From: Hyaloraphidium curvatum
Lineage: Eukaryota > Monoblepharomycota > Hyaloraphidiomycetes > Hyaloraphidiales > Hyaloraphidiaceae
Direction: 5' to 3'
Length of the DNA stretch: 64,000 nucleotides
Assembly (NCBI GenBank): GCA_025558095.1
Contig: JAIVFI010000008.1
Coordinates: 620,001 to 684,000, forward strand
A model generated the notes under the pieces. The model did not search any database. It was given only the letters and a program-made list of their open reading frames with translations, and had not been told where the DNA came from. Of this stretch, positions 1-64,000 are shown piece by piece. Positions within the stretch are counted from its first letter, which is position 1; the number at the start of each line of letters is the position of its first letter. Made by a program: the position numbers and the translations under genes.

Positions 1-554
1 TTTGGGTAAAGCTCTATCACGTGCGAAAGTCGGCAACGGCTCCCCAGGGCCTGCTGTTCACCTGCACGTTGCTCATGCTTTCTCTCCTTGGGCTGAATTA
101 CACCGTCACCGTGCTGGCGCCACAGTATTCGGCTTTCGGCAACCAGCTCTTCTGCAATAACACGATCACGGACGAGATCACCAACGTCACGCGACGGGAT
201 TGCACGGAAACGCCGGAGTTGATCCTGCCGTGCGCGCTCAGCGCGCCGGCCGAAATCTGCACTCCCACAGTCCTCTCCATCACCATGTCGTCGCTGCTGT
301 ACAACCAGCCGACGTTGGCGTACCTGCTGTACATTAGCTCTTGGCTCTTTTGCGGAGCGTTTGTCTTGGGACTTGTGTTTGCTTTGGTTCGGCGCGCTCG
401 GAGAGGAGGCTGGGACCCCGAGGACGACGACGAATTTGCCGACGACGAGCAGGAGTCCTTGCTGGGCAACGCCTCGAGGGACATTGCGGCGGACGCGAAC
501 GACGCCATCCAGGGGACCGCTCGGCGCGCTCTCTTTGGCTCGCTGTTTGGATGA
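1..554 (+). CDS. LMBRD1: LMBD1-type lysosomal cobalamin transporter, C-terminal part
   Basis: The frame is open from the first codon of the window to TGA at 552-554, so the 5' end lies outside. About 183 residues are visible. They start inside a membrane segment, followed by a lumenal loop that begins APQYSAFGNQ, carries several N-x-T glycosylation sites and four or five cysteines, then a last membrane segment and an acidic cytoplasmic tail (DPEDDDEFADDEQ). This order, and the APQY..FG.Q signature, match the end of the LMBR1-domain protein LMBD1, which helps export vitamin B12 from lysosomes/vacuoles. The assignment rests on the C-terminus alone; another LMBR1-family member is possible. The next gene (SSU72) converges on it, 88 bp away. 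Confidence 0.75.
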   Translation, partial: WVKLYHVRKSATAPQGLLFTCTLLMLSLLGLNYTVTVLAPQYSAFGNQLFCNNTITDEITNVTRRDCTETPELILPCALSAPAEICTPTVLSITMSSLLYNQPTLAYLLYISSWLFCGAFVLGLVFALVRRARRGGWDPEDDDEFADDEQESLLGNASRDIAADANDAIQGTARRALFGSLFG

Positions 555-642
555 TTTGCTTTCTGTCATGTGTCCATCATCGTCAGAATACATCTTGGTA
601 TTTGTTGTGGTATGGCACGAGAAAAGGAAGAAGAGAATGTGC

Positions 643-1567
643 TTAGTCTGTGTTGGGGGATCGCGTCAAACAAGCCACGAAAGAAGGGAGAGGAACGCAC
701 AGTAACAGATTGTGTGAAGTAACGAGAAGCCTGTCGTTTTCGCCGTGGTCGTCACGATGTCCTCCATGTCTGCGTCGAGGTCCCGTGCCTTCTCAATCTT
801 CACGAGCGGGTAAATCAGCTGGAGCTCGGCCGAATCAAGCCGCACCGACCATGTCGGTCATCTTCGCAATCGCTTGCGCGCCCTTTCCGGCCTCCTCCAC
901 GTTATCCTTGATCTCGAAGTTGACGACATGCACCGGGACGTTGTAGACACCACCTCGCGCCGCGAGGTCTGTGGCACCGTCAGGGACGCTCCATATCTCG
1001 CCAGGCTGCTGCCCACCGTCGCAAACGGCATCCCACACCCGTGCCTCGCAAGTGATTATGACAGCAAAGAGGTCTCTGTTGTCCTGGAACCGCTCCGGCG
1101 CCGTTTTGATCTTCCTATTGCGGTCCAACATCCTGAGCAGCCCGTTGCTCGTGTACCTGTGCCGCAACGGAGCGTTCTAGCGCCGGCGGACGCCATCGAG
1201 CATGGTGCCTCCCCACAATTGCCGGTTTTTGCTCTCCAGATCGTGGTAGATAAAGTCGTACGGCGTGCCAAAGTCGTAGATGTTGGGCCGGTCCTGCGAC
1301 TCGCCGGGGAGACGGACGGCGGTGCCGGTCCCGAACGACCGAACGTTCAGATGGCGGCGGCTTCCACGAACAGTCAGGAACCTCGCGGCGAAAATGGGTC
1401 CGGCCCATACTTGAGAACGAGATGGGCCTCCATGCTCCGGTTCTGGTTGCTGGAGCAGATGACTACCCGAGCCGGCCAAGACGCGTCAGACGCCGGCTAA
1501 GCACGCATCGTGCATCTTCCAGCTCACCCGCATATTTGACGGGCTGCGTCGGCAACGAGATTGGCAT
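643..1567 (-). CDS. SSU72: SSU72 RNA polymerase II CTD phosphatase
   Basis: Six exons: complement(643..647, 701..797, 850..1156, 1217..1360, 1411..1462, 1528..1567), 214 aa. The product dephosphorylates Ser5/Ser7 of the Pol II CTD and acts in cleavage/polyadenylation and transcription termination. Visible hallmarks: the Cys-x5-Arg phosphatase loop CSSNQNR near residue 16, NVRSFGTGTAVRLPG, NIYDFGTPYD, LLRMLDRNRKIK, DLFAVIITCE, and the C-terminal LLHTICYY end. Start ATG at 1567 gives the usual short N-terminus. Every intron (53, 52, 60, 50 and 65 nt) is GT-AG, and the phases join exactly. The last exon carries only two coding bases plus TAA; without that splice the protein would run on for 11 extra residues and lose the conserved aromatic end. 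Divergent from the TXNL1-like gene, 184 bp apart. Confidence 0.95.
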
Positions 1568-1751
1568 CTTCCTCGCGCTGTACGGCGGAGCGACGCGGAA
1601 CGTCAAACCCTTGTCACCAACTCAACTAACTGCATCCTTCCTCGGGCCACTCGGCCGACCGCATCACCGGGCTGGCCGAGGTGCTCGCTTGGCGTGCGAT
1701 CGTTTTTGCAAAGCTTGGACCAACCCCACCGGACACCCTTCGTGTTTTGAG

Positions 1752-2838
1752 ATGAGCGTTAGATCTGTCGGTTCGGACGCGGAGTTCACCGCACTGATCC
1801 GCGGAGCAACGGCAACGAAACTCGTGGTCGTGGACTTCTTTGCGACGTGGTGCGGCCCATGTCACGCTATCGCACCTACTGTGAAAGCCCTTGCGGAGAA
1901 GTACAAGCATGTGTCGTTTCTGAAGGTCGACGTCGATGCGCTGCAGGAGACCGCTTCGTCCAACGGAGTCACTGCGATGTGAGATCATTGTCCGGGAGAT
2001 CAAACAGGCCATTAAGTTCACTTCGGGCAGGCCGACGTTCCAGTTCTTCAAAGGGGGGTCTAAGGTGGCGGAGCTGAAGGGCGCGAATCCTGCCGGCCTC
2101 GAGGCCCTCGTCAAACAGCACCAGGGCCCGCTGGACGAGGAGACCAAGGGGCTCAACATTGGGAACCACACGGATCTGACGGAGTGGGTGATGTGAAGCC
2201 ATTTTGCGGGGAGCTGGGTGCTGACGGCCGCGTCGGGACATCGCAAGATACATCGACCGCCGCCAGGTCGAATGCTTGAACCAGAAGTCTTCGCACCCGG
2301 TCGCCAACATCTTCGGCAAGACGGACGCCACGTTGGAATCGGACACGGATGAGCAGTATGTTTTGGTGCTTGGTTGAAGTCAGACGTAGACTGAATCCTT
2401 CGTAGGTTGATAATCACCATACCCTTCAATCAGACCGTTCGGCTCCACTCGTTGAAGTTTGTGCCCGGCCAAAATGTCAACGCCGCGCCGAAGGAGATCA
2501 AGACGTTCATCAACCGGCTCACTCTGGGCTTCGACGACGTCGACTCGATCCCCGAGACCGAGTCGCTGACGCTTTCCGAGAACGACTTTGCGCCCAATAG
2601 CGTCACCCCGCTCCGATTCGTCAGATACCAGAGCGTCAACTCGCTCATCCTCTTCATCGGCTCGAACCAGGGGGACGAGGAGAGCACGGTCCTGAAGCAG
2701 CTCGTCATCTACGGTTCCCCGATCGAGACGACAAAGGTAGGATCCGCTGCGTGTAACCCTTGCGGTTCTAATCGGCGTGCGCAGATGTCAGACCTGAAGA
2801 AAGTGGACCACGATCACGACGGTGACAGCAAGAAGTAG
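1752..2838 (+). CDS. TXNL1: Thioredoxin-like protein 1 (thioredoxin + PITH domain)
   Basis: Five exons: 1752..1978, 2031..2192, 2248..2355, 2406..2736, 2785..2838; 293 aa (human TXNL1 is 289). The N-terminal thioredoxin fold has the redox motif WCGPC in DFFATWCGPCHAIAP, then MPTFQFFKGG with the cis-proline. The C-terminal PITH domain runs from about residue 125 (QVECLNQKSSHPV, NIFGKTDATLESDTDEQ, IPFNQTVRLHSLKF) and binds the 26S proteasome in the animal and fission-yeast homologues. ATG 1752 gives the expected short lead. The 48-nt intron at 2737..2784 has no stop and is a multiple of three, so an ORF finder reads through it; its GTAGG donor, CTAAT branch and GCGCAG acceptor, and the join ETTKMSDLKK, identify it as an intron. 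Confidence 0.95.
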
Positions 2839-2991
2839 GCATTTCAATCTCTGTGTTGTTAGATACCAGGCACGCAACATAAAGTACAGTGCTTTGCCAG
2901 TTCTTTTTCTACGCGTGCCACTTTTTCATCGCCTTGCCGCTTTGCCATACCGCGCGTCTTTCGTCCGAACCATAATGTCAGAACCATAATG

Positions 2992-5372
2992 TCAGTAAGT
3001 GAAGGCGAAGGGTGAGAACGGAGACCCGGGCCTGGCGCTTGGAGATGGCGACCTCGCTCCGAGTCCGAGATCCCAGAGGCCGTGCGTCAGGTGATCGATG
3101 CCGCTGCTGCCAGCCGCGGTCGAGCCGGAACTCTCTGCGATCGACGAGGGGTCTTCGATGGTCCCGTCGGTTGCAATGGTGAGGAACGGGAATGATACCG
3201 TCCTTGTGACTTCTCCAGAGGTCGACTTGGGGAGCGGGGGGAGCATGTCGTGCATGGTCTTGGGCCCAGGCTGCAGTTCGATTTGCGGAGAGCTCTTGTG
3301 CTGATTATTCGTGTCAGATGCGGGATGGAAGCCATAGCAACAAGCAGCCTACCTTGACTTCAGCTCCGATCGCACCAAACGAGCTTTCCGAAGGCGGCCT
3401 GGCCGACCGCGGTGTGCTGGTGCTCTGGAACCAATCGTCGGTGGGGCTGACCGGCCGCTGCCAGCTGTTGATGAAGCAAGCATGTTAGTCAGAACCAACC
3501 GGCGCCGATCATACGGACCTCGGGTTGCGGGACTGCGTTGCGATCCTAGCCACCTCGTTCTTCGTCGACGCGGCGTGGATCGCTGCGATGAGGGTCTCGG
3601 CCCATCCGGGGTGCACCTCGGTTCCATCCTGCGCGACAATCAGATCTCCGGCAACAGCGCAAAGATAGCGGGACGCACCACGCTGCGCTTCACGACGCTG
3701 CCGAGATTGAAGGGGTTGATGATGTGATCGGTTTCGTGAAACGGTAGGTGCGCGGCGGAGCAGATCCACTGCACTCGGAAGAACTCGCCCGCTGCATTGG
3801 CAGAGAGATAGTTAGATTTGATCGTCGCAGCACTGCTTGTACCGGCCAATCACCGAAGGGATCGGCCGTGCCGTCAAGCCTGGTCGCGATGCTCTGGACG
3901 CGGATCACGGGAATCGGCGCTTCCATGCGCGCGAGCCCGAACCACTCGTTTGAGCCGAGGACGGAGAAGATGAGGTAGACCTTGCGTGGTGCACGGGTTC
4001 GATAAGTCAGGGAGAGTACCTCTCGGTGGCTCCATCACTCACGTTTTCGCACATGTGGAAGGCCTGGTTGAGGGTGAGCGTGTTGCGCTTCTGAGTCGCC
4101 CAAACCCCGTTGCGGACGGACAGCTCGAGGTCCAGAAGAGTGAGGCCGCGCATGACGAAGTAACGGTTCTGCATGTCAGGACGGATCAGGCCGCGGCTTT
4201 CGAGCCACCGCTGTTGAGGATGCAAAGATTCGATTAGAATTGTACTCGACAAATAACGCTGCGGTACCAACCTGCTGCTGCCTGGGGTCGCGGAAAATGC
4301 CTTCGTCTCCGTCGAGGGGATCGACCGGAATCGGAACGTAGATCACAGTCGGTTGGGGCTGAGGCTGGATTGGAGCTTGCTGCTGCAGTTGCTGCTGGAG
4401 TTGGCTGCGGCGCGACACAGGGAACTTGAACGTCTTGCGCGCTCGGCAGCAAATCGGAGAGCCCTTGAAGAGCTTCTCGTGGTAGGCTCGGGCGGCGTAG
4501 TCGACCTGCTCCTCGCTTGCCATGTTCACGAAACCGCACCGGCTGTTGCTGAGGACCCGCACGCTCTGCCAGGCGACGTGAGCGAGGGACGGAGCAACTA
4601 TTCGTTTTAGACGCACCGTGACGTCGCACTCGGCGAAGAAATCGGCCAGCTCCTCTTCCGTCGTCTCCGCCGGGAGATTGCCAACCCTAAAAGAAAGGAG
4701 AGGGTGAGAGAACAAGGAGAGGATGAGAGGAGAGAGACGGATATGCGGATAGTGTGACCGTGAGTCACCAGCCGCTGTGATCAAGACCCACCAGAGGGCC
4801 AACCGGTTATCATGACCTTGTTCGTCGAAGATTTTGGTCGTGTAGGCCATGGCGGGAGGAATGGCGGGAGGGACTTGTTGGAGCATGGGCCGAGGAAGAG
4901 CGGGGCGCGACGGTTGGCCATTGATGGCGGGCCTGTTGGCTCCCGGAATGCTCAAGGCGGCGGCGGCTTCAAGCGGTCCGAAGTCCAAAAGGCCTGTCCC
5001 CGCGAAGTTGACCGGGCTCGTCGTCCGCACGATGGGCACGGTTGGAGACGGCTGCAGGAGCGAGGTGCGGCCGTCCGGAGCGGGCAAAGACATCGGCGCC
5101 CCCGGCACGACACACATCGCGGGTTGCTGCGGAATGATCGAGTAGATGAAGGGCGTGTCGGGCAGGCGCGAAGTCGGCGGTGCCATGGTCGATCCCGTGA
5201 GGCCGGAAGTGCGGTTCGACGGCGGGCTCCCCGCCAGCAGGCCGTGCGGCAACGCAAAGCCGCCGATCTTTCCGCTCGCGCCGGTAGCGTCGCCGTCGTC
5301 CGCGAAGAACGTCGCTATCGAGGCATTGGACTCGCTCGATGTCGGCGGCCCCGACGGCTGAACGGACGCCAT
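2992..5372 (-). CDS. RRM-YTH domain RNA-binding protein (m6A reader type)
   Basis: Nine exons: complement(2992..3300, 3353..3464, 3519..3628, 3679..3791, 3854..3980, 4043..4210, 4272..4565, 4617..4686, 4792..5372), 627 aa. The first ~190 residues are Pro/Ser/Ala-rich and look disordered. An RRM follows (LWVGNLPAETTEEEL, SVRVLSNSRCGFVNM), then a Gln/Pro linker, then a YTH domain from about residue 320 (NRYFVMRGLTLLDLELSV, GVWATQ, VYLIFSVLGSNEWFGLARM, FFRVQWIC, DGTEVHPGW). GVWAT carries the first tryptophan of the aromatic cage that binds N6-methyladenosine. The C-terminus is low complexity. RRM upstream of YTH is an arrangement known in fungi. The exon 6/7 join (50-nt intron at 3629..3678) was chosen because it restores the VKxSxDGTE spacing of the family. 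The m6A-reader role is inferred from the fold. Confidence 0.88.
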
Positions 5373-5595
5373 CGGGCTCTAGTTCGGCAATCAACATGCG
5401 CGTTCAACGGCGCACGAGCGCGGAAGACTCACCGGCAACGGCGGCGCAGTCGGCAGGGGCTGGCGGGCACCGCGGACTGAGAAAGCGGGGAAAGATTCGA
5501 AAGGACCGATGACGTGCGAAAACCTCGTGGGCGCGCGATTCCGGCGCGGCTGATCACATGTGCATTCCAACCGCATCAAACGCATTCAACTACAA

Positions 5596-7153
5596 TTAAT
5601 GCCGCCACATCTTCACAACCTTGTCCTTTCCCCCGCTGCCGACGCCGCCGGCGGATCCCGGCGCCCAGTCCACCGCAAACACTTCGTCCGCGTGCCCAGG
5701 CAGATCCAGCTTCAGCTTCCGGGTTTTCATATCCCACACCTTGAGCGTGGTGTCCTTGCTGCCCGAAACGAGCAGCCGCGAGTCCGGGGAAAAGCAGTTC
5801 TGATACACGGCGCCGACGTGTCCCCGCAGCGTCGCGAGGAAGGTACCCGCATTCCCGTCCCAGAGCTTAATCGACTTGTCAAAGCTGGACGACGCAATCA
5901 GGAGCCCGTTGGGCGAAAAGCTGACGTGCGTGATGGGCTGCTGGTGACCCGTCATCCGCGCGATCGGCTTCTTCGAAGTCGAAGGCTCCCATATGAACAT
6001 GGTGAAATCGTCCGAGCAAGAAACGAGCCTTTCGGGTTTCGGGCCTTTGGCCTTTTCGTAGCGCTCCTTGGCCACAGCCTGCGCCTCCTCCTTCGTCGTG
6101 TAGCGCCTGCTCCGCTCATCGAAGCTACCCGTCCGCAGAACAGACTCAGTGCTCAGCGCCAGGTGGTTCACCCAGTGCGCGTGCCCCTCTAGCGATCGCA
6201 CGAGCTTCCCGTCCCTAGCATCCCAGACCTTGATGGTCTTGTCGCGGCTCGCGGTGTAGATCAGCCCCTCGCCGCCCCACTTGACGCACATGACCGGCTG
6301 CGTGTGCCCACCGAGGGTGAAGAGCAGCCGCCGCAACGTCGTGTCCCACACGCGGACCGTGGCATCCTTGGACGCCGTGGCCAGGCGGTTGCAGTTGGCG
6401 TTCATGTGTATCGGCTCCCACGCGACGCTCGTGACGCACTGGCGGTGCCCTTTGAGCGCGTCTCCGAGCTGCTTCCCCGTCTTGGGATCCCAGATGCGGA
6501 CCGTGTTGTCCATGCCACCTGAAGCGAGCAAGTTCCCGTCCGGCGACCAAGCCACAACTTCGACCCAATTCGTGTGGCCCCGCAGGACGGACTGCGCCGT
6601 CTCCGTGTGCACGTCCCATATCCGTATTGTGGTGTCGCCGGATCCCGTGGCAAGCTGCGAGCCGTCCGGGCTGAAGTGGCACGAGAGCACGGCCTCGGTG
6701 TGGCCCTCCATGGACGAGGTGCACCGCGTGACCGGCCGCACCTTGAAGATGGCCTGCGGCTGGTACACGATCGAGATGATGTGCTCGGTGGTCTTTTTGT
6801 TGGTCTCGATGAGGTCGGTGTAGATGCTGTTGACGATTTCCTGGTCGTCCACGTAGAACGAGTACGGGACGGGGTCATCCTGGACATCGCGATGAACCGT
6901 TAGACAAAAGCACATCGGTAGAACGACGAAAAACGCCCACATTCTTCAGCAGCTGGTTCAAGAGCACCTCCAGAATCTCCGGGTTTGCGTCCGCCGGCAG
7001 GTTCAGGGGCGGCCCGCTGACCTCCCCGTCCGGGCTCTTGAACTGGGCCACCACCTGCTTGCCCGGTGCCACGGGCTTGGCTTCGGGAACATAGGGAGTG
7101 GAAGGCGAGGGGTTCGCCGGCCGTGGAACGGCGAGCTTGGTCTCGCCGGGCAT
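5596..7153 (-). CDS. NLE1: Notchless/Rsa4 WD40 ribosome biogenesis factor
   Basis: Two exons: complement(5596..6879, 6941..7153), 498 aa, the normal length for Rsa4/NLE1. The N-terminal NLE ubiquitin-like domain (VVAQFKSPDGEVSGPPLNLP, LEVLLNQLL, DDPVPYSFYVDDQE) binds the MIDAS domain of the AAA ATPase Rea1/Midasin. Eight WD repeats follow (SMEGHTEAVLSCHFSPDG, RIWDVHTETAQSVLRGH, and so on to GGKDKVVKMWRH at the end). The single 61-nt intron at 6880..6940 has a CTAAC branch and interrupts the NLE domain in phase 0. The role is release of assembly factors from the nuclear pre-60S particle. ATG 7153 is the first in-frame start. Divergent from EXO70. Confidence 0.97.
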
Positions 7154-7388
7154 CGTGGGCGAGGCCTCGGAGAACTCGAACGTCCAAGACTGTAGCGCCC
7201 GGTTCCGAGAACGAGGCCCCGGAAAAAGCGAGGTTCGTCTCTCAAGAAGCGGTGCTGCCTTGCTATATCAATAGAAGATAGCCCTGGAGGTGTACAGCTG
7301 GTCCTCAAAAGTCTCTTTGCTTGTTGGCAAGGGAATCGCCTGCCGCCAGCGACGGTGACAACCGTCCCCGGTTCCGGGCGGCGGTAAC

Positions 7389-9781
7389 ATGGAAATGGAC
7401 CGGTCGGGATCATTCGCCGCGGCATTCGGACTTCAGTTTTCTTATGTCCTCGTTCCCGGGCCGCGGAATGTGCCTCGGTCGCGCGCTGCGAACCCAGGCG
7501 TCCAAGAACGCGTGCCGAGGTGCAGGCCCAGCTCGTCGCTTCCGAGACACGGGAAATCGAGGACCTCGAGGAATCGCTCAAGAAGATCGACGGTCTGAAG
7601 GACAGGATGGTCCGTCGGCCGCGTAACTTAACCCCCCCACGCGGAGCTGACGCGGAGCACAGGTCTCGATGCTGGACTCGTTCGACGGGAGGCTCAAGAA
7701 GATGGAGGGGACGATACTGCCCGTTCACCGGTCCACGCAGAAGCTGACGAGGATGGCGGACAGTCGGTGTCTTCTGGGAGGCGTTGCCCGAGAGGAAGCT
7801 CACGCCGAACGCGCCCCAAGACCTGGATAAGGTCCTCATGCTGCTCAACAACGTTAACGTGTACCTCGAGCTTCCGCGGCAGGAAGAGGCCATTATCATG
7901 AAGGGGTGCGGGACGGAGTTTCGGGACCTTGGCTGCGGCTGACGTTGCTTCGTAGGCCTGCACCGGACAAGGTCGACGAGTACCTGGTCTCGCTGGATCG
8001 CGTGCGGCAAGCGGCGCGGTACATCACTAAGACTCAACTTCGCAGTGCCGATGACACGCTTCGGCAGCTGGTGGGCGCAGGCGGCCGCGGGAGCCGAGCT
8101 ATGCGCTCATTTCGGACCGTGCCAGAACAAGCTGATTGCGACGGGCTTTTCCAAGCTCGAGGACCTCTTCAGGGAGGTCCTTTCCTCCTACAGCAACCCT
8201 TTCGACATCACGCCCTACATCAATGCCCGTAGGCTCCTTCCGTCACGTCGTTGCGCTGGCAGCACCTCACCTCCCTCCGCCAGCCATCCCGTCGCTACCC
8301 CAGCAGATCCTCGAGTTCCTCCTCGCCCTCTCCAATAACCTGATCGCCGCGGCTGAGTACGATTCCAACGAGCACCTCCTCGCCTATGTCGGCGTGCGCG
8401 CGCCCTACCTGCAAAAGTGCCTCGACGGCCCCATGGCGCGGGCCGAGTCGGACAGGGTGAGCAAGGAAGGGTACGCCAAGGGGACTGGCGGGGCTGTTGC
8501 GGCGGGCAAAGCTCTGTTGCGGATGATGAAGGTGAGGAAGGGAGACCGGCGCTCCGGCCCGGTCTGATGTCGCCGCCAGGCCGAGTACGTGCTCGCCTAC
8601 TCCATCCTCCCCACGCACACCCCCTTCCCCGCACAAGCCCTCTCCCAATCCGTCCACCCCAGCGCCACCCTCTTCCTCTCCACCGCCAACTCCCTCTACT
8701 CCCGCGCGCGGCGCTCCCTCTCCCGCGCCGAGTTCGCCGACTCGCTCGTGGCACTGGACCTCCTCGACACCGCGGCGGCGCTGCTCCGCGAACCGGGGGA
8801 GCGGATCGCGGACGCGGTGGGCGAGTCGGGGGGTGCGGGGCAGGAGGTCTGGGAGGCGCTGTCGGGCGCGGCGCTGGCGGCGGGTACGTTCCTCAGGAGG
8901 TTCTACCTCGAGGTCAAGACGGAGAACAACGAGAAGGGGATCCCGTCTGACGGGACAGTGAGCGAGCTGACGAGCCAGGTGGGTTGCACGTGGCCTTGTT
9001 CGATCGGCTGTCTGAACGTGCGCTCGTGTTTCAGACGGTCAGCGTCCTCCGCCGCCTCCTCGAGTACCTCCCCACCGTGGAGCTCCTGTTGACCGTCTTC
9101 CCCGACCTCTATCTCCGCACCTCGGACCCCACCGCCGACGCCGGCACCAAGCAAAAGGTCGCCGCTGCGCTGTGCGACCCCTCCCCGCCGCCCAGCCAGG
9201 GCGGCACCCGCGCGGGCCGCTTCTTCGACGACGTCGTCGACGCCCTGCTCCTCAACATACAGAGCAAGTCGCGGACCTACAAGCGCCCCGGCCTCTCGGC
9301 CGTCTTCCTCATGAACAACCACCACTTTATCCTGCGGCAGCTCCGCGCGTCGATGCTGGGCGTGGTCCGCCCCGAGACCGAGGGCAAGTGCGACAAGGGC
9401 CTCGCGAAATTCCGCGACGCCTACCTGGACTCGTGGAAGCCGCTGCTCGAGCACCTGATGGACGTGACCTACGTCCAGGGCGGCAAGATCCAGGGCCAGC
9501 TGAGCAAGCCGCAGCGGGACGCGGTCAAGGAGAAGTTCCGCGCGTTCAACGCGGACTTCGACGCCGCGCTGGCGTCGGCGGGCTCCGTCTCGGTGCCCGA
9601 CCCGGAACTGAGGGCTTCCCTGGTGAAGGAGGTCCGCGGGCTGCTGGTGCCGCTCTACGCGCGCTTCTACGACCGGTACCAGGCCATCGAGTTCACCAAG
9701 AACCCGGAAAAGTACGTCCGGTGGGACAAGGCGGCGCTGGAGAAGGCGGTGGCGGGGCTGTGGGACGGCAGCGCGGTGTGA
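7389..9781 (+). CDS. EXO70: Exocyst complex component EXO70
   Basis: Best model: 7389..7469, 7526..7609, 7663..7762, 7821..7905, 7956..8070, 8132..8228, 8284..8531, 8580..8978, 9035..9781; about 651 aa. The family is clear from an N-terminal coiled coil (IEDLEESLKKI, SMLDSFDGRLKKMEGTILPV) and the C-terminal rod: SAVFLMNNHHFILRQL, FRDAYLDSWKPLLEHLMDV, LSKPQRDAVKEKFRAFN and the PtdIns(4,5)P2-binding end (ARFYDRYQAIEFTKNPEKYV). The protein tethers secretory vesicles to the plasma membrane. Exons from 7526 on join cleanly. The start is uncertain: no ATG lies in the frame just upstream of 7526, so a first exon from ATG 7389 with an intron at 7470..7525 is a guess; ATG 7444 was also considered. Converges on LAMTOR2. 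Confidence 0.9.
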
Positions 9782-10144
9782 GGGCGCCGGGAAGGAGGGC
9801 GGGGGGCTTTCGCATGGGAGTCGGTGCAGGGCAAGGTTGTGTGTATTCCGTGGCTTTCGCGCTGAATCCACGTTCTATACCCGTGAGCCGGTCGGACTCC
9901 TCGGACGCCCGGCAGAGATCGACAGGTGGCGCGCCTCGAGGATGGCCGCCATGTCGAGAAGGCACTCCCGCGACGCGGTGCCGCATAGGGCCCGGCAAAG
10001 CCCGAGGATGCGAACCAGACTGCAGCCCGCGTCCAACTGCGGTGCCGTGCGTCCATTCGCGGTGCGATGCGAACGGGAGCATCACGAGCGGCGCGGCGCG
10101 TCCCAATCGCTCGAGACGGAGTCCAGATAAGCGCGACAGGGTCG
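9782..10144. other. Intergenic region between convergent EXO70 and LAMTOR2
   Basis: 363 bases between the two stop codons. All frames contain short shadow ORFs without family similarity that I can see. It probably holds the two 3' UTRs and polyadenylation signals; no repeat or RNA gene is apparent. Confidence 0.5.
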
Positions 10145-10700
10145 TCATCGGTTGACCTGGTTCAGCGGCACCTCGAGGTAGTCCGCCAGCCCGAGCACCT
10201 TGGGAGGACGACCGAGGATGAGCACATGCCGTGCCGAGCGAACGTCCCCGCGCCCCGTCCCACCTTGCTCTTGAGGACGGCGAACGGCACGTCGGGATCC
10301 GCGACGGCCACGACCACCATCTTCCCGCCGGTCCGCGCCATGCCGATCTTCTTCCCGCCTTCGTCCGCCATCAGCAGCACGCCCAGCTCGCCGACCGAGA
10401 AGGCCGGGCCCGGCGCGTCCGCGGGCGACGCGGGCGACGTGCTCGGCGCGGCCACGGGCGAGCCGCGCGACAGCCGCGCGCCGAGCCTGTCGAAAGCGTG
10501 CCAGATGTTCGACGACAGCACGGCGGTGCCGCGCGGCGGGAGCGGCGGCGCGCTCGACACGACGGAGCCGTCGGGCGTCAGCAGCAGGGCGGACGCGATG
10601 CCGCCGCCGACCGCCTGCGCGAGGACCTGCGGGGCGTGAGCTGACGCGTCGCGATGCCGCGAAGCCCGCTCACCTGCTCGAGGGCCTTGGCCTTCAGCAT
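10145..10700 (-). CDS. LAMTOR2: Ragulator subunit LAMTOR2 (roadblock/LC7 fold)
   Basis: Three exons: complement(10145..10198, 10264..10626, 10674..10700), 147 aa. The start MLKAKALEQVLAQA, then GGGIASALLLTPDG, SSNIWHAFDRLG, KMVVVAVADPDVPFAVLKSK and the end LADYLEVPLNQV follow LAMTOR2/p14 along its length. An insert of about 20 Ala/Pro/Ser residues sits between helix 1 and the next strand. The product pairs with LAMTOR3 on the Ragulator scaffold, which anchors Rag GTPases and TORC1 at the lysosome/vacuole. Introns are 47 and 65 nt, phase 0. The first exon (27 nt) is too short to appear as an ORF. Divergent from the AMPK beta gene, 181 bp apart. Confidence 0.9.
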
Positions 10701-10881
10701 CGCCGCAACGGGGTGGAGGTCGGGCCTATTGCCGTCTCAGAAATTAAGGCGACGAAAGTCTATGATCGAGTTTCCGCGGCTTTGTCGAGGTTAGACCCGT
10801 TAGTCACGGGCTATACCACCCTGCCCCGTCCTCCGCAAGATATGCCATTCCCGCGATAGCGACCGCCGGCCGCCCTCCGCA

Positions 10882-12138
10882 ATGGGCCAGACGCAGTCGG
10901 CGGACAAGGCCAAGGGCCGGGCGCCGGCCGAGTCGCCGCTGCCGGCCGAGCCCGCGCCGCGCCGGTCGCGGTCCCGCTCGGCGCACGACGCGCCGCGGCC
11001 GACCGCGCTCGAGCCGCTCGACGGCGACGCGGGCCGCGCAGACAAACAAACAGACGATGCCACGCCGCTCGACGCCGCGCTGCCGCGCGCGACCCGGGCG
11101 CGCGACGCGGACGCCGCCTCGCCCGCCGGCTCCCCCGCCGCCGCGCCGCTGGACATCCCCGCGTCGGCTCGCCCCGTGCGGCCCGCCGCGGAGGACGACA
11201 GGCCGTACCGCAACTCGGCCCGCATCGTGCACGGCTTCGGGCCAAAGGGCATGGCGCCGCTGGCCACATCGCGCGACCCCAGGCGGAACGCGATCCCGGT
11301 CATCGTGGCGTGGGGCGGCGGCGGCAAGGCGGTCTACGTCACGGGCAGCTTCAACGGGTGGAAGCAGAAGGTCAGGCTCAACAGGAGGTGGGTTGTATCG
11401 GGCTTCGTGCCGATCGCGGACGTCCAACCGCCCTGTGTACCAGCGAGGAGGACTTCACCACCATCCTGGACCTGCCGCCGGGCACGCACCACTTCAAGTT
11501 CGTCGTGGACGACGAGTGGCGGTGCTCGGACGAGCTGCCGTGCCAGCCCGACGACGACGGCAACCTCGTCAACGTGCTGGAGGTGTACGACGAGCGCGGG
11601 CGCAACATGGGCGACGGGCTGGACGACGTGGGGGACCAGAGCCCGACGAGCAGCTTCGAGGGTTGGTGGACGGCGGGGCTCGACCGCGGTGCGGGTGGCT
11701 GACCGTCCCGTATGGTCCCCTCCCCGGCTCAGAACCCTCCCCCCTCGCCTCGACCCCCGTCGAGCAATACTCCACCGCCATCCCCTCCTACTACCTCCCC
11801 GCGCCCGGCTCCACCGCCCCCCCGCCCATTTCCGACCCGCCGCCCCCTTTACCCCCGCAGCTCGAAAAGGTCATCCTCAACGCGCCGCCCTCGGCCAAGG
11901 ACGTCGAGGTCGACGTGCTGCCGCCGCCGAACCACGTCACGCTGAACCACCTGTATGCGTGCAGCATCAAGGACGGGGTGATGGCGGTGGCGGGGACGAC
12001 GAGGTACAGGCGCAAGGTGGGTCGCCGTCTCGCTTGCGAGGAAGCTCGTGAGGACTGACTTGGTCCTGTTCCGGGGGTCAGTACGTAACGCACATACTGT
12101 ACAAAGCGCTGGCGGCCCCGGAAGCGGGCGCGAATTGA
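10882..12138 (+). CDS. AMPK/SNF1 beta subunit (CBM48 + ASC domain)
   Basis: Four exons: 10882..11387, 11444..11661, 11733..12016, 12082..12138; 354 aa. The protein starts MGQTQS, a good N-myristoylation site (Gly2, Ser6), followed by about 130 disordered Ala/Arg/Pro residues. A glycogen-binding CBM48 comes next (AVYVTGSFNGWKQKVRL, DFTTILDLPPGTHHFKFVVD), then a Pro-rich linker and the C-terminal ASC domain (PPNHVTLNHLYACSIKDGV, then YVTHILYKAL on the last exon). It scaffolds the alpha and gamma subunits of the energy-sensing kinase. The 65-nt last intron has a clear CTGAC branch. Exon joins are phase-consistent and restore NRSEEDFTTI and RRKYVTHIL. Confidence 0.93.
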
Positions 12139-12309
12139 CTGGCGGGGCCGATCCTGACGTTGGATCCCCGCAACTCCGAATCTCAAACGCGCCGCTCCGT
12201 CCAGTCGCAGCAGATATCCTTATTAGTACCCCTCATGAATGCTTCGGAGCGGATAGCGCGATTTCCGCGATCTGCGGGGAGTTGGCGGAGAATCCCAGCG
12301 CGAGGCTCA

Positions 12310-13184
12310 TCAGTCTCGAACTTGCCAGGACCACGCACCAAGAGAGGGCGGCGTTCCAGCGAGGCGCGCTACCCTTGGCGACGTGCTCTTTGAGGAGCAA
12401 ACGTCGCGATGGCGCGCTCTCGGGCGCTGGGAGGTGCTGGTGGCGGCCTCTTTTGTGTCTCTCCTGGCATCGGTTGTTTCCACCGTCCTTGCGCTGCAGA
12501 ATCTCGCGCGCATGCTGCCCGCGGCGCGGTTCCCAGCGCTTAAGAGCGCACAGATTGCAGTGCGCCGGTTCGCAACGGGGCTGTTCAGCTCCTTCGTGGT
12601 CCTGTTCAAATGGACCGTGTCCACCGAACCCGTGATCACGAGCACGCCCTCGCGGCCGGCGCGGAGCCAGTACCGCAGCGCAGCGGTGGCGAGGGAGATG
12701 TTGCCGACCAGATTGCCCTCGATCCCGGCGAGCCAGCGGTCGTTGTTGGGCCCGGCATCGGGCTTCGCGATGTCGCGTAGGTAGTTGACTTCGGAGACGA
12801 AACCCGAGTTGGCGACCACGGCGTCCAGGGAGCCCAGCTTGTCCAGGGCAAACCGAAAAGCCGCGTCGATGCTCGTCCTGTCGAGCAGGTCCTTTGACGG
12901 GCGTCACCGAGCATCCCGTCCGACATCGCGCGCTTCCGACATTCTGACGAAGACAGCCCGCCGTCCGCCACCCAGTGCTTTTCCGCGAGCTCCTTGACCA
13001 CCTTTGCGCCTGCTTCCGCGTTCCTATTCGCGATAACGACGCGGACGCCGAGCGACAAGAGCCTGTCGACCAGGGCGAGGCCGATGCCCTATGCGGGTGT
13101 TTGAGGACGTGCGGAGGAGCGGCGGTCGCGGCGGACCTCCGTGCCGCCGGTCACCAGGATGTTCTTTCCTTTCAGGCCGGCCAT
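12310..13184 (-). pseudogene. Short-chain dehydrogenase lacking its catalytic C-terminal half
   Basis: Exons: complement(about 12310..12891, 12972..13088, 13137..13184). The Rossmann N-terminus is intact: GKNILVTGGTEGIGLALV (spliced over a 48-nt intron), VVIANRNAEAGAKVV, LGSLDAVVANSG, and a NISLATAALRYWLR helix leading to VLVITGS. After about residue 145 the similarity stops; no Tyr-x3-Lys motif is found in any frame on this strand between 12139 and 12620, where only ~460 bp remain before the AMPK beta stop. The tail to 12310 is Arg/Ala-rich and may not be coding. It is either a truncated pseudogene or a shortened SDR-like protein. The 80-nt intron at 12892..12971 leaves the segment before DLLDRTSIDAAF a little short for the family. 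Divergent from the acyl-CoA synthetase, 107 bp apart. Confidence 0.5.
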
Positions 13185-13291
13185 TTGGGGCGGAGGAAGG
13201 TGGAGGAATGGGACCCGCGACGCCAGGTGGCAACGGTCAACAAATAGTCCGCTGTCTCCCAATCCCCACGCCAACAGAGTCGTGTCCCGCG

Positions 13292-15689
13292 ATGGCCGCG
13301 TTCCCGCCGAAGCCGGACCGGCCGCTCAGCATTGCCGAGGCGCACGCCGCGCTCACCGCGCCGGGAATGGCGTTCGAGGTCGTCCCCGACGTGCAGACCC
13401 GGGACGGCGAGCTCGTCACCTTCCTGAAGTGGAAGAACAGCTTCCCCACACTGAGGGCCATGTGGGAGAGCACGGCCCGCTTCCGCGACGCGGACTGGCC
13501 CTATCTAGTGCACGTCGCCCCGGACGGGACCGAGACCCACAGCATCTCTTTCAAGCAGGCGTGGACGTTGATCGCAACGCTCGGAAGGACCCTCCTGTCG
13601 CCCGCACCACCTTTTGGCCTCAAGAAGGGTGACCGTCTCGGTATCATGGCGCGCAACCGGCCAGAGTTCATCCTCAGCATCTGGTCCAGCATCTGTGCCG
13701 GCCTCATCACCGTCCCGATCAATGGATGGTCGACGGCCCCGGAAGCCGAATACTGCATTACCAACGCCGATTGCAGGGCCCTCGTGGTCGACGAGGAGCG
13801 ATGGGATCGGCTGACGGGCGGCGCCGTCAACGTGCTCGCCCCGCTCCAGGCAAAGGGCCTCACGGTGATCCTCGTGCCCGAAGGAACGCCAACGCCGGCA
13901 AGCAAGGCAAAGTGGGCCGCGGGGGGTGCGATCCTGTGGGACGATGCCGTGTCGGGGCGCGCCATTGGCGGGCAGACGGACGTGTTGCCGGACCAGGACG
14001 TCCAGCCTTCGGATTTGTGCACAATCATGTACACTTCGGGTACCACAGGTGCGTGATCCCAGACTGCGGCGAGTTGTGGGCTGTATCACAAACCTGGAAG
14101 ACGTTCAGGCCGACCCAAGGGCGCAGCGGCCTCTCATCGGAACTGGTAGGTTGCAGGTTTGCTCGCGGGTAGTGAGCGCTGAAGGTCTCCGGCAGGACAA
14201 ACACTCTGACGCAGAACATCCTCGGGCCCTTGCGCGATTTTCTTCGCCGTGGGGAGGGTATTCCGGTTCCGGATCCGAACCCGCCGCAGGTCACCAACAT
14301 TATCAGCTTGCCCCTGTTTCACGTACGTTCAGAATGCGAATCCGATCACTTTTCGTTTGAGGCTGAAGGGTTCTTAGGTTGGCGGGTTCGCGACGACGTT
14401 GATGTACACCCAGTCTGGCACGCGGTGTATCACACTGAACAAATTCGACGCAGGATTGGTGATCCGTTGCATTGAACGTAAGTGTACCCGGAATGCTTTG
14501 ACACAAATCCTGACTTTCCATAAGGTTACCGCGTTTCCGGCATGGGCAGTGTCCCAACGATCATTTGGAGCATTGTCACGCATCCTGATTTCGACAAGCA
14601 CGACACGTCGTCGCTGCAGGCGCTCAGCTACGGCGGTTCGCCTTCCGGATTCGAGCTCCAGCAAAGGGTCCGGCAGAAGCTCAAGGGAGTCGATGGCGGT
14701 GCTGGGCAGGCCTATGGCATGGTGTGTCACACCCTCTTCTTCCCTCTACTATCGCTAATCCTGTGCAGACCGAGACGTGCAGCAACAACGTCACCACGTA
14801 CGGAGTGGATTTCTACCGCAAGCCGACTTCCACCGGAGTGGTGTCACCCGTCAACAAGATCATGATCATTGCGGAGGATGACGACAAGGAGTTTGCGCCG
14901 CTTCCGACAAACACCGTCGGTGAGATCTGCGTCTGGGGCATCAACGTCTGCGAAGGCGGCTACTGGTGTGGTCGCAACTCGTTGGTCGAAGTGCAAGTCA
15001 AGCTGACAAATGTCGGCTTTGCAGGCGCAACCCCGAAGCAACCAAAAAGGCCTTCTTCAAGCCCGGCTGGTACCGCACAGGAGGTGAGGACCTTGCGTCT
15101 CCATGTGAGCGTGCGTGACGCTTGGACCCCAGACGTTGGACGCATTGACGAGGAGGGCTTCCTGTACATCCTCGACAGAGCAAAGGTTGGATGACAGTTC
15201 CGATTGCGCAACTCTGCTAACCCTCTTTTCCCTTGCGTCACCCGCTTATCCGACTTATATTTGCTTACTCTACGAAGGAGTGAGTCATCCCTTCACCGTG
15301 TTCTTCATGAGCTGACCCCTCGCTCCACCTCCACCAGCATGATCATCCGTGGTGGGGAGAACATCTTCTCCGCCGTGGTCGAGGAAGCGTGCCTCAGTCA
15401 CCCAGACCTTCTCGAAGCCGCCGTCGTCGGCATCCCGCATCGCATCCTCGGCGAGCAGCCCGCCGCGGTCATCCGCGTTCGCGAGGGAAGCAAGCTCACC
15501 GAGGCCCAGCTTCGGGCCCACCTCTCGCAACGGATCGCGGCTTTCATGGTTCCTGTTCTGGTGGACATCCGGACGACCGAACTGCCGATGAACCAGAGCC
15601 GCAAGGTGCTCAAGAGGGATCTCCGTGCCGAGGTCGTCAAGCTGGCAAAGGAACGCGGTCTCGTAACTGAACAGGACGCAAAACTGTAG
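13292..15689 (+). CDS. Acyl-CoA synthetase (ANL superfamily) with peroxisomal AKL end
   Basis: Ten exons: 13292..14048, 14109..14145, 14196..14322, 14378..14477, 14525..14721, 14769..14965, 15025..15083, 15133..15185, 15278..15279, 15338..15689; 626 aa. It adenylates a carboxylic acid and transfers it to CoA. Motifs: the ATP-binding loop YTSGTTGRPKG (split by an intron), HRNW, LPLFH, YGMTETC (split), GWYRTGDVGRIDEEGFLYI and the hinge DRAKDMIIRGGEN. The catalytic Lys region MNQSRKVLKRDL is at the end. The C-terminus AKL is an accepted PTS1 variant, suggesting a peroxisomal medium- or long-chain acyl-CoA ligase; the substrate cannot be told. The join from AAG at 15185 to C-ATG at 15338 leaves the frame out of step unless a 2-base exon (GA, 15278-15279) lies between two introns of 92 and 58 nt. 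Confidence 0.92.
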
Positions 15690-15859
15690 AGCAGCGTCGG
15701 TAGCGCATACATGCGTCGCCCGTTTCAAGCCGGTGCCCGTGTATGTCGAAGAATCTTGGATGCATATGCTGACACGGAGCGGAGGCAAAGCCGCGCCAAG
15801 ACCCGTGAACTCCATGAGAGAGACACACACGGCACTCCAACGAACGCGAGCCGCGCTCC

Positions 15860-17347
15860 ATGGAAGATTTCACGCCCGCAGAATGGGCGGCCATCGTCCC
15901 CGAGCCGTGCCGCTCCCTGGACGCGCTGTATCCGTCGGCGGACGGTCCGGGCGCCCCGCCGCTGCCCGCAGCCGCGCTCCTCCGCGAGGTCGGCAAGCGC
16001 AGCCGTGCACTCGTTTTCGCCCTTAGGCTGCAGCTGAAGCTGCTGCCGTGGACGTCGCGCATCGCACTGCGCTGCGAGCTGTACTGTTTTCTAGGCGCCG
16101 CCGCCTCGCTGTCGCTGCTCGCTTTCGATACCGGATACGGGAAACCCCAGCTCGTCGCGGGCCTCTTCGCCGTGCTCTTTGACTTTGCCACGACCATGGT
16201 CTTCATTGTGGTTTTCGCAGGGGATTTTGGGTCGTGGCGCACGTTTGCGCGTCCCGCTGCGCGGCGCGAGAAGGTGGACGCGCCGGAAGCGGACTTTAGT
16301 GGACATGCCCTGGCCGGCCTGGCCAGGTGGTCTGCCATCGCCGGCGATGGCGAGGACACGTCGGACAAGGACAAAGAGCGCGACCCGGGCGCGCCCGCGG
16401 CTTCGCTGCTCGTGCGCCACGACTCTTCGGACGCACTGTGCTCCTGCGCCGACTGCGTCGCTTCGATCCTCCAAAGCGCGCCCTGGCTCCATCTCCTGGA
16501 CCTGTTCATCCGCCTCTGCGTGGCCATGCTCCGCATTCTCTTCATCATGTCGAGCCCGATCATGGTTGTTCCCGCTTACTGGCGCACCCCGTGGGCCGTC
16601 CTGGGCGCCGCCGCGGTCCTCGCCGGCGTCAACTACGGAGTTTTCAACGTCATCGGCCGGTTCAGCACCAGCGTGTCGCTGCTGCGGCTCTCGCTGCGCG
16701 TGCGGCGCCGCGCGACGCTGCTGGGCCTCCGGGAACTGCTCGATTGGTGCCGCGCTTCCCTCGCCGAATCTGGGGATTCCGAGGCTCCCTCAGCACGCGA
16801 GCCACGGTGGGACAAGGCCCCGGACCTGTACATGCGGCTGCACCGCCGCCTGGCCGATTCGTGGTCCTTCCGCATCCCCTTCCTCACCGCACCCCCCCTC
16901 CTCATAGGGGTCGGCGTCTTCAACTCCGTCGTCTCCCTCTGCGCCAACATCGTGGCTGGCTCCTGCATCCCCCTCTACGTCTTCTTCATGCTCCTTCTCG
17001 TCCTCGCCCTCACCGTCATCGACATCGTCAACCTCTCCCTCTCGAACCAGCAGATCGACGCCATCGCGGGGCTGTACCGCGAAGCCCGCGCCCGGATCCG
17101 GGAGATGCTCGTTTCGCACCCGGACCTGCCAACGAAAACCTACCGGGAGCTCAGGAACCACGATGCGCTCCTTGAGTCGTTCCTCGGCGTGGAGGGGTTC
17201 CGCGCGAAGTTCCTGGGGTTCGTGGTGGGGTTCGGCGTGCTGAGGACGTTCGTGATCACGATCTTCACGGTGGGGATCGGGCTGTTTTCGCTGTTGAGGG
17301 GGTCGGTGTTTGTGCCCGTGGATTCGGTGTGTCCAACGAGGAGTTAG
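15860..17347 (+). CDS. Orphan multipass membrane protein
   Basis: A single uninterrupted frame of 495 aa from ATG 15860 to TAG. I count about seven or eight hydrophobic segments: roughly residues 72-94, 96-122, 212-240, 243-270, 345-365, 368-395 and 445-485. Between the second and third is a charged, low-complexity loop (GDGEDTSDKDKERD) followed by LCSCADCVAS. A long helical loop precedes the last pair (IDAIAGLYREARARIREML). It ends with two hydrophobic stretches and VDSVCPTRS. I do not recognise the family. The topology loosely recalls 7TM gustatory-receptor-like proteins reported in zoosporic fungi, but no diagnostic motif is visible. High GC3 and the absence of in-frame stops across six hydrophobic segments support real coding. 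Confidence 0.75.
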   Translation: MEDFTPAEWAAIVPEPCRSLDALYPSADGPGAPPLPAAALLREVGKRSRALVFALRLQLKLLPWTSRIALRCELYCFLGAAASLSLLAFDTGYGKPQLVAGLFAVLFDFATTMVFIVVFAGDFGSWRTFARPAARREKVDAPEADFSGHALAGLARWSAIAGDGEDTSDKDKERDPGAPAASLLVRHDSSDALCSCADCVASILQSAPWLHLLDLFIRLCVAMLRILFIMSSPIMVVPAYWRTPWAVLGAAAVLAGVNYGVFNVIGRFSTSVSLLRLSLRVRRRATLLGLRELLDWCRASLAESGDSEAPSAREPRWDKAPDLYMRLHRRLADSWSFRIPFLTAPPLLIGVGVFNSVVSLCANIVAGSCIPLYVFFMLLLVLALTVIDIVNLSLSNQQIDAIAGLYREARARIREMLVSHPDLPTKTYRELRNHDALLESFLGVEGFRAKFLGFVVGFGVLRTFVITIFTVGIGLFSLLRGSVFVPVDSVCPTRS

Positions 17348-18160
17348 GCGTTGCGCACGGATCATGGTGGACGACCGCCGGGAAACGATCCGGCGTCGAG
17401 TATGGGGCATTTGGCTCGCAGGGCGAAAAAGTGCAGGAAGAGCACAGAATGAGGGGTGATCGCCGAACAAAGTCCCCGATCGCGAGCGGAAACCGACACT
17501 GCGGGACGGACCACTTTGCGCCGTCCACATGGATGCACTCCGCGTCCGTTTCGTGGGCAGATCGCCGCAAGACGCTCGGAAAAAGGGTTGGGGGACTTCT
17601 CAGGATCTGGCGGGGTGGGAGGCGGATGCGCGGAGCCGGGGACTTCCGATGCGCATGATGCGCGAGGAGAATGGTGGGGAGCAGGATCCGACCCCTGGCG
17701 CGAGACGGGCAGGTCCATCAGAGCCCGAGAGGCGCTGGCTGGGTTTTCCTAGCACTTCTAAGCGGCCGACTGGTCCCCCCGGGTCCGCTAGCCTAACCGC
17801 CCGCCCAGCCGCCGCCCCCGCCCGCCAGCCGCGTGAGCCAGCGCGGCGCGCCGGGAGAGGACGCGGGAGGCCGGCCAGAGCGGCGGGCGCGCTCCGGGAG
17901 CCCCGCGAGGCACCATCGTGGCCGCGGGCCGCGTGGGGGATCAACGCCGCAGCGGCCGATGCCTGCGGGCGAACAACACGCAGCGATCTCGGAGGGCGCT
18001 CTGCGCGCAGCGATCTGAATAAGGACGCACCGCGGGATCCGCGCGGAGCAGCGGAGGACGCCCGCCGGACGGGCCACGCGGAGGCGCACTTTTGAGAACT
18101 CGCTCCCACCTGTCACCGCCCCCCTTCGCGCCATCGGGCCGATCTGAGCCCGCATCGCAA
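17348..18160. other. Intergenic region upstream of the KH-SAM gene
   Basis: 813 bases of very GC-rich sequence between the orphan membrane protein and the KH-SAM start codon. Arg/Ala/Gly-rich open frames occur on both strands, as expected at this GC content, but none shows a domain or plausible splicing. It probably contains the 3' UTR of the upstream gene and the promoter/5' UTR of the downstream one. Confidence 0.45.
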
Positions 18161-21100
18161 ATGGCCTCGCCCTCCCAATATGCCGCGTGGCAGCAGGCCG
18201 CGTCGCCCAGCCCCGCCGACGCAGCCGCCGCCGCGCTCGCCTCCCCGCACATACCCCGCCAGCTGTTCCACAACGATGCCGACGGCGACTACGGCGACGC
18301 CTCGCCGCAGGCCTCGCCGCACAGGCCGGGGAACGGGGGCGGCCTGCCCCAGCAGCAGGCCCAGCCGAGCCCGGCCCACGCTCTGAGCATCCGCACGGCG
18401 TCGGGGTACGGCTACGCAGAAGACGACTACGCCGAGGACGGCGGGTCCATCGCTGGTGGGTTGCTTGCCGGGTGTAGGTGTGCAGATGGGCAGCCCGCTG
18501 ACTTGTCCTGCCAGCCAACGCCGCCGCCTCCCTCTTCACCTCGGACATGTTCGACGCATACCCAGGCACCCCCACCCCCGCCCCCGGCTCGGGCACCTCC
18601 ACCCCCTCGCGCTCCGCCTCCTTCCAGTCATCCTACCCCAACACCCCCTCCCTCATCCCCAACACCCCGCTCGGCTCTCTACCCCCCTTCACCTCCACCT
18701 CCCCCACCAACGCCTTCGGCTCCTTCCTCCCCACGCGCCCGTCCCAACCCGCCCCGGGATACACCGCCAAGCCCGCCCCCCTCCCCAAGACCATCGTCGT
18801 GCACGCGGACCGCATGCTCGCCTACGCGGACCCCGCCCCCGGCGCCTCGCCCGCGCAGGCGCAGCTCCGCCCGGCGTTCCGCCGCAGGCTGGACGAGATC
18901 ATGTCGCAGGCGCACGTCAGGATAAACGTGCGCAGGCCGGCGGCGCAGGTGCCGCCGGGGGGGATCACCGGGCAGCTGGGCAACCCAGGGATCGAGGTGA
19001 CGCCGTGCGCCGAGGCCGACGCCGAGAGACTGGGGCAGGTCGAGGTGGAGATTGCGGGGCTGGGCGACAGGGTCGAGATCGCGAGAGTCAAGGTGCTGGT
19101 CATGCTGGACGAGATGGTGCGTTCATCGGGCACATGTTTGGAAGCACGGCTGCCTAACATATTCACCACCGATACGCACAGACGGGCCTCCGCTCCCTCA
19201 ACCTCAACCTCGAGCCCTCCCACCCCAACATGTTCCACAACGTCATCGCCGGCCCGCGCCGCCGCACCCTGCGCGCCGTCATGCGCCGCACCAGGACAAA
19301 CATCTACTTCCCCAGCCCGTTCGTGGTGCAGAGCGTCGAGATGGCCGCCGAGGCCGCGGGGATGGTCATCACGGGTGTCGGGGCCTCGGTGGACGAGGCG
19401 GTGAGGGTGCTGAGGGAGCTGGCGGACCAGAAGGTGGGGTCAGGCTGGCGTTGTCTGCCAGTACCCGACTGACCCTGTTCGCCGTGGTTCCCCACAGAAA
19501 CCCCAGATCGTCTCGCATACGCTCACCTTCCCCACGCACAAGCTCGACTGGATGCTCGCCAACCGCCGCGACGTGCTCACGCGGACCATGTGGGACAACG
19601 GCACCTTTGTCCTCTTCCCCGTCGCGGGGCAGGGCACCCCGCAGGGCGCACCGAGCTGCAGGCTGGTGACGGTGCTGGGGGACGACAGGGTGTACGTGGA
19701 GAGGACGATCAGGATGCTGACGCTGCTGGTGGGTTGCGGACGCCGGCGTCGGTTGCGAAATGCATCTGACCTTTGCAAACGTTCCAATTACCCACAGGCC
19801 TGCGAGTGCTACGTCGCCTGCATCGACCTCTCCCACCCCGTGCACTCGATCCCCGCCGCCGCCGACGCCGCGGCCGGGTTTAACGGCTGGCCCGCGTCCC
19901 CGGCCGCGGCGCAGGCGCCCTTCCAGGAGCTCGACTGGAAGGCCCTCCTCGAGAACGTGGCGCAGACCACCCGCGCCGTGGTCGTCCTGCGCGACCAAGG
20001 CCGAGCGATCGAGGTGCTCGGCGTCGAGGCGACGGCCAAGTCGGCGCACGCGACGCTGGCCGAGCACCCCTCGCTGCGCCCGTACGTCTCGCGGGCGCAC
20101 TTTCGCATCGGCCTTGCCCAGGAGCACCGCGACTTTGTGCGCGGCAAGAAGGACGGCAAGATCGCGCGCATCATCAAGGGCTCGGGCGGCTGCAACGTCC
20201 GCGTTGAGGACGACCGCAACGGGCGCACCGTGACGGTGGTCGTGGAGCACCACGACCCCGGCCGCGTGCTCGAAGGCGTCGCGCTGGCCGAGGAGGAGCT
20301 CCCCGCCGAGCTCGCCTTCCACCTCCCCGAGAGGTACCACAAGCAAGCTATCGGCGTCGGCGGACGCCGCATCCAGGCCATCATGCGGCGCCGCGAGGCC
20401 TACGTCAAGTTCGCCTCGTCCGAGGAGGTCTCGCGCACGGGCGGGTTCGACGTGGGCGAGGTCGGCGACAACGTGATTGTGCGCACGCCGGCGCGCAACG
20501 CGCGCAACCTCGAACTCGTGCGGCGCGACGTCGAGGCCGCGGTCGGCTGGGCCGAGGGCGGCAACGGCGACGGGTCCGTGGCCATCACCATGCGGATCCC
20601 GCGGAGGTTCCACCGCCGCGTGGCTGCCCGCGGGGGCGTGTTCGGATCGGGGTACCCCGGCGCCGAGGGCGACCAGGACGCGGTGCACGAGATCGAGGAG
20701 CGCACGGGGACGAGGATCCGGCTGCCGGACCGCGAGCTCGGCGTGGACGAGGTGGCGATCGAGGGGCCGCAGAGGGGGGTCGAGGCCGCGGCCAAGGTTC
20801 TTCAGGCGCTGGTGCCGGGCCTGGTGCAGATGGCCCTGCCCGCGCAGGCGGCCGCGGCGGTAGGGTCGGCCGAGTTTGCGGGGTACGCCGACAGGGCCCT
20901 GCGCGAGTACGAGACCGAGGTGCGGACCTACGTGCCCGGCGCAGCGCAGGACAAGGACGCCGGATCGCCCGACGGGCAGGCCGGCGGCAAGAGCGAGGTC
21001 GGCAGGGACGAGCCCATCGACCTCCTCGTCGAGGCGGACGATCCGCAGTTTGCGGATGAGATCGCCTGGCACTCGATCGCCCCCTTCCTGTCGAGCCAGG

Positions 21101-22356
21101 GCGTCCCGCTGCCCGCGAGGCGCCCTCCCATCAACGCCTCCACCTCGGGCCTCCACCACTTTGACCACAGGCTGCTGGTGGACACGGTGCAGCGCGAGCG
21201 CGAGATGCGGGAGCGCGACATCATGATGCGCGCCGTCAGCGAGCAGCAGGGCGCGCGCATGGCCATGTACGAGGAGGAGATGGCCGGCGAGGAGGACGAA
21301 CGCGGGTGGAGCTCCCCCACGGGGTACCACCCGCGCCACCGCGGTAGTATCTCCGCCGCGGACCGCGAGGCCTACTACGACGGCCGCAGGGGCTCGCAGC
21401 GGCGCCCGCCCGCTCAGGCGGACGACGAGTGGGCATACGCGCTTGGGCAGACCTTCGTCCCTCGCACCCCGTTTCCTCCCACAAGCGGCCGCATGCCTCC
21501 GGGCTTCGGTTCGCCGCAAACGCCCAACAGCCCCACCCGCACCTACTCGCAGGGCCCGCGGCCCAACACGGTGCCCCGGAGCGGGGCTGGCGGCTACGGT
21601 GGCGGCGGCGGCGGCCTGCGGCTCAACATGGGCGGGCAGTATTCGGGCGGTCGCTATGCCGCCATGACGCCGCCGCGCCCCGGGGCGGTGCAGAGCCCGC
21701 AGTCAGCCCGCACGCCCTTCTCCGCCAACGCCCAGTCATTCTCGGCTTCGACGCCGATCGGCACGCACCCGCCGCTCGGCGCCTACTACAGCTACGACGG
21801 CGCCGCTGAGCAGGAGACGCCGTCGCTGTCGGCAATCCAGGCGCCGGCTGCGGCGCCGCCATCAGATGAGCATCCCCAGGCTGTCGAGCCGGCGAGGTAC
21901 GGCGACGGTGAGCCGGGTGCGCCGAGGGACGACGCAGGAGCCGAGGGGCAGATCGAGGGGACGTTTGCCAAGAACGGCGATCGTGAGTTTTCACCCTGCC
22001 CTGCGACTTGATTCTCAAACTGACGTATCGTGCGCCCGACAGCCCGGATCTACAACCTACTCCAGCGCTGTGGCCTGGAAAAGTACCATTCGGTGTTCAC
22101 CGAGCAGGAGGTGGACTATTCGACCTTCGTGCAGCTCACTGATTCCGACCTGCGCGAGCTGGGCGTGCCCACGTTTGGCGCCCGCAAGCGGATCCTCACA
22201 GCCGTGCAGGAGGACAGGCGCGGCGCCCGCGGCGTCGACGCCTGGCCCAGCCCCGAGTCGCGCGGCGGCACCGTGTCGGCCGACACTTCGGTGTCGGAGG
22301 ACGCGGACCCCGGCGGTGTCGCCGCCGCCCTCGCGGGGCTCTCTGCGGGGCCATGA
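18161..22356 (+). CDS. Bicaudal-C-like protein: multiple KH domains plus C-terminal SAM
   Basis: Six exons: 18161..18455, 18515..19116, 19182..19433, 19498..19728, 19798..21982, 22043..22356; 1292 aa. The N-terminal ~230 residues are Gln/Pro/Ser-rich. Several KH or KH-like modules follow: one centred on NVIAGPRRRTLRAVMRR, one on THKLDWMLANRRDVL, one on KDGKIARIIKGSGGCNVRV, a canonical GxxG KH at QAIGVGGRRIQAIMRRRE, and one on MRIPRRFHRRVAARGG. A long disordered region comes next, then a SAM domain on the last exon (RIYNLLQRCGLEKYHSVF, DLRELGVPTFGARKRIL). KH repeats plus a C-terminal SAM is the layout of animal Bicaudal-C, a translational regulator whose SAM polymerises. The 69-nt intron at 19729..19797 is stop-free and in frame. 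RNA-binding role inferred. Confidence 0.9.
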
Positions 22357-22815
22357 AACGGACCATACCCGGATGCCGGAGACCGCCGGCGGCCCGTGCG
22401 CGCGATACTTATTGCGGAAACCCCCTGGAAACCGGGACGCGATACCACTGCGCGAGAAGAACCCGTCACGTTACCCACTCTTTTGGAAAACAAGTTTGAA
22501 ACCACGCACAACAAGTTTTTGCACAAAAGCACGCAGCACGTACTATTCCAAACTTCTCTAGGCCCGCCGGCGGCGGGCCCGCCTTTTTCGCGCTCCGAGC
22601 GGCAGCGCCGCCGGATCGATATCCGAACAGACTCGCCTTTGTCGCAAGTGTACGTAGGATTTTGCCTTGTCGAATGCCGATTGCCGAGTAGAGAGAATGT
22701 CTTTTTGGAATCCTGGTGCTCCTCCATTCCATTCACGAGCGTTACAACCGCTCGGTTCAACTGGTACCAGCAAAAGCATTCCACCATGATCGAGATCCGC
22801 TCCTCACCTCCGCAC
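22357..22815. other. Intergenic region between convergent genes
   Basis: 459 bases between the KH-SAM stop and the stop of the minus-strand HExxH gene. It contains a GC-rich inverted repeat near 22561-22585 followed by a run of T. No supported ORF; presumably the two 3' UTRs. Confidence 0.45.
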
Positions 22816-23649
22816 TCAATAGCCCCTTTCGGCCTTCTCCATCCGCTCCTTCTTGGCCGCCACCTCTGCGATCTCGCGTTCCAGGCCATACAGCTCGTAC
22901 GTTTCAAGCAGCTTCCTCGACGCCGCGGCCATGGGATCCGCGCTCAACAGCGCCGCCCTGAATGTCCGGCCCAAAGCCGCGGCCCAGTACGTGTGGTCCT
23001 CCAAAGTGTAGGCCTGGAACTCGTCCGCATAGTTGACCTCGTCGTATCCGAGCGCGGCCAGCGCGCCCTCGACCGCTGTCCGGTGCTCCTTGGCCAGGGC
23101 GTTCCAGATACCCCTGGCCAAATCGCGGTACGTTTCCTCCAGGAAGAAAAGGGCGTGCGCGAGCTCGTGCCGCAGCGTGGAGGTGTCACCGGCAATGTGG
23201 GCCACGACGTACAGCGGCGGCTCCAGCAGAGGCTGCTCCGTCCAGCCGTCCCGGGGCAGCCACGAAGCTGCCGACGTGTCCCAAAGCGCATGCAATCGGA
23301 AAAGGCGCTCCTCGAGGGTCGTGCCGGTGCCCTGCACGGTCCGGCCGGCGTCGGCTCCCCTCGCAACCTCGCCTGCACCGCCGGCCTCCCCCAATTTCGC
23401 AGCCTCTCCCTGGCCTTTGCCAGACCCGCCGCCGGCCGCCTCGAACCAGCCCTCGAGATCCGCCCAGGGAAGGTTGATCCCGACAAAGTTTGCCCGCACG
23501 TGCGACTCGGGCGCGCCCTCGTAGTGGGCCGCCGGCCGCGACAGCGCCCGCGCGAGGCTGTCGCGGCCGTCGAATGCCGCCACGAGCAGCCGCCCCCCGC
23601 GCAGCCGCGCGAGCCGGAAGGGCCGCGGCGACGCCAGGCCGATTTTCAT
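22816..23649 (-). CDS. Uncharacterised HExxH-motif protein, possible zinc metallopeptidase
   Basis: Intronless, 277 aa. ATG 23649 was chosen because it is the first ATG in the frame; the frame extends another 24 codons upstream without a better start. A His-Glu-x-x-His motif lies at residues 161-165 inside STLRHELAHALFFL, preceded by a hydrophobic strand (LYVVAHIAG) and followed by an acidic helix with YADEFQAY, where a third ligand (Glu or His) could sit. The C-terminus is helical and charged (LEREIAEVAAKKERMEKAE). No signal peptide or membrane segment is seen, so it is probably intracellular. HExxH usually binds zinc, but catalytic activity cannot be claimed. I recall similar unannotated proteins in fungi but cannot name the family. 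Confidence 0.72.
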   Translation of the reverse strand: MKIGLASPRPFRLARLRGGRLLVAAFDGRDSLARALSRPAAHYEGAPESHVRANFVGINLPWADLEGWFEAAGGGSGKGQGEAAKLGEAGGAGEVARGADAGRTVQGTGTTLEERLFRLHALWDTSAASWLPRDGWTEQPLLEPPLYVVAHIAGDTSTLRHELAHALFFLEETYRDLARGIWNALAKEHRTAVEGALAALGYDEVNYADEFQAYTLEDHTYWAAALGRTFRAALLSADPMAAASRKLLETYELYGLEREIAEVAAKKERMEKAERGY

Positions 23650-23858
23650 CTCCGGCTCGCAAAATGAAGAACGTTGAATGATCTTCGCCTCGTTCCCCTT
23701 GTATCTTATCTGTGAAAGCAACTACAGTAAGTCGTATGCTACACTCTGATCCGAGAAAGAGCCGAGCTGGGTATCTTGACGTGTGTGCTGGTCTTTGTAC
23801 TGACAAAGGTTCGAAAGAGCTCCCCAACAGTGTCCGTGCGAAGGTGAGGACAAAAGCC

Positions 23859-24420
23859 TCAGTACACAACTCCGAGAAACTCGGCCAGGTAGCGGCGACG
23901 GGTCTCTCCGTTCCCCTGCGGAGCAGCCTCGCCAAAAGCAGTGAACAGAGCGTCCACCTGGTTTCCCTGAAGCGCTCGTAGCTCTCCCAGGGTAGTGGGC
24001 AGCGCAGCCGGTACGGGTCCCAGAAAGTTGAAAAGACGGATCGGGTGATCCCCTATGGTCGCGCGGCCATTGAACTGGCGAACGGCGGCCCGCTGCCGGT
24101 CCACTTGGAGGATGTTGAGCACCTGGGCCAACTGCTGGCTTAGAGCCTGCAGCTGCTGGCCTTGGTTCTGCAGCAGCTGGCCTTGGTTCTGCAGTTGTTG
24201 GTTTAGGACCTGCAACTGCTGGCTTTGGTTCTGAATCTGGGCCCCGAGTGCGTTCAGACCTGGTAAATGGTGAGTGCCCGGAGCGAGGCGCCATCCAATT
24301 AACAGACGCCACTTGGACAGCCGGCATGTTCGGGATCTTTTGGATTTCTTGAGCAGCTGCCGCAAGACCGTTTGCCAATGCGGCGAAGTCTGGCTGATTG
24401 GCTGCGCCTTGGGCGGCCAT
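23859..24420 (-). CDS. Gln-rich coiled-coil protein of unknown function
   Basis: Model: complement(23859..24236, 24313..24420), 161 aa. Exon 1 encodes a helical Ala/Gln segment (LANGLAAAAQEIQKIPN). Exon 2 begins with imperfect 7-residue repeats built on QNQGQQLQ and LNQQLQ, a likely coiled coil of about 45 residues, then a compact domain (RLFNFLGPVPAALP, LRALQGNQVDALF) ending TRRRYLAEFLG. The 76-nt intron uses a GTGGCG donor and an AG at 24237-24238; it is the only join I found that keeps both parts in frame and puts a CTGAAC branch before the acceptor. I do not recognise the protein. Divergent from the F-box gene, 254 bp between starts. Confidence 0.55.
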
Positions 24421-24674
24421 TGCTGGACCTGGAGGGGGAGGAGGGGGGGAGGTACCGCCCGCACCGCCGCCGCGCGAGGCTCGGGTGTGAAGGTGGAAAC
24501 TTCGCGTTCTACAGCAGCGACGCTCCGGCACCGAGACTGCGTTGCCGACACGAAGCTTTGGGGACTCGGGTGCGTGGGCACATTGGCGGCTCTCTCTCCT
24601 TTTTGAGAGTTAACGAAAGTACATACCGTCCCGTCCCCCTCTCCTCGTCCTTTCTGAGCGACGAGGCTCCCGCG

Positions 24675-26444
24675 ATGACCGACGCACAAACCGCGGTGCT
24701 GGAAGAGCCCCCGCCGGCGTCTTTGCTGTCGCTCCCCGACGAACTGCTGGTCGCGGTGACTGAGCGGCTCGACCGGCCGGCGCGGTACAGCCTCATCCGG
24801 ACGTGCCACCGCTGCTTCCGTGTTGCGCTGCCGCTGCTGTACGCCCGCCGGGTGAAGCTGTCGCAGCGGACGATTCCCGCCGAGCTGGTCGACCCCGCGA
24901 ACCCGCGGGCATCCTTCTACTCCCACGCGATCCGCAAAGCCTGGCTGCTCTTCTCTCAGGCGGACGAGGATGATGTCGCGGAATCGGATCAGGACAGGGT
25001 GCTGGCGTTCATCGACCGGTTCGGCCACAACCTGGTCTCGCTCGTCGTTATGGCACGGCTCCCCGACGGGGCCGTCCCGTGGTTCGAGGAGCATTCCGAG
25101 GGCAACGAGCTGCCGGACGAGTACGAGCCCACGCTCTACTTTCCCGTGCGTGTGGCCTTGGCGCTGCAGCGTTGCGTAAACGTCGCTTCGCTGGATTTCG
25201 TCGGCCTCCGCTTCACCGCCCTCACGCTGCTGGCGCCGTTCGTTCCTTCCGCGCGCCACCGGCACCGCACCGGCCTCGGCTCGGTCTCTGGCATCCGCGA
25301 GCTGGGCTTCGAGCGCTGCTCCTTCGAGGAGGACATCATGCCGCACCACCTTGCTTCGTTCAGCGAGCGACTCTCGCAGCTCGGCGGAGGGGCTGCGGCA
25401 TCGGCGGCTTCGGAGCTGCGCGCTCGCACCCGCGTGGACCGGCGGTTGCTTCCGTATCCGACCGATTGCGAGCTGCGCGATTCTGGCTACGACCAGCTCG
25501 ACTCGTTCGATCGGCTGTCGATCGCCGGCGCCTCCACGGACTCGGCACCCGTCGACTACGACGAGGAGCTCCCCACCTGGAAGGAAAACCCCGAAACGCT
25601 GCTGACCGTGCGCCGCAACCTCGCTCGCTCCTCGGTGCCCCTCCCTGTCCTCTACGCGCTCGAAGGCGGCAAAGCCGTCTGGGCCCTCCCCACCCCCCTC
25701 GAGCCCCCGCCGAAGCAGCTTCGTTCCCTCGCCCTGATCCGAAACCTGGGAATCGACATGGCGCGGATGCTGTGCATTCTGCAGGGCGGGTGGTGCCGCG
25801 CCCTGGACGAGCTCATACTGCTTTGCCTCGGAGCCGACGACGCGGACCTGCAGTGCATCGCGTCGGTGTGCCCGTTCCTGTCTCGACTGGACGTGGGACT
25901 GGACGAGAGGGCGACGGTGGAGGGCGTGAGGGCGCTGGTGGGCCGCTGCGAGGGCCTCGTAGAGTGGGTCTTGCGCTTGGGACGCGGTCCTGCGCCTGAA
26001 GCTGACGGCACCCTCCCTTGTCACAGGCTGTACCTCGACAACGCGCGCGGCGAGTTCCTCCAAGAACTTCCCGAGGATGCCATCCTTGAGATCTCTCGCG
26101 CGCACCACGTCGAATGCCTCTGGCTTCCTGAATGCACCTTCTCCCCCCGCGTCGGCGACGCGCTGGCGGCCATGCCCCACCTGCGCGACCTCAAGTTCTC
26201 GGGCTGGCCCACCGAGCTCGACTTCCACGCCGTCCTCGGGCTCTCGCGCAGCCGCAGCCTGCAGCGGCTCGAGGTCACCGTGTTCTACATCCTCGAAGAC
26301 GGCGAGCACCAGGTGATCGAGGCCCTGGTGGCCATGTGGACCACGCTCAAGGCCAGCCTGGCCCGCGAGAACCCGGCCATCACGACCGAGTTCCTGGTCA
26401 TGCACCTGACCACGGGTCGGTGGGAGACGACGCAGATCGAGTAG
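24675..26444 (+). CDS. F-box protein
   Basis: Intronless, 589 aa, ATG 24675. An F-box is visible at about residues 16-55 (LLSLPDELLVAVTERL, SLIRTCHRCFRVALPLLYA), the motif that docks a substrate receptor onto Skp1 in SCF ubiquitin ligases. The rest is Leu-rich with spaced repeats such as VASLDFVGLRFTALTLLAPF, SVSGIRELGFERCSF and LDELILLCLGADDADLQCIA, compatible with degenerate leucine-rich repeats that would recognise the target. There is no other recognisable domain and the substrate is unknown. Confidence 0.83.
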   Translation: MTDAQTAVLEEPPPASLLSLPDELLVAVTERLDRPARYSLIRTCHRCFRVALPLLYARRVKLSQRTIPAELVDPANPRASFYSHAIRKAWLLFSQADEDDVAESDQDRVLAFIDRFGHNLVSLVVMARLPDGAVPWFEEHSEGNELPDEYEPTLYFPVRVALALQRCVNVASLDFVGLRFTALTLLAPFVPSARHRHRTGLGSVSGIRELGFERCSFEEDIMPHHLASFSERLSQLGGGAAASAASELRARTRVDRRLLPYPTDCELRDSGYDQLDSFDRLSIAGASTDSAPVDYDEELPTWKENPETLLTVRRNLARSSVPLPVLYALEGGKAVWALPTPLEPPPKQLRSLALIRNLGIDMARMLCILQGGWCRALDELILLCLGADDADLQCIASVCPFLSRLDVGLDERATVEGVRALVGRCEGLVEWVLRLGRGPAPEADGTLPCHRLYLDNARGEFLQELPEDAILEISRAHHVECLWLPECTFSPRVGDALAAMPHLRDLKFSGWPTELDFHAVLGLSRSRSLQRLEVTVFYILEDGEHQVIEALVAMWTTLKASLARENPAITTEFLVMHLTTGRWETTQIE

Positions 26445-26548
26445 CGCGGCCCCCGAAGGACATCTTGCAGCAAGTGTACGCGAATACTAAACTCGATTCG
26501 AACGCCAAAGAAATACCGGGCCGCTACAAGGGCCGACCGTCCCGTCCG

Positions 26549-29500
26549 CTAGATCCCCGTGTCCAGGCCGTACCGCCTCAGGTACTCGACGCTGGCAAAC
26601 GACATGTCGGCCCTCGGGAGGGCCTCCCCGCGGAGCTGCTCCGTCCGCGTGGCGTGCCTCCACGGCAGCGCCGGAGGGCGGGCGTGGTCGTGGCCCCGGT
26701 CGCGGTGGTGCGACGAGTGCCGATGCCGGGGCGCGTAGCGCGCGGCGATGAGGTTGGCGCGGATCTGCTCGGTTGAGGCGTCAGCGCGAGCACTCGATCG
26801 GCCGACCGAAACACGCACGTCCTCCTCCTCCGTGGTCATCGACGCCCTGTCGTCCCCATCGTCCGAGCTCTCCTCCCTCCGCTCCGCCGGAAGGGGCGGC
26901 CGCCCGCCCCACCCCCGCGCGGGGGGGTCGAACACGACAAAGCTCCGCTCGGGATCGGAGCAGAGCTCGCTGATCTCCGCCGCCGCGTCGCGGGAGCGGC
27001 CCCTGCGCGCATCTCGTTCCCGCTCCCGTTCCCGTTCCCGGCCCCGGTCCCGGCGCCGGGGTGATTTCGCGCGCGGAGGGAGGCGTCCCCGCGCGGCCGG
27101 ACCCTCGTCTAGGCTGGCGGGGTCGCTGAACGCGAAACTCGCTGCGTCGGCGAGGTCCAGAAAGGAGCGTTCCGCGGGCGGTTGGCGCGGCCGCGCCTGC
27201 ACGGGGATGGGAGGTTCGAGGTCCGCGGCGGAGCGGTCCGGGCTCAGGGTGGGGTTGCGCGATCGCTGCCCGTGCGGCGGAGGATCGCGGTCTTCCTGGT
27301 TCACGGGGGGCCGCCGCTCGACGGTGAAGGTGGTGTTGGTGCCTACGGTGCGGTGGTCCGGCAGGGGGCCCCCGGAGGACGACGAGGCGGGCTGGGCCAG
27401 AGCAGGTTCCGCGGCGTCGACGCCCGCGGTGCTGGTCCCGGCCTCGGAAACGACCCTCGTCCTCGCCGGCGACGGCGCAACGGATGCGGGCTGAACGGCG
27501 GGCTCCGGCACCGGCGCCGGGGGTTGCGCCGCGGGAGCGGGCGCCGGCGGATCCGGCACCGGCGGCACGCCCTGCATCCCCATGCGCGCAAACAGCTGCG
27601 CCATCCACGCCATCCACATCTGCTGCTGCAGCGCGAGCTCGGCCGGGCTGGCACCGGGAGCGGGGGGCAAAGGGAACGATGGAGGCGGAGGGATGGCATG
27701 CGAGGCGTCGGCACTCGGCGCGGCCGAAGTCTGCTGCTGAAGGAAAGGTTGCTGGGCAGGAGGGGGCTGCTGCACGGGGGGAGGCTGCTGCACGGGCGGA
27801 AGCTGCTGCACCTGCGGGGGCTGCTGCGCCGCGACCGGCTGCACCGGCGGCGGCAGCTCCTCCTCCAGCGCATCCAGCAGATTACGCGTATCCACGCCCC
27901 TCCGGGGCGGGATCGGCGACGGCGGCAGCGCCGGCGGATCGAAGGGCAACTCGCTGCAAACACGCGCGCGTCAGCCCGGCCCACCCGCGCACGGCACGGA
28001 CGGACGACCCACATCCCCCAGCGCCGCAGGGCAAACATCCTGAACCCCTCCTCCTCCGTCGCCCCCGCCGGCACCGCCGCCAAAGCGCACCGCACGTTCC
28101 CGCCCTCCCCCCTCCCGCGCAGCCCCACCGTGCCGCCGAACGCCGCGAACGGGAAGCGGTCGGCCGACATGGCCGGCGGGATCTGGATGCACTCGTACGC
28201 CCGCGCCGATGGTTCCCCCGGCGAGACGAGGGCCAGGAAGGCCGCGCGCTCGGGGTTGCGCATGGGCACGCCCTCGCCGCGCGCCCAGGACCGGCGCACG
28301 GCGTGGCGGACGGCGGCTTTGGGGAGGTCGGCGGGGTCGCGGAGCCAGATGCCCGCGGGCGGGGCGCGGGCGAAGCGCGGGTCGTGCTCCTCGATCAGCA
28401 CCGTCAGCCCGGAGGCGTCGGCGGTGAGGTGGCCGAACTCCTCGAAGGAGGTGGCGCGCACGGTGGGTGGCGGGACGATGGGGGTGAGGGTGAGGGAGGG
28501 GTTGGGGACCAGGCTGCGGACTGCGTGGAAAGCAGGGTGGTCAGCGAGGCTGTCACAACCAGCGCATGCGCGGACCCACAGGTCATCTCTCCCGCCTCGG
28601 CATCCACCATCCCCATGGTCGGACACAGGCACGACGGCAGCCTGCTCCTCGACGACAACACGTAGCTCTCGAGCGTCTTTGCCATGAGCTCCCACTCGCC
28701 CACGCCGAACCTCCCCGGCCCCGCGACGACGGGGACCACCACGTCGCCCCGCACGACGACCGTGGGCTCGTACCGCTCCTCGCCGTCCTCGCCGCGGGGG
28801 AGGCGGCGGCCGGCGTCGAAGCGGTCCAGGAGGAGGCGGCGCTCCGCGCCGGTGCCGACGGCGCGGCCGAGGAGGAAGCCGACGTGGGAGCGGGGGTGGG
28901 AGATGGTGGCGAGGCGCGTGCGGAGGGCATGGAAGCAGGGGGGTTGGATGTCGACCGAGTGGGGGGGGAGTGAGTCGAGGGGCTTGAGGGCCGTGGGGCG
29001 GCCGATGGCCGTGCTGTCCCTGCAAAGGGGGAGGGTCGCCACGTGAAGATGGGTATCGGCGATCGGAAGCGTTGCCAGCCTACCAAAGGAGGGAGCCGGG
29101 TGCGGGCGGCCGGTAAACGTACTCGTCCGGCGGCGGCGGCAGGTCCAGCGTGCCGTTCGCGTACCCCCCGGCCGGGGCAAACCCAGCTGCCGTCGCGGAC
29201 CTCGCCTGCCCCACGCGGGCACCGTAGGGCGGGCTCAGGGGATCGTGCCGGTACGGCGAGTTTTGCGTCGTGTGAGGCCTAGGCGCGGGAGGCGAGGCCA
29301 GGGGCGGGATGCCGGCCCCAGGGGCGGCGCCGGCGAGGTGGGGTCCCGCCGCGTGCGGTGCCGGCGCGGGATCGTACTGGAACGTGGCAAAGTTGTCGTC
29401 GACCGAGGTGAAGGAGACCTGGGAGATGCCGAGGTCGTGGCCGGCATGATCCGCGGTGGGCTGCCGCGACCTGGCCGAGGCCGCCGGCGAGGCCTTGGGG

Positions 29501-30336
29501 GCAAAGAGGTGGCCCGTCCGCGGAGGCGGAGGTTCCTGGGGGACGGGGTGGTGGTCGGGGAGGGGGTCCGCGTAGCGGGAGGCCGCGGCCGAGTGCGCGT
29601 GGCCCGCAGCCGACGCGCGTCCCGACGCCGGCTGGTACTGGTACGGCCCCCTGACGTCCTCCGCGTGCTGATCCCGGAAGTCGCGGGGGTAGTTTGCCTC
29701 CCGCGGCGGCGCCCTGAACGCGTCCGCGGGCATCACGGCGGAGACCATGCCGCCGACGTGGCCCATCCTGCTGCGCCTGCTCTCGACCTCTGCCACGCGG
29801 CGCCTGAAGCGCTCGGCGTCCGACAGCGAGGCCGCGGGGTCGTATGGCGGCCGGGCGCCGTGGCTGGGGGCGGCGGGGCCGGGCTCCGTGGCGGCGCGCC
29901 TGCGAGCGGGTTCGTCCCCGCCGCGCGACCGCGAGCGAGCGGCGGCGGCGGCGGGCAGCCTGGGCCCGCTCCCGGTATCCGGCTTTGCAAAGTACGGGCG
30001 CCACGGCGGCCTCTGCTGCCCCGTGCGTTCCGGCTCCCCGCCGCTCCCCCGGTCCCCTTTCTGCGCCCCCGCGGCGACCCGCGCCGGCGCCCCGGCCAGC
30101 CCCCGCGCGGGCCCCGCGTGCAGCCCCGGCGCCCCGCGAATCGCCGCGTCATCGGTTGCGGCCGGCTGCACGCGCGTGCGGCCGTTGGCCAGCGGCACCC
30201 CCGCGCGCCGCACGATCCGCGTGGCGAGCTCGGCGATCGCCGACGGCGGCGCCGCCAGCGGGGCGAGGTCGTCGCGCACAGCAGTCGACAGGCCGAACGC
30301 GCGCGGCGTCCACGGCCGCTCGGCGGTCGCAGCCAT
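26549..30336 (-). CDS. STIL: STIL/Ana2-like centriole duplication protein
   Basis: Four exons: complement(26549..27953, 27998..28520, 28580..29019, 29084..30336), 1206 aa (human STIL is ~1290). Residues 1-415 are disordered and Pro/Ala/Arg-rich. A conserved N-terminal STIL-like domain follows: PGSLLWDSTAIGR (~413-425, across the first intron), VGFLLGR, LLLDRFDAGRRLP (~480-492), LTLTPIVPPP, PAGIWLRD (~620) and AYECIQIPP (~675). After a Gln/Pro-rich stretch there is a short amphipathic coiled coil (~841-866, ALQQQMWMAWMAQLFARM), where the Plk4-binding coiled coil lies in STIL. The last 18 residues hold a STAN-like motif, MSFASVEYLRRYGL; in animals this binds SAS-6 after Plk4 phosphorylation. 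Introns are 64, 59 and 44 nt and all phases match. Homology is inferred from several collinear motifs, not one. First ATG in the frame is 30336. Confidence 0.83.
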
Positions 30337-31120
30337 GTCGAAGGGGAAACGGTGGTCTTCGCGCGTTTCGCGGCCCGGGGTTCGCACAAACAGCCGCCAA
30401 CACGGACCGCGGATGGACAAGCTGCGCCGAGAGAAAACTGCCAATCGAATTTATTGCCCTGCTTTCGGAGGATTCCCGGGCGCCCGGCGCTGCCTGCGTC
30501 CGATTCCCGCCCCGGCCCTCCCCCACCTCTTCCCCGCGCAGCCCCCCGCCCCTTCCGCAGCCCACGGCATCCCGCCGCACGCTCACCGATCGCATCCAAT
30601 TTATTAACGCCATCGGATTGCAAGTGGGCGGGCCGGAATGCCGGGTCCGGGATGTCGGTCCAAAGATTCGGCTCTGAAGGGGAGGAACGGCGGGGGGCAC
30701 CGGACGGAAAATGGGCCGCACGGGCCCACTCCGACCACGGCGCCCGATTCCAAAGACCGCCGAATCCCGCGATGCGCGTGCCGGAAGCTCCATGGACGCC
30801 GCAGGGCCTCGGATGGGTTTGGGTGGCCTCCGTGCCGGCTTCCGGAGCAACGCCGAGGCAGGCCAGGTCCCCGGGCGGCCCTTGCCGGCGATTCCACGCA
30901 TGCAAATCCAACGAAATCGGCCGCGGGGTGCAGGTACGGGGTCCGGGGAAGGCCCCGGCCCGCCGGCCGGCGCGCAGCTCGAAGCCCGCGGCGCAGGAGC
31001 CCTCAAGCGCGTCATCGCAGCAATGTGCCCGCTTCAAAAGGTCCGCCAACGGCCTCGAAGCTCCGGCCCGTGGCCCAGACGCCGTCCCGTGGGAAGAAAC
31101 CACCCCGATGCCGGAGCCAC
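30337..31120. other. Gene-poor GC-rich region upstream of the STIL-like gene
   Basis: 784 bases before the tandem repeat begins. Long Arg/Pro/Gly frames exist on both strands only because stop codons are rare at this GC content. No domain or exon signal was found. The first 100-200 bases are probably the promoter of the STIL-like gene. Confidence 0.4.
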
Positions 31121-31470
31121 ATGCCCAAAGATACTGCCCGCAACATCGGGGGACCGCAGCGTGGCTCCGAGGTCGGCGGGAGGGGTCCATCTTTCGGCAG
31201 ATCCACGTCGGAGGGGCGCGCACCGCGAGCACCGGGTGCCGAACAACACCACGAAGCGAGAGAAATATGTCTAAACATGTTGCCAGCGAAATTGGCGGCC
31301 CGTAGGAAGCGCGCAGGGCCGGCGAGAGGGGTCGATCTTCCAATAGATCCACGTCGGCGGTGCGCGCACCGCGAGCGCCAGATACGGACCAACACCCGGA
31401 GGCAAGAGAAACATGCCTAGGCATGCTGTCCGCAAGATCGGGCGCCCGTAGCGGGCCTCCAAAGTCCGCC
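31121..31470. repeat. Degenerate ~146-bp tandem repeat, about 2.4 copies
   Basis: Three aligned blocks begin at 31121, 31267 and 31413, each opening with an ATGyCyAarr-like start and sharing long stretches. The best conserved core (GATCCACGTCGG, then GCGCGCACCGCGAGC) is at about 31200-31230 in copy 1 and 31345-31375 in copy 2; the third copy ends near 31470. Spacing between equivalent positions is 146 bp in both cases, with point differences but almost no length change. It is non-coding as far as I can see: the repeated minus-strand frame has no relation to a known protein. Confidence 0.75.
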
Positions 31471-31861
31471 GGGGTCCGTCCAGCCGCTAGCCCCGTGAGC
31501 GCGGGCGACACCTCCACGCAGCGTCCCCGGGCCGGCCAGGGCCTCCAAGGAAATTCGGCGGTTAAAGACAGGAGAGAAATCCACGGCCAGCACGACCCGC
31601 GGGGGCGGACCCCGCGCCAGTCAGCGGTAGCCGCCCCGGTCGCGACGCGCCCCGGCGCCGACGGCCGGAGCCGCGTGTCCACTGCCGCCGCGCCGGCGGC
31701 TGCTTCTCGACCGCGTGCGCGAGAAACCGTGCAACCTCGGGAAGGCCATCGCTGGAGCCCGTGGACGCCGTCGGTGGCGACTGTTTGGTCGGGTCGGTGC
31801 CGGCGGACTTGCCAACGCTCCCGAAGCAGCTCCCTGCGCAGGTTGAGCGGTCGCCAATTCT

Positions 31862-32526
31862 GTGCTGTCTCTTGAGCGCTCAGTTGATGCTCGCTACATG
31901 GATGAGAGCCTCCGCACCGCTACCCGTCCATCCGGCCCCAGAAGACGCCGGATTAGCTCCGAAACAGCAGACACCATCCTGCGCCAAAAGCACAAAAGCA
32001 GCAAGCGGTTCGGGCGAACGAAGCACATTCCCGACGAAGGACCGTCCTGCATCGACCATCGGGGCCGCAAAATCTCTTTGCGAGTCCGCAAGCGAGCGAG
32101 CTCTATCCGGTCGAGCGCATCGTCCGCAGCCGTTGGGGTCCTCCGCCGACGGCATTTGATGGGCGCGGGCGACTTTGCCCAGAAGAACGACCGGCACGTC
32201 GTGGCCGTCATGCGGCGGCATCTTGGGTCGGAGGAGGCGGACCGACTGTGGGCCGCGTCAGGGAACTCGATTCCGCCGGACGTCTACAATGACAGTGTCG
32301 TCCAAAACGCGAGTGGATCAATGCGTCCGTCGAGCAGATCCGCGACCTGCTGGGATCCCGTGCGGCGCCGCCTCCGGGGGCTCTGCCGTTCGTGGCGGAG
32401 TTTGGGCGCCTCTTCCCCGCTGGGTCGGAGACCAAGATCGTCCTGCTGGTCACGCTGATGTCCGGTATTGTCTTCCAAAAGATACAGTCCACCATGGAGT
32501 TTGCCTGCCGGGCAATGAATGGTTGA
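31862..32526 (+). pseudogene. Frame-disrupted ORF relic of unknown family
   Basis: Coding-like sequence in two frames. The first part, clearest from about 32159, reads HLMGAGDFAQKND, VVAVMRRHLGSEEADRLW, SIPPDVYNDSVV with strongly GC-rich third positions. At about 32305-32311 the sensible reading moves to another frame: EWINASVEQIRDLLGSR, LPFVAEFGRLFP, SETKIVLLVTLMSG and on to TGA at 32524-32526. No intron of plausible length fits; a single-base indel would explain it. No family recognised. It may be a dead gene or part of an old mobile element. Confidence 0.38.
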
Positions 32527-32581
32527 TAGGATCATCAACGCCGCCGGAAGTACTTCTTCGCAATGTGTTGCAGGTGCCACA

Positions 32582-33527
32582 TCAGATACTCATGCGATCC
32601 CTCTTGCTCTTTAGGGTCCTTACGGTCCTTACGATCCTTACGATGCGTAAAGTACTCAAAGATCTCTTTGTTGACGAGGCGCAAAGTATTGACCCGAGAC
32701 GCCACGGGACGATCCTCCTGTAAGGGTCGACGAACTTGACAACCGTCGCTCTCTTGGTGAGGCGGTCGACGGAGAGAATGACGACGGGCTGGACCTTCCA
32801 ATGGAAGCGATCGGTCCATGAAGCCAGACCAGCGGAGCGTCTGAAAACCTCCGCAATCCACTCCTTTGGCCACCGTTCCGTTTGATTCTCTAAGACCGCG
32901 TCCGGCCCGAAGGGGCGCTTGATGTCGTTGATTACGATGTCCCGAATGCTGTCCAGGTTGGCGCGAGCCGGAAGATGAGGATCCGGGGTCGTGTACCTGC
33001 CGCAGCGCCGCAAGACAGTTTCCAACGTGAGAGGCTGCACCTGACCAACGGCGGCGCGGATCGTGTCTTCCTGAACGGTGCGGTCTTCATGCAAAGCAGC
33101 AAGACGTCAAGGTTGGTGAATTTGCTCGCCAGGGGCCTAGATGCAGCAAGAAGATCCTGGTCGGTCACTTTCGCCAGGGGGGCCAGATCCGAGACGTGCA
33201 CATGATGCCACACGCGCGATTCCACACGCGCGATTTCCTAGATATGAACACCCCCTTCTTGGTACACCAATAGAAGTCCTTGTGTGACAGGATGTCGACA
33301 TGGCCGTCCTTAGAAATCATCGTAATGACGAACGGCAAATGCACGTTGCTGGTGGGGGGAACAAAGGAGACCGAGCGGGAGCTCAACAGGGCCGGCGTCA
33401 AGTCCGTGTAGGTATGCTTCCGCGATTTCGCGGCGGCGATGACGACGTTAAGGAGGTCGCGCTCAGTCTGGCTGAGCACGGATGGGGCGCCGGTAGCCGC
33501 GGTGAGCAAGGGGTGGTAGGTGGCCAT
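32582..33527 (-). pseudogene. Frame-disrupted gene with a 14-bp tandem duplication
   Basis: Starts at ATG 33527 (MATYHPLLTAATG) and reads TERDLLNVVIAAAKSRKH, HLPFVITMISKDGHVDIL, then meets a perfect 14-bp direct duplication at 33208-33235 that shifts the frame by two. Ignoring one copy, the reading continues VWHHVHVSDLAPLAKVTDQD. A second frame change occurs near 33090-33115, after which it runs to the stop at 32582 (PFGPDAVLENQTERWPKEW, KVQPVVILSVDRLTKRAT). A 35-nt GT-AG intron could explain the second change but is shorter than any other intron here. Near the end, short AGGACCGTA-type repeats give an Arg/Val/Thr run. Family unknown; probably a pseudogene. Confidence 0.4.
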
Positions 33528-33658
33528 GATGATCAGTTAATCAGTGTGTTTGGGGGTTGTGAAGAGTCGGGGTTGTGTTTGAGGTCTTTTGAAAAGTGAT
33601 GAGAAGAGCTGACAGCGCGCCGTTGTGTTCGCGCGCGCGGCGCAGCCTACTTGTCACC

Positions 33659-33680
33659 ATGACACATCCGAATGTGTCAT
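33659..33680. repeat. Perfect 9-bp inverted repeat
   Basis: ATGACACAT and ATGTGTCAT are separated by four bases, giving a 22-bp hairpin or palindromic site. A related, imperfect copy (CATGACATATCCGGATGG) follows at once, to about 33697. The site lies between two broken ORFs. It could be a protein-binding dyad or the remains of a terminal repeat; the sequence alone does not decide. Confidence 0.6.
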
Positions 33681-34072
33681 CATGACATATCCGGATGGCC
33701 ACGCAAGCTAGGGAACTTGGCCACCTCCTCCTCCATCACCTTGCCCGCGGCCTCCCAGGCATGCTTCTTTCGGCCTCGAGCTTCGCGATCTGGGCCTTCG
33801 GGTCGACCAGCTCCTGCTCCGCGGCGGCTGCGGCCTTTGAGGTCGTCGCGCTCCTTCTCCGTGCGCGCAAGCGCGACCTCCAGCGCTTTCCTCGATGGGC
33901 GCTCGACATCCGATCTAGGATCCAGAGACCCTGGGGGCCGGCACACGCTCGAGTCCCCGAGCGCAGGCGCAAAGGGACAATTCGAGGTAGCGGGGCGAGA
34001 AATGCGAGAGCAAAGCTCCGCTTCATTCGTTTGCATCTTTGGAGATCCGGAAAAATGGTGAAGGCGGTCCAT
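33680..34072 (-). pseudogene. Coiled-coil ORF relic with frame breaks
   Basis: The minus strand reads a heptad-like segment ALEVALARTEKERDDLK, then the pattern moves to a neighbouring frame (EQELVDPKAQIAKLEAE, about 33775-33830) and back again to KHAWEAAGKVMEEEVAKF. Two small indels of opposite sign would account for this. The combined ~65 residues look like a charged coiled coil. Upstream codons to 34072 (MDRLHHFSGSPKM) may not belong. I do not recognise it. Confidence 0.3.
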
Positions 34073-35316
34073 CGACCGCCAGCCCCGGAAAGGGGCACGC
34101 CAAAAGGGCGCAGAGGAACGGTTGCGACGCCGAACCCACCACCAAACGGCCTAGCCGGACGATGATCCATCAGCCGGCTGGCCTGGCGGCCAAGAATAGG
34201 AGTATAACTACCTAGCTTGTCTGCTGCGGCAGCGGGCGATCCGCCACGACTGGCCGCACAAGCAAAAAGAGAGAAAGGAGGGGAGAGGGGATGAGATCGG
34301 TGCATAATGCATAGATCCGACCGCATACGTACGGCGTCGTTGCTGCGAGTCCTTGCCCGCGCTCGGCTTGCATCGTGCGGGGAGACCTCGTCCCGGGTGC
34401 GACGGATGCTCGGGCCGGGGCCCCTTGCGCCTTTTCGGATTGTCCCTGTGGCGGGGTGTCCAGCGGAGGGGGTGCTGCGCCCACTTGCGAAGTCACGGGA
34501 CGTTCCGTCCCGCGGCCCGAAGGGAGCTTGGCATGCTTGGAAGGGGGTCCGTCGCCCGGCGGGGCGGGAGGCGTTCCGCCCCCCGCCCGTTCGGGGTCGG
34601 GTGCTGCGCACGGAGGCCTGCTACTCGACGAGCTGCGAGGATCCGTGCGGTGCCTGTGCCTTGCCCGGCGCTTGAGCGCTCATCCGGCGCGGCCTGCGGC
34701 TCTTGGCGGCCTGCTGCTTGCCGGCTGCGTTCTGCGGCGCCCGACTGGCTGGCTCTGGCGAAACGGCCGGCGCGGCGGGAGATGCACCATCGCCCGCCGG
34801 TCGGCCCACCGTGTGCCCGCTGGGCGACCCTGACGACGTCGGCGGAGGCGGCGGCGGCAGGGCGCGGGCGGCGGCGTCCGCCCGCGGTGCTGAGCTGAGT
34901 GGCCGGCGCCCTCCGACTCGGAGACGGCGGCGGCAGTGGGGGGTTGCGTGGTGGACGGTCGTGACGGCCGGGGTCGGGGCGGCCCGGCGGTTTTTGACGG
35001 GCCGGGAAGTCACGTGAGCTGTGGCAATGCCGACTGCGCACTTCGAAAATCCAGAGCCTTCGATCCCGCGCAGCTACCCGAATTTGCTAAGGCCACTTGC
35101 GCAAGCCTGCGCAGACCGTCGATTGCGCTATGGCTTACACGAACGTCCGACCAGCGCAGTAAACTTCAGTTCGTGGCAGTCTGGCTCCCATCCACGCGGA
35201 CGCAGATCGAGATGTCGGAATTACCCGACTCTTCAGCTTGGATTCGACCCCACCTCCAGCTACAGAGCGTGATCGAAGCCGAGGCTGAAGCTGCTACACT
35301 TTCGAGCCCTTGAATG
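34073..35316. other. Long region without a supported gene
   Basis: About 1.24 kb between the last relic and the GNAT gene. Several Pro/Ala/Arg frames are open on both strands (for example a minus frame 34621-35013 ending SSQLVE), but none has a domain, a consistent splicing pattern or clear codon bias. I cannot assign anything here. Confidence 0.4.
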
Positions 35317-35913
35317 TTACGGCGCGGACATGGAGAGATCGAGGTACCAGAGTAGCTGCACCTCCTCGGGCGACGCCTCGTACGCACCCGGATGGATCCC
35401 GCCCAGCCGGCAGCCGCAGGCGGCGTAGAACTTGCAGGCCGCGACGTTGTCGTTCTGCGTCTCGATCTTGAGCGTCCGGCAGCCCTTCCCCCTTGCCCAA
35501 GCCGCCGCCCGCGCCACCAGCTCCTTCCCTACCCCCCGCCCTCGGTGCTCCGGCCGCACACGGATGTCCCAAAGCACCGCCAGGTCGTCCCGCCCCTCGA
35601 GCATGTGCAAGCCAGGGGTCCGCGATGCCACGACCGCGCCCCCGGCGAGCTCACCGCCCAGAAACGCCAGGAAGAGCACCCAGTTCGATGTATCCCACCG
35701 AGAAACCCAGGATTGTGGCCGGTCGACCTCGTCGGCGTCGTAGTCTTTATCGTACGGGGGTTCCACCGGCTCCTCCGAGATCCGGATGCCGTCGAGGCCC
35801 CCGCGCACGAGCTCCACGCGCAGGCGGGACGCGATGCGGAAGCGGATCGGGATGCCCGAGTATCCGGATGCGGCGAGCTTGTCGAGCGGTTCCTCGCGGA
35901 TTTCGAGCTCCAT
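35317..35913 (-). CDS. GNAT-family N-acetyltransferase
   Basis: Intronless, 198 aa from ATG 35913 (MELEIREEPLDKL); the frame is open further upstream but lacks a better start. The acetyl-CoA-binding motif A is clear: LAVLWDIRVRPEHRGRGVGKEL, with the R-x-x-G-x-G core. It is preceded by strands WVLFLAFLGGELAGGAVVA and followed by KIETQNDNVAACKFYAACG, the usual motif B Asn and Tyr positions. The layout is that of small soluble GNAT enzymes; the acceptor substrate cannot be predicted. Divergent from the next gene, 147 bp apart. Confidence 0.85.
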   Translation of the reverse strand: MELEIREEPLDKLAASGYSGIPIRFRIASRLRVELVRGGLDGIRISEEPVEPPYDKDYDADEVDRPQSWVSRWDTSNWVLFLAFLGGELAGGAVVASRTPGLHMLEGRDDLAVLWDIRVRPEHRGRGVGKELVARAAAWARGKGCRTLKIETQNDNVAACKFYAACGCRLGGIHPGAYEASPEEVQLLWYLDLSMSAP

Positions 35914-36060
35914 TGGCGAGACCGACCTTCGCGTTGGCTGCAAACACCGAAACGAAGTCCCGCCCCCCAAGCCCTGCGCGGTGCGCCATTGTGCCATCGC
36001 TGCCGCTGTGCCATCTTCGTTTTCGCCACTGTCCCATCGCCGCACGCCGGACTGTCAACG

Positions 36061-37345
36061 ATGGACCGCGTCGGCCAGGTCGCGACCCACCTCGGTGCCT
36101 CCTCCGCGGACCTCGTTCCGCCGCTCGTCCGTGCGTTCCTCCGCCACGAGGAGGAGCTTGAGCGCGCAGACCCCAAACTTGACGGATTCATCAAGGAGCT
36201 GCGGAAGCGCGGCGCCGGAGAATGCTGGCACAAGCGCGGCACCTTCCTGGAGCACCTCTTCCAGACGTACCGCAGCCTGGTGATCTGGGAGGGCAAGCCG
36301 ACGTCCATCTGCCACGCGGGCCTGATGCACTCGGCGTACAGCAACAGTGGGTTCGATCGGTGGCATCGAAGGCGACACCTGTATTGACCCAGCTGTCGAC
36401 CCAGGCTACGTAAACCTCGCGATCTTCCCTCCGGACGTCTCCCGGCCTCTGGTCCGCGAGTTGGTGGGCGGAGAGGTCGAGGACCTCATGCAGCTCTTCT
36501 GCACCATCAGTCGGGAGAAGATAATCATGACCAACCTTGTTCAGCGCGTTCCCGAGGACGTGCTCCGCCGCTCCGAGCCGCAGGACCTGGTCCCGCGCGA
36601 GGGGGTCGAAGCGCAGCATATCCGCAGTGGGGCCGCGCTCAAGCTGTCACGCGCTGACCTGGCTCGGTTCGTTCTCCTCACCATGGCCGATTTCGCCGAT
36701 CAGTTCTATTCTTGGCAAGATACGATGGCCGGGCGGCAGCTGGGAATGTCTTCCCCGAAGGGGGCAGAAGATCCGAACGCTCTTTGGCCTGGCGACTGCC
36801 GCCCGGGACTGTATATGAATCTTGTGTGCCGGATGGCTCACGTGCTCCGTCATCTCGTTGCCTGCGAAGTACGCGACACCGGCCTCGCGCCCTGCAAGCT
36901 GCCGCCTGTGTTCAACTACTGCACCGAATGGCTCTCGGAGGAAGCGCAGCTGCGGTCTAGGGACCTCTACTGGGACGCTGTCACAATCAACGGTACCGGC
37001 AAAAGGAGCGACGAAGCCGCCGCGCTGCTGAGGGAGGCCGCGGCGCTGAACCCGCACGTCGGCGAGTTCCGGATTCTCCTCGGGCAACTGCACGCTGGCA
37101 AGGGGGAATGGAAACAGGCCGAGGAGGAGGCGGCAAGGGGTGTCAAGCTCATGTGCGACTGGACAACTGCCTGGGACAAACGGATGACCTGGGAGGGATG
37201 GATCGCGTGGGGAAGGGTGATTGTGCAGGAAGGTGGGCGTTGCCGGATGCTCGTGACGCTTGCCAAGCTAACGGTCTGCGCAGCTCGGAACAAGAGGTGG
37301 CCGAACTCATTCTGGGGCGTGATTTCGTTGGGACTGGTTCAGTGA
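36061..37345 (+). CDS. DUF6817-like protein with C-terminal TPR-like helices
   Basis: Three exons: 36061..36346, 36405..37232, 37284..37345; 391 aa. The N-terminal half (HKRGTFLEHLFQTYRSLVIW, ICHAGLMHSAYSNS, YVNLAIFPPD, LVGGEVEDLMQLFCTI) resembles an uncharacterised family that I know as DUF6817 from plants and bacteria. Its spaced His residues (HKRG.FLEHL and CHAGLMHS) recall an HD-type metal site. The C-terminal part has a tetratricopeptide-like helical pair (AAALLREAAALNPHVG, LLGQLHAGKGEWKQAEEEA). The 51-nt second intron is in frame and stop-free; removing it gives VQEARNKRWPNSFWG. The family name is moderately sure, the function unknown. Confidence 0.78.
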
Positions 37346-37442
37346 GGCATTTCAAATCCAATTGTGACACGAAGAATCAAACTACAGAAGTTGACTTCAG
37401 GAATCGCACACTCCACATGTCCACATTTCGCGCACGCGCGGG

Positions 37443-39199
37443 TCACAATCGCTCGACAGCTCCGAGAAGCCTACCCAGGTCGCCCCTAACGACCTGCCTG
37501 GCGAACCTCACCAGCCTCTCCTTCGAGTCCAGCACCTCGATCTGCTCCGTCAGCGCGTTGTAGCGCACCGCGAACGGGCGCGAAGAGAAGTTGGTGGGGC
37601 TCGAAGTGTAGAGCAGGATCTGGTCCTTCAGCCCCGCAAACGATCCGGCCAGGAAGTACTTTGGCTGATACGCCGTTATGCCATATTCGGTGCGGCTTGC
37701 CAAGTCCGGGTCGAACGGCTCCCACTTGGGGCCGTCGGGTTGGCCGCCCTTGGCAATGGCCCAGTCGAGCTCGCCAAAGGAGGAGAGGAGGCCAGCACCA
37801 TACGCTCGGACGTCGTTCCCGCCGCCGCCGTTGCGAGGCTGGGACACGATGCCGAACTCGAGCGTGAACCAGTCTGCGGAAGAGGTGAGCTGCCTTGCCG
37901 ATCGAGCACCTCAGTGCCCCGAAGACTCACACAAGGTGGACAGCCGCTTGATCTCCTCCTCGGAAGCCCCGAGGCTGGCCAGCCCGATCTCCTGGCTGAG
38001 GTCCGCGACGTCGGGGTCGGCAAACAGCGGCACGTGCCCAATCAGCTCGTGGCAGACGTCGGGCTCCGGCGTGTACAAGGGCTGCGCGGGGTGACGAATG
38101 TACTGCGTCGCATGGAAGACGCGGAAGGCGAGTCCGTTCAAGAAATCGCGCGGCGACAAGAGGCCGGCAACAGGCCGCAGGGTGAAGCCCGTGGTCGCCT
38201 TCAGGAACCGGGAAACGTCCTCGAGCTGCGGGATGTTGTCGCGCCGGTACCCGCATTCGGATTCGAGCAGCGGCCACACGTAGCGGAACTCCTTGCAGGC
38301 GAACCGCCTGTGCATGTCCTGGAGCTTGTCGTACACGACGCCCCAGGCGCCCACCTCCTCCGGCGTGTACTCGGCGCGCGGCAGCGGCTGCCCGTGTCGG
38401 TACTCCTTCGCCTTGCGCGCGATCTCGATCCGGCGCTCGCGGTACCGCTCGTCCTTGAACCCGGGGTGGTCCGCGTCCAGCTCCACGCCGTACTGCAGGA
38501 TCTTGTCCGAGTAGGCGTCCAGGTCCGACTTTTTGCGCGGGAACCAGGGCACGCCGACGGTAGCTTCGCCCTGCGAGGCGTGGTACGCCGCGTCGCCTAT
38601 CCCGACGACGCGGACCTCCTTGACGAGGCCAAGCCCCGAGAACTTGTCCCGCTCGAGGCTCTTGAGGCCTTTGACGACCTGGTCCACCTCTTCCACGTTG
38701 TCTGCAATCCATTCGATGATGATGTCGTAGTCGAGCCGGCTCGTGGCCGACGGGCGGGACTCGATACGCTTCAGGCTGACCTCGAGGGTGTTGGAGAGAT
38801 AGGAAAGCACTCTTTCGAGGGCGCCGGTCCGGTCGGGGATCGTGAACTGTCCCGAAGCATGTTCACAGAGGAAACAAAGGAAACGCGAAGGCGGTTGGAG
38901 GGGGAAAGACGACGAGATATGAGGACGGCGGTCCCAGGTCACTTGACCCGGCCGGGAGCGAGCAACGCGGAGACGCTTACGTAGATGGTGCTCTTGAGTT
39001 CTCCTCCGACGGTTGCCGACGGGACTTGTGCCGCTTGAGCCACCGTAGCCATGGTGCGCCGGGGATCCAGGTGCGGACGGAGGAACAGCGAACCCCGGGC
39101 CGACGGCACGGCGGCGGCGAGAGGAACCGGAGCCGCGCGGGGTGCACATGCGGCGAGCCGCTTTGCGCAGAGCCCGAGCAACCGGACTGGAGCTCTCAT
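37443..39199 (-). CDS. PAH: Phenylalanine-4-hydroxylase (ACT + biopterin-dependent catalytic domain)
   Basis: Three exons: complement(37443..37873, 37931..38846, 38981..39199), 521 aa. It hydroxylates L-Phe to L-Tyr with tetrahydrobiopterin and non-haem iron. An ACT regulatory domain ([26 protein letters not shown]) precedes the catalytic core: [43 protein letters not shown], and the iron site [13 protein letters not shown] with a downstream QEIG (2-His-1-Glu). The C-terminus has [18 protein letters not shown]. The frame opens with an Arg/Ala-rich presequence-like stretch from ATG 39199; ATG 39052 (MATVAQ) would give a 472-aa cytosolic form nearer the usual length. The 134-nt first intron joins STIY to FTIPDRTG. 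Divergent from AAR2, 98 bp between the start codons. Confidence 0.95.
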
Positions 39200-39297
39200 T
39201 TGCGTGCGTTGAGCGCACGGGAGACGTCGACGGAGTTTCGCTGGGGGCGCGGGCCGAGGGGCAGCGGCAGAGGCAAACACCGCCGCCAACGCGTGAA

Positions 39298-40717
39298 ATG
39301 CAAGCCGCGTTCCTGGGGCTACCAGATGAAATCGAGCTCGTCCTCAATGGAGAGCTCACGTCGACGCCGCTCCCCACCTCCGTCAAGGAGGCCCGATCCG
39401 TTGCGGGATTCAGGAACTTGACTGGAATAGCCCACGCGATCTCCTGGAGGCATGTTCCTCGCAGCACGAGTTCATGCGTTGATTCTGACGCGTCTATACT
39501 TCAGATCAAAGAAAGCAGGCTCGCGAATTGAGCAGTCCGGGACCTGGATCCTTCCCGGTGACGAGTTGACAGTTCGTACGTGGGACGAGCGAAGTCAGGA
39601 GCTTTCTGAAGATTTGAAAGCAATGAGCCATGCTCGAAGGCTCTATCTGCGGAACCAGGCGCTCCTGGAGCCCCCCTTGGTGTCGTGGGTCGATGACGAC
39701 ATGGCAGACGCCGAGCGCTGGCGGAGGCTTTCGGACCACATCGAGCCGGAGCGCATCCGAGCGATTTTCCCACATTTACGGATCCCACGCTACGCGACAT
39801 TCGGCCGGAGAGAGCGCAGCGTCGTGGGGATTGATGTGCGCTTCACGCCGATCGCCATCGTTGGCGCTGACTCGCGCCGGGACAACGACGCACCCATGGA
39901 CAAGACACGGGTAGTGAACCAGCTCCTCGAGGGCTCGTTCGGGAAGCTTGATCTGGACTCTGCCTTCTCGGCCATGCTTGGAGAGCTGCAGATCGCGTTC
40001 GTTTCTTTCGTCTTCCTCAACTCATTCGACGGATTCGAGCACTGGGCACGTCTCGTGTCGTTGCTGTGCAGCTCAATTAGGCTCGTACACGACCATCCTG
40101 AATGGTTTTCGAAGCTCTTGACGGTCTTGCGGCCCATGTTCGAGGAACTGGCGCGCTCCTTCGGGACGAAGGACCTGGTGGCCGCGTTAGCGGGCACGTC
40201 CGGCAAGCTCGTCCCGTCGTCGAGCACCTTTCCCATCCACGAGCTCCAGCACCTGTCGGACACCTTGCAGCACTCATCCTTGCCTACCACGCCGCCTTTC
40301 GTCAAGCTGCAGGTCGAAGCGCAGCGGTTCTTCACCTTTATCCGGCGGACGTTCAACTGGGACCTCATGGGAGGAGAGATTGACGCCGTGCTGGACTCGA
40401 GGCTGGAAGGTCCGACTGTTGTGGGCTTTGACGGGATGCTTGAACCTGACGTCGATGGTGCTTCCGGGAGGATTCCGTCGCACAAGCGCCCAACTGCGTA
40501 TTCGGAATCCAGTGGCACGGAGAAGAAGCCGAGAATCAGCAATGGCAACAGCAATGGAGCTGCTCGTAGCCAGAACGGTGCATTTCAAAGTTCCCCGGCC
40601 GGATCACCTGCCAGAAACGCTGCAAGCGTTTCGGACGATGGAGGCGAAGACGACGGGACGGCTGAAAACGGCGAGACTGGCAGCGACGGCTTCGACGGGC
40701 TCGACGCCTTTGATTGA
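39298..40717 (+). CDS. AAR2: AAR2-type U5 snRNP assembly factor
   Basis: Two exons: 39298..39453, 39512..40717; 453 aa. AAR2 holds Prp8 during cytoplasmic assembly of the U5 snRNP. Seen here: the N-terminal strand [42 protein letters not shown], the landmark GIDVRFTPI, then the all-helical C-terminal half with [20 protein letters not shown] and [14 protein letters not shown]. The tail of ~90 residues is acidic and disordered. The 58-nt intron is placed at 39454..39511 for frame reasons; an acceptor at TTCAG (39504) has a better branch distance but breaks the frame, so this join is less sure than the rest. Confidence 0.85.
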
Positions 40718-40732
40718 TTGAGCTGACATGAA

Positions 40733-41211
40733 TCAAGGCTTGTATGTCTTCATCGTCGGGCTGTTTTCCCTGTACAATGAACAGGAGTCAGCATCGGCCT
40801 GCGGGAAAGAGAGGGAGGCCCCCACCAGTCCTTTTGACCCTCGGTCACGAGCTCGATGTACTTCGTCATCGCCTCCTCCTTCGACATCCCCTTCAAGGCC
40901 GCCCAGGCGTCCCATTTCGCCCGTTCTACAAACTGCACTGACCACCTGCCGGGCGAGCTCACCGTAAGGCCAACGCCCGTACGGAGGTAGCAACTCCGCC
41001 CACGGTTGCGATCCCTCCACGTCGCCGACGGTGGCTTGCTTGAACAAAGCGTAGAACTTTAGCTTGACATCGTTCTCCGAGTCCACCGGCGGGCCCTGCG
41101 GGACGACACAGCGGAGGTGGCGTCGAACGAAACTCCGGAATAGACGGACGTCTTACTCACATTCCTTATCATGAAAACAGCCCGCTTGAACTTCTCTTCA
41201 GTCTCGGACAT
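40733..41211 (-). CDS. ACB1: Acyl-CoA-binding protein
   Basis: Four exons: complement(40733..40769, 40826..40945, 41004..41095, 41161..41211), 99 aa. The four-helix ACBP fold is plain: FKRAVFMIRN, KLKFYALFKQATVGDVEG, FVERAKWDAWAALKGMSKEEAMTKYIELV. The residues that contact the CoA and acyl chain (YALFKQAT and the Lys and Trp of AKWDAW) are present. It buffers and transports medium/long-chain acyl-CoA esters in the cytosol. The last 56-nt intron has a CTGAC branch and TACAG acceptor and gives a short tail ending KTYKP; without it a different 16-residue end would be read. Divergent from the leucine dehydrogenase gene. Confidence 0.93.
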
Positions 41212-41391
41212 TCTCGAGTTGCAGCTTCTGCGGGTTGATGCGCTACAAACGAGCTGGAGACAGCGCGGGGATTCAGCGCGGGTGCGTGTTCGGCCTTGAT
41301 CGACGCGCTGATCGAGCGACAACACCCCTAGCCGCCGCTTGAGACTCCCTGAGGGGTCCGGCAGCTGCTTCGTGACTGCTGCTGCGGAGCA

Positions 41392-42944
41392 ATGTCCGGC
41401 TGGATCAAGATTCCGCGCCTGGCGACGCGTTTGCCTCCCTCTCGCCCGGACGTGCTCGCTCTCTCCCCGCAAGCCTTTGTGGACCACTTGGCCTCGAAGA
41501 GGATCAAAGCTTTCCATTTCGCTTATGATGCCAAGTCGGACCTGTTCCATTTGTCGCACCCGGAACTCCTCACGCCTGTTGTGCAATATCTCCTCGCGGA
41601 TCCGATTGGCGACTGGGCCGGGCACGAAGCGGTCTTTGTTCGCGTCTCGCCGGAAGGCGTTCTGCAGTCGGCGTCGATCCAGTACACGTATCGAGGGGCC
41701 GGGGCAGGCGGAGTACGCAATTGGAGCTACCCTGACACGGAAGGTTTCCTCCGCGACGGTATACGGCTGGCGAAGGGGATGGGAGCTAAGAATGCGCTCG
41801 CGGGCCTATGGTGGGGCGGCGGCAAAGGCGTCATGGCTTCGAATTCGGGCACCGGGCTGGGTGCCGCATCAGAGCCCCAACAGCGTGCAGCTGCGTACCG
41901 ATCCTACGGCCGCCTTGTTTCCTCGCTCCGTGGGGCCTATGTCACGGCAGAAGATGTCGGAACCAACGTCAAGGACATGGAGGCCGTGTTCAGCGGCACA
42001 AGGCACACGACCTGTATCCCGGAGCGGCTCGGCGGCAGCGGCAATCCTTCGATTCCTACGGCTCGCGGGATCGTTGTGGCTATCGAGGCCGCATTCGAGG
42101 AGCTCGGCATCCCTCTTGCCGGAGCCAGGGTGGGGGTGATCGGCGTCGGCAACGTGGGCTCTTTCGTTGCGCGGTTCTTGTTGGAGAAGGGCGTGGGCGA
42201 GCTCGTCTGCTCGGACGGAAACGAAGCCACGCTCTCGCGTGTCGGCAAAGTTCTGCGCAGCGCGTTTCCGTCGGCCAAGATTGAGCTCCACACCACAACG
42301 TCTCTCGAACCTTTCCTGGCCGCCGGGGAGCAGAATCCGCTGGACTGCCTCTCGCCGTGTGCCACGGGAGGATTGCTGAATCCGACGTCGATACCACAGC
42401 TCAATGGAAGGGTCAGAATCATTTGCGGAGCCGCGAACAACCAGCTCTTGAACATCGATTCGGACGGGGAGCTGCTTCACGAGGCCGGGATCGTTTACCT
42501 GCCTGACTTCGCTGTCAACCGAATGGGCATTGTCAATGTTCGTGCGACCGCTCAGCGCCCTATTCACCTTTCTGATCACCTATTCTAGTGCGCAAATGAG
42601 TATGCCGGCACCTTGCCTCCGCTAGAAGATCCCGCAATCATCAAGCACTTCATCCCGAGCAATCCGGATTCGATCCCCGCGGTCGCCCGATTCCTCATCA
42701 CAGAGTCAAAGAAGACCGGTAGATCAACTCAGGCTATTGCGGACGAGCGCGCTGCCGAGAAGGCCAAGGAGCTCAATCCGTTGTGGGGCCACCGCTCGTT
42801 TGAGATCGTGGGTACAGCCGGGCACCGTCGGGGTCTTCCTCTAATCAGCAGCGCACGCAGATCAAGGCGATTGTCGAGCCGGCAGGCCCGGGGAGGCATC
42901 CAAAGTGGATCGACTATTTGGAACAAGCTGACACTGGCTTGTAG
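41392..42944 (+). CDS. Leucine dehydrogenase-like Glu/Leu/Phe/Val dehydrogenase
   Basis: Three exons: 41392..42537, 42589..42807, 42861..42944; 482 aa. It matches NAD-dependent branched-chain amino-acid dehydrogenases rather than glutamate dehydrogenase: AKGMGAKNALAGLWWGGGKG (the substrate-binding Gly-rich loop with catalytic Lys), YVTAEDVGTNVKDME, and the dinucleotide site VGVIGVGNVGSFVARF. IICGAANNQL and YLPDFAVNRMGIVN are the usual late motifs. It would deaminate Leu/Val/Ile (or Phe) to the 2-oxo acid. It is ~100 residues longer than bacterial LeuDH, with a longer N-terminus and tail. Both introns (51 and 53 nt) are GT-AG, so the gene is adapted to this genome. The exact substrate is not determinable. 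Its stop is 53 bp from the mannosidase stop. Confidence 0.9.
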
Positions 42945-42997
42945 TTGTATTCGCCACAGAACACATAGAACGCTGCCGACCATGGCCGCTAGAACAA

Positions 42998-45900
42998 TCA
43001 CAACTTTTCCCAGCTTCCGTCCGATTTCGGGCTCCCGCTCCGACTCGGTGCCTCCCTTGCAAGCTTGAGCTTTAGGGTGATGATCTTGAACGGCATTACC
43101 GGGACTTCAATCACACACTTCCCGCCCGCCTTCAGCACCTCAAGCGGGCGACCGTTCTCCTCCAGACCATTGCACTCGTGGGCCTCCGCGACCGGCAGAA
43201 TGGTCTCCACCGATGCCGTTGCTCGGCCCCCGTAGGCTTCGTAAAGCCGAACAATGACAGAATCCGGTTCGTCTTCGGCGCGCTTGATGGTGTCGATGAC
43301 GACGTTGCGCGACGTGGGCTCGCCGCGCCCACCAGGGAGCAACCGGATGTAAGACACAGAAAGGGGTTGCGAAGGAGCATCGGCGGGAGGAGGGTTCGCC
43401 AGGGTAACCATTCTGCGACGGACGGACATCCACGTGAGCAGGGGCGACGGCAGCTTCTCAGGTCGAACTCACCTAACAAAAGGCTCGACGTTGAAAAGAT
43501 AGCCCTCCCGGACGACCTCAGAACCCAGGAAAGCATGCTTGTGCGGGTACAGGGCGTACTTGAACTCGTGAGAGCCCATGTCGGCATGATCGTCGGGAGC
43601 CTTGGGCGATCGCAGGAGGGAAAGCCGCATGACGTTGCCACGTGTGCTGTAGCCATACTTGCAATCGTTCAGGAGCGCGATACCGCTGCCGAATTCGGAA
43701 AGGTCCGCGAACTTGTGCCCGCAGACTTCGAACTTCGCCATGTCCCACGACGTGTTCTGGTGCGTCGGCCTCGTGACGACGCCGAAAGCCGTCTCGTAGG
43801 TCGCCACGTCGCTCATGACATCGAACGGGAACTCGACCTTGAGGAACTTGCGGGACTCGTGCCACTCGACGTTGGTATGGAACTCGAGCACCGGCGACGA
43901 CGCGTGAAGGATGATCTTCTGAGTGAGGGTGCTCGTCGGCGACAGCTTGTGCTCGACGAGCATCACGCTCCGCAGGGGACCGCCTTCGATGATCTGCATA
44001 TGCGTTAGAGGAAGGCGCAAACGGCTCGCACAACCAGTCTTACCCGAGCAACGCCGGCTCCGGCATCCCACGACTTTTCAAGGTGGTAGATCTCGACGTC
44101 CCAAGCATCCCAGAACAGCGGGATGTCCTCGAAGTACTTGAACCGGTTACCGAGCTGGAGCAACGTTCAGGACCTGCCACGTAAGGCAAGACGCGCAGAA
44201 GGTCACCTCTCCCTGGACGATGAACTCCCGCTGAGTATCGTGCTCGAAGAAGCTAGAGATCCGGCCGTCGCCTTCGATGCAGACCCGAACGAATGCGTTT
44301 TCCAGCCAGAACGTCGCTCCGTTGTTCACCACCTCGACTAAACGGGACATTGAACAAAAGCCGATGGGCAGCAACGAATCAACCCACCCTTGACGGGTTT
44401 CAATCCAGCGCTTTGAAGGTCCTCCAAGCCACCCTGGCCCGCGGCAACGTCGACGGTACGGAAGCCCATTGCGGGCACGTCCGAGGCAAGCACCAAGCCA
44501 AAGCGCCCGTCGGCGCTCTTCTGCGCGAACTTGTCGCGCGCCGACGCGTCCACTTGGTCGAGAGGTACCTCAATGACGTCCGTCCGCGACCAACGGGTCG
44601 TGTTGAAGACGGCGGCGAGGCGCTTTTCGGAGGAGCCCGACTTGATCGGTTCCGGCGAACACGCCTTCAAGTCCTCGGCGTCCAGGAGCTTGACCACCGC
44701 CTCCGCAAACAAGGCCTCGCCACTTTTCTTCACGTCCGCGTAGTACTCGGCGGCGTCCTTGTAGACCTCGGTGATGCTGCTCCCGGGCAAGACGTCGTGG
44801 AACTGGTTCAGTAGGACCAGTTTCCACAGCCGATCCAGCTCGTCCTTTGGGTAGCGGAAACCAGCCCGCTCTCCCCGGGCGCGGACGGGCGCGGTGGGCA
44901 CCATGTGGTTGTTCCCGCCAGCCCACATGGAAATGGCCGAGAGGAACTCGACGTTGCGAAGGAGGAGCTCCGACTTGCGGTTCGACCGCTTCGTGTGCGC
45001 TTGCGTCGTGTAGGTCCCGCGGTGGAGCTCGAAGTACTGCGGAGCGGCGTAAATGCTAAGGAAGCTCCGACAGGGAGCTCGAGGTCCTCACCAGCTCGCC
45101 CTTCCAGACGGCCAAGTCCCTGGAGGTCTTTTCGAGCCTCTGGTAGAACTCATTGACGTCGCCGATTTCGACCTTGGGCAGGCCGGCGACGTCCCTGAGC
45201 CGGCGCAACCGCTCCAGCATCGGCTTTGTCGGACCCCCTCCGCCGTCTCCATTGCCAAAGAGAACGAGCCCTTCGGAGGTGTATGGGAGGTCCTTGTTGT
45301 TGGAGACGGAGAAGAGCATCTCGTCGACGGTGCACTGCGCGTTGTAGGTGTCCGTGGGGGAGAAGTGCGTGAGGACCGGGGTGCCATCGAGGGCCTTCCA
45401 GTAGAACGTCGTGTGCGGGAACTGAGGGCGATGTGAGCTGAATCGGCATCGACGGCGGCACATTGGGTACCCACCTTGTTGATGTTGTTCCAGCTCAGCT
45501 TCTGCGTGAAGAAGTACTCGCCGTCCGTGTGCCGAACGATCTGCGGTAGCTGCGACGAATAACCGAACTTTCCGACGCCGTGAGTTAGCCGCTTTTCCCA
45601 CTGCGAGTGGAACGAGAACTGCTCACGGTGTCAGGCAGCCAGAAGACCTTTGAGGTCATCTCAAAGTTCTCCCGCATGAAACGCTGGCCGTACAGGAACT
45701 GCCGAACAAACGCCTCTCCCGAAGGAACTGGAAGGGGAACGATATGTCAGCGGTAAACCAGTCGCCGCGAGACGTGAAGCCCACTGTTGCAGTCCATCTC
45801 GACCCAGGTCCCGCCGATGGGGATAAAACGGCCCAGCTTGGCGTACTTCTTGATCTCGTCAAACAGCCCCGGGTACAGCTGCTTCATCCACTCCAGCTGC

Positions 45901-47027
45901 TGCATCTGCGAGCACGCGAACTTGTGCTCCGGGTACTCCTCCATGAGCCTGATCTGGGCCGCCCAGGACCGCGCCGCCTTGCGCTTGGTCTCCCCGTACG
46001 GCCACAGCCACGCGGTGTCGATGTGGCAGTGCCCGATGGCCGAGAGGCTGTGCGTGCCCTCGGCGTTGCGCGCCTGGAGGATCTCCTTGGCCGCCTGTCG
46101 CGCCGCCTCCCACGTCCGCCGGTCGTCCTTCATGAAAAGGTTCACCATCCTGTTGGCCACCCAGAGGGCCTTGTTGCCGCGGTCGCTGTCCGCGGGCAGG
46201 TTCCGCGCCATGCCGGTGACGATCTCGAAGTCGTACCACAGATCCCAGGCCAGCAGGTCCGGCACGCGCAGCTCGCACGTGTCAAGGGTAAAGTAGCGGT
46301 CCGGCTGGCTCGGCGCGATGTCCGTCCCCGGGCCTCCGACACCAAACAGGCCGTTGCACGCGAGCTCGACGTAGAACTCCAGTTTCTGCGCGTCGGGAAG
46401 GGCCGCTCGACACTCGGACGCAGCAGGAGCACGCCATCGACCCACGTTCCCGGGGGCAACGAGCCCCTTGATGTTCCAATCCGCCCTTCTGTTCCCGTCC
46501 CTGCCCCCCGTGAGGCCCGTGACCACCTGTCCGTCCTTGGTCCAGATCATGGCCTCGCAGTTGGCGTCCCAGGTGAAGTACACGACCTCCTCCCCGGCGA
46601 GCTCCTTCGGCATCGTCAGCGAGACCCGGAACCAGAACGTGGCCCAGGACGGGCCGAAAGACTCTCCGACGCGCGCGGGGCGGTACTCGTTGGAGGGATT
46701 CGTGGCCTCGGCGAAGGTTCTTCGCGCGGTCAGGTAAGCGACCAGGGCCGGGGCGAACAAGGAAGGAGCACCAACATCCGCTTGAGGTCCGGTACCGCGT
46801 AGACGGAGAGCTCGATGCCCTCGGCCCATTTCTTCTTCCACAGAACCGAGCGGAGGTTGACATCTGGGTTGCGGGGTTCAGGGGACGCGCGTCAGCACCG
46901 TGTTTCAGGCTGCCCCGGCGCGGCGGATCCCGGCGCCGCTGCCGCGTGCGGGACACTTGCCGCTAAAGAGCAGCTCCTGCGTGAACTTTTGGAGCCGCTC
47001 GAGCGTGATATCGCGGTGCTTCTCCAT
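42998..47027 (-). CDS. AMS1: GH38 alpha-mannosidase, vacuolar Ams1 type
   Basis: Twelve exons: complement(42998..43412, 43473..43993, 44044..44154, 44207..44337, 44388..45036, 45092..45421, 45475..45567, 45627..45727, 45785..46385, 46446..46719, 46776..46863, 46961..47027), 1126 aa. It trims alpha-mannose from free oligosaccharides in vacuole/cytosol. Motifs: start [27 protein letters not shown], the zinc/substrate site [17 protein letters not shown], the nucleophile loop [48 protein letters not shown] and [21 protein letters not shown]. The first intron (46864..46960) uses a GC donor in a perfect GCAAGT context; no GT site gives the LFSDVNLR join. The 60-nt intron at 46386..46445 is stop-free and in frame. 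No signal peptide, as expected for Cvt-type import. Confidence 0.96.
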
Positions 47028-47210
47028 TGTTTGGACGAACGGAGTTTCGCCACGCGCGATCAAGTTGACGGACGCGCCTGCGGACGCGCCGCCGAATCGC
47101 CTGTGAGGGACGCCGCGAGGGACCACGGAGCAACTCAGCGTGGAAGCACGGCCCTTACCGGGGAACCACCAGGAATCGCCCGTGCTGCCTCACCCCACTG
47201 CGACGCCGCG

Positions 47211-47966
47211 ATGAACGACTTCAATCAAGGAATGCGCCTACACGACAAGGTGGCCCTCGTCACCGGCTCGGCGGCAGGGATCGGACGGGCCGTGGCCGAA
47301 CTGTTCGCCGCCCAGGGCGCGCGCATTGCGCTGATGGATCGCAGCGACCATGTGCTGGCCGTGGCGGAGCAGCTGCCCGGCGAGCACCTGGGCCTGGTCT
47401 GCGACGTGACCGAGCTCGCCCAGCTACGTGCCGCGGTCGCCCAGGTGCAGGCACATTTCGGCCGCATCGACGTGCTTGTCAACAACGCCGGCGTCGCGCT
47501 GCTAGACGAGGTGGACAAGGTCACCGAGGAGGACTGGGACACGACGATGGACGTCAACCTGAAGGCCCCCTTCTTCCTCGCACAAATGATCGCGCCGATC
47601 ATGGCCGCCCAGGGCGGAGGACGGATCGTCAACATTGCATCGCAGGCTGCGGTGGTCGCCCTGCCGAGACACGCTGCGTATTGCGCTTCAAAAGCCGCCT
47701 TAGTGTCGCTGACCGCGGTGCTGGCCATCGAGTGGGCGTCCAAGGGCATCACGGTCAACGCAGTCTCGCCCACCGTCGTGGAAACCGAGCTGGGCAAGAA
47801 GGCCTGGGCCGGGGAGGTTGGCGAGGCCATGAAAAAGAAGATCCCCGTGGGCCGCTTCGCCCAACCCGCCGAGATCGCCTCGGCGGTCCTGTACCTGGCC
47901 AGCGCGCATGCCGGAATGATGACCGGATCGAACCTGGTCATCGACGGGGGCTACACCATCCAGTGA
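47211..47966 (+). CDS. D-threitol dehydrogenase-like short-chain dehydrogenase (GolD/DthD type)
   Basis: Intronless, 251 aa, ATG 47211. Complete classical SDR: the NAD-binding VTGSAAGIGRAVAELF, LVNNAGVALLDEV, and the catalytic Ser-Tyr-Lys in IASQAAVVALPRHAAYCASK. The C-terminal stretch NAVSPTVVETELGKKAW is characteristic of the bacterial GolD/DthD polyol dehydrogenases, which oxidise D-threitol or related sugar alcohols with NAD+. It is as similar to bacterial sequences as I can judge by eye, and it has no intron among intron-rich neighbours. Both suggest acquisition from bacteria. Composition is as GC-rich as the surroundings, so the transfer, if real, is not recent or came from a GC-rich donor. 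Divergent from the mannosidase, 183 bp. Confidence 0.85.
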   Translation: MNDFNQGMRLHDKVALVTGSAAGIGRAVAELFAAQGARIALMDRSDHVLAVAEQLPGEHLGLVCDVTELAQLRAAVAQVQAHFGRIDVLVNNAGVALLDEVDKVTEEDWDTTMDVNLKAPFFLAQMIAPIMAAQGGGRIVNIASQAAVVALPRHAAYCASKAALVSLTAVLAIEWASKGITVNAVSPTVVETELGKKAWAGEVGEAMKKKIPVGRFAQPAEIASAVLYLASAHAGMMTGSNLVIDGGYTIQ

Positions 47967-48054
47967 TGGTCGACTGGCCGGCCTGAACCGCGTACGTGAG
48001 CACGTGTGTTCGAAGGGATGATACTGCAAAAGGGCTGAATCTATTTGCGATCCA

Positions 48055-49539
48055 TCACCACGGGAACAGGTCCTTCGCGGCCTCCCTGCCCGGTAGGCCC
48101 TTGGGCAGGACCCCGTCCTTCCGCAGCCTGTCGAAAACGTCGAAGAAGGACTCCTCCGTGTCCCTGTACCCGTTCCACCCGAGCTTCCTGAGCTTCGTCG
48201 GCGAGTAGACGAGGTTGATCTCGAATCCCAATTGCGCGTCGACGAACCAGAAGCTCTCCCACCCCGCGCGGTACCCGTCCGGGGCGACCGACGGATCCGC
48301 TGCAGCGATCTTGGCCCACGCCTCGCGTGCCATATCCTCGGTGATCTGCTGAACTGCGCTGACGGTGAGCTTGCCCTTTTCCTTGGTGAGGTGCGGCTCC
48401 ATGTCGTCGCCAAGGATGAGCTGGTCGCGCGGGTAGCCGAAGTAGGCGCACCACTTCGGCCAGAGAACCCGATAGCTGAACACATCACCGTTGTGGCTGT
48501 TCGAGGAGCCGATGGCCAGGTCACGTAGTGCCTCAGCTTTTGCAGCGCCCAACCTACGCATTCAGGATCTGCCCCGCCGCCCCGGGCTCCAGAGACGCCC
48601 ACACGTTCAGCTCCGCCAGAATGTCCGCCGCCGTGCAGTCTTGCACGGAGTTCCAGAGAGCCGCGCTTCCCGGAAATATGGGCGGCATGCCGAGCGTCTT
48701 GAGTGTGAGGATGTACACGGCCAAGCTGGTGGCCAGTGTCATGGCGGTCTGCCGCGTGGCACCGATCACCGCGAGGGGGAGAGTGACCGTCCACGAGAAA
48801 CCGTGCTCGCGGGCGAGCTTCTTGGCGATCTCGAGCTGCGCGTTGTCTGACGTGAGGGTTGGTTGAGTGGCGATGTCAGCCCGGGACAGCGCAGATCGCG
48901 AAAACGCGCTCACAGAAGGGCGCGAGGGGCACGTTGGGGGGCGAGTCCTCCTCGCGGAAGGGCAGCTGCGGGAACGGGTCGCGCACGTGCCACTTGGCAC
49001 CGAGCTGGAGCAGTACGCGGTCGAGCTTCTTGGTGCACGCGAGCGTGGCGCGGAGGCACTGCACGTCAGGTGTGAGGTGAGATGGATGGCCCAGCTCGCC
49101 GCGAAAAGGATGCCAGCCTTGTCAAACATCAGCTCGTTCGCCTCAGTCTCCTCCTTGGACCCCCATCCCTCCTTCGGGAAGTAGTACGCCCCCCAGTAAA
49201 GATGTGTCGCCTCTCCCACCCCCCCTTCCTTGAATTTGGCTGCCAGCTCATCCACGCTGGCCCCGAGCAGGTCCGCCTCGACCCACACCAGCTTCTTCCC
49301 CAGCGAGCCCGCGGGGAGGTCCTTCGAGACCCAGTCGGGATTGGGAGCGCGGCGCGACGTCGCGATGATCTTGTCGAAGGCGGGGGCGCGCTCGGAGAGG
49401 AGGAACTCCACGAGGTACGAGCCACTGTTGACAGCCGTGGGAGACACCCAGTGCGGCGCGTGAATGCGTGCGGGGGGGGCGAGAGACGGAGGCCCTACGT
49501 TATCCCATTGCCTCCCGTAATGAAAGCGACGCGTCCCAT
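48055..49539 (-). CDS. PRISE-type SDR (progesterone 5-beta-reductase/iridoid synthase-like)
   Basis: Five exons: complement(48055..48496, 48558..48846, 48914..49058, 49103..49424, 49499..49539), 412 aa. An atypical SDR with MGRVAFITGGNGITGSYLVEFL, IIATSRRAPNPDW, LLQLGAKWHVRDP, then PFYNAQLEIAKKL, WTVTLPLAVIGA, GQILNAHNGDVFSYRVLWP. The Lys of LGAKW and the Tyr of PFYN, restored by splicing, are at the positions of the catalytic Lys and Tyr of PRISE enzymes, which reduce enones with NADPH. The substrate is unknown. The intron at 49059..49102 is only 44 nt and needs a GC donor; no GT donor keeps the frame, so this join is the weak point. Exon 1 ends in phase 2 and gives NGITGSYL. Confidence 0.83.
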
Positions 49540-49689
49540 TTTGCCGCGAGGGATCCCTCAAGCCGGTCTCGAGGTCTCGGAAGGTGGTGTTTGGAGTGCG
49601 TCGATCATGACCTTAGATATCACACCTTGTGGAGATTTCCGCTCTAGTATCAGATATGTACATGATCATCATCGCAGCTCAATCAGGAA

Positions 49690-51573
49690 TCAAGCCTCGA
49701 GCTTCACCGCCGCGCCGTCCTTGCGGAAAGGAACGTGCTTGATGAACCAGCTCGCAATGAAGCCGATCGCCGCGACCGGCACCATCGCGATGAAGCCGCG
49801 CTTGATCGCGGTGTTGAGTCCGTCGACCGCAAATGCGCCCACGGCCTGCGCTAGCTGCGGCGGCAAGGCAGACAGCAGAGGGCCGAGGTGACCTCCGGAG
49901 GCGTACTTGACGATCCTGTCGATGACGTTTTCCGGAAGTCCTTGGGGCACCAGCGTCTCGAGCTGCGGCTTGAGCAGGCCGGGGAGAGAGTTGCTGACGA
50001 CCGCCGAGACAATCGTGATGGCGAGGATGCCGCCGAGGTTCCGCCCAAAGAAGGCGACCGACGTGCCGGGCCCGATCTCGTCGTCGCCGGATGCAAACTG
50101 CACGGCCAGAAGCAGAGTGGCGAGCGACAGGCCCAGACCGACGCCGACCTCCATCGAGAGCAGGGCCATCTTCCAATACGGCCAGTCCACTTCGATGATG
50201 AGTCCCGTGAGCAGGGTGCCGAGCAAAAGGAGGAACATCCCGACGATGATGAACTCACGCAGCCGCCCCAGCTTTTCCGTGGCGACGCCGGAGCCGATCA
50301 CAAAGATGACGGTCGACATGAATGCGGGGATAAACTGCACGCCCGACTGGAATGCAGAAACGTCCTGCACAGACTGCCACCAGATCGGCAGCCAGTACGT
50401 GTAGCCGAGCATAATGAAGCCCAGGGCGAAGTTGGAGATGTTGGCAAACACAAAGTTGCGGATCCGGAAGAGGTGGGGCGGGATGATCGGGTTCTTGGCA
50501 ATGCGGATCTCGATGAAGATAAACGCAGCCCAGAGGACACCGGAAAGGACCAAACAGGTGATGATCGCAGCGGAGTTCCAGGCGTACTCGTTGCCGCCCC
50601 AGGTCAACGCCATGAGCAACAGAACGTTGCCGGCGAGAACGGTGCCGACCCCCGCAAAGTCCACCTGTTTCAGCTTCTCCCACGTCGACGTTTCCTTTCG
50701 CGGGAGCCGAAGGAAGAAACCGATCCCAACCATGGCGAGGGCGGTGAGCGGCAGGTTGATCCAGAACAGCCACCTCCAGGACACCTTCTCCGTGAAAAGA
50801 CCGCCAATCAGAGGTCCGATGATGCTCGAAAGTCCAAAAACGGCCCCAGTTAGACCCTGGAATTTGCCGCGCTCGGCCGGAGCCACGATCTCCGAGACGA
50901 CGATGGCCACCAGAGCCTCGATTGCGCCTCCGCCGACGCCCTGCAAGGACCTCCCGACGATCAAGACGGTAATGTTGGGGGCCACGGCGCAGATGATGGA
51001 GGCGAGAAAGAAGGAGCCCGTTGCGAAGAGGATGACGGGCCGTCGCCCGAAGATGTCCGAGATGCGGCCCCAGACAGGGAACAGGGCGGTGGCGGTGACG
51101 AGGTATCCGTTTGCGATCCATGCGATCTGGTCCACCGAATCGAGCTCCCGTGCAATGGTTGGAATGGCTGCGAAGGCAAGGAGAGCAACCAATCAATCAA
51201 ACTGGCTTCGGGAACGCACGGAAAACGCACCAGTGGAAACCACTGTGGCGTCCAGAGAAGCCAGGAAGAGAGTCAACATGAGGGAGACCAGGAGCAGCCA
51301 GAAGCTCCGAGGTTTCTTGGCGGGAGGAGCCGGCGGATCCGCGACATCCGCCTCGACGTCTGCGGCGCTCTTCTCGCCCTTCTCGACATCGATCTCCACC
51401 ATCTCGGCGGTCCGCTTCCGGTCGGAGACCGCCATCTCGGCAGTCGGCTTCCGGTCAGAGACGGCGGCGACGGCAGCGGGAGAGGGCGTGGCAGGGGCCT
51501 CGTCGGCCGCGGTATCGGCCGACGAGAGCGAGGGCTCGCGGGCGGATTCGATCGTGGTGGGCGCGGACGACAT
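49690..51573 (-). CDS. MFS drug:H+ antiporter, DHA2 family (14 TM)
   Basis: Two exons: complement(49690..51167, 51231..51573), 606 aa. The first ~85 residues are cytoplasmic, with a near-repeat (AVSDRKPTAEM, AVSDRKRTAEM). TM1 (FWLLLVSLMLTLFLASLDATVV) follows and the splice restores the family motif VSTAIPTIARELDSVDQIAW. Motif A is GRISDIFGRRPVIL, and GRSLQGVGGGAIEALV is the DHA2 antiporter-type segment. I count 14 hydrophobic segments; the end (FIKHVPFRKDG) is basic and cytoplasmic. It is the fungal Azr1/Sge1-like type that exports toxic organic compounds at the plasma or vacuolar membrane; the substrate is not predictable. The 63-nt intron has a TTGATT branch and CGCAG acceptor. Confidence 0.92.
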
Positions 51574-52146
51574 CTCGAGGGTTCGGGTCGCGTGGGATGC
51601 TCCTCAGGCCTCCTGCGAGTCTCTTTTATCTCATGCGGGCGGGAGAAGGGCCAACGGAACGCATAATTTCGAGATTTCGAGAATGGCTGGTGTGGCGGAT
51701 CGGGAAATATCTCAATCCCCCGGCCGCGGGTGGGTCCCTAGTGATCATTGGCTCCATGCACCATGCGGGCCAAAAATCGCGAGAAGAATTGGACACCGAA
51801 AGAAATCCGAGGAGTATTTGGGTTGTAGGGGTTCTGGACCAGCGCCCCATGCATAATCGGCCCGTCCGCATCGGACCACATTTTCATCTGGCACGTTCCA
51901 CATTCGCTCTCTTCGACGGGACAGCGGCACGCTCCCGCGATCGCTCGCGCGCGGGAGCAATTATGACCATGTCGTCGCCACCCGGAGGACACTATGTCGC
52001 TGCGTTTTCGTAAGCGTTGAGGGACGCAAGGCTCTTGCGTGGCCGCACCGAACCACCCAACAAACTGTGGCAACACTGAAATCCAACCGCTCCAAATCAC
52101 ACCGCGCAACGAAGAAACCTCGAGCAAATTAATGCGATCCTGTACC
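51574..52146. other. Intergenic region upstream of the MFS gene
   Basis: 573 bases between the MFS start and the nitrilase stop, both on the minus strand. It is less GC-rich than the coding parts and has no supported ORF. It probably holds the MFS promoter and the nitrilase 3' UTR. Confidence 0.45.
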
Positions 52147-53408
52147 TCAGTGCGCCTCCGCCGTCCCATTCGTCCCGTTCGCCTCCTTCTTCCCCGCCTC
52201 GGCCGCGTGCCCCTCCGATCCCGTGCCGTTCGGCAGCGGCTTGCGCGTCTCGTGCGGCGCGGGACCGTGCACGCGCACCACGCGGCGTGGGGTGCGGTCC
52301 AGGACGAGGGAGAGCACGTCCGGGCGGGAGTAGTGGCCGACGGGCTGCACGAGCAGGTGTGAGCGATCTCAATGCACCAGGTGCGACGTGTGAAAGACCC
52401 ACGTCCGCGGCGGCCTTGGCGATGGCGATCATCGCCGGGTCCAGCTCGGCGTACAGGATGCCCTCCTGGTCCTCCGGCAGCCCCTCCACGAGCTTCCTCC
52501 CGTCCGGCCCGAAGATCATCGAGAAGCCGCCGCCCGGCTTGCCGGTCTTGGGCGAGAGCAGGTACGCCTTGTCGGGCGTGTCGGCGCACGCGTCGAAGGT
52601 GTCCTGGCCGGTGACGGCGACGCTGGCGAGGACGTAGCAGCCGCCCTCGACGGCGTACATCCTCGACGCGCCGTCGATGTTGACTTCGGGGCCCAGCGCG
52701 TAGGCCAGATCGCGGTACACGCAGAAGGAGGGCCAGCCGGCGACGTGGATCTCCTCGTGCATCGAGTACATGGCGAACTTGGAAAGTGGCTGGAGGTGTT
52801 CCCTGCACAGGGAGGCCATCTGTGTAAGTATCCGCATCGGGAGCCCAGGTCAGGCATCCACGCACCAGCAGTTCAATGCCCCGACCCTCCCCAGCTCCGT
52901 GGCGGCGACCTGGAAATCGCTCCCGTCGCCGTCCCCGAAAACCGTGCGCTCCACGTGCGTCGGCTTGAGCTTGCGCCGCGCGAACACGAGCCTCCCGTCG
53001 GGCCCGATCAGCGCCTGCGCCATGAACCTCGACCCGCCGTCGCGCTCGCTGAACCCCATGACCACGTGCACGCCGCATTCGCGCGCGCAGTCCTGCAGGG
53101 CGCGCATCTCGGGGCCGTCGACCTCCATCGAGTTGTCGTGGTAGTTGGGGATGAACTGCAGCTGCCAGGCGGCGGCGCCGAGCCAGATGAACCACGGGCT
53201 GGGGGTTCGAGGCCGTCACGCGTCGATCCCGGCGGAAAGGCGCCGGCGAAGGAACTCACTAGCCGGGAATGAAGGTCTCGGGGAACGCGACGAGCTGGGC
53301 GCCGTTGGCCGCGGCCTCCTTGATCAGCCCGATGGACTTCTTGAGCGTCCCCTGGAGGTCCATGAAGACTGGGGACGCCTGGATCACGGCCGCCTTGAAC
53401 TTGCGCAT
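52147..53408 (-). CDS. Nitrilase / cyanide hydratase-like carbon-nitrogen hydrolase
   Basis: Four exons: complement(52147..52344, 52403..52802, 52866..53198, 53260..53408), 359 aa. The Glu-Lys-Cys triad is in place: Glu in [14 protein letters not shown] (joined over an intron), Lys in [18 protein letters not shown], and Cys in GALNCWEHLQPL (also at a splice). [20 protein letters not shown] is typical of the aliphatic nitrilase/cyanide hydratase branch, which converts nitriles to acids or HCN to formamide. The disordered C-terminal tail ([14 protein letters not shown]) is dispensable in that group. Start ATG 53408 gives [17 protein letters not shown]; no earlier ATG fits. Introns are 58, 63 and 61 nt. 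Confidence 0.93.
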
Positions 53409-53850
53409 GTTGCCCAGGGCGGACGAGGGCGATGGGTCGGCGAATGCGGGGAGGGAGGCGGAGATTGGGTGGTTGGGTGGCGGAGCGACGATCAGGCGGA
53501 GATCTGCAGATTGTCTCCCGCGGTGGCCACAGCCGGTCAGGAGCGCAGGCTACCCACTGCATTGACTGCTTCGCGAAAAGAGGGTGGTTGGCAGTCGTCA
53601 CCTGGGCATCCAGCTCCTCGAGCTCTTGCCGCCGCGGCATCCGGGCTCCATCGAGGGCCCCGCGCCCGCATCAGAGCAGCAACGGTCGGCAACGCGGCCC
53701 AACCCGGCGCAACTAGCTAATCATCGATCGCTTTTTGCAGCTCCTACTCGAGTCCGTCCCCCGGGGTCCATCCACCTCCAGTCCGTCGGACCGGCTCATC
53801 TCCTTCCGACCGTCCTGGGTGGGACGCCGATCACTTCCAACCAAACAACG
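53409..53850. other. Divergent promoter region between nitrilase and GLDH
   Basis: 442 bases separating the two start codons. No ORF with support. It should contain both promoters; I see no clear TATA element or repeated operator. Confidence 0.45.
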
Positions 53851-55662
53851 ATGCGCGTCCTCCGCCCCCTCCTCCGCCTCCCCCGCCCGCGGTTCGCGTC
53901 CACCGCCTCGCAACCGGCGCCGGTCGCGTCGCGCGCGGCGGGGTGGGCGGTGGCGGCGGCGACGCTGGCGGCCGGCGTGGGGCTGGACGCGGCGCGGGAC
54001 GCCCGCAGGAGGGGCGCCGAGGCGCGGCGGGCCGCGGAGGCCGAGAGGGCGGACAGGGCGGTGAAGGAGGTTGCGCCCGCCGCGGCCGAAGAGCCTGCAG
54101 CCCCCGCCGCGGGGGGAGACGACGACCTCACCGTCCTGACCAACTGGTCGCACACGCACTCCGTCTCGCTCCCCTCGGCATCGTACCGCCTCCCCGCGTC
54201 CCTCTCCGAGCTGGAACTACTCGTCCGCTCCGCCGCCGAGTCGGGGACCCCCCTCCGCCCCGTCGGCTCCGCCCTCTCGCCGAACGGGATCGGGTTCAAC
54301 GACAGAGGGATGGTCAACCTCGCCCTGATGGACTCGCTGCTCTCCGTTTCCGAACAAGGCGAGGCGACGGTGCAGGCCGGCGCGCGGATCGACCACCTCG
54401 TCTCGCAGCTGCGCCCCCTCGGCCGCACCCTCCCCACGTTCGCCAGCGTGAGGGAGCAGCAGGTCGGCGGGTTCACGCAGGCCGGCGCGCACGGCACGGG
54501 GCTGCGCATCGATACCGTGGACGCGCTGGTGACCGCGGTGAAGCTCGTCACCCCCGGGCTCGGGACGGTGGAGCTGCGGGAGGACCACCCCGCGTTCTAC
54601 CTCGCGCGGTGCGGGCTCGGCGCGCTGGGGATCGCCGCCGAGGTCACCCTGCGCACCGTCCCCGCGCACAGGCTCGTGGAGCGGACCTTTGTCGCGACCC
54701 GCGAGGAGGTCAGGAGGAAGCACAGGGAGTGGGTCGGGGGGCACAGGCACGCGCGGTACATGTGGATCCCGCATGCGGAGGAGGTGGTCGTTGTTCTGAG
54801 CGATCCCGAGGGGACGCCCGAGGCGGAGGAGACGGCAAAGTGGTGGGAGGAGAGGTCGAAAGGCAGCGGGCAGGAGCACGTGCAGGACAAAGAGGCGCAC
54901 CTCGCGGAGCCGTACCGCCGCATCTTCGGGAAATGGGGACTCGAGGCGCCCGAGGGGCTCAACGCCGTGCAGCTCCGCGACCACCTCTACAGCCTCTACC
55001 CGCTCGATCCGGCGCGGGTGAAGGAGATCAACGCCGCCTCGGCCGAGTTCTGGCGGCGCAACGAGGGCGTGCGAACCGATTGGAGCGACCAGGTGCTGGG
55101 GTTCGAGTGCGGGGGGGAGCAGTGGGTGGACGAGTGCTGCTTCCGCGTCCCCGAGCTCGACGAGGGCGCCCCCGCGGGCGGGGAGGGGACGACGTCGGAC
55201 GTCGCGCACGCGCTGCGGATCCTGGACCTGGTCGAGGGGGAGGATCTGCCGGCGCACGAGCCGATCGAGCAGCGCTGGACGAGGGGGACGCTGTCGCCGC
55301 TGTCGCCGGCGTACGCGCCCGAGGGGGGGAAGGCCGCGTTCTCGTGGGTGGGGATCATCATGTACCTGCCGCCGAGTTCGGAGGAGGGGAGCGAGGGGAA
55401 GAGGGGGGAGGTCACCGCCGCGTTCAGGGAGTACGCGAGGAAGGCGTACGCGGCGAACGGGGGGTCGGGGGCCATGACGCACCTGGCCAAGATCGAGTTC
55501 GACCCGGAGAAGGTGGAGGAGGTCAGGGAGAAGATGCGGGCAAGGATGGGGGAGGAGAACTGGGCGAGGCTGATCGAGTGGAAGGGGAGGGCGGATCCCA
55601 AGGGGGTGCTGGGGAACGAGTGGACGGAGCGGCTGTTCCGCGACGATCGGGGGTCGGGGTAG
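53851..55662 (+). CDS. GLDH: L-galactono-1,4-lactone dehydrogenase, plant-type, mitochondrial
   Basis: Intronless, 603 aa (plant GLDH precursors are ~610). N-terminal Arg-rich presequence (MRVLRPLLRLPRPRFASTA) followed by a hydrophobic segment (GWAVAAATLAAGVGL), as in mitochondrial GLDH. The FAD domain reads PLRPVGSALSPNGIGFN: Leu142 stands where GULO and ALO have the FAD-linking His. TLPTFASVREQQVGG has Ala198, equivalent to the plant Ala that blocks reaction with oxygen. Later motifs LARCGLGALGIAAEVTLRTV, FWRRNEGVRTDWSDQVLGF, PIEQRWTRGTLSPLSPA and FSWVGIIMYLP match plant GLDH better than fungal D-arabinono-lactone oxidase. It would make ascorbate in the intermembrane space and pass electrons to cytochrome c. 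Function inferred from these residues. Confidence 0.92.
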   Translation: MRVLRPLLRLPRPRFASTASQPAPVASRAAGWAVAAATLAAGVGLDAARDARRRGAEARRAAEAERADRAVKEVAPAAAEEPAAPAAGGDDDLTVLTNWSHTHSVSLPSASYRLPASLSELELLVRSAAESGTPLRPVGSALSPNGIGFNDRGMVNLALMDSLLSVSEQGEATVQAGARIDHLVSQLRPLGRTLPTFASVREQQVGGFTQAGAHGTGLRIDTVDALVTAVKLVTPGLGTVELREDHPAFYLARCGLGALGIAAEVTLRTVPAHRLVERTFVATREEVRRKHREWVGGHRHARYMWIPHAEEVVVVLSDPEGTPEAEETAKWWEERSKGSGQEHVQDKEAHLAEPYRRIFGKWGLEAPEGLNAVQLRDHLYSLYPLDPARVKEINAASAEFWRRNEGVRTDWSDQVLGFECGGEQWVDECCFRVPELDEGAPAGGEGTTSDVAHALRILDLVEGEDLPAHEPIEQRWTRGTLSPLSPAYAPEGGKAAFSWVGIIMYLPPSSEEGSEGKRGEVTAAFREYARKAYAANGGSGAMTHLAKIEFDPEKVEEVREKMRARMGEENWARLIEWKGRADPKGVLGNEWTERLFRDDRGSG

Positions 55663-55898
55663 GGAGGGGAGGGGGAGGGCGGAAGGGGATCGACGGGATC
55701 GGTGTAGGCAGGCAATGGGCAGCATGAGAAGGGGATCGGACGACGAGATCGGCGGGGATCCCGAAGTCCGAAGCGCGAACCACCGTCGAGTCATCTGATC
55801 GGGGATCCCGCCGCTGTGGCCACCCCTCACTGTCAACCCCCGGCCAAGGTCGGCTCCTCCCCCTCTCTGCCCCTCAATACCCTTCCGCCGTTTTCCCA

Positions 55899-58222
55899 AT
55901 GGAGCTCCCGCCGGATCCCGCGTCGCCGGTGCGGCCCGCCGCCAAGCGCGCGCTCTCGTCGTCCGCGCTCGCCTCGCCGCAAAAGGCCGCGCGCTTCGAC
56001 GCTGTTGCCGCGCACGCCGGGTCTCCGCACGGTTCGCCTGCGCGGGCGGTGCAGGCCGCCGAGGGGAGCCCGCCGGGGGCGCTGCCGGGGCTCGGCGACG
56101 CGTGGGCCGCGCGCCCCCCGCTGGCTCCCCTCGCCCCGTTCCCGCCGACGACCCCCGCGCGCCCGCCGCCGCCGCGCAGATCGGACTCGAGCTACTCGAT
56201 CGCGCAGCCCGACACGCCCGCAGACGGCAGGCTCACGCCGCTGGTCAAGCTGTTCGGCCCGGACTACTTCGGCACCCTCCCGCCCCTCCGCCGCACCCTC
56301 GCCGACTCGGACCTCGGCGTCGAAAATGACGAGCATGTCGGCACCGGAAACACACGCCCGCCTGCAGACCCCGCGCACCTGCCCACAGAGGTCCTCCAGC
56401 GCATCTTCGCCTTCCTCTCCCCCGCCTCCACGCCCGGCACACCCCCGCCCCCCCGTGCCGCCCTCTACGCCGCCGCCCGCGTGTGCCGCGAATGGTACTA
56501 CGCCGCCGTGCAGATGCTGTGGCGCGCGCCCGCCTGGCACTCGATCCACTCCTTCGAACGCTGGCTGGCCGCGTGCCGCCTCCCCGCCGCGGGGGACGGC
56601 GCGCCGCGGCCGGGGTGCACGGGGAGGCAGCTCGTGCGGAGGATCGAGGCGGGGAGGACGCCGTACCTGGTGCAGTACGTGCGGCCCGAGGCGGTGGAGG
56701 AGCTGGCGGGGAGGTTCGGCGGGATCACGCACCTGGACCTCGCGGGGTGCGCGGCCATGACCGACGACGCCGTCTCGAACTTTGTCTCTGCGTGGGTATC
56801 CAACTGCTGTGAAGTACGCTAGACTGACTGCTGACTCGTTCGTCCGCGCCCTTTCTCTGCAGAACGCCCCGCCACCTGATCTCGATCGACCTCTCCAACT
56901 GCTTCCGCATCTCGGACGTCGCCGTGCAGGTCATCGCCACCTTCTGCGGCCCCTGGAACCGCCTGCGCCGCCTGCTCCTGCGCAACTGCGGGCAGGTCTC
57001 GGACGCCTCCCTCAACCAGATCGCCGCGCACCTGCTCCCCTCCCTGCGCACGCTCGACGTCTCGGGATGCCGCCGCATCTCGGACCACGGCCTGCTCCAG
57101 TTCGCCCGCCGCTTGGCGGCCGCCGCGCCGCAGGGCGCCGGCCTGTCGCGGTTCGGCATCTCGGGGTGCTGGCGGCTCACCCGCACCGGGTATTTGCAGA
57201 TCCTCCCAACGCTGTTCGCCGCCAACCCGCGCCTGGCCTCGTTCGAGTCGTCGCTGCCGCTGCACCCGCTCGTCTCGGCGGACCAGGTCTTCGGCAACCT
57301 GCCCGTGGGCCTGTTCTCGGGGCTGACGAGGCTCGCCCTGCGCGAGGCCGAGAAATGCATCGACGACGCCGTGCTGCTCTCCATCTCGGCCGCGTGCGGC
57401 GCCGGCCTCCGCTCCCTCGAGCTGCACGGCGCCTCGCTCGTCACCGAGCCCGGCTTCGCGCGCGCCGCGGACTCGCTGCTCTCCCTGCGCCGCCTCGCCC
57501 TCCCGCAGGCCAAGGGGCTCGGCGACGCCGCGCTGCTCCGCGTCGCGACGCACCCCCGGCTCTCCGAGGACCTCGAAGAGCTCGACGCGTCGGGGTGGGG
57601 CATCACCGATGCCGGCATCGTCGCGGCTTTGGAGAACCCGGGGCGGGGCCGGCCGCTCCCGAACCTCGCCGTGCTCCGCCTGGCCGACTGCTCCGAATCC
57701 TCCTTCACCTTCCACGGGATCTTTTCCGCCGCGCGCGCGCTCGTCGGCCGGCCGGCGCGCGCCAAGCTGCGGGCGCTCGACGTCTCGGGCTGCATCGACC
57801 TCGACGGGGCCGACGGCCACCTGCACTTCCCCTGGATCGCCGCCGGCGTCCCCGCCGGCCTCCCGGCGCCCGCGCCCGCGCAGCAGGCCGGGTGGCAGGG
57901 GGTGCAGGGGATCGCGGCGACGGTGCAGGCGGCGCTCGCCGGCGCGCTGGGTGTGCAGCAGCATCCCGAGGCCGGGGCGGGGTACGAGATCGATGCGACC
58001 CCCGTCGACGACGCGTTCGTGGTTTCCCTGCTGACGGTGCCGGAGAGGCCGACGGGGAGCGCAAAGATCGGGGGGCCGGGGAGGTGGTACTGCGTGCTCG
58101 CCGGGGAGGCGCTGGAGAGGGTGGCGCGGGAGGGGATGAGGAGGGTCAGGCCGCGCGCGGAGAGGGTCGGGGAGGCGGTGGATCCCGCGGTGGGGGTGGC
58201 GATGAATGCGGCGGCGGGGTGA
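55899..58222 (+). CDS. F-box and leucine-rich-repeat protein
   Basis: Two exons: 55899..56791, 56863..58222; 750 aa. The first ~150 residues are Pro/Ala/Ser-rich. An F-box-like segment lies at about 160-215 (PADPAHLPTEVLQRIFAFL, ARVCREWYYAAVQMLWRAP). At least eight AMN1/Grr1-type leucine-rich repeats follow (ITHLDLAGCAAMTDDAVS, LISIDLSNCFRISDVAVQ, LRRLLLRNCGQVSDASLN, LRTLDVSGCRRISDHGLL, and others to LRALDVSGCIDLDGADG). The likely role is substrate recognition by an SCF ubiquitin ligase; the target is unknown. The 71-nt intron falls between two repeats and its removal continues the repeat register. The last ~130 residues are not recognisable. Confidence 0.82.
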
Positions 58223-58968
58223 CGTGCCCCGGGGGAAGCGGAGGGCCTTGATGGGGAGGAAGAGGCGGCAAGGAGACGGACATGGGCGAAGGACAGGGAC
58301 ACGGACGAAGGACGAGGACACGGACGAACGAACAAGGACACGGACAACAAGGGACACGGTGGTCGTATTGCACGGACATTCTATGTGACGCACACGCACG
58401 CACGAGGGGAGGCGTGCCCGGCGGACTCTGCTTTGCTTTCGCGCTTTCGTATGGGAGATACCCGCAGTTGCCGGCCGTGCACGGGAGCGCGCCGCGCGGT
58501 GATAGATGTACGATGTAGGAGAAGAATGTATGCAAGGGTGTTTCGGGCATGGGATAGATTGCTGGTCGTTGTGATGATGAGGGGGTCGGGCAGAGCCGCG
58601 GCGCCCGCGAAGAGCGGGACGGGGTTAGCAAATTGGCGGGCGAGCGCGGGGGAGCTGAGTTCGCTGTTGCATCCGTCGTATTGTTGCTCGTTTGGCCGGA
58701 TATCGGTCCCAGGCGGCCGGGATGGGCGTTAGCGTCGATTTGTCGTCAGGGGCCTCTGACCGTGCGGAGCGACAGCCGGAGCTTCCCGACGTGACGTTTG
58801 CCCTCTATTCCCCCTGCCATCGGTGCGTCCCGCGCCGCCGCACCGCGCCGCCTCTTCCGCAGCACGCTGACTGTTGTGCCCCGCGCGTGCCCGCTGCCCC
58901 CGCGCCACCGCTCACCGCCCCCGCCGCGGCGCCACCGACAAAAGAACCCCGGCGCCGCGCCCGCGACA
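58223..58968. other. Intergenic region upstream of the aconitase gene
   Basis: 746 bases with no supported ORF. It begins with a purine-rich minisatellite (58287-58359) and should include the 3' UTR of the F-box/LRR gene and the aconitase promoter. Confidence 0.45.
58287..58359. repeat. Purine-rich minisatellite, ~19-bp unit, about four copies
   Basis: Units begin at 58287, 58306, 58325 and 58345 and share the core GGACACGGA after a CGAAGGAC- or CGAACAAG-like start; the fourth is incomplete. It starts 65 bp after the stop of the F-box/LRR gene and is not coding. One strand is almost free of T and the core is a CACGGAC-type word. Confidence 0.7.
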
Positions 58969-61876
58969 ATGGCTCCGATGGCGATGCTGCGGGCCCCGGC
59001 CGTCAAGGTGAGGAGCTTACGGACTTTGCGGATGAGGCCGGAACGCCGGAGGCGCGGGGTGCTCGCGGGGACGGGGCCCTCCGTGATCGCCCGCTCCGGG
59101 TGCCACCCACCCCGCACGCCTCCCACGCCGCGCCACGCCCCGCATTCCGCGCCGCATCGCCTTATTTAGATGCTAATGCGCCGCCGCGCAGGGCCTCCTG
59201 GTGCGGAATGCCACGCGCGGCTTCGCCGTGGCCGCGGACGCAAAGGTGCCGCTGTCGGCCCTGGACAAGAACAACTACATCAACTACACCAAGATGGAGG
59301 AGAACCTCAAGGTCGTGCGCGACAGGCTCGGCCACCCGCTGACGCTGGCCGAGAAGATCGTGTACGGCCACCTGGACGACGCCAAGAACCAGGACATTGA
59401 GCGCGGCACCTCGTACCTCAAGCTGAGGCCCGACCGTGTGGCGTGCCAGGATGCCACCGCGCAGGTGCGTCTTTTTCGGCGGCCCGCCCGGACCGTGCTC
59501 ACCGCCGGTCTCCCAGATGGCCCTGCTCCAGTTCATGTCCGCAGGCCTGCCCACCGTGGCCGTCCCCACCACCGTCCACTGCGACCACCTGATCGAGGCC
59601 CAGATCGGCGGCGTCAAGGACCTTGCCCGCGCCAAGGACCTCAACAAGGAGGTCTACGACTTCCTCGCCACGGCCTCGGCCAAGTACGGCATCGGCTTCT
59701 GGAAGCCCGGCTCGGGCATCATCCACCAGATCGTGCTGGAGAACTACGCCTTCCCCGGCGGCATGATGATCGGCACGGACTCGCACACTCCCAACGCCGG
59801 CGGGCTGGGCATGGTGGCGGTCGGCGTCGGCGGCGCCGACGCGGTGGACGTGATGGCGAACCTGCCCTGGGAGCTCAAGTGCCCCAAGGTCATCGGCGTC
59901 AAGCTCACCGGCAAGATGAGCGGCTGGACCTCGGCCAAGGGTGGGTGCCGTCCCTTGCGGTCGTCCTCGGTTCTTTTATCTGATCCCGTCCCCGCCCCTT
60001 CCAGACGTCATCCTCAAGGTGGCCGGCATCCTGACCGTCAAGGGCGGCACCGGCGCCATCGTCGAGTACTTTGGCCCCGGCGTGGAGTCCATGTCGTGCA
60101 CCGGCATGGCCACCATCTGCAACATGGGCGCCGAGATCGGGGCCACCACGTCGCTGTTCCCCTACAACAAGCGCATGTACGACTACCTCGCGGCCACGGG
60201 CAGGACCAACATCGGCGAGCTCGCCAACGTGTGGAAGAAGAACCTCGTGCCGGACGAGGGCGCCCGGTGCGTGGCGGACGGCGCCGTCAGCGGATGATTT
60301 TCTACTGACGAACGCTCGCGTCTCGTGACACGCACAGCTACGACCAGCTCATCGAGATCGACCTCAACACCCTCGAGCCCTACATCAACGGCCCCTTCAC
60401 CCCCGACCTCGCCACGCCCCTCTCGCAGTTCAAGGAGGTCGCGGCCAAGAACGGCTGGCCGGCCAAGCTCGACGTCGGCCTGATCGGCTCGTGCACCAAC
60501 TCGTCGTACGAGGACATGGACCGCTCCGCTTCCCTGGCCAAGCAGGCCATCGACGCCGGGCTCAAGGCCAAGAGCAAGTTCACCATCACGCCCGGGTCGG
60601 AGCAGATCAGGGCCACCATCGAGCGCGACGGACAGATGAAGGTGTTTGACGACATTGGCGGCGTGGTGCTCGGTGGGTTGTCGCAACGATCGGTTTGCTT
60701 TAGCGAAGCTGACCCTTTTGCTTCTTGTGATCCCACAGCCAACGCGTGCGGCCCGTGCATCGGCCAGTGGGACCGCCAGGACCGCAAGAAGGGCGAGAAG
60801 AACTCGATCATCACCTCCTACAACCGCAACTTCACCGGCCGCAACGACGGCAACCCCGCCACCCACGCCTTTGTCGCCTCGCCCGAGCTCGTCACGGCGC
60901 TCGTCTTTGCCGGCGACCTGGGCTTCAACCCCATGACCGACACCATCCCCACGCCCTCGGGCAAGCCGTTCAAGTTCTCCGAGCCCCACGGCCAGGACCT
61001 GCCCGCGCGCGGGTACGACGCCGGGGAGAACACGTACCAGGCGCCGCCCGCGGACCGCGCCAGCGTCAAGGTCAACGTGGACCCCAAGTCCAACCGCCTG
61101 CAGCTCCTCTCGCCCTTCGCCGCCTGGGACGGCAAGGACAAGAAGGGCATGCCCGTCCTGATCAAGGTCAAGGGCAAGTGCACCACGGACCACATCTCGG
61201 CGGCCGGGCCCTGGCTCAAGTACCGCGGCCACCTCGACAACATCTCCAACAACATGCTGATCGGCGCCATCAACATCGAGAACGACAAGGCCAACAGCAT
61301 CAAGAACGTGACCTCGGGCCAGTACGCGCCCGTGCCCGACGTGGCCCGCGACTACAAGGCCAAGGGGATGCCGTGGGTCGTGGTCGGCGACGAGAACTAT
61401 GGCGAGGGGTCGTCCCGCGAGCACGCCGCGCTGGAGGTCCGGCATCTTGGCGGCTTTGCCATCATCGTCAAGAGCTTCGCCCGCATTCACGGTCGGTGGG
61501 CGCGCGGTCCCCGGCTGCCCCGCCAGTGCTGATCCGGCGCTCCCCCCGCAGAGACCAACCTTAAGAAGCAGGGTATGCTCCCCCTGACGTTCGCCAACCC
61601 CAAGGACTACGACCTCGTCGAGCCCACGGACAAGGTGGACCTGCTCGGCCTCGAGGGCGGCAAGTTCAAGCCCGGCAGCACCGTGACCATGCGCCTGCAC
61701 AAGGCCGACGGCAAGACCGTCGACATCACGCTCAACCACACCTTCAACGAGGGCCAGATTGAGTGGTTCAAGGGTGGGTTGCGGCGGGACGTGCCTCGGT
61801 GAAGGAATTGCTGATCCCGTCCGATCCCACAGCCGGCTCGGCCCTGAACAGGATGCGCGAGCTTTCCGGCAACTAA
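58969..61876 (+). CDS. ACO1: Aconitate hydratase, mitochondrial
   Basis: Eight exons: 58969..59007, 59192..59464, 59517..59940, 60005..60266, 60338..60672, 60739..61491, 61552..61773, 61833..61876; 783 aa. It isomerises citrate to isocitrate in the TCA cycle. The [4Fe-4S] ligands are in [11 protein letters not shown] and [10 protein letters not shown] (the latter completed by splicing), and the active-site segments [27 protein letters not shown] and [16 protein letters not shown] are intact. The N-terminus ([19 protein letters not shown], then [12 protein letters not shown]) is a plausible mitochondrial presequence, split by a 184-nt first intron with a CTAAT branch. The first coding exon is only 39 nt. 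The 66-nt intron at 60673..60738 is stop-free in frame. Confidence 0.97.
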
Positions 61877-62020
61877 GAGGTCGACGTAGAGCGCGATGAC
61901 ATGTAGATTGGCGGATCGTTCCGAATGAATGTCGCGAATGAAGCTTTCTTGATCGGAGAGAGCCGGACCTGCGGCGCGTCTCAAAAGACAAAGCTTTATC
62001 TCTGCATCTTCTCCACTGCC

Positions 62021-63633
62021 ATGCGCGCCGTCCGCGTAGCTGCGCTCGCCGTTCGCGGCGGAGCGGCCTCTCGTCGAGGATTTGCCGTCGCGACCGCCGA
62101 GAAACCGCGGGTTGCCTTCACGGTGGGCACGCCGCCGGGGTGCCGCCGCGACATCTGACCCCTCGCAGCCGACGCACCCCGACCCTTCGCTCGCTTCGGT
62201 CCCGCCGGCGCCGGCGCATCTTCCGCTGTACGCGCGCCCGCCGCTGACCTTCACCCACGGCGAGGGCTCCTTCCTCGTGACCGATGCCGGCGCGCGGTAC
62301 CTGGACCTGGCAGCGGGCATCGCCGTCAACTCGCTGGGCCACGGCGACCCGGACGTGCTGCGCGCGATCGCGGATCAGGCGGCAAAGGTGGTGCACGTGA
62401 GCAACCTGTACCACAACGAGCACTCGGGGGAGCTCGCCGGGGCGCTGGTCAAGAGCCTGCAGGTCGGCGGGCGGTGGAAGGAGGGCGGGAAGGTGTTTTT
62501 TGGCAACTCGGGCGCCGAGGCCAACGAGGGTAGGCTTGGCTCCGCGTTTTCTTCGGGCAAGTGCTCGGATTGACGGGGTGTGGGGCCCGGCAGCGGCGCT
62601 CAAGTTCGCCAAGAAGTACGCGCGCCAAACCTTCGGCAAACAGATCCCCGCCGAGTGTGGGACGCCGACCTGCCCTTGCATCGAGTTCAACGCCGCCGGC
62701 TCGCCGGTTTCGGGCGGTCCCGGCACCGCTGCTTGCCCGTTCACAAAGTACAAGATGGTCTCCTTCACCCACGCGTTCCACGGCCGCACCATGGGAGCCC
62801 TCTCGGCGACACCCGCACCGAAATACCAGGCGCCTTTTGCGCCGCTGGTCCCCGGCTTCGAGGTCGTGGACTACAACGATGCGGCCGGCGCGGTCGCCCG
62901 CATCACCGAGGACGTGGCGGGCGTGATCGTTGAGCCGGTTCAGGGCGAGGGCGGCGTGACGGTCGGCCGCCTGGAGTTCTTGGAGGCGGTCAGGAAGCGG
63001 TGCGACGAGGTCGGAGCGGTGCTCATCTACGATGAGATCCAGGTGCGTCATTGTGATCGGCGGCACGGCCAAAGCTCGCTAATCCCATCCTCCGTCCAGT
63101 GCGGATTGGGAAGGACGGGCAAACTCCACGCGCACCAGCACTTCCCCCCGGAGCTGGCCCCCGACATCATGACCCTCGCCAAGCCCCTCGCCAACGGCAT
63201 CCCCATCGGCGCCGCCGTTCTGTCCGAAAAGGTCGCCGCCGTCGTCACCAAGGGCGACCACGGCACCACCTTTGGCGGCAACCCCTTCGCCTGCGCCGTG
63301 GGCCGGGTCTGCCTGGAGAAGATCTCGCGCGAGTCGACGCTCACCAACGTCCGCGAGATGGGGGGGCTGCTCAAGGCCGGGCTGGAGCGGATCGCCGCCG
63401 CGCATCCCAAGGTCGTCAAGGAGGTCCGCGGGGTCGGGCTCATGGTCGGCATGGAGCTGCAGCCCGAGTTCAAGCCGGAGAACGTGGTGGACATGTGCCG
63501 CGAGCAGGGCGTGCTGGTGATTGGCGCCGGTCTGAACACGGTGCGCTTCCTGCCGTCCTTGGTGATCAAGAAGGAGGAAGTCGAGATGGGCCTGAAGGCG
63601 GTGTCGACGGCGGTCACTGTGCTGGACGCATAG
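62021..63633 (+). CDS. ARG8: Acetylornithine aminotransferase, mitochondrial
   Basis: Four exons: 62021..62110, 62169..62529, 62594..63042, 63100..63633; 477 aa. A PLP enzyme of arginine biosynthesis (N-acetylglutamate semialdehyde to N-acetylornithine). Presequence MRAVRVAALAVRGG, SRRGFAVA on exon 1; then YLDLAAGIAVNSLGH, FFGNSGAEANEAALKFA (joined by splicing), FHGRTMGALSAT, LIYDEIQCGLGRTG (across an in-frame 57-nt intron with a CTAAT branch) and the PLP lysine in MTLAKPLANGIPIGA. THFGGNP-like TTFGGNPFACAVG is present. An insert of about 15 residues (ECGTPTCPCIEFNAAG) near position 180 is unusual. The neighbouring aconitase is also mitochondrial; the genes are 144 bp apart on the same strand. 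Confidence 0.95.
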
Positions 63634-63754
63634 AAAACTAGATGGAAGACAGACAATCAAATTGGTGCTACGTTAATTTACAGTCCTAGGCGCTGGGAAT
63701 AATTGTAGCCCAAGAACCCACAATGAGCGCGGAACGCTTGCGTCCGGCTCGGAA

Positions 63755-64000
63755 TCAAGAGTCAACCATCAGCTCGTCGAGATCGGCCGCGACACCTCCG
63801 CCGGCAAGCGTCTCGGCGCTCTTTTGCTGCCCGGCAGACAGGCCCTCTTCGTGGCCGTCGCCCTCAACGCCCCCGCCGAGAGAGTCGCGCTTGACCGAGG
63901 ACATGATCGACCTGACCGTGTCCAGCTTGCCGCTCGTGCGCACGACCTCCACCTCCAGGCTCCCCTTTTCCGTCTCAAGCTCCCGCAGCTGGCGCCGCAG
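63755..64000 (-). CDS. C-terminal end of an unknown coiled-coil protein (partial)
   Basis: On the minus strand a frame is open from the window edge to the stop at 63755-63757, 81 codons. It begins with a heptad-like stretch (LRRQLRELETEKGSLEVEV), continues VRTSGKLDTVRSIMSSVKRD and ends with an acidic, Gly-rich tail (GGGVAADLDELMVDS). GC3 is high, as in neighbouring genes, and it converges on ARG8 with 121 bp between stops, which fits the local layout. The upstream part is outside the window, so the family cannot be named. Confidence 0.45.
   Translation of the reverse strand: MRRQLRELETEKGSLEVEVVRTSGKLDTVRSIMSSVKRDSLGGGVEGDGHEEGLSAGQQKSAETLAGGGVAADLDELMVDS

Follow-up and report, generated by a model that had tools for sequence, protein, structure and literature searches.

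Does a fungus with no known cilium retain a genuine gene for STIL, and if so, what would it be kept for? The question is raised by a gene on the minus strand of a 64,000-nucleotide stretch of the Hyaloraphidium curvatum genome, the window analysed here. The original prediction described its product as a STIL/Ana2-like centriole-duplication protein and suggested that it came from a centriole-building, zoosporic fungus, which would place the PLK4-STIL-SAS-6 module in the ancestor of opisthokonts. The genome is indeed that of a fungus, with 74 Fungal_trans matches. The zoosporic part of the claim, in contrast, conflicts with previous reports: according to the available text of one study, H. curvatum has lost cilia and lacks ZED tubulins (PMC12659703), and an excerpt of another lists it without a flagellum (PMC10459994).

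The evolutionary claim is also weaker than first proposed, because centriole-biogenesis genes and PLK4 had been reported earlier in chytrids. STIL was among the proteins searched for in one such survey, the accessible portion of which records centriole-biogenesis proteins in no surveyed fungi except chytrids (PMC6559791); the accessible portion of a second report describes chytrid PLK4 (PMC6070874). With chytrid centriole-assembly genes already in print, what makes this locus interesting is that a fungus with no known cilium has kept such genes.

Gene structure and the public gene model

The STIL gene runs on the minus strand from an ATG at 30336 to a stop at 26549. Three GT-AG introns join four exons in frame, as had been predicted, and the splice sites give a product of 1201 residues rather than the 1206 originally claimed. 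Exon 1 (29084..30336; residues 1-417 and two bases of 418) encodes a long Ala/Pro/Arg-rich N-terminal extension, which is probably disordered, followed by the opening of the STIL domain (LLW). Intron 1 (29020..29083, 64 nt, GT-AG), whose junction is also in the public record, is followed by exon 2 (28580..29019) with the first half of the STIL N-terminal domain, including DRFDAGR and PTVVVRGDVVVP. The second half (PPAGIWLRD, YECIQIPP) lies in exon 3 (28013..28520), beyond intron 2 (28521..28579, 59 nt, GT-AG), which is unused in the public model and over whose junction the homology is continuous. Intron 3 (27954..28012, 59 nt, GT-AG) precedes exon 4 (26549..27953), which encodes a Pro/Gln-rich linker, a hydrophobic helix-like stretch (residues 838-862, by eye), an RS-rich stretch, the STAN motif and the stop. 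All of these features are on the minus strand, as are the complete N-terminal domain (28174..29091, residues 416-680, a genomic span that takes in introns 1 and 2) and the STAN motif (26564..26776, residues 1127-1197). When the gene was read in windows of 100 codons, GC3 stood at 0.81-0.97 in all 12.

A public H. curvatum record, DFJ74DRAFT_514708, has 347 residues, 340 of them identical to the STIL product. It starts at Met191 (29766), has intron 1 in common with the four-exon model, ends with residue 530 plus 7 others, and lacks exons 3 and 4. If this model were correct in stopping after exon 2, as its end at that point would suggest, the STAN part would be a separate gene. We consider such a division highly improbable, since the last junction of the record (28682-28607) starts with GC and finishes with GG, and moving it by hand by the one base that its letters allow still did not yield GT/GC..AG. 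Furthermore, STIL homology crosses the exon 2-3 junction in one alignment, and a canonical 59-nt intron is present there. The public gene model is without half of the STIL domain and the entire STAN motif. Because it hid most of the gene, STIL distribution tables drawn from predicted proteomes may under-count STIL.

The STIL N-terminal domain and the STAN motif

Judged by homology, the gene is a real, divergent STIL. The Pfam STIL_N profile (PF15253) scored 28.3 bits on the domain region alone (cut-off 27) and 24 bits, under that cut-off, on the full-length protein; its best stretch was short, about 65 residues (profile positions 33-96 of 404). The sole PDB sequence matched by the domain was Trichoplax adhaerens STIL, identified as the source of 5OI9 and 5OID in the available text of PMC5928214. 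The 5oi9 match had an E value of 9e-7 at full length and 3.8e-8 as a piece, with 28% identity, and a single alignment covered residues 415-675, including the exon 2-3 junction. The Trichoplax domain score was 33.9 bits, compared to -2.8 for the reversed sequence and 5.7 for the best shuffle (3000 run, 1313 of them reported). A profile of 8 animal STIL domains gave 26.5 bits for the protein, 21.0 for exon 2 alone and only 6.2 for exon 3 alone, the best shuffle scoring 3.8 in each case (3000 shuffles for the first two). The strings on which the predicted N-terminal domain had been based fall within residues 414-680, the region matched by the profiles and by 5oi9. In animal STIL, one helix binds CEP85; by eye, that helix is shortened and poorly conserved in H. 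curvatum.

A six-frame search of the genome with Pfam STIL_N returned no match, presumably because introns split the domain, and negatives of six-frame searches can therefore be false. A protein search with residues 400-745 found nothing in 8000 candidates, in a length range that would leave out the 347-residue public record. A search with the Trichoplax domain (1631 candidates) recovered 7 animal STILs and no fungal one, and fungal STIL is known here from this species' own record alone.

At the C-terminus, MSFASVEYLRRYGL (residues 1184-1197) matched a STAN profile of 6 animal STILs, which represent five genera and include two nearly identical sequences. Block 2 of the motif, DMSFASVEYLRRYGL, has the pattern DMSFAxxxYxxRYGL; it is the scored block and the only one in the printed full-length alignment, block 1 (ANLIAARY) having been set by eye against vertebrate ANAIALKY. 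The best domain score was 15.9 bits on the 130-residue C-terminus, and the full-length protein scored 11.0 bits (E 0.13 among 5003 sequences), as compared to 0.7 for the best of 5000 shuffles. The STAN region had no match in Pfam or PDB, and an FKBP3 match to the STIL C-terminus (E 0.11) was dropped as chance. Thus, profile searches supported the proposed homology at both ends of the protein, and the STAN motif was recovered where it had been predicted.

A large part of the protein is rich in Ala, Pro and Arg, and at full length the Pfam score falls short of the cut-off, as might be expected if a GC-rich, low-complexity protein had matched by chance. This explanation is already contradicted and retains a negligible probability: shuffles and the reversed sequence scored far under the domain scores, shuffles also scored far under the STAN score, and the domain match sits in the part of the protein richest in hydrophobic residues.

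The coiled coil of animal STIL oligomerises and binds PB3 of PLK4. A central coiled coil had been predicted here as well, and it went unconfirmed, since a profile of 5 vertebrate STIL coiled coils scored -1.2 bits, below the best of 3000 shuffles (6.9). The CPAP-binding motif, PRxxPxP, was absent from the 1201 residues, and the C-terminal LPKL box (LDxxRLxxLPKL), which is common in animals and was not taken as defining STIL, was not found in H. curvatum STIL.

PLK4, SAS-6 and the ciliary gene inventory

PLK4 and SAS-6, expected to accompany STIL, were both found in the genome, matched in pieces and not as assembled genes. The SAS-6 N domain was matched with an E value of 3.3e-22 (positions 42-135 of 135). 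For PLK4, the values were 1.9e-13 for PB1, 6e-20 for PB2 and 2.1e-29 for the kinase piece, with a weak match (8e-4, under the cut-off) for the third polo box at the expected PB3 place. HRD, DFG and GTPNYIS motifs are present at the PLK4 locus, in different frames as separate exons.

Because the domain and the motif are both homologous to those of animal STIL and the genome also encodes PLK4 and SAS-6, the gene is very probably the H. curvatum STIL/Ana2 orthologue, acting in PLK4-STIL-SAS-6 centriole seeding with no standard cilium. We infer that STIL is expressed, interacts with these partners and contributes to building a centriole. If the pathway runs as it does in animals, STIL would be bound and phosphorylated by PLK4; once phosphorylated, its C-terminal STAN motif would bring in SAS-6 dimers, whose cartwheel would then initiate a new centriole that serves as a spindle-pole centrosome. 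Neither a PRxxPxP motif nor a TCP-domain protein was found, so the step that passes to CPAP/SAS-4 may be absent or carried out in another way. With no delta or epsilon tubulin among the matches listed, the microtubules of the centriole wall may be singlets.

The wider inventory was uneven. Alpha, beta and gamma were the only tubulins among the matches listed from the genome search, with no delta, epsilon or zeta locus, and the dynein matches listed included no dynein-2 (IFT dynein) or inner-arm locus; these classes are best PDB matches of pieces, not trees (beta tubulin being a reading of the translation), taken from the best 60 of 84 and the best 60 of 69 matches. RSP3, RSP4/6, IFT46 and the CPAP TCP domain had no match in this genome or in any control genome. 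The same method detected SAS-6, PLK4, PACRG, dyneins and tubulins, none of which is a control for the missing families. A weak IFT57 match under the cut-off was rejected: below-cut-off matches also occurred in 3 of 14 control genomes, and on scanning, the candidate frame proved to be an unspecific coiled coil that matched six families under their cut-offs, CENP-F_leu_zip being the best of them. The unmatched RSP3, RSP4/6 and IFT46, and the dynein and tubulin classes missing among the matches listed, speak against the zoosporic inference.

These absences bear on the possibility that centrioles were lost with the cilium, leaving PLK4, STIL and SAS-6 to act at an acentriolar spindle pole or to decay. 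Consistent with such a relict or repurposed STIL are the reported loss of cilia (PMC12659703 and PMC10459994, as far as their available text goes), the missing CPAP motif and LPKL box, and the failure to find the TCP domain (matched in no control genome) or, among the matches listed, delta, epsilon and zeta tubulin. Codon bias is also weaker in the PLK4 pieces (GC3 0.64-0.68) than in SAS-6 (0.90); GC3 was 0.84 for PACRG, 0.83 for a cytoplasmic dynein piece and 0.89-0.98 for tubulins. However, the matched SAS-6 and PLK4 pieces are free of internal stops, with SAS-6, PB1, PB2 and the main kinase piece above their cut-offs, and the STIL reading frame is open over four exons. Moreover, in the portion of the survey available, fungi other than chytrids yielded no centriole-biogenesis proteins (PMC6559791). 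We regard a relict STIL as unlikely.

Two open outer-arm dynein heavy-chain genes, beta and gamma, were retained. The beta gene has a single stop-free frame of 3025 residues that takes in DHC_N2, the motor, the stalk and the D6 region, flanked by DHC_N1 and Dynein_C pieces; in the gamma gene, open pieces run from DHC_N2 to AAA_lid_11. Both genes have a GC of 0.51 and a GC3 of 0.56-0.58; low GC3 is not limited to them, as the PLK4 pieces also show. Contamination was rejected as their source: elsewhere on these two contigs, eight stretches have a GC of 0.63-0.69, normal for the genome, and the contigs thus belong to H. curvatum. Since both genes are open and lie on contigs of normal GC, we keep in view a hidden motile stage, a possible though rather doubtful reading in which PLK4, STIL and SAS-6 would build a simplified centriole without delta or epsilon tubulin. 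This centriole would template an axoneme whose sole motor is two-headed outer-arm dynein and which has no radial spokes, inner arms or standard intraflagellar transport.

The genome thus retains centriole starters and outer-arm dyneins; the searches found no radial spokes, IFT46, IFT dynein, inner arms or additional tubulins. The list suggests one of two things: in a fungus, the centriole can serve mitosis independently of cilia, or a motile stage has escaped notice. Centriole assembly may therefore persist in H. curvatum, perhaps even along with a flagellum that has gone unseen.

Comparison with known centriole-duplication systems

Similar to animal STIL (Trichoplax 5OI9 and vertebrate sequences), the H. 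curvatum protein has an N-terminal domain with LWD, DRFDxGR, PT....GD...P and G(I/V)W, and a C-terminal STAN motif, DMSFA(T/S)xxYxxRYGL, in the same order. It differs in its N-terminal extension of about 400 residues and in having no match to the vertebrate coiled-coil profile. It also lacks PRxxPxP, which occurs in all 7 animal sequences, and the LPKL box, which 6 of these have. The one animal sequence without the box, P0010, has no STAN either and looks cut short.

To our knowledge, Drosophila Ana2 does not have the STIL N-terminal domain. Compared by description in the available text of the reports, H. curvatum STIL resembles Ana2 in its STAN-type C-terminus, which binds SAS-6 in Ana2 (PMC7729032, PMC4554922), and C. 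elegans SAS-5 in the absence of PRxxPxP, a motif that is therefore not universal (PMC4554922).

Among fungi, partial texts of earlier reports indicate that chytrids (Rhizoclosmatium and relatives) likewise retain centriole-duplication genes (PMC12659703, PMC6559791); Rhizoclosmatium and its relatives have cilia and CPAP, whereas H. curvatum is reported to have lost cilia and to lack the ZED tubulins (PMC12659703). Sanchytrids, as described in the part of the report available, have similarly lost delta and epsilon tubulin and much of IFT, and a sanchytrid fungus keeps kinetosomes; sanchytrids have lost axonemal dyneins, whereas H. curvatum keeps two outer-arm heavy chains (PMC8371127 for the sanchytrids).

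Structure of the STIL gene

The gene for the divergent STIL runs from 30336 to 26549 on the minus strand in four exons. Its three introns (64, 59 and 59 nt) are all GT-AG, and the in-frame joins yield a 1201-residue protein. The original prediction gave a spliced product of 1206 residues; this discrepancy probably reflects a different splice choice, and the sequence strings that it quoted were found in our translation. The protein is rich in Ala, Pro and Arg over most of its length. The hydrophobic fraction per 100 residues was highest, 0.27-0.37, from about residue 400 to 700, with 0.13-0.25 in the other full intervals, and this stretch was taken as the ordered part.

The public record, hypothetical protein DFJ74DRAFT_514708 of Hyaloraphidium curvatum (347 residues; window 28607-29766), is cut short by a non-canonical splice junction. 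Its residues 1-340 are identical to residues 191-530 of the 1201-residue model, with intron 1 in common, and its last seven residues come from junction 28682-28607, which starts with GC and ends with GG. Thus, the public model is missing exons 3 and 4, and with them the STAN motif and half of the STIL domain.

Several other features were observed in the window. High GC probably accounts for a 752-residue open frame (29047-31305, plus strand) antisense to STIL exon 1. A 146-nt unit occurs as two tandem copies, 77% alike (31174-31451), immediately upstream of STIL. Translated in an 875-residue minus-strand frame (23862-26486), a 21-nt tandem repeat of about five copies (24132-24233) gives a heptad-like stretch rich in Gln and Leu; it is closely followed on the plus strand by a frame of 713 residues (24303-26441), for which no Pfam match was found. 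A biopterin-dependent aromatic amino acid hydroxylase is encoded at 37914-39500 on the minus strand (E 4e-103), and the plus strand at 55728-58219 encodes an F-box domain, with leucine-rich repeats in the open frame after it.

STIL N-terminal domain and STAN motif

In a Pfam scan of the whole protein, STIL_N was the sole family, at 24 bits (cut-off 27). The 367-residue domain region alone reached 28.3 bits (E 1.1e-6; Pfam cut-off 27), with the best stretch confined to positions 33-96 of the 404-position profile. The sole PDB sequence matched was that of 5oi9/5oid (E 9e-7 and 3.8e-8, over residues 415-675), described as Trichoplax adhaerens STIL 1-348 (PMC5928214). In the reverse search, the Trichoplax query gave the window domain 33.9 bits; among 3000 shuffles of that domain, 1313 were reported, the best scoring 5.7, and reversing the domain gave -2.8. 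When eight animal domains (seven animal STILs plus 5oi9) were combined into a profile, the window domain reached 26.5 bits and the whole protein 21.8, against 3.8 for the best of 3000 shuffles; with the same profile, exon 2 scored 21.0 bits and exon 3 scored 6.2, each taken alone.

STAN, the C-terminal SAS-6-binding motif, is described as comprising two conserved regions that become protected on binding of Ana2 to SAS-6 (PMC7729032). Its core is DMSFATKKYMKRYGL in newt STIL, NMSFATVRYMEKHNL in Trichoplax and DMSFASVEYLRRYGL in the window protein. A profile of six animal STAN regions was searched against a 5003-sequence database that included 5000 shuffles. In this search, the last 130 residues gave a best domain of 15.9 bits (E 0.004, sequence or domain) and the full protein 11.0 bits (E 0.13, sequence or domain), and the highest-scoring shuffle reached 0.7. 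Pfam and PDB searches returned no STAN match. By eye, ANLIAARY, approximately 50 residues upstream of the core, resembles vertebrate ANAIALKY.

The seven STILs retrieved by the protein search were all from animals, with nothing fungal among the hits. H. curvatum is placed in Monoblepharomycota by the NCBI taxonomy, and its genome contains 74 Fungal_trans matches, 73 of them over the cut-off, showing that it is fungal. A centriole-protein survey that included STIL reported centriole-biogenesis proteins, among its surveyed fungi, in chytrids only (PMC6559791), and STIL was also scored across opisthokonts in PMC12094185; a fungal STIL is therefore not new in principle. We found neither STIL nor outer-arm dynein genes reported for H. 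curvatum in the literature searched; the species is shown in PMC12659703 (starting set, 213 non-dikaryotic fungi), whose supplement may contain a row of this kind.

Centriolar and flagellar genes in the genome

Both SAS-6 and PLK4 were detected, as matched pieces rather than assembled genes. The SAS-6 N domain is on contig C14 (E 3.3e-22, profile positions 42-135 of 135). Contig C17 carries a PLK4 kinase piece (E 2.1e-29) with HRD, DFG and GTPNYIS motifs, PB1 (E 1.9e-13), PB2 (E 6e-20) and a partial third polo box below the cut-off (E 8e-4). The TCP domain of CPAP, which is reported to bind PRxxPxP of STIL (PMC4554922), had no match in a genome search that lacked a working control.

H. curvatum is reported to have lost cilia, with zeta, epsilon and delta tubulin absent (PMC12659703), and is listed without a flagellum (PMC10459994). 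Six tubulin matches in our genome search fell in three places, alpha, gamma and beta (beta by eye), with no other tubulin locus found. Genome searches gave no match for radial spoke 3, radial spoke 4/6 or IFT46, and an IFT57 candidate, matched only below the cut-off within a generic coiled coil, was rejected. A PACRG-family protein, either PACRG or PACRG-like, was found (E 8.1e-41, locus L003 1495-2076, minus strand); the neighbor of its gene was recognized by eye as a proteasome beta subunit.

Seven dynein heavy-chain candidates reduced to five matches in three places: cytoplasmic dynein 1, outer-arm beta (best match DNAH9/17) and outer-arm gamma (best match DNAH5). The top gamma match, 9fqr_I3, carries the label CFAP57, and its length led us to read it as a dynein heavy chain. 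The three loci included neither a dynein-2 nor an inner-arm heavy chain. In the beta gene, DHC_N2, AAA_6 to AAA_9, the stalk and the D6 region all lie in a single open frame of 3025 residues, preceded by a DHC_N1 piece and followed by two Dynein_C pieces (profile 4-256 of 309). From DHC_N2 to AAA_9, the gamma gene has three open frames (1353, 932 and 895 residues), with D6 and AAA_lid_11 pieces beyond them. The two open outer-arm genes, at L026 (G000:C38:198631-207705) and L027 (G000:C16:335228-344772), with loci L020-L023, show weak codon bias: GC3 is 0.56-0.58 in the outer-arm genes, 0.83 in the cytoplasmic dynein piece and 0.89-0.98 in the tubulins. The PLK4 pieces are also low (0.64-0.68), and the contigs bearing the outer-arm genes have normal GC. 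These outer-arm dyneins speak for either an overlooked motile stage or a loss that occurred recently.

Predicted function and comparison with STIL/Ana2/SAS-5 proteins

In animals, PLK4 is described as phosphorylating STIL, after which STAN engages SAS-6 and a cartwheel is assembled (PMC7729032, PMC4554922, PMC5928214). By analogy, the window STIL most likely functions at the same start of centriole assembly, because homologous parts are present here: PLK4 would phosphorylate STIL, STAN would then bind SAS-6 and a cartwheel would form. Later steps probably differ from those in animals, since CPAP, the extra tubulins and the tested IFT parts were not found. The predicted centriole may serve as a spindle-pole organizer only, or may carry a reduced flagellum as well.

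The window STIL contains neither the PRxxPxP motif nor the LPKL box of animal STIL, and a vertebrate coiled-coil profile found nothing in it. Similarly, C. elegans SAS-5 is described as having no PRxxPxP (PMC4554922), and the absence of this motif therefore does not exclude membership of the window protein in the STIL/Ana2/SAS-5 family.
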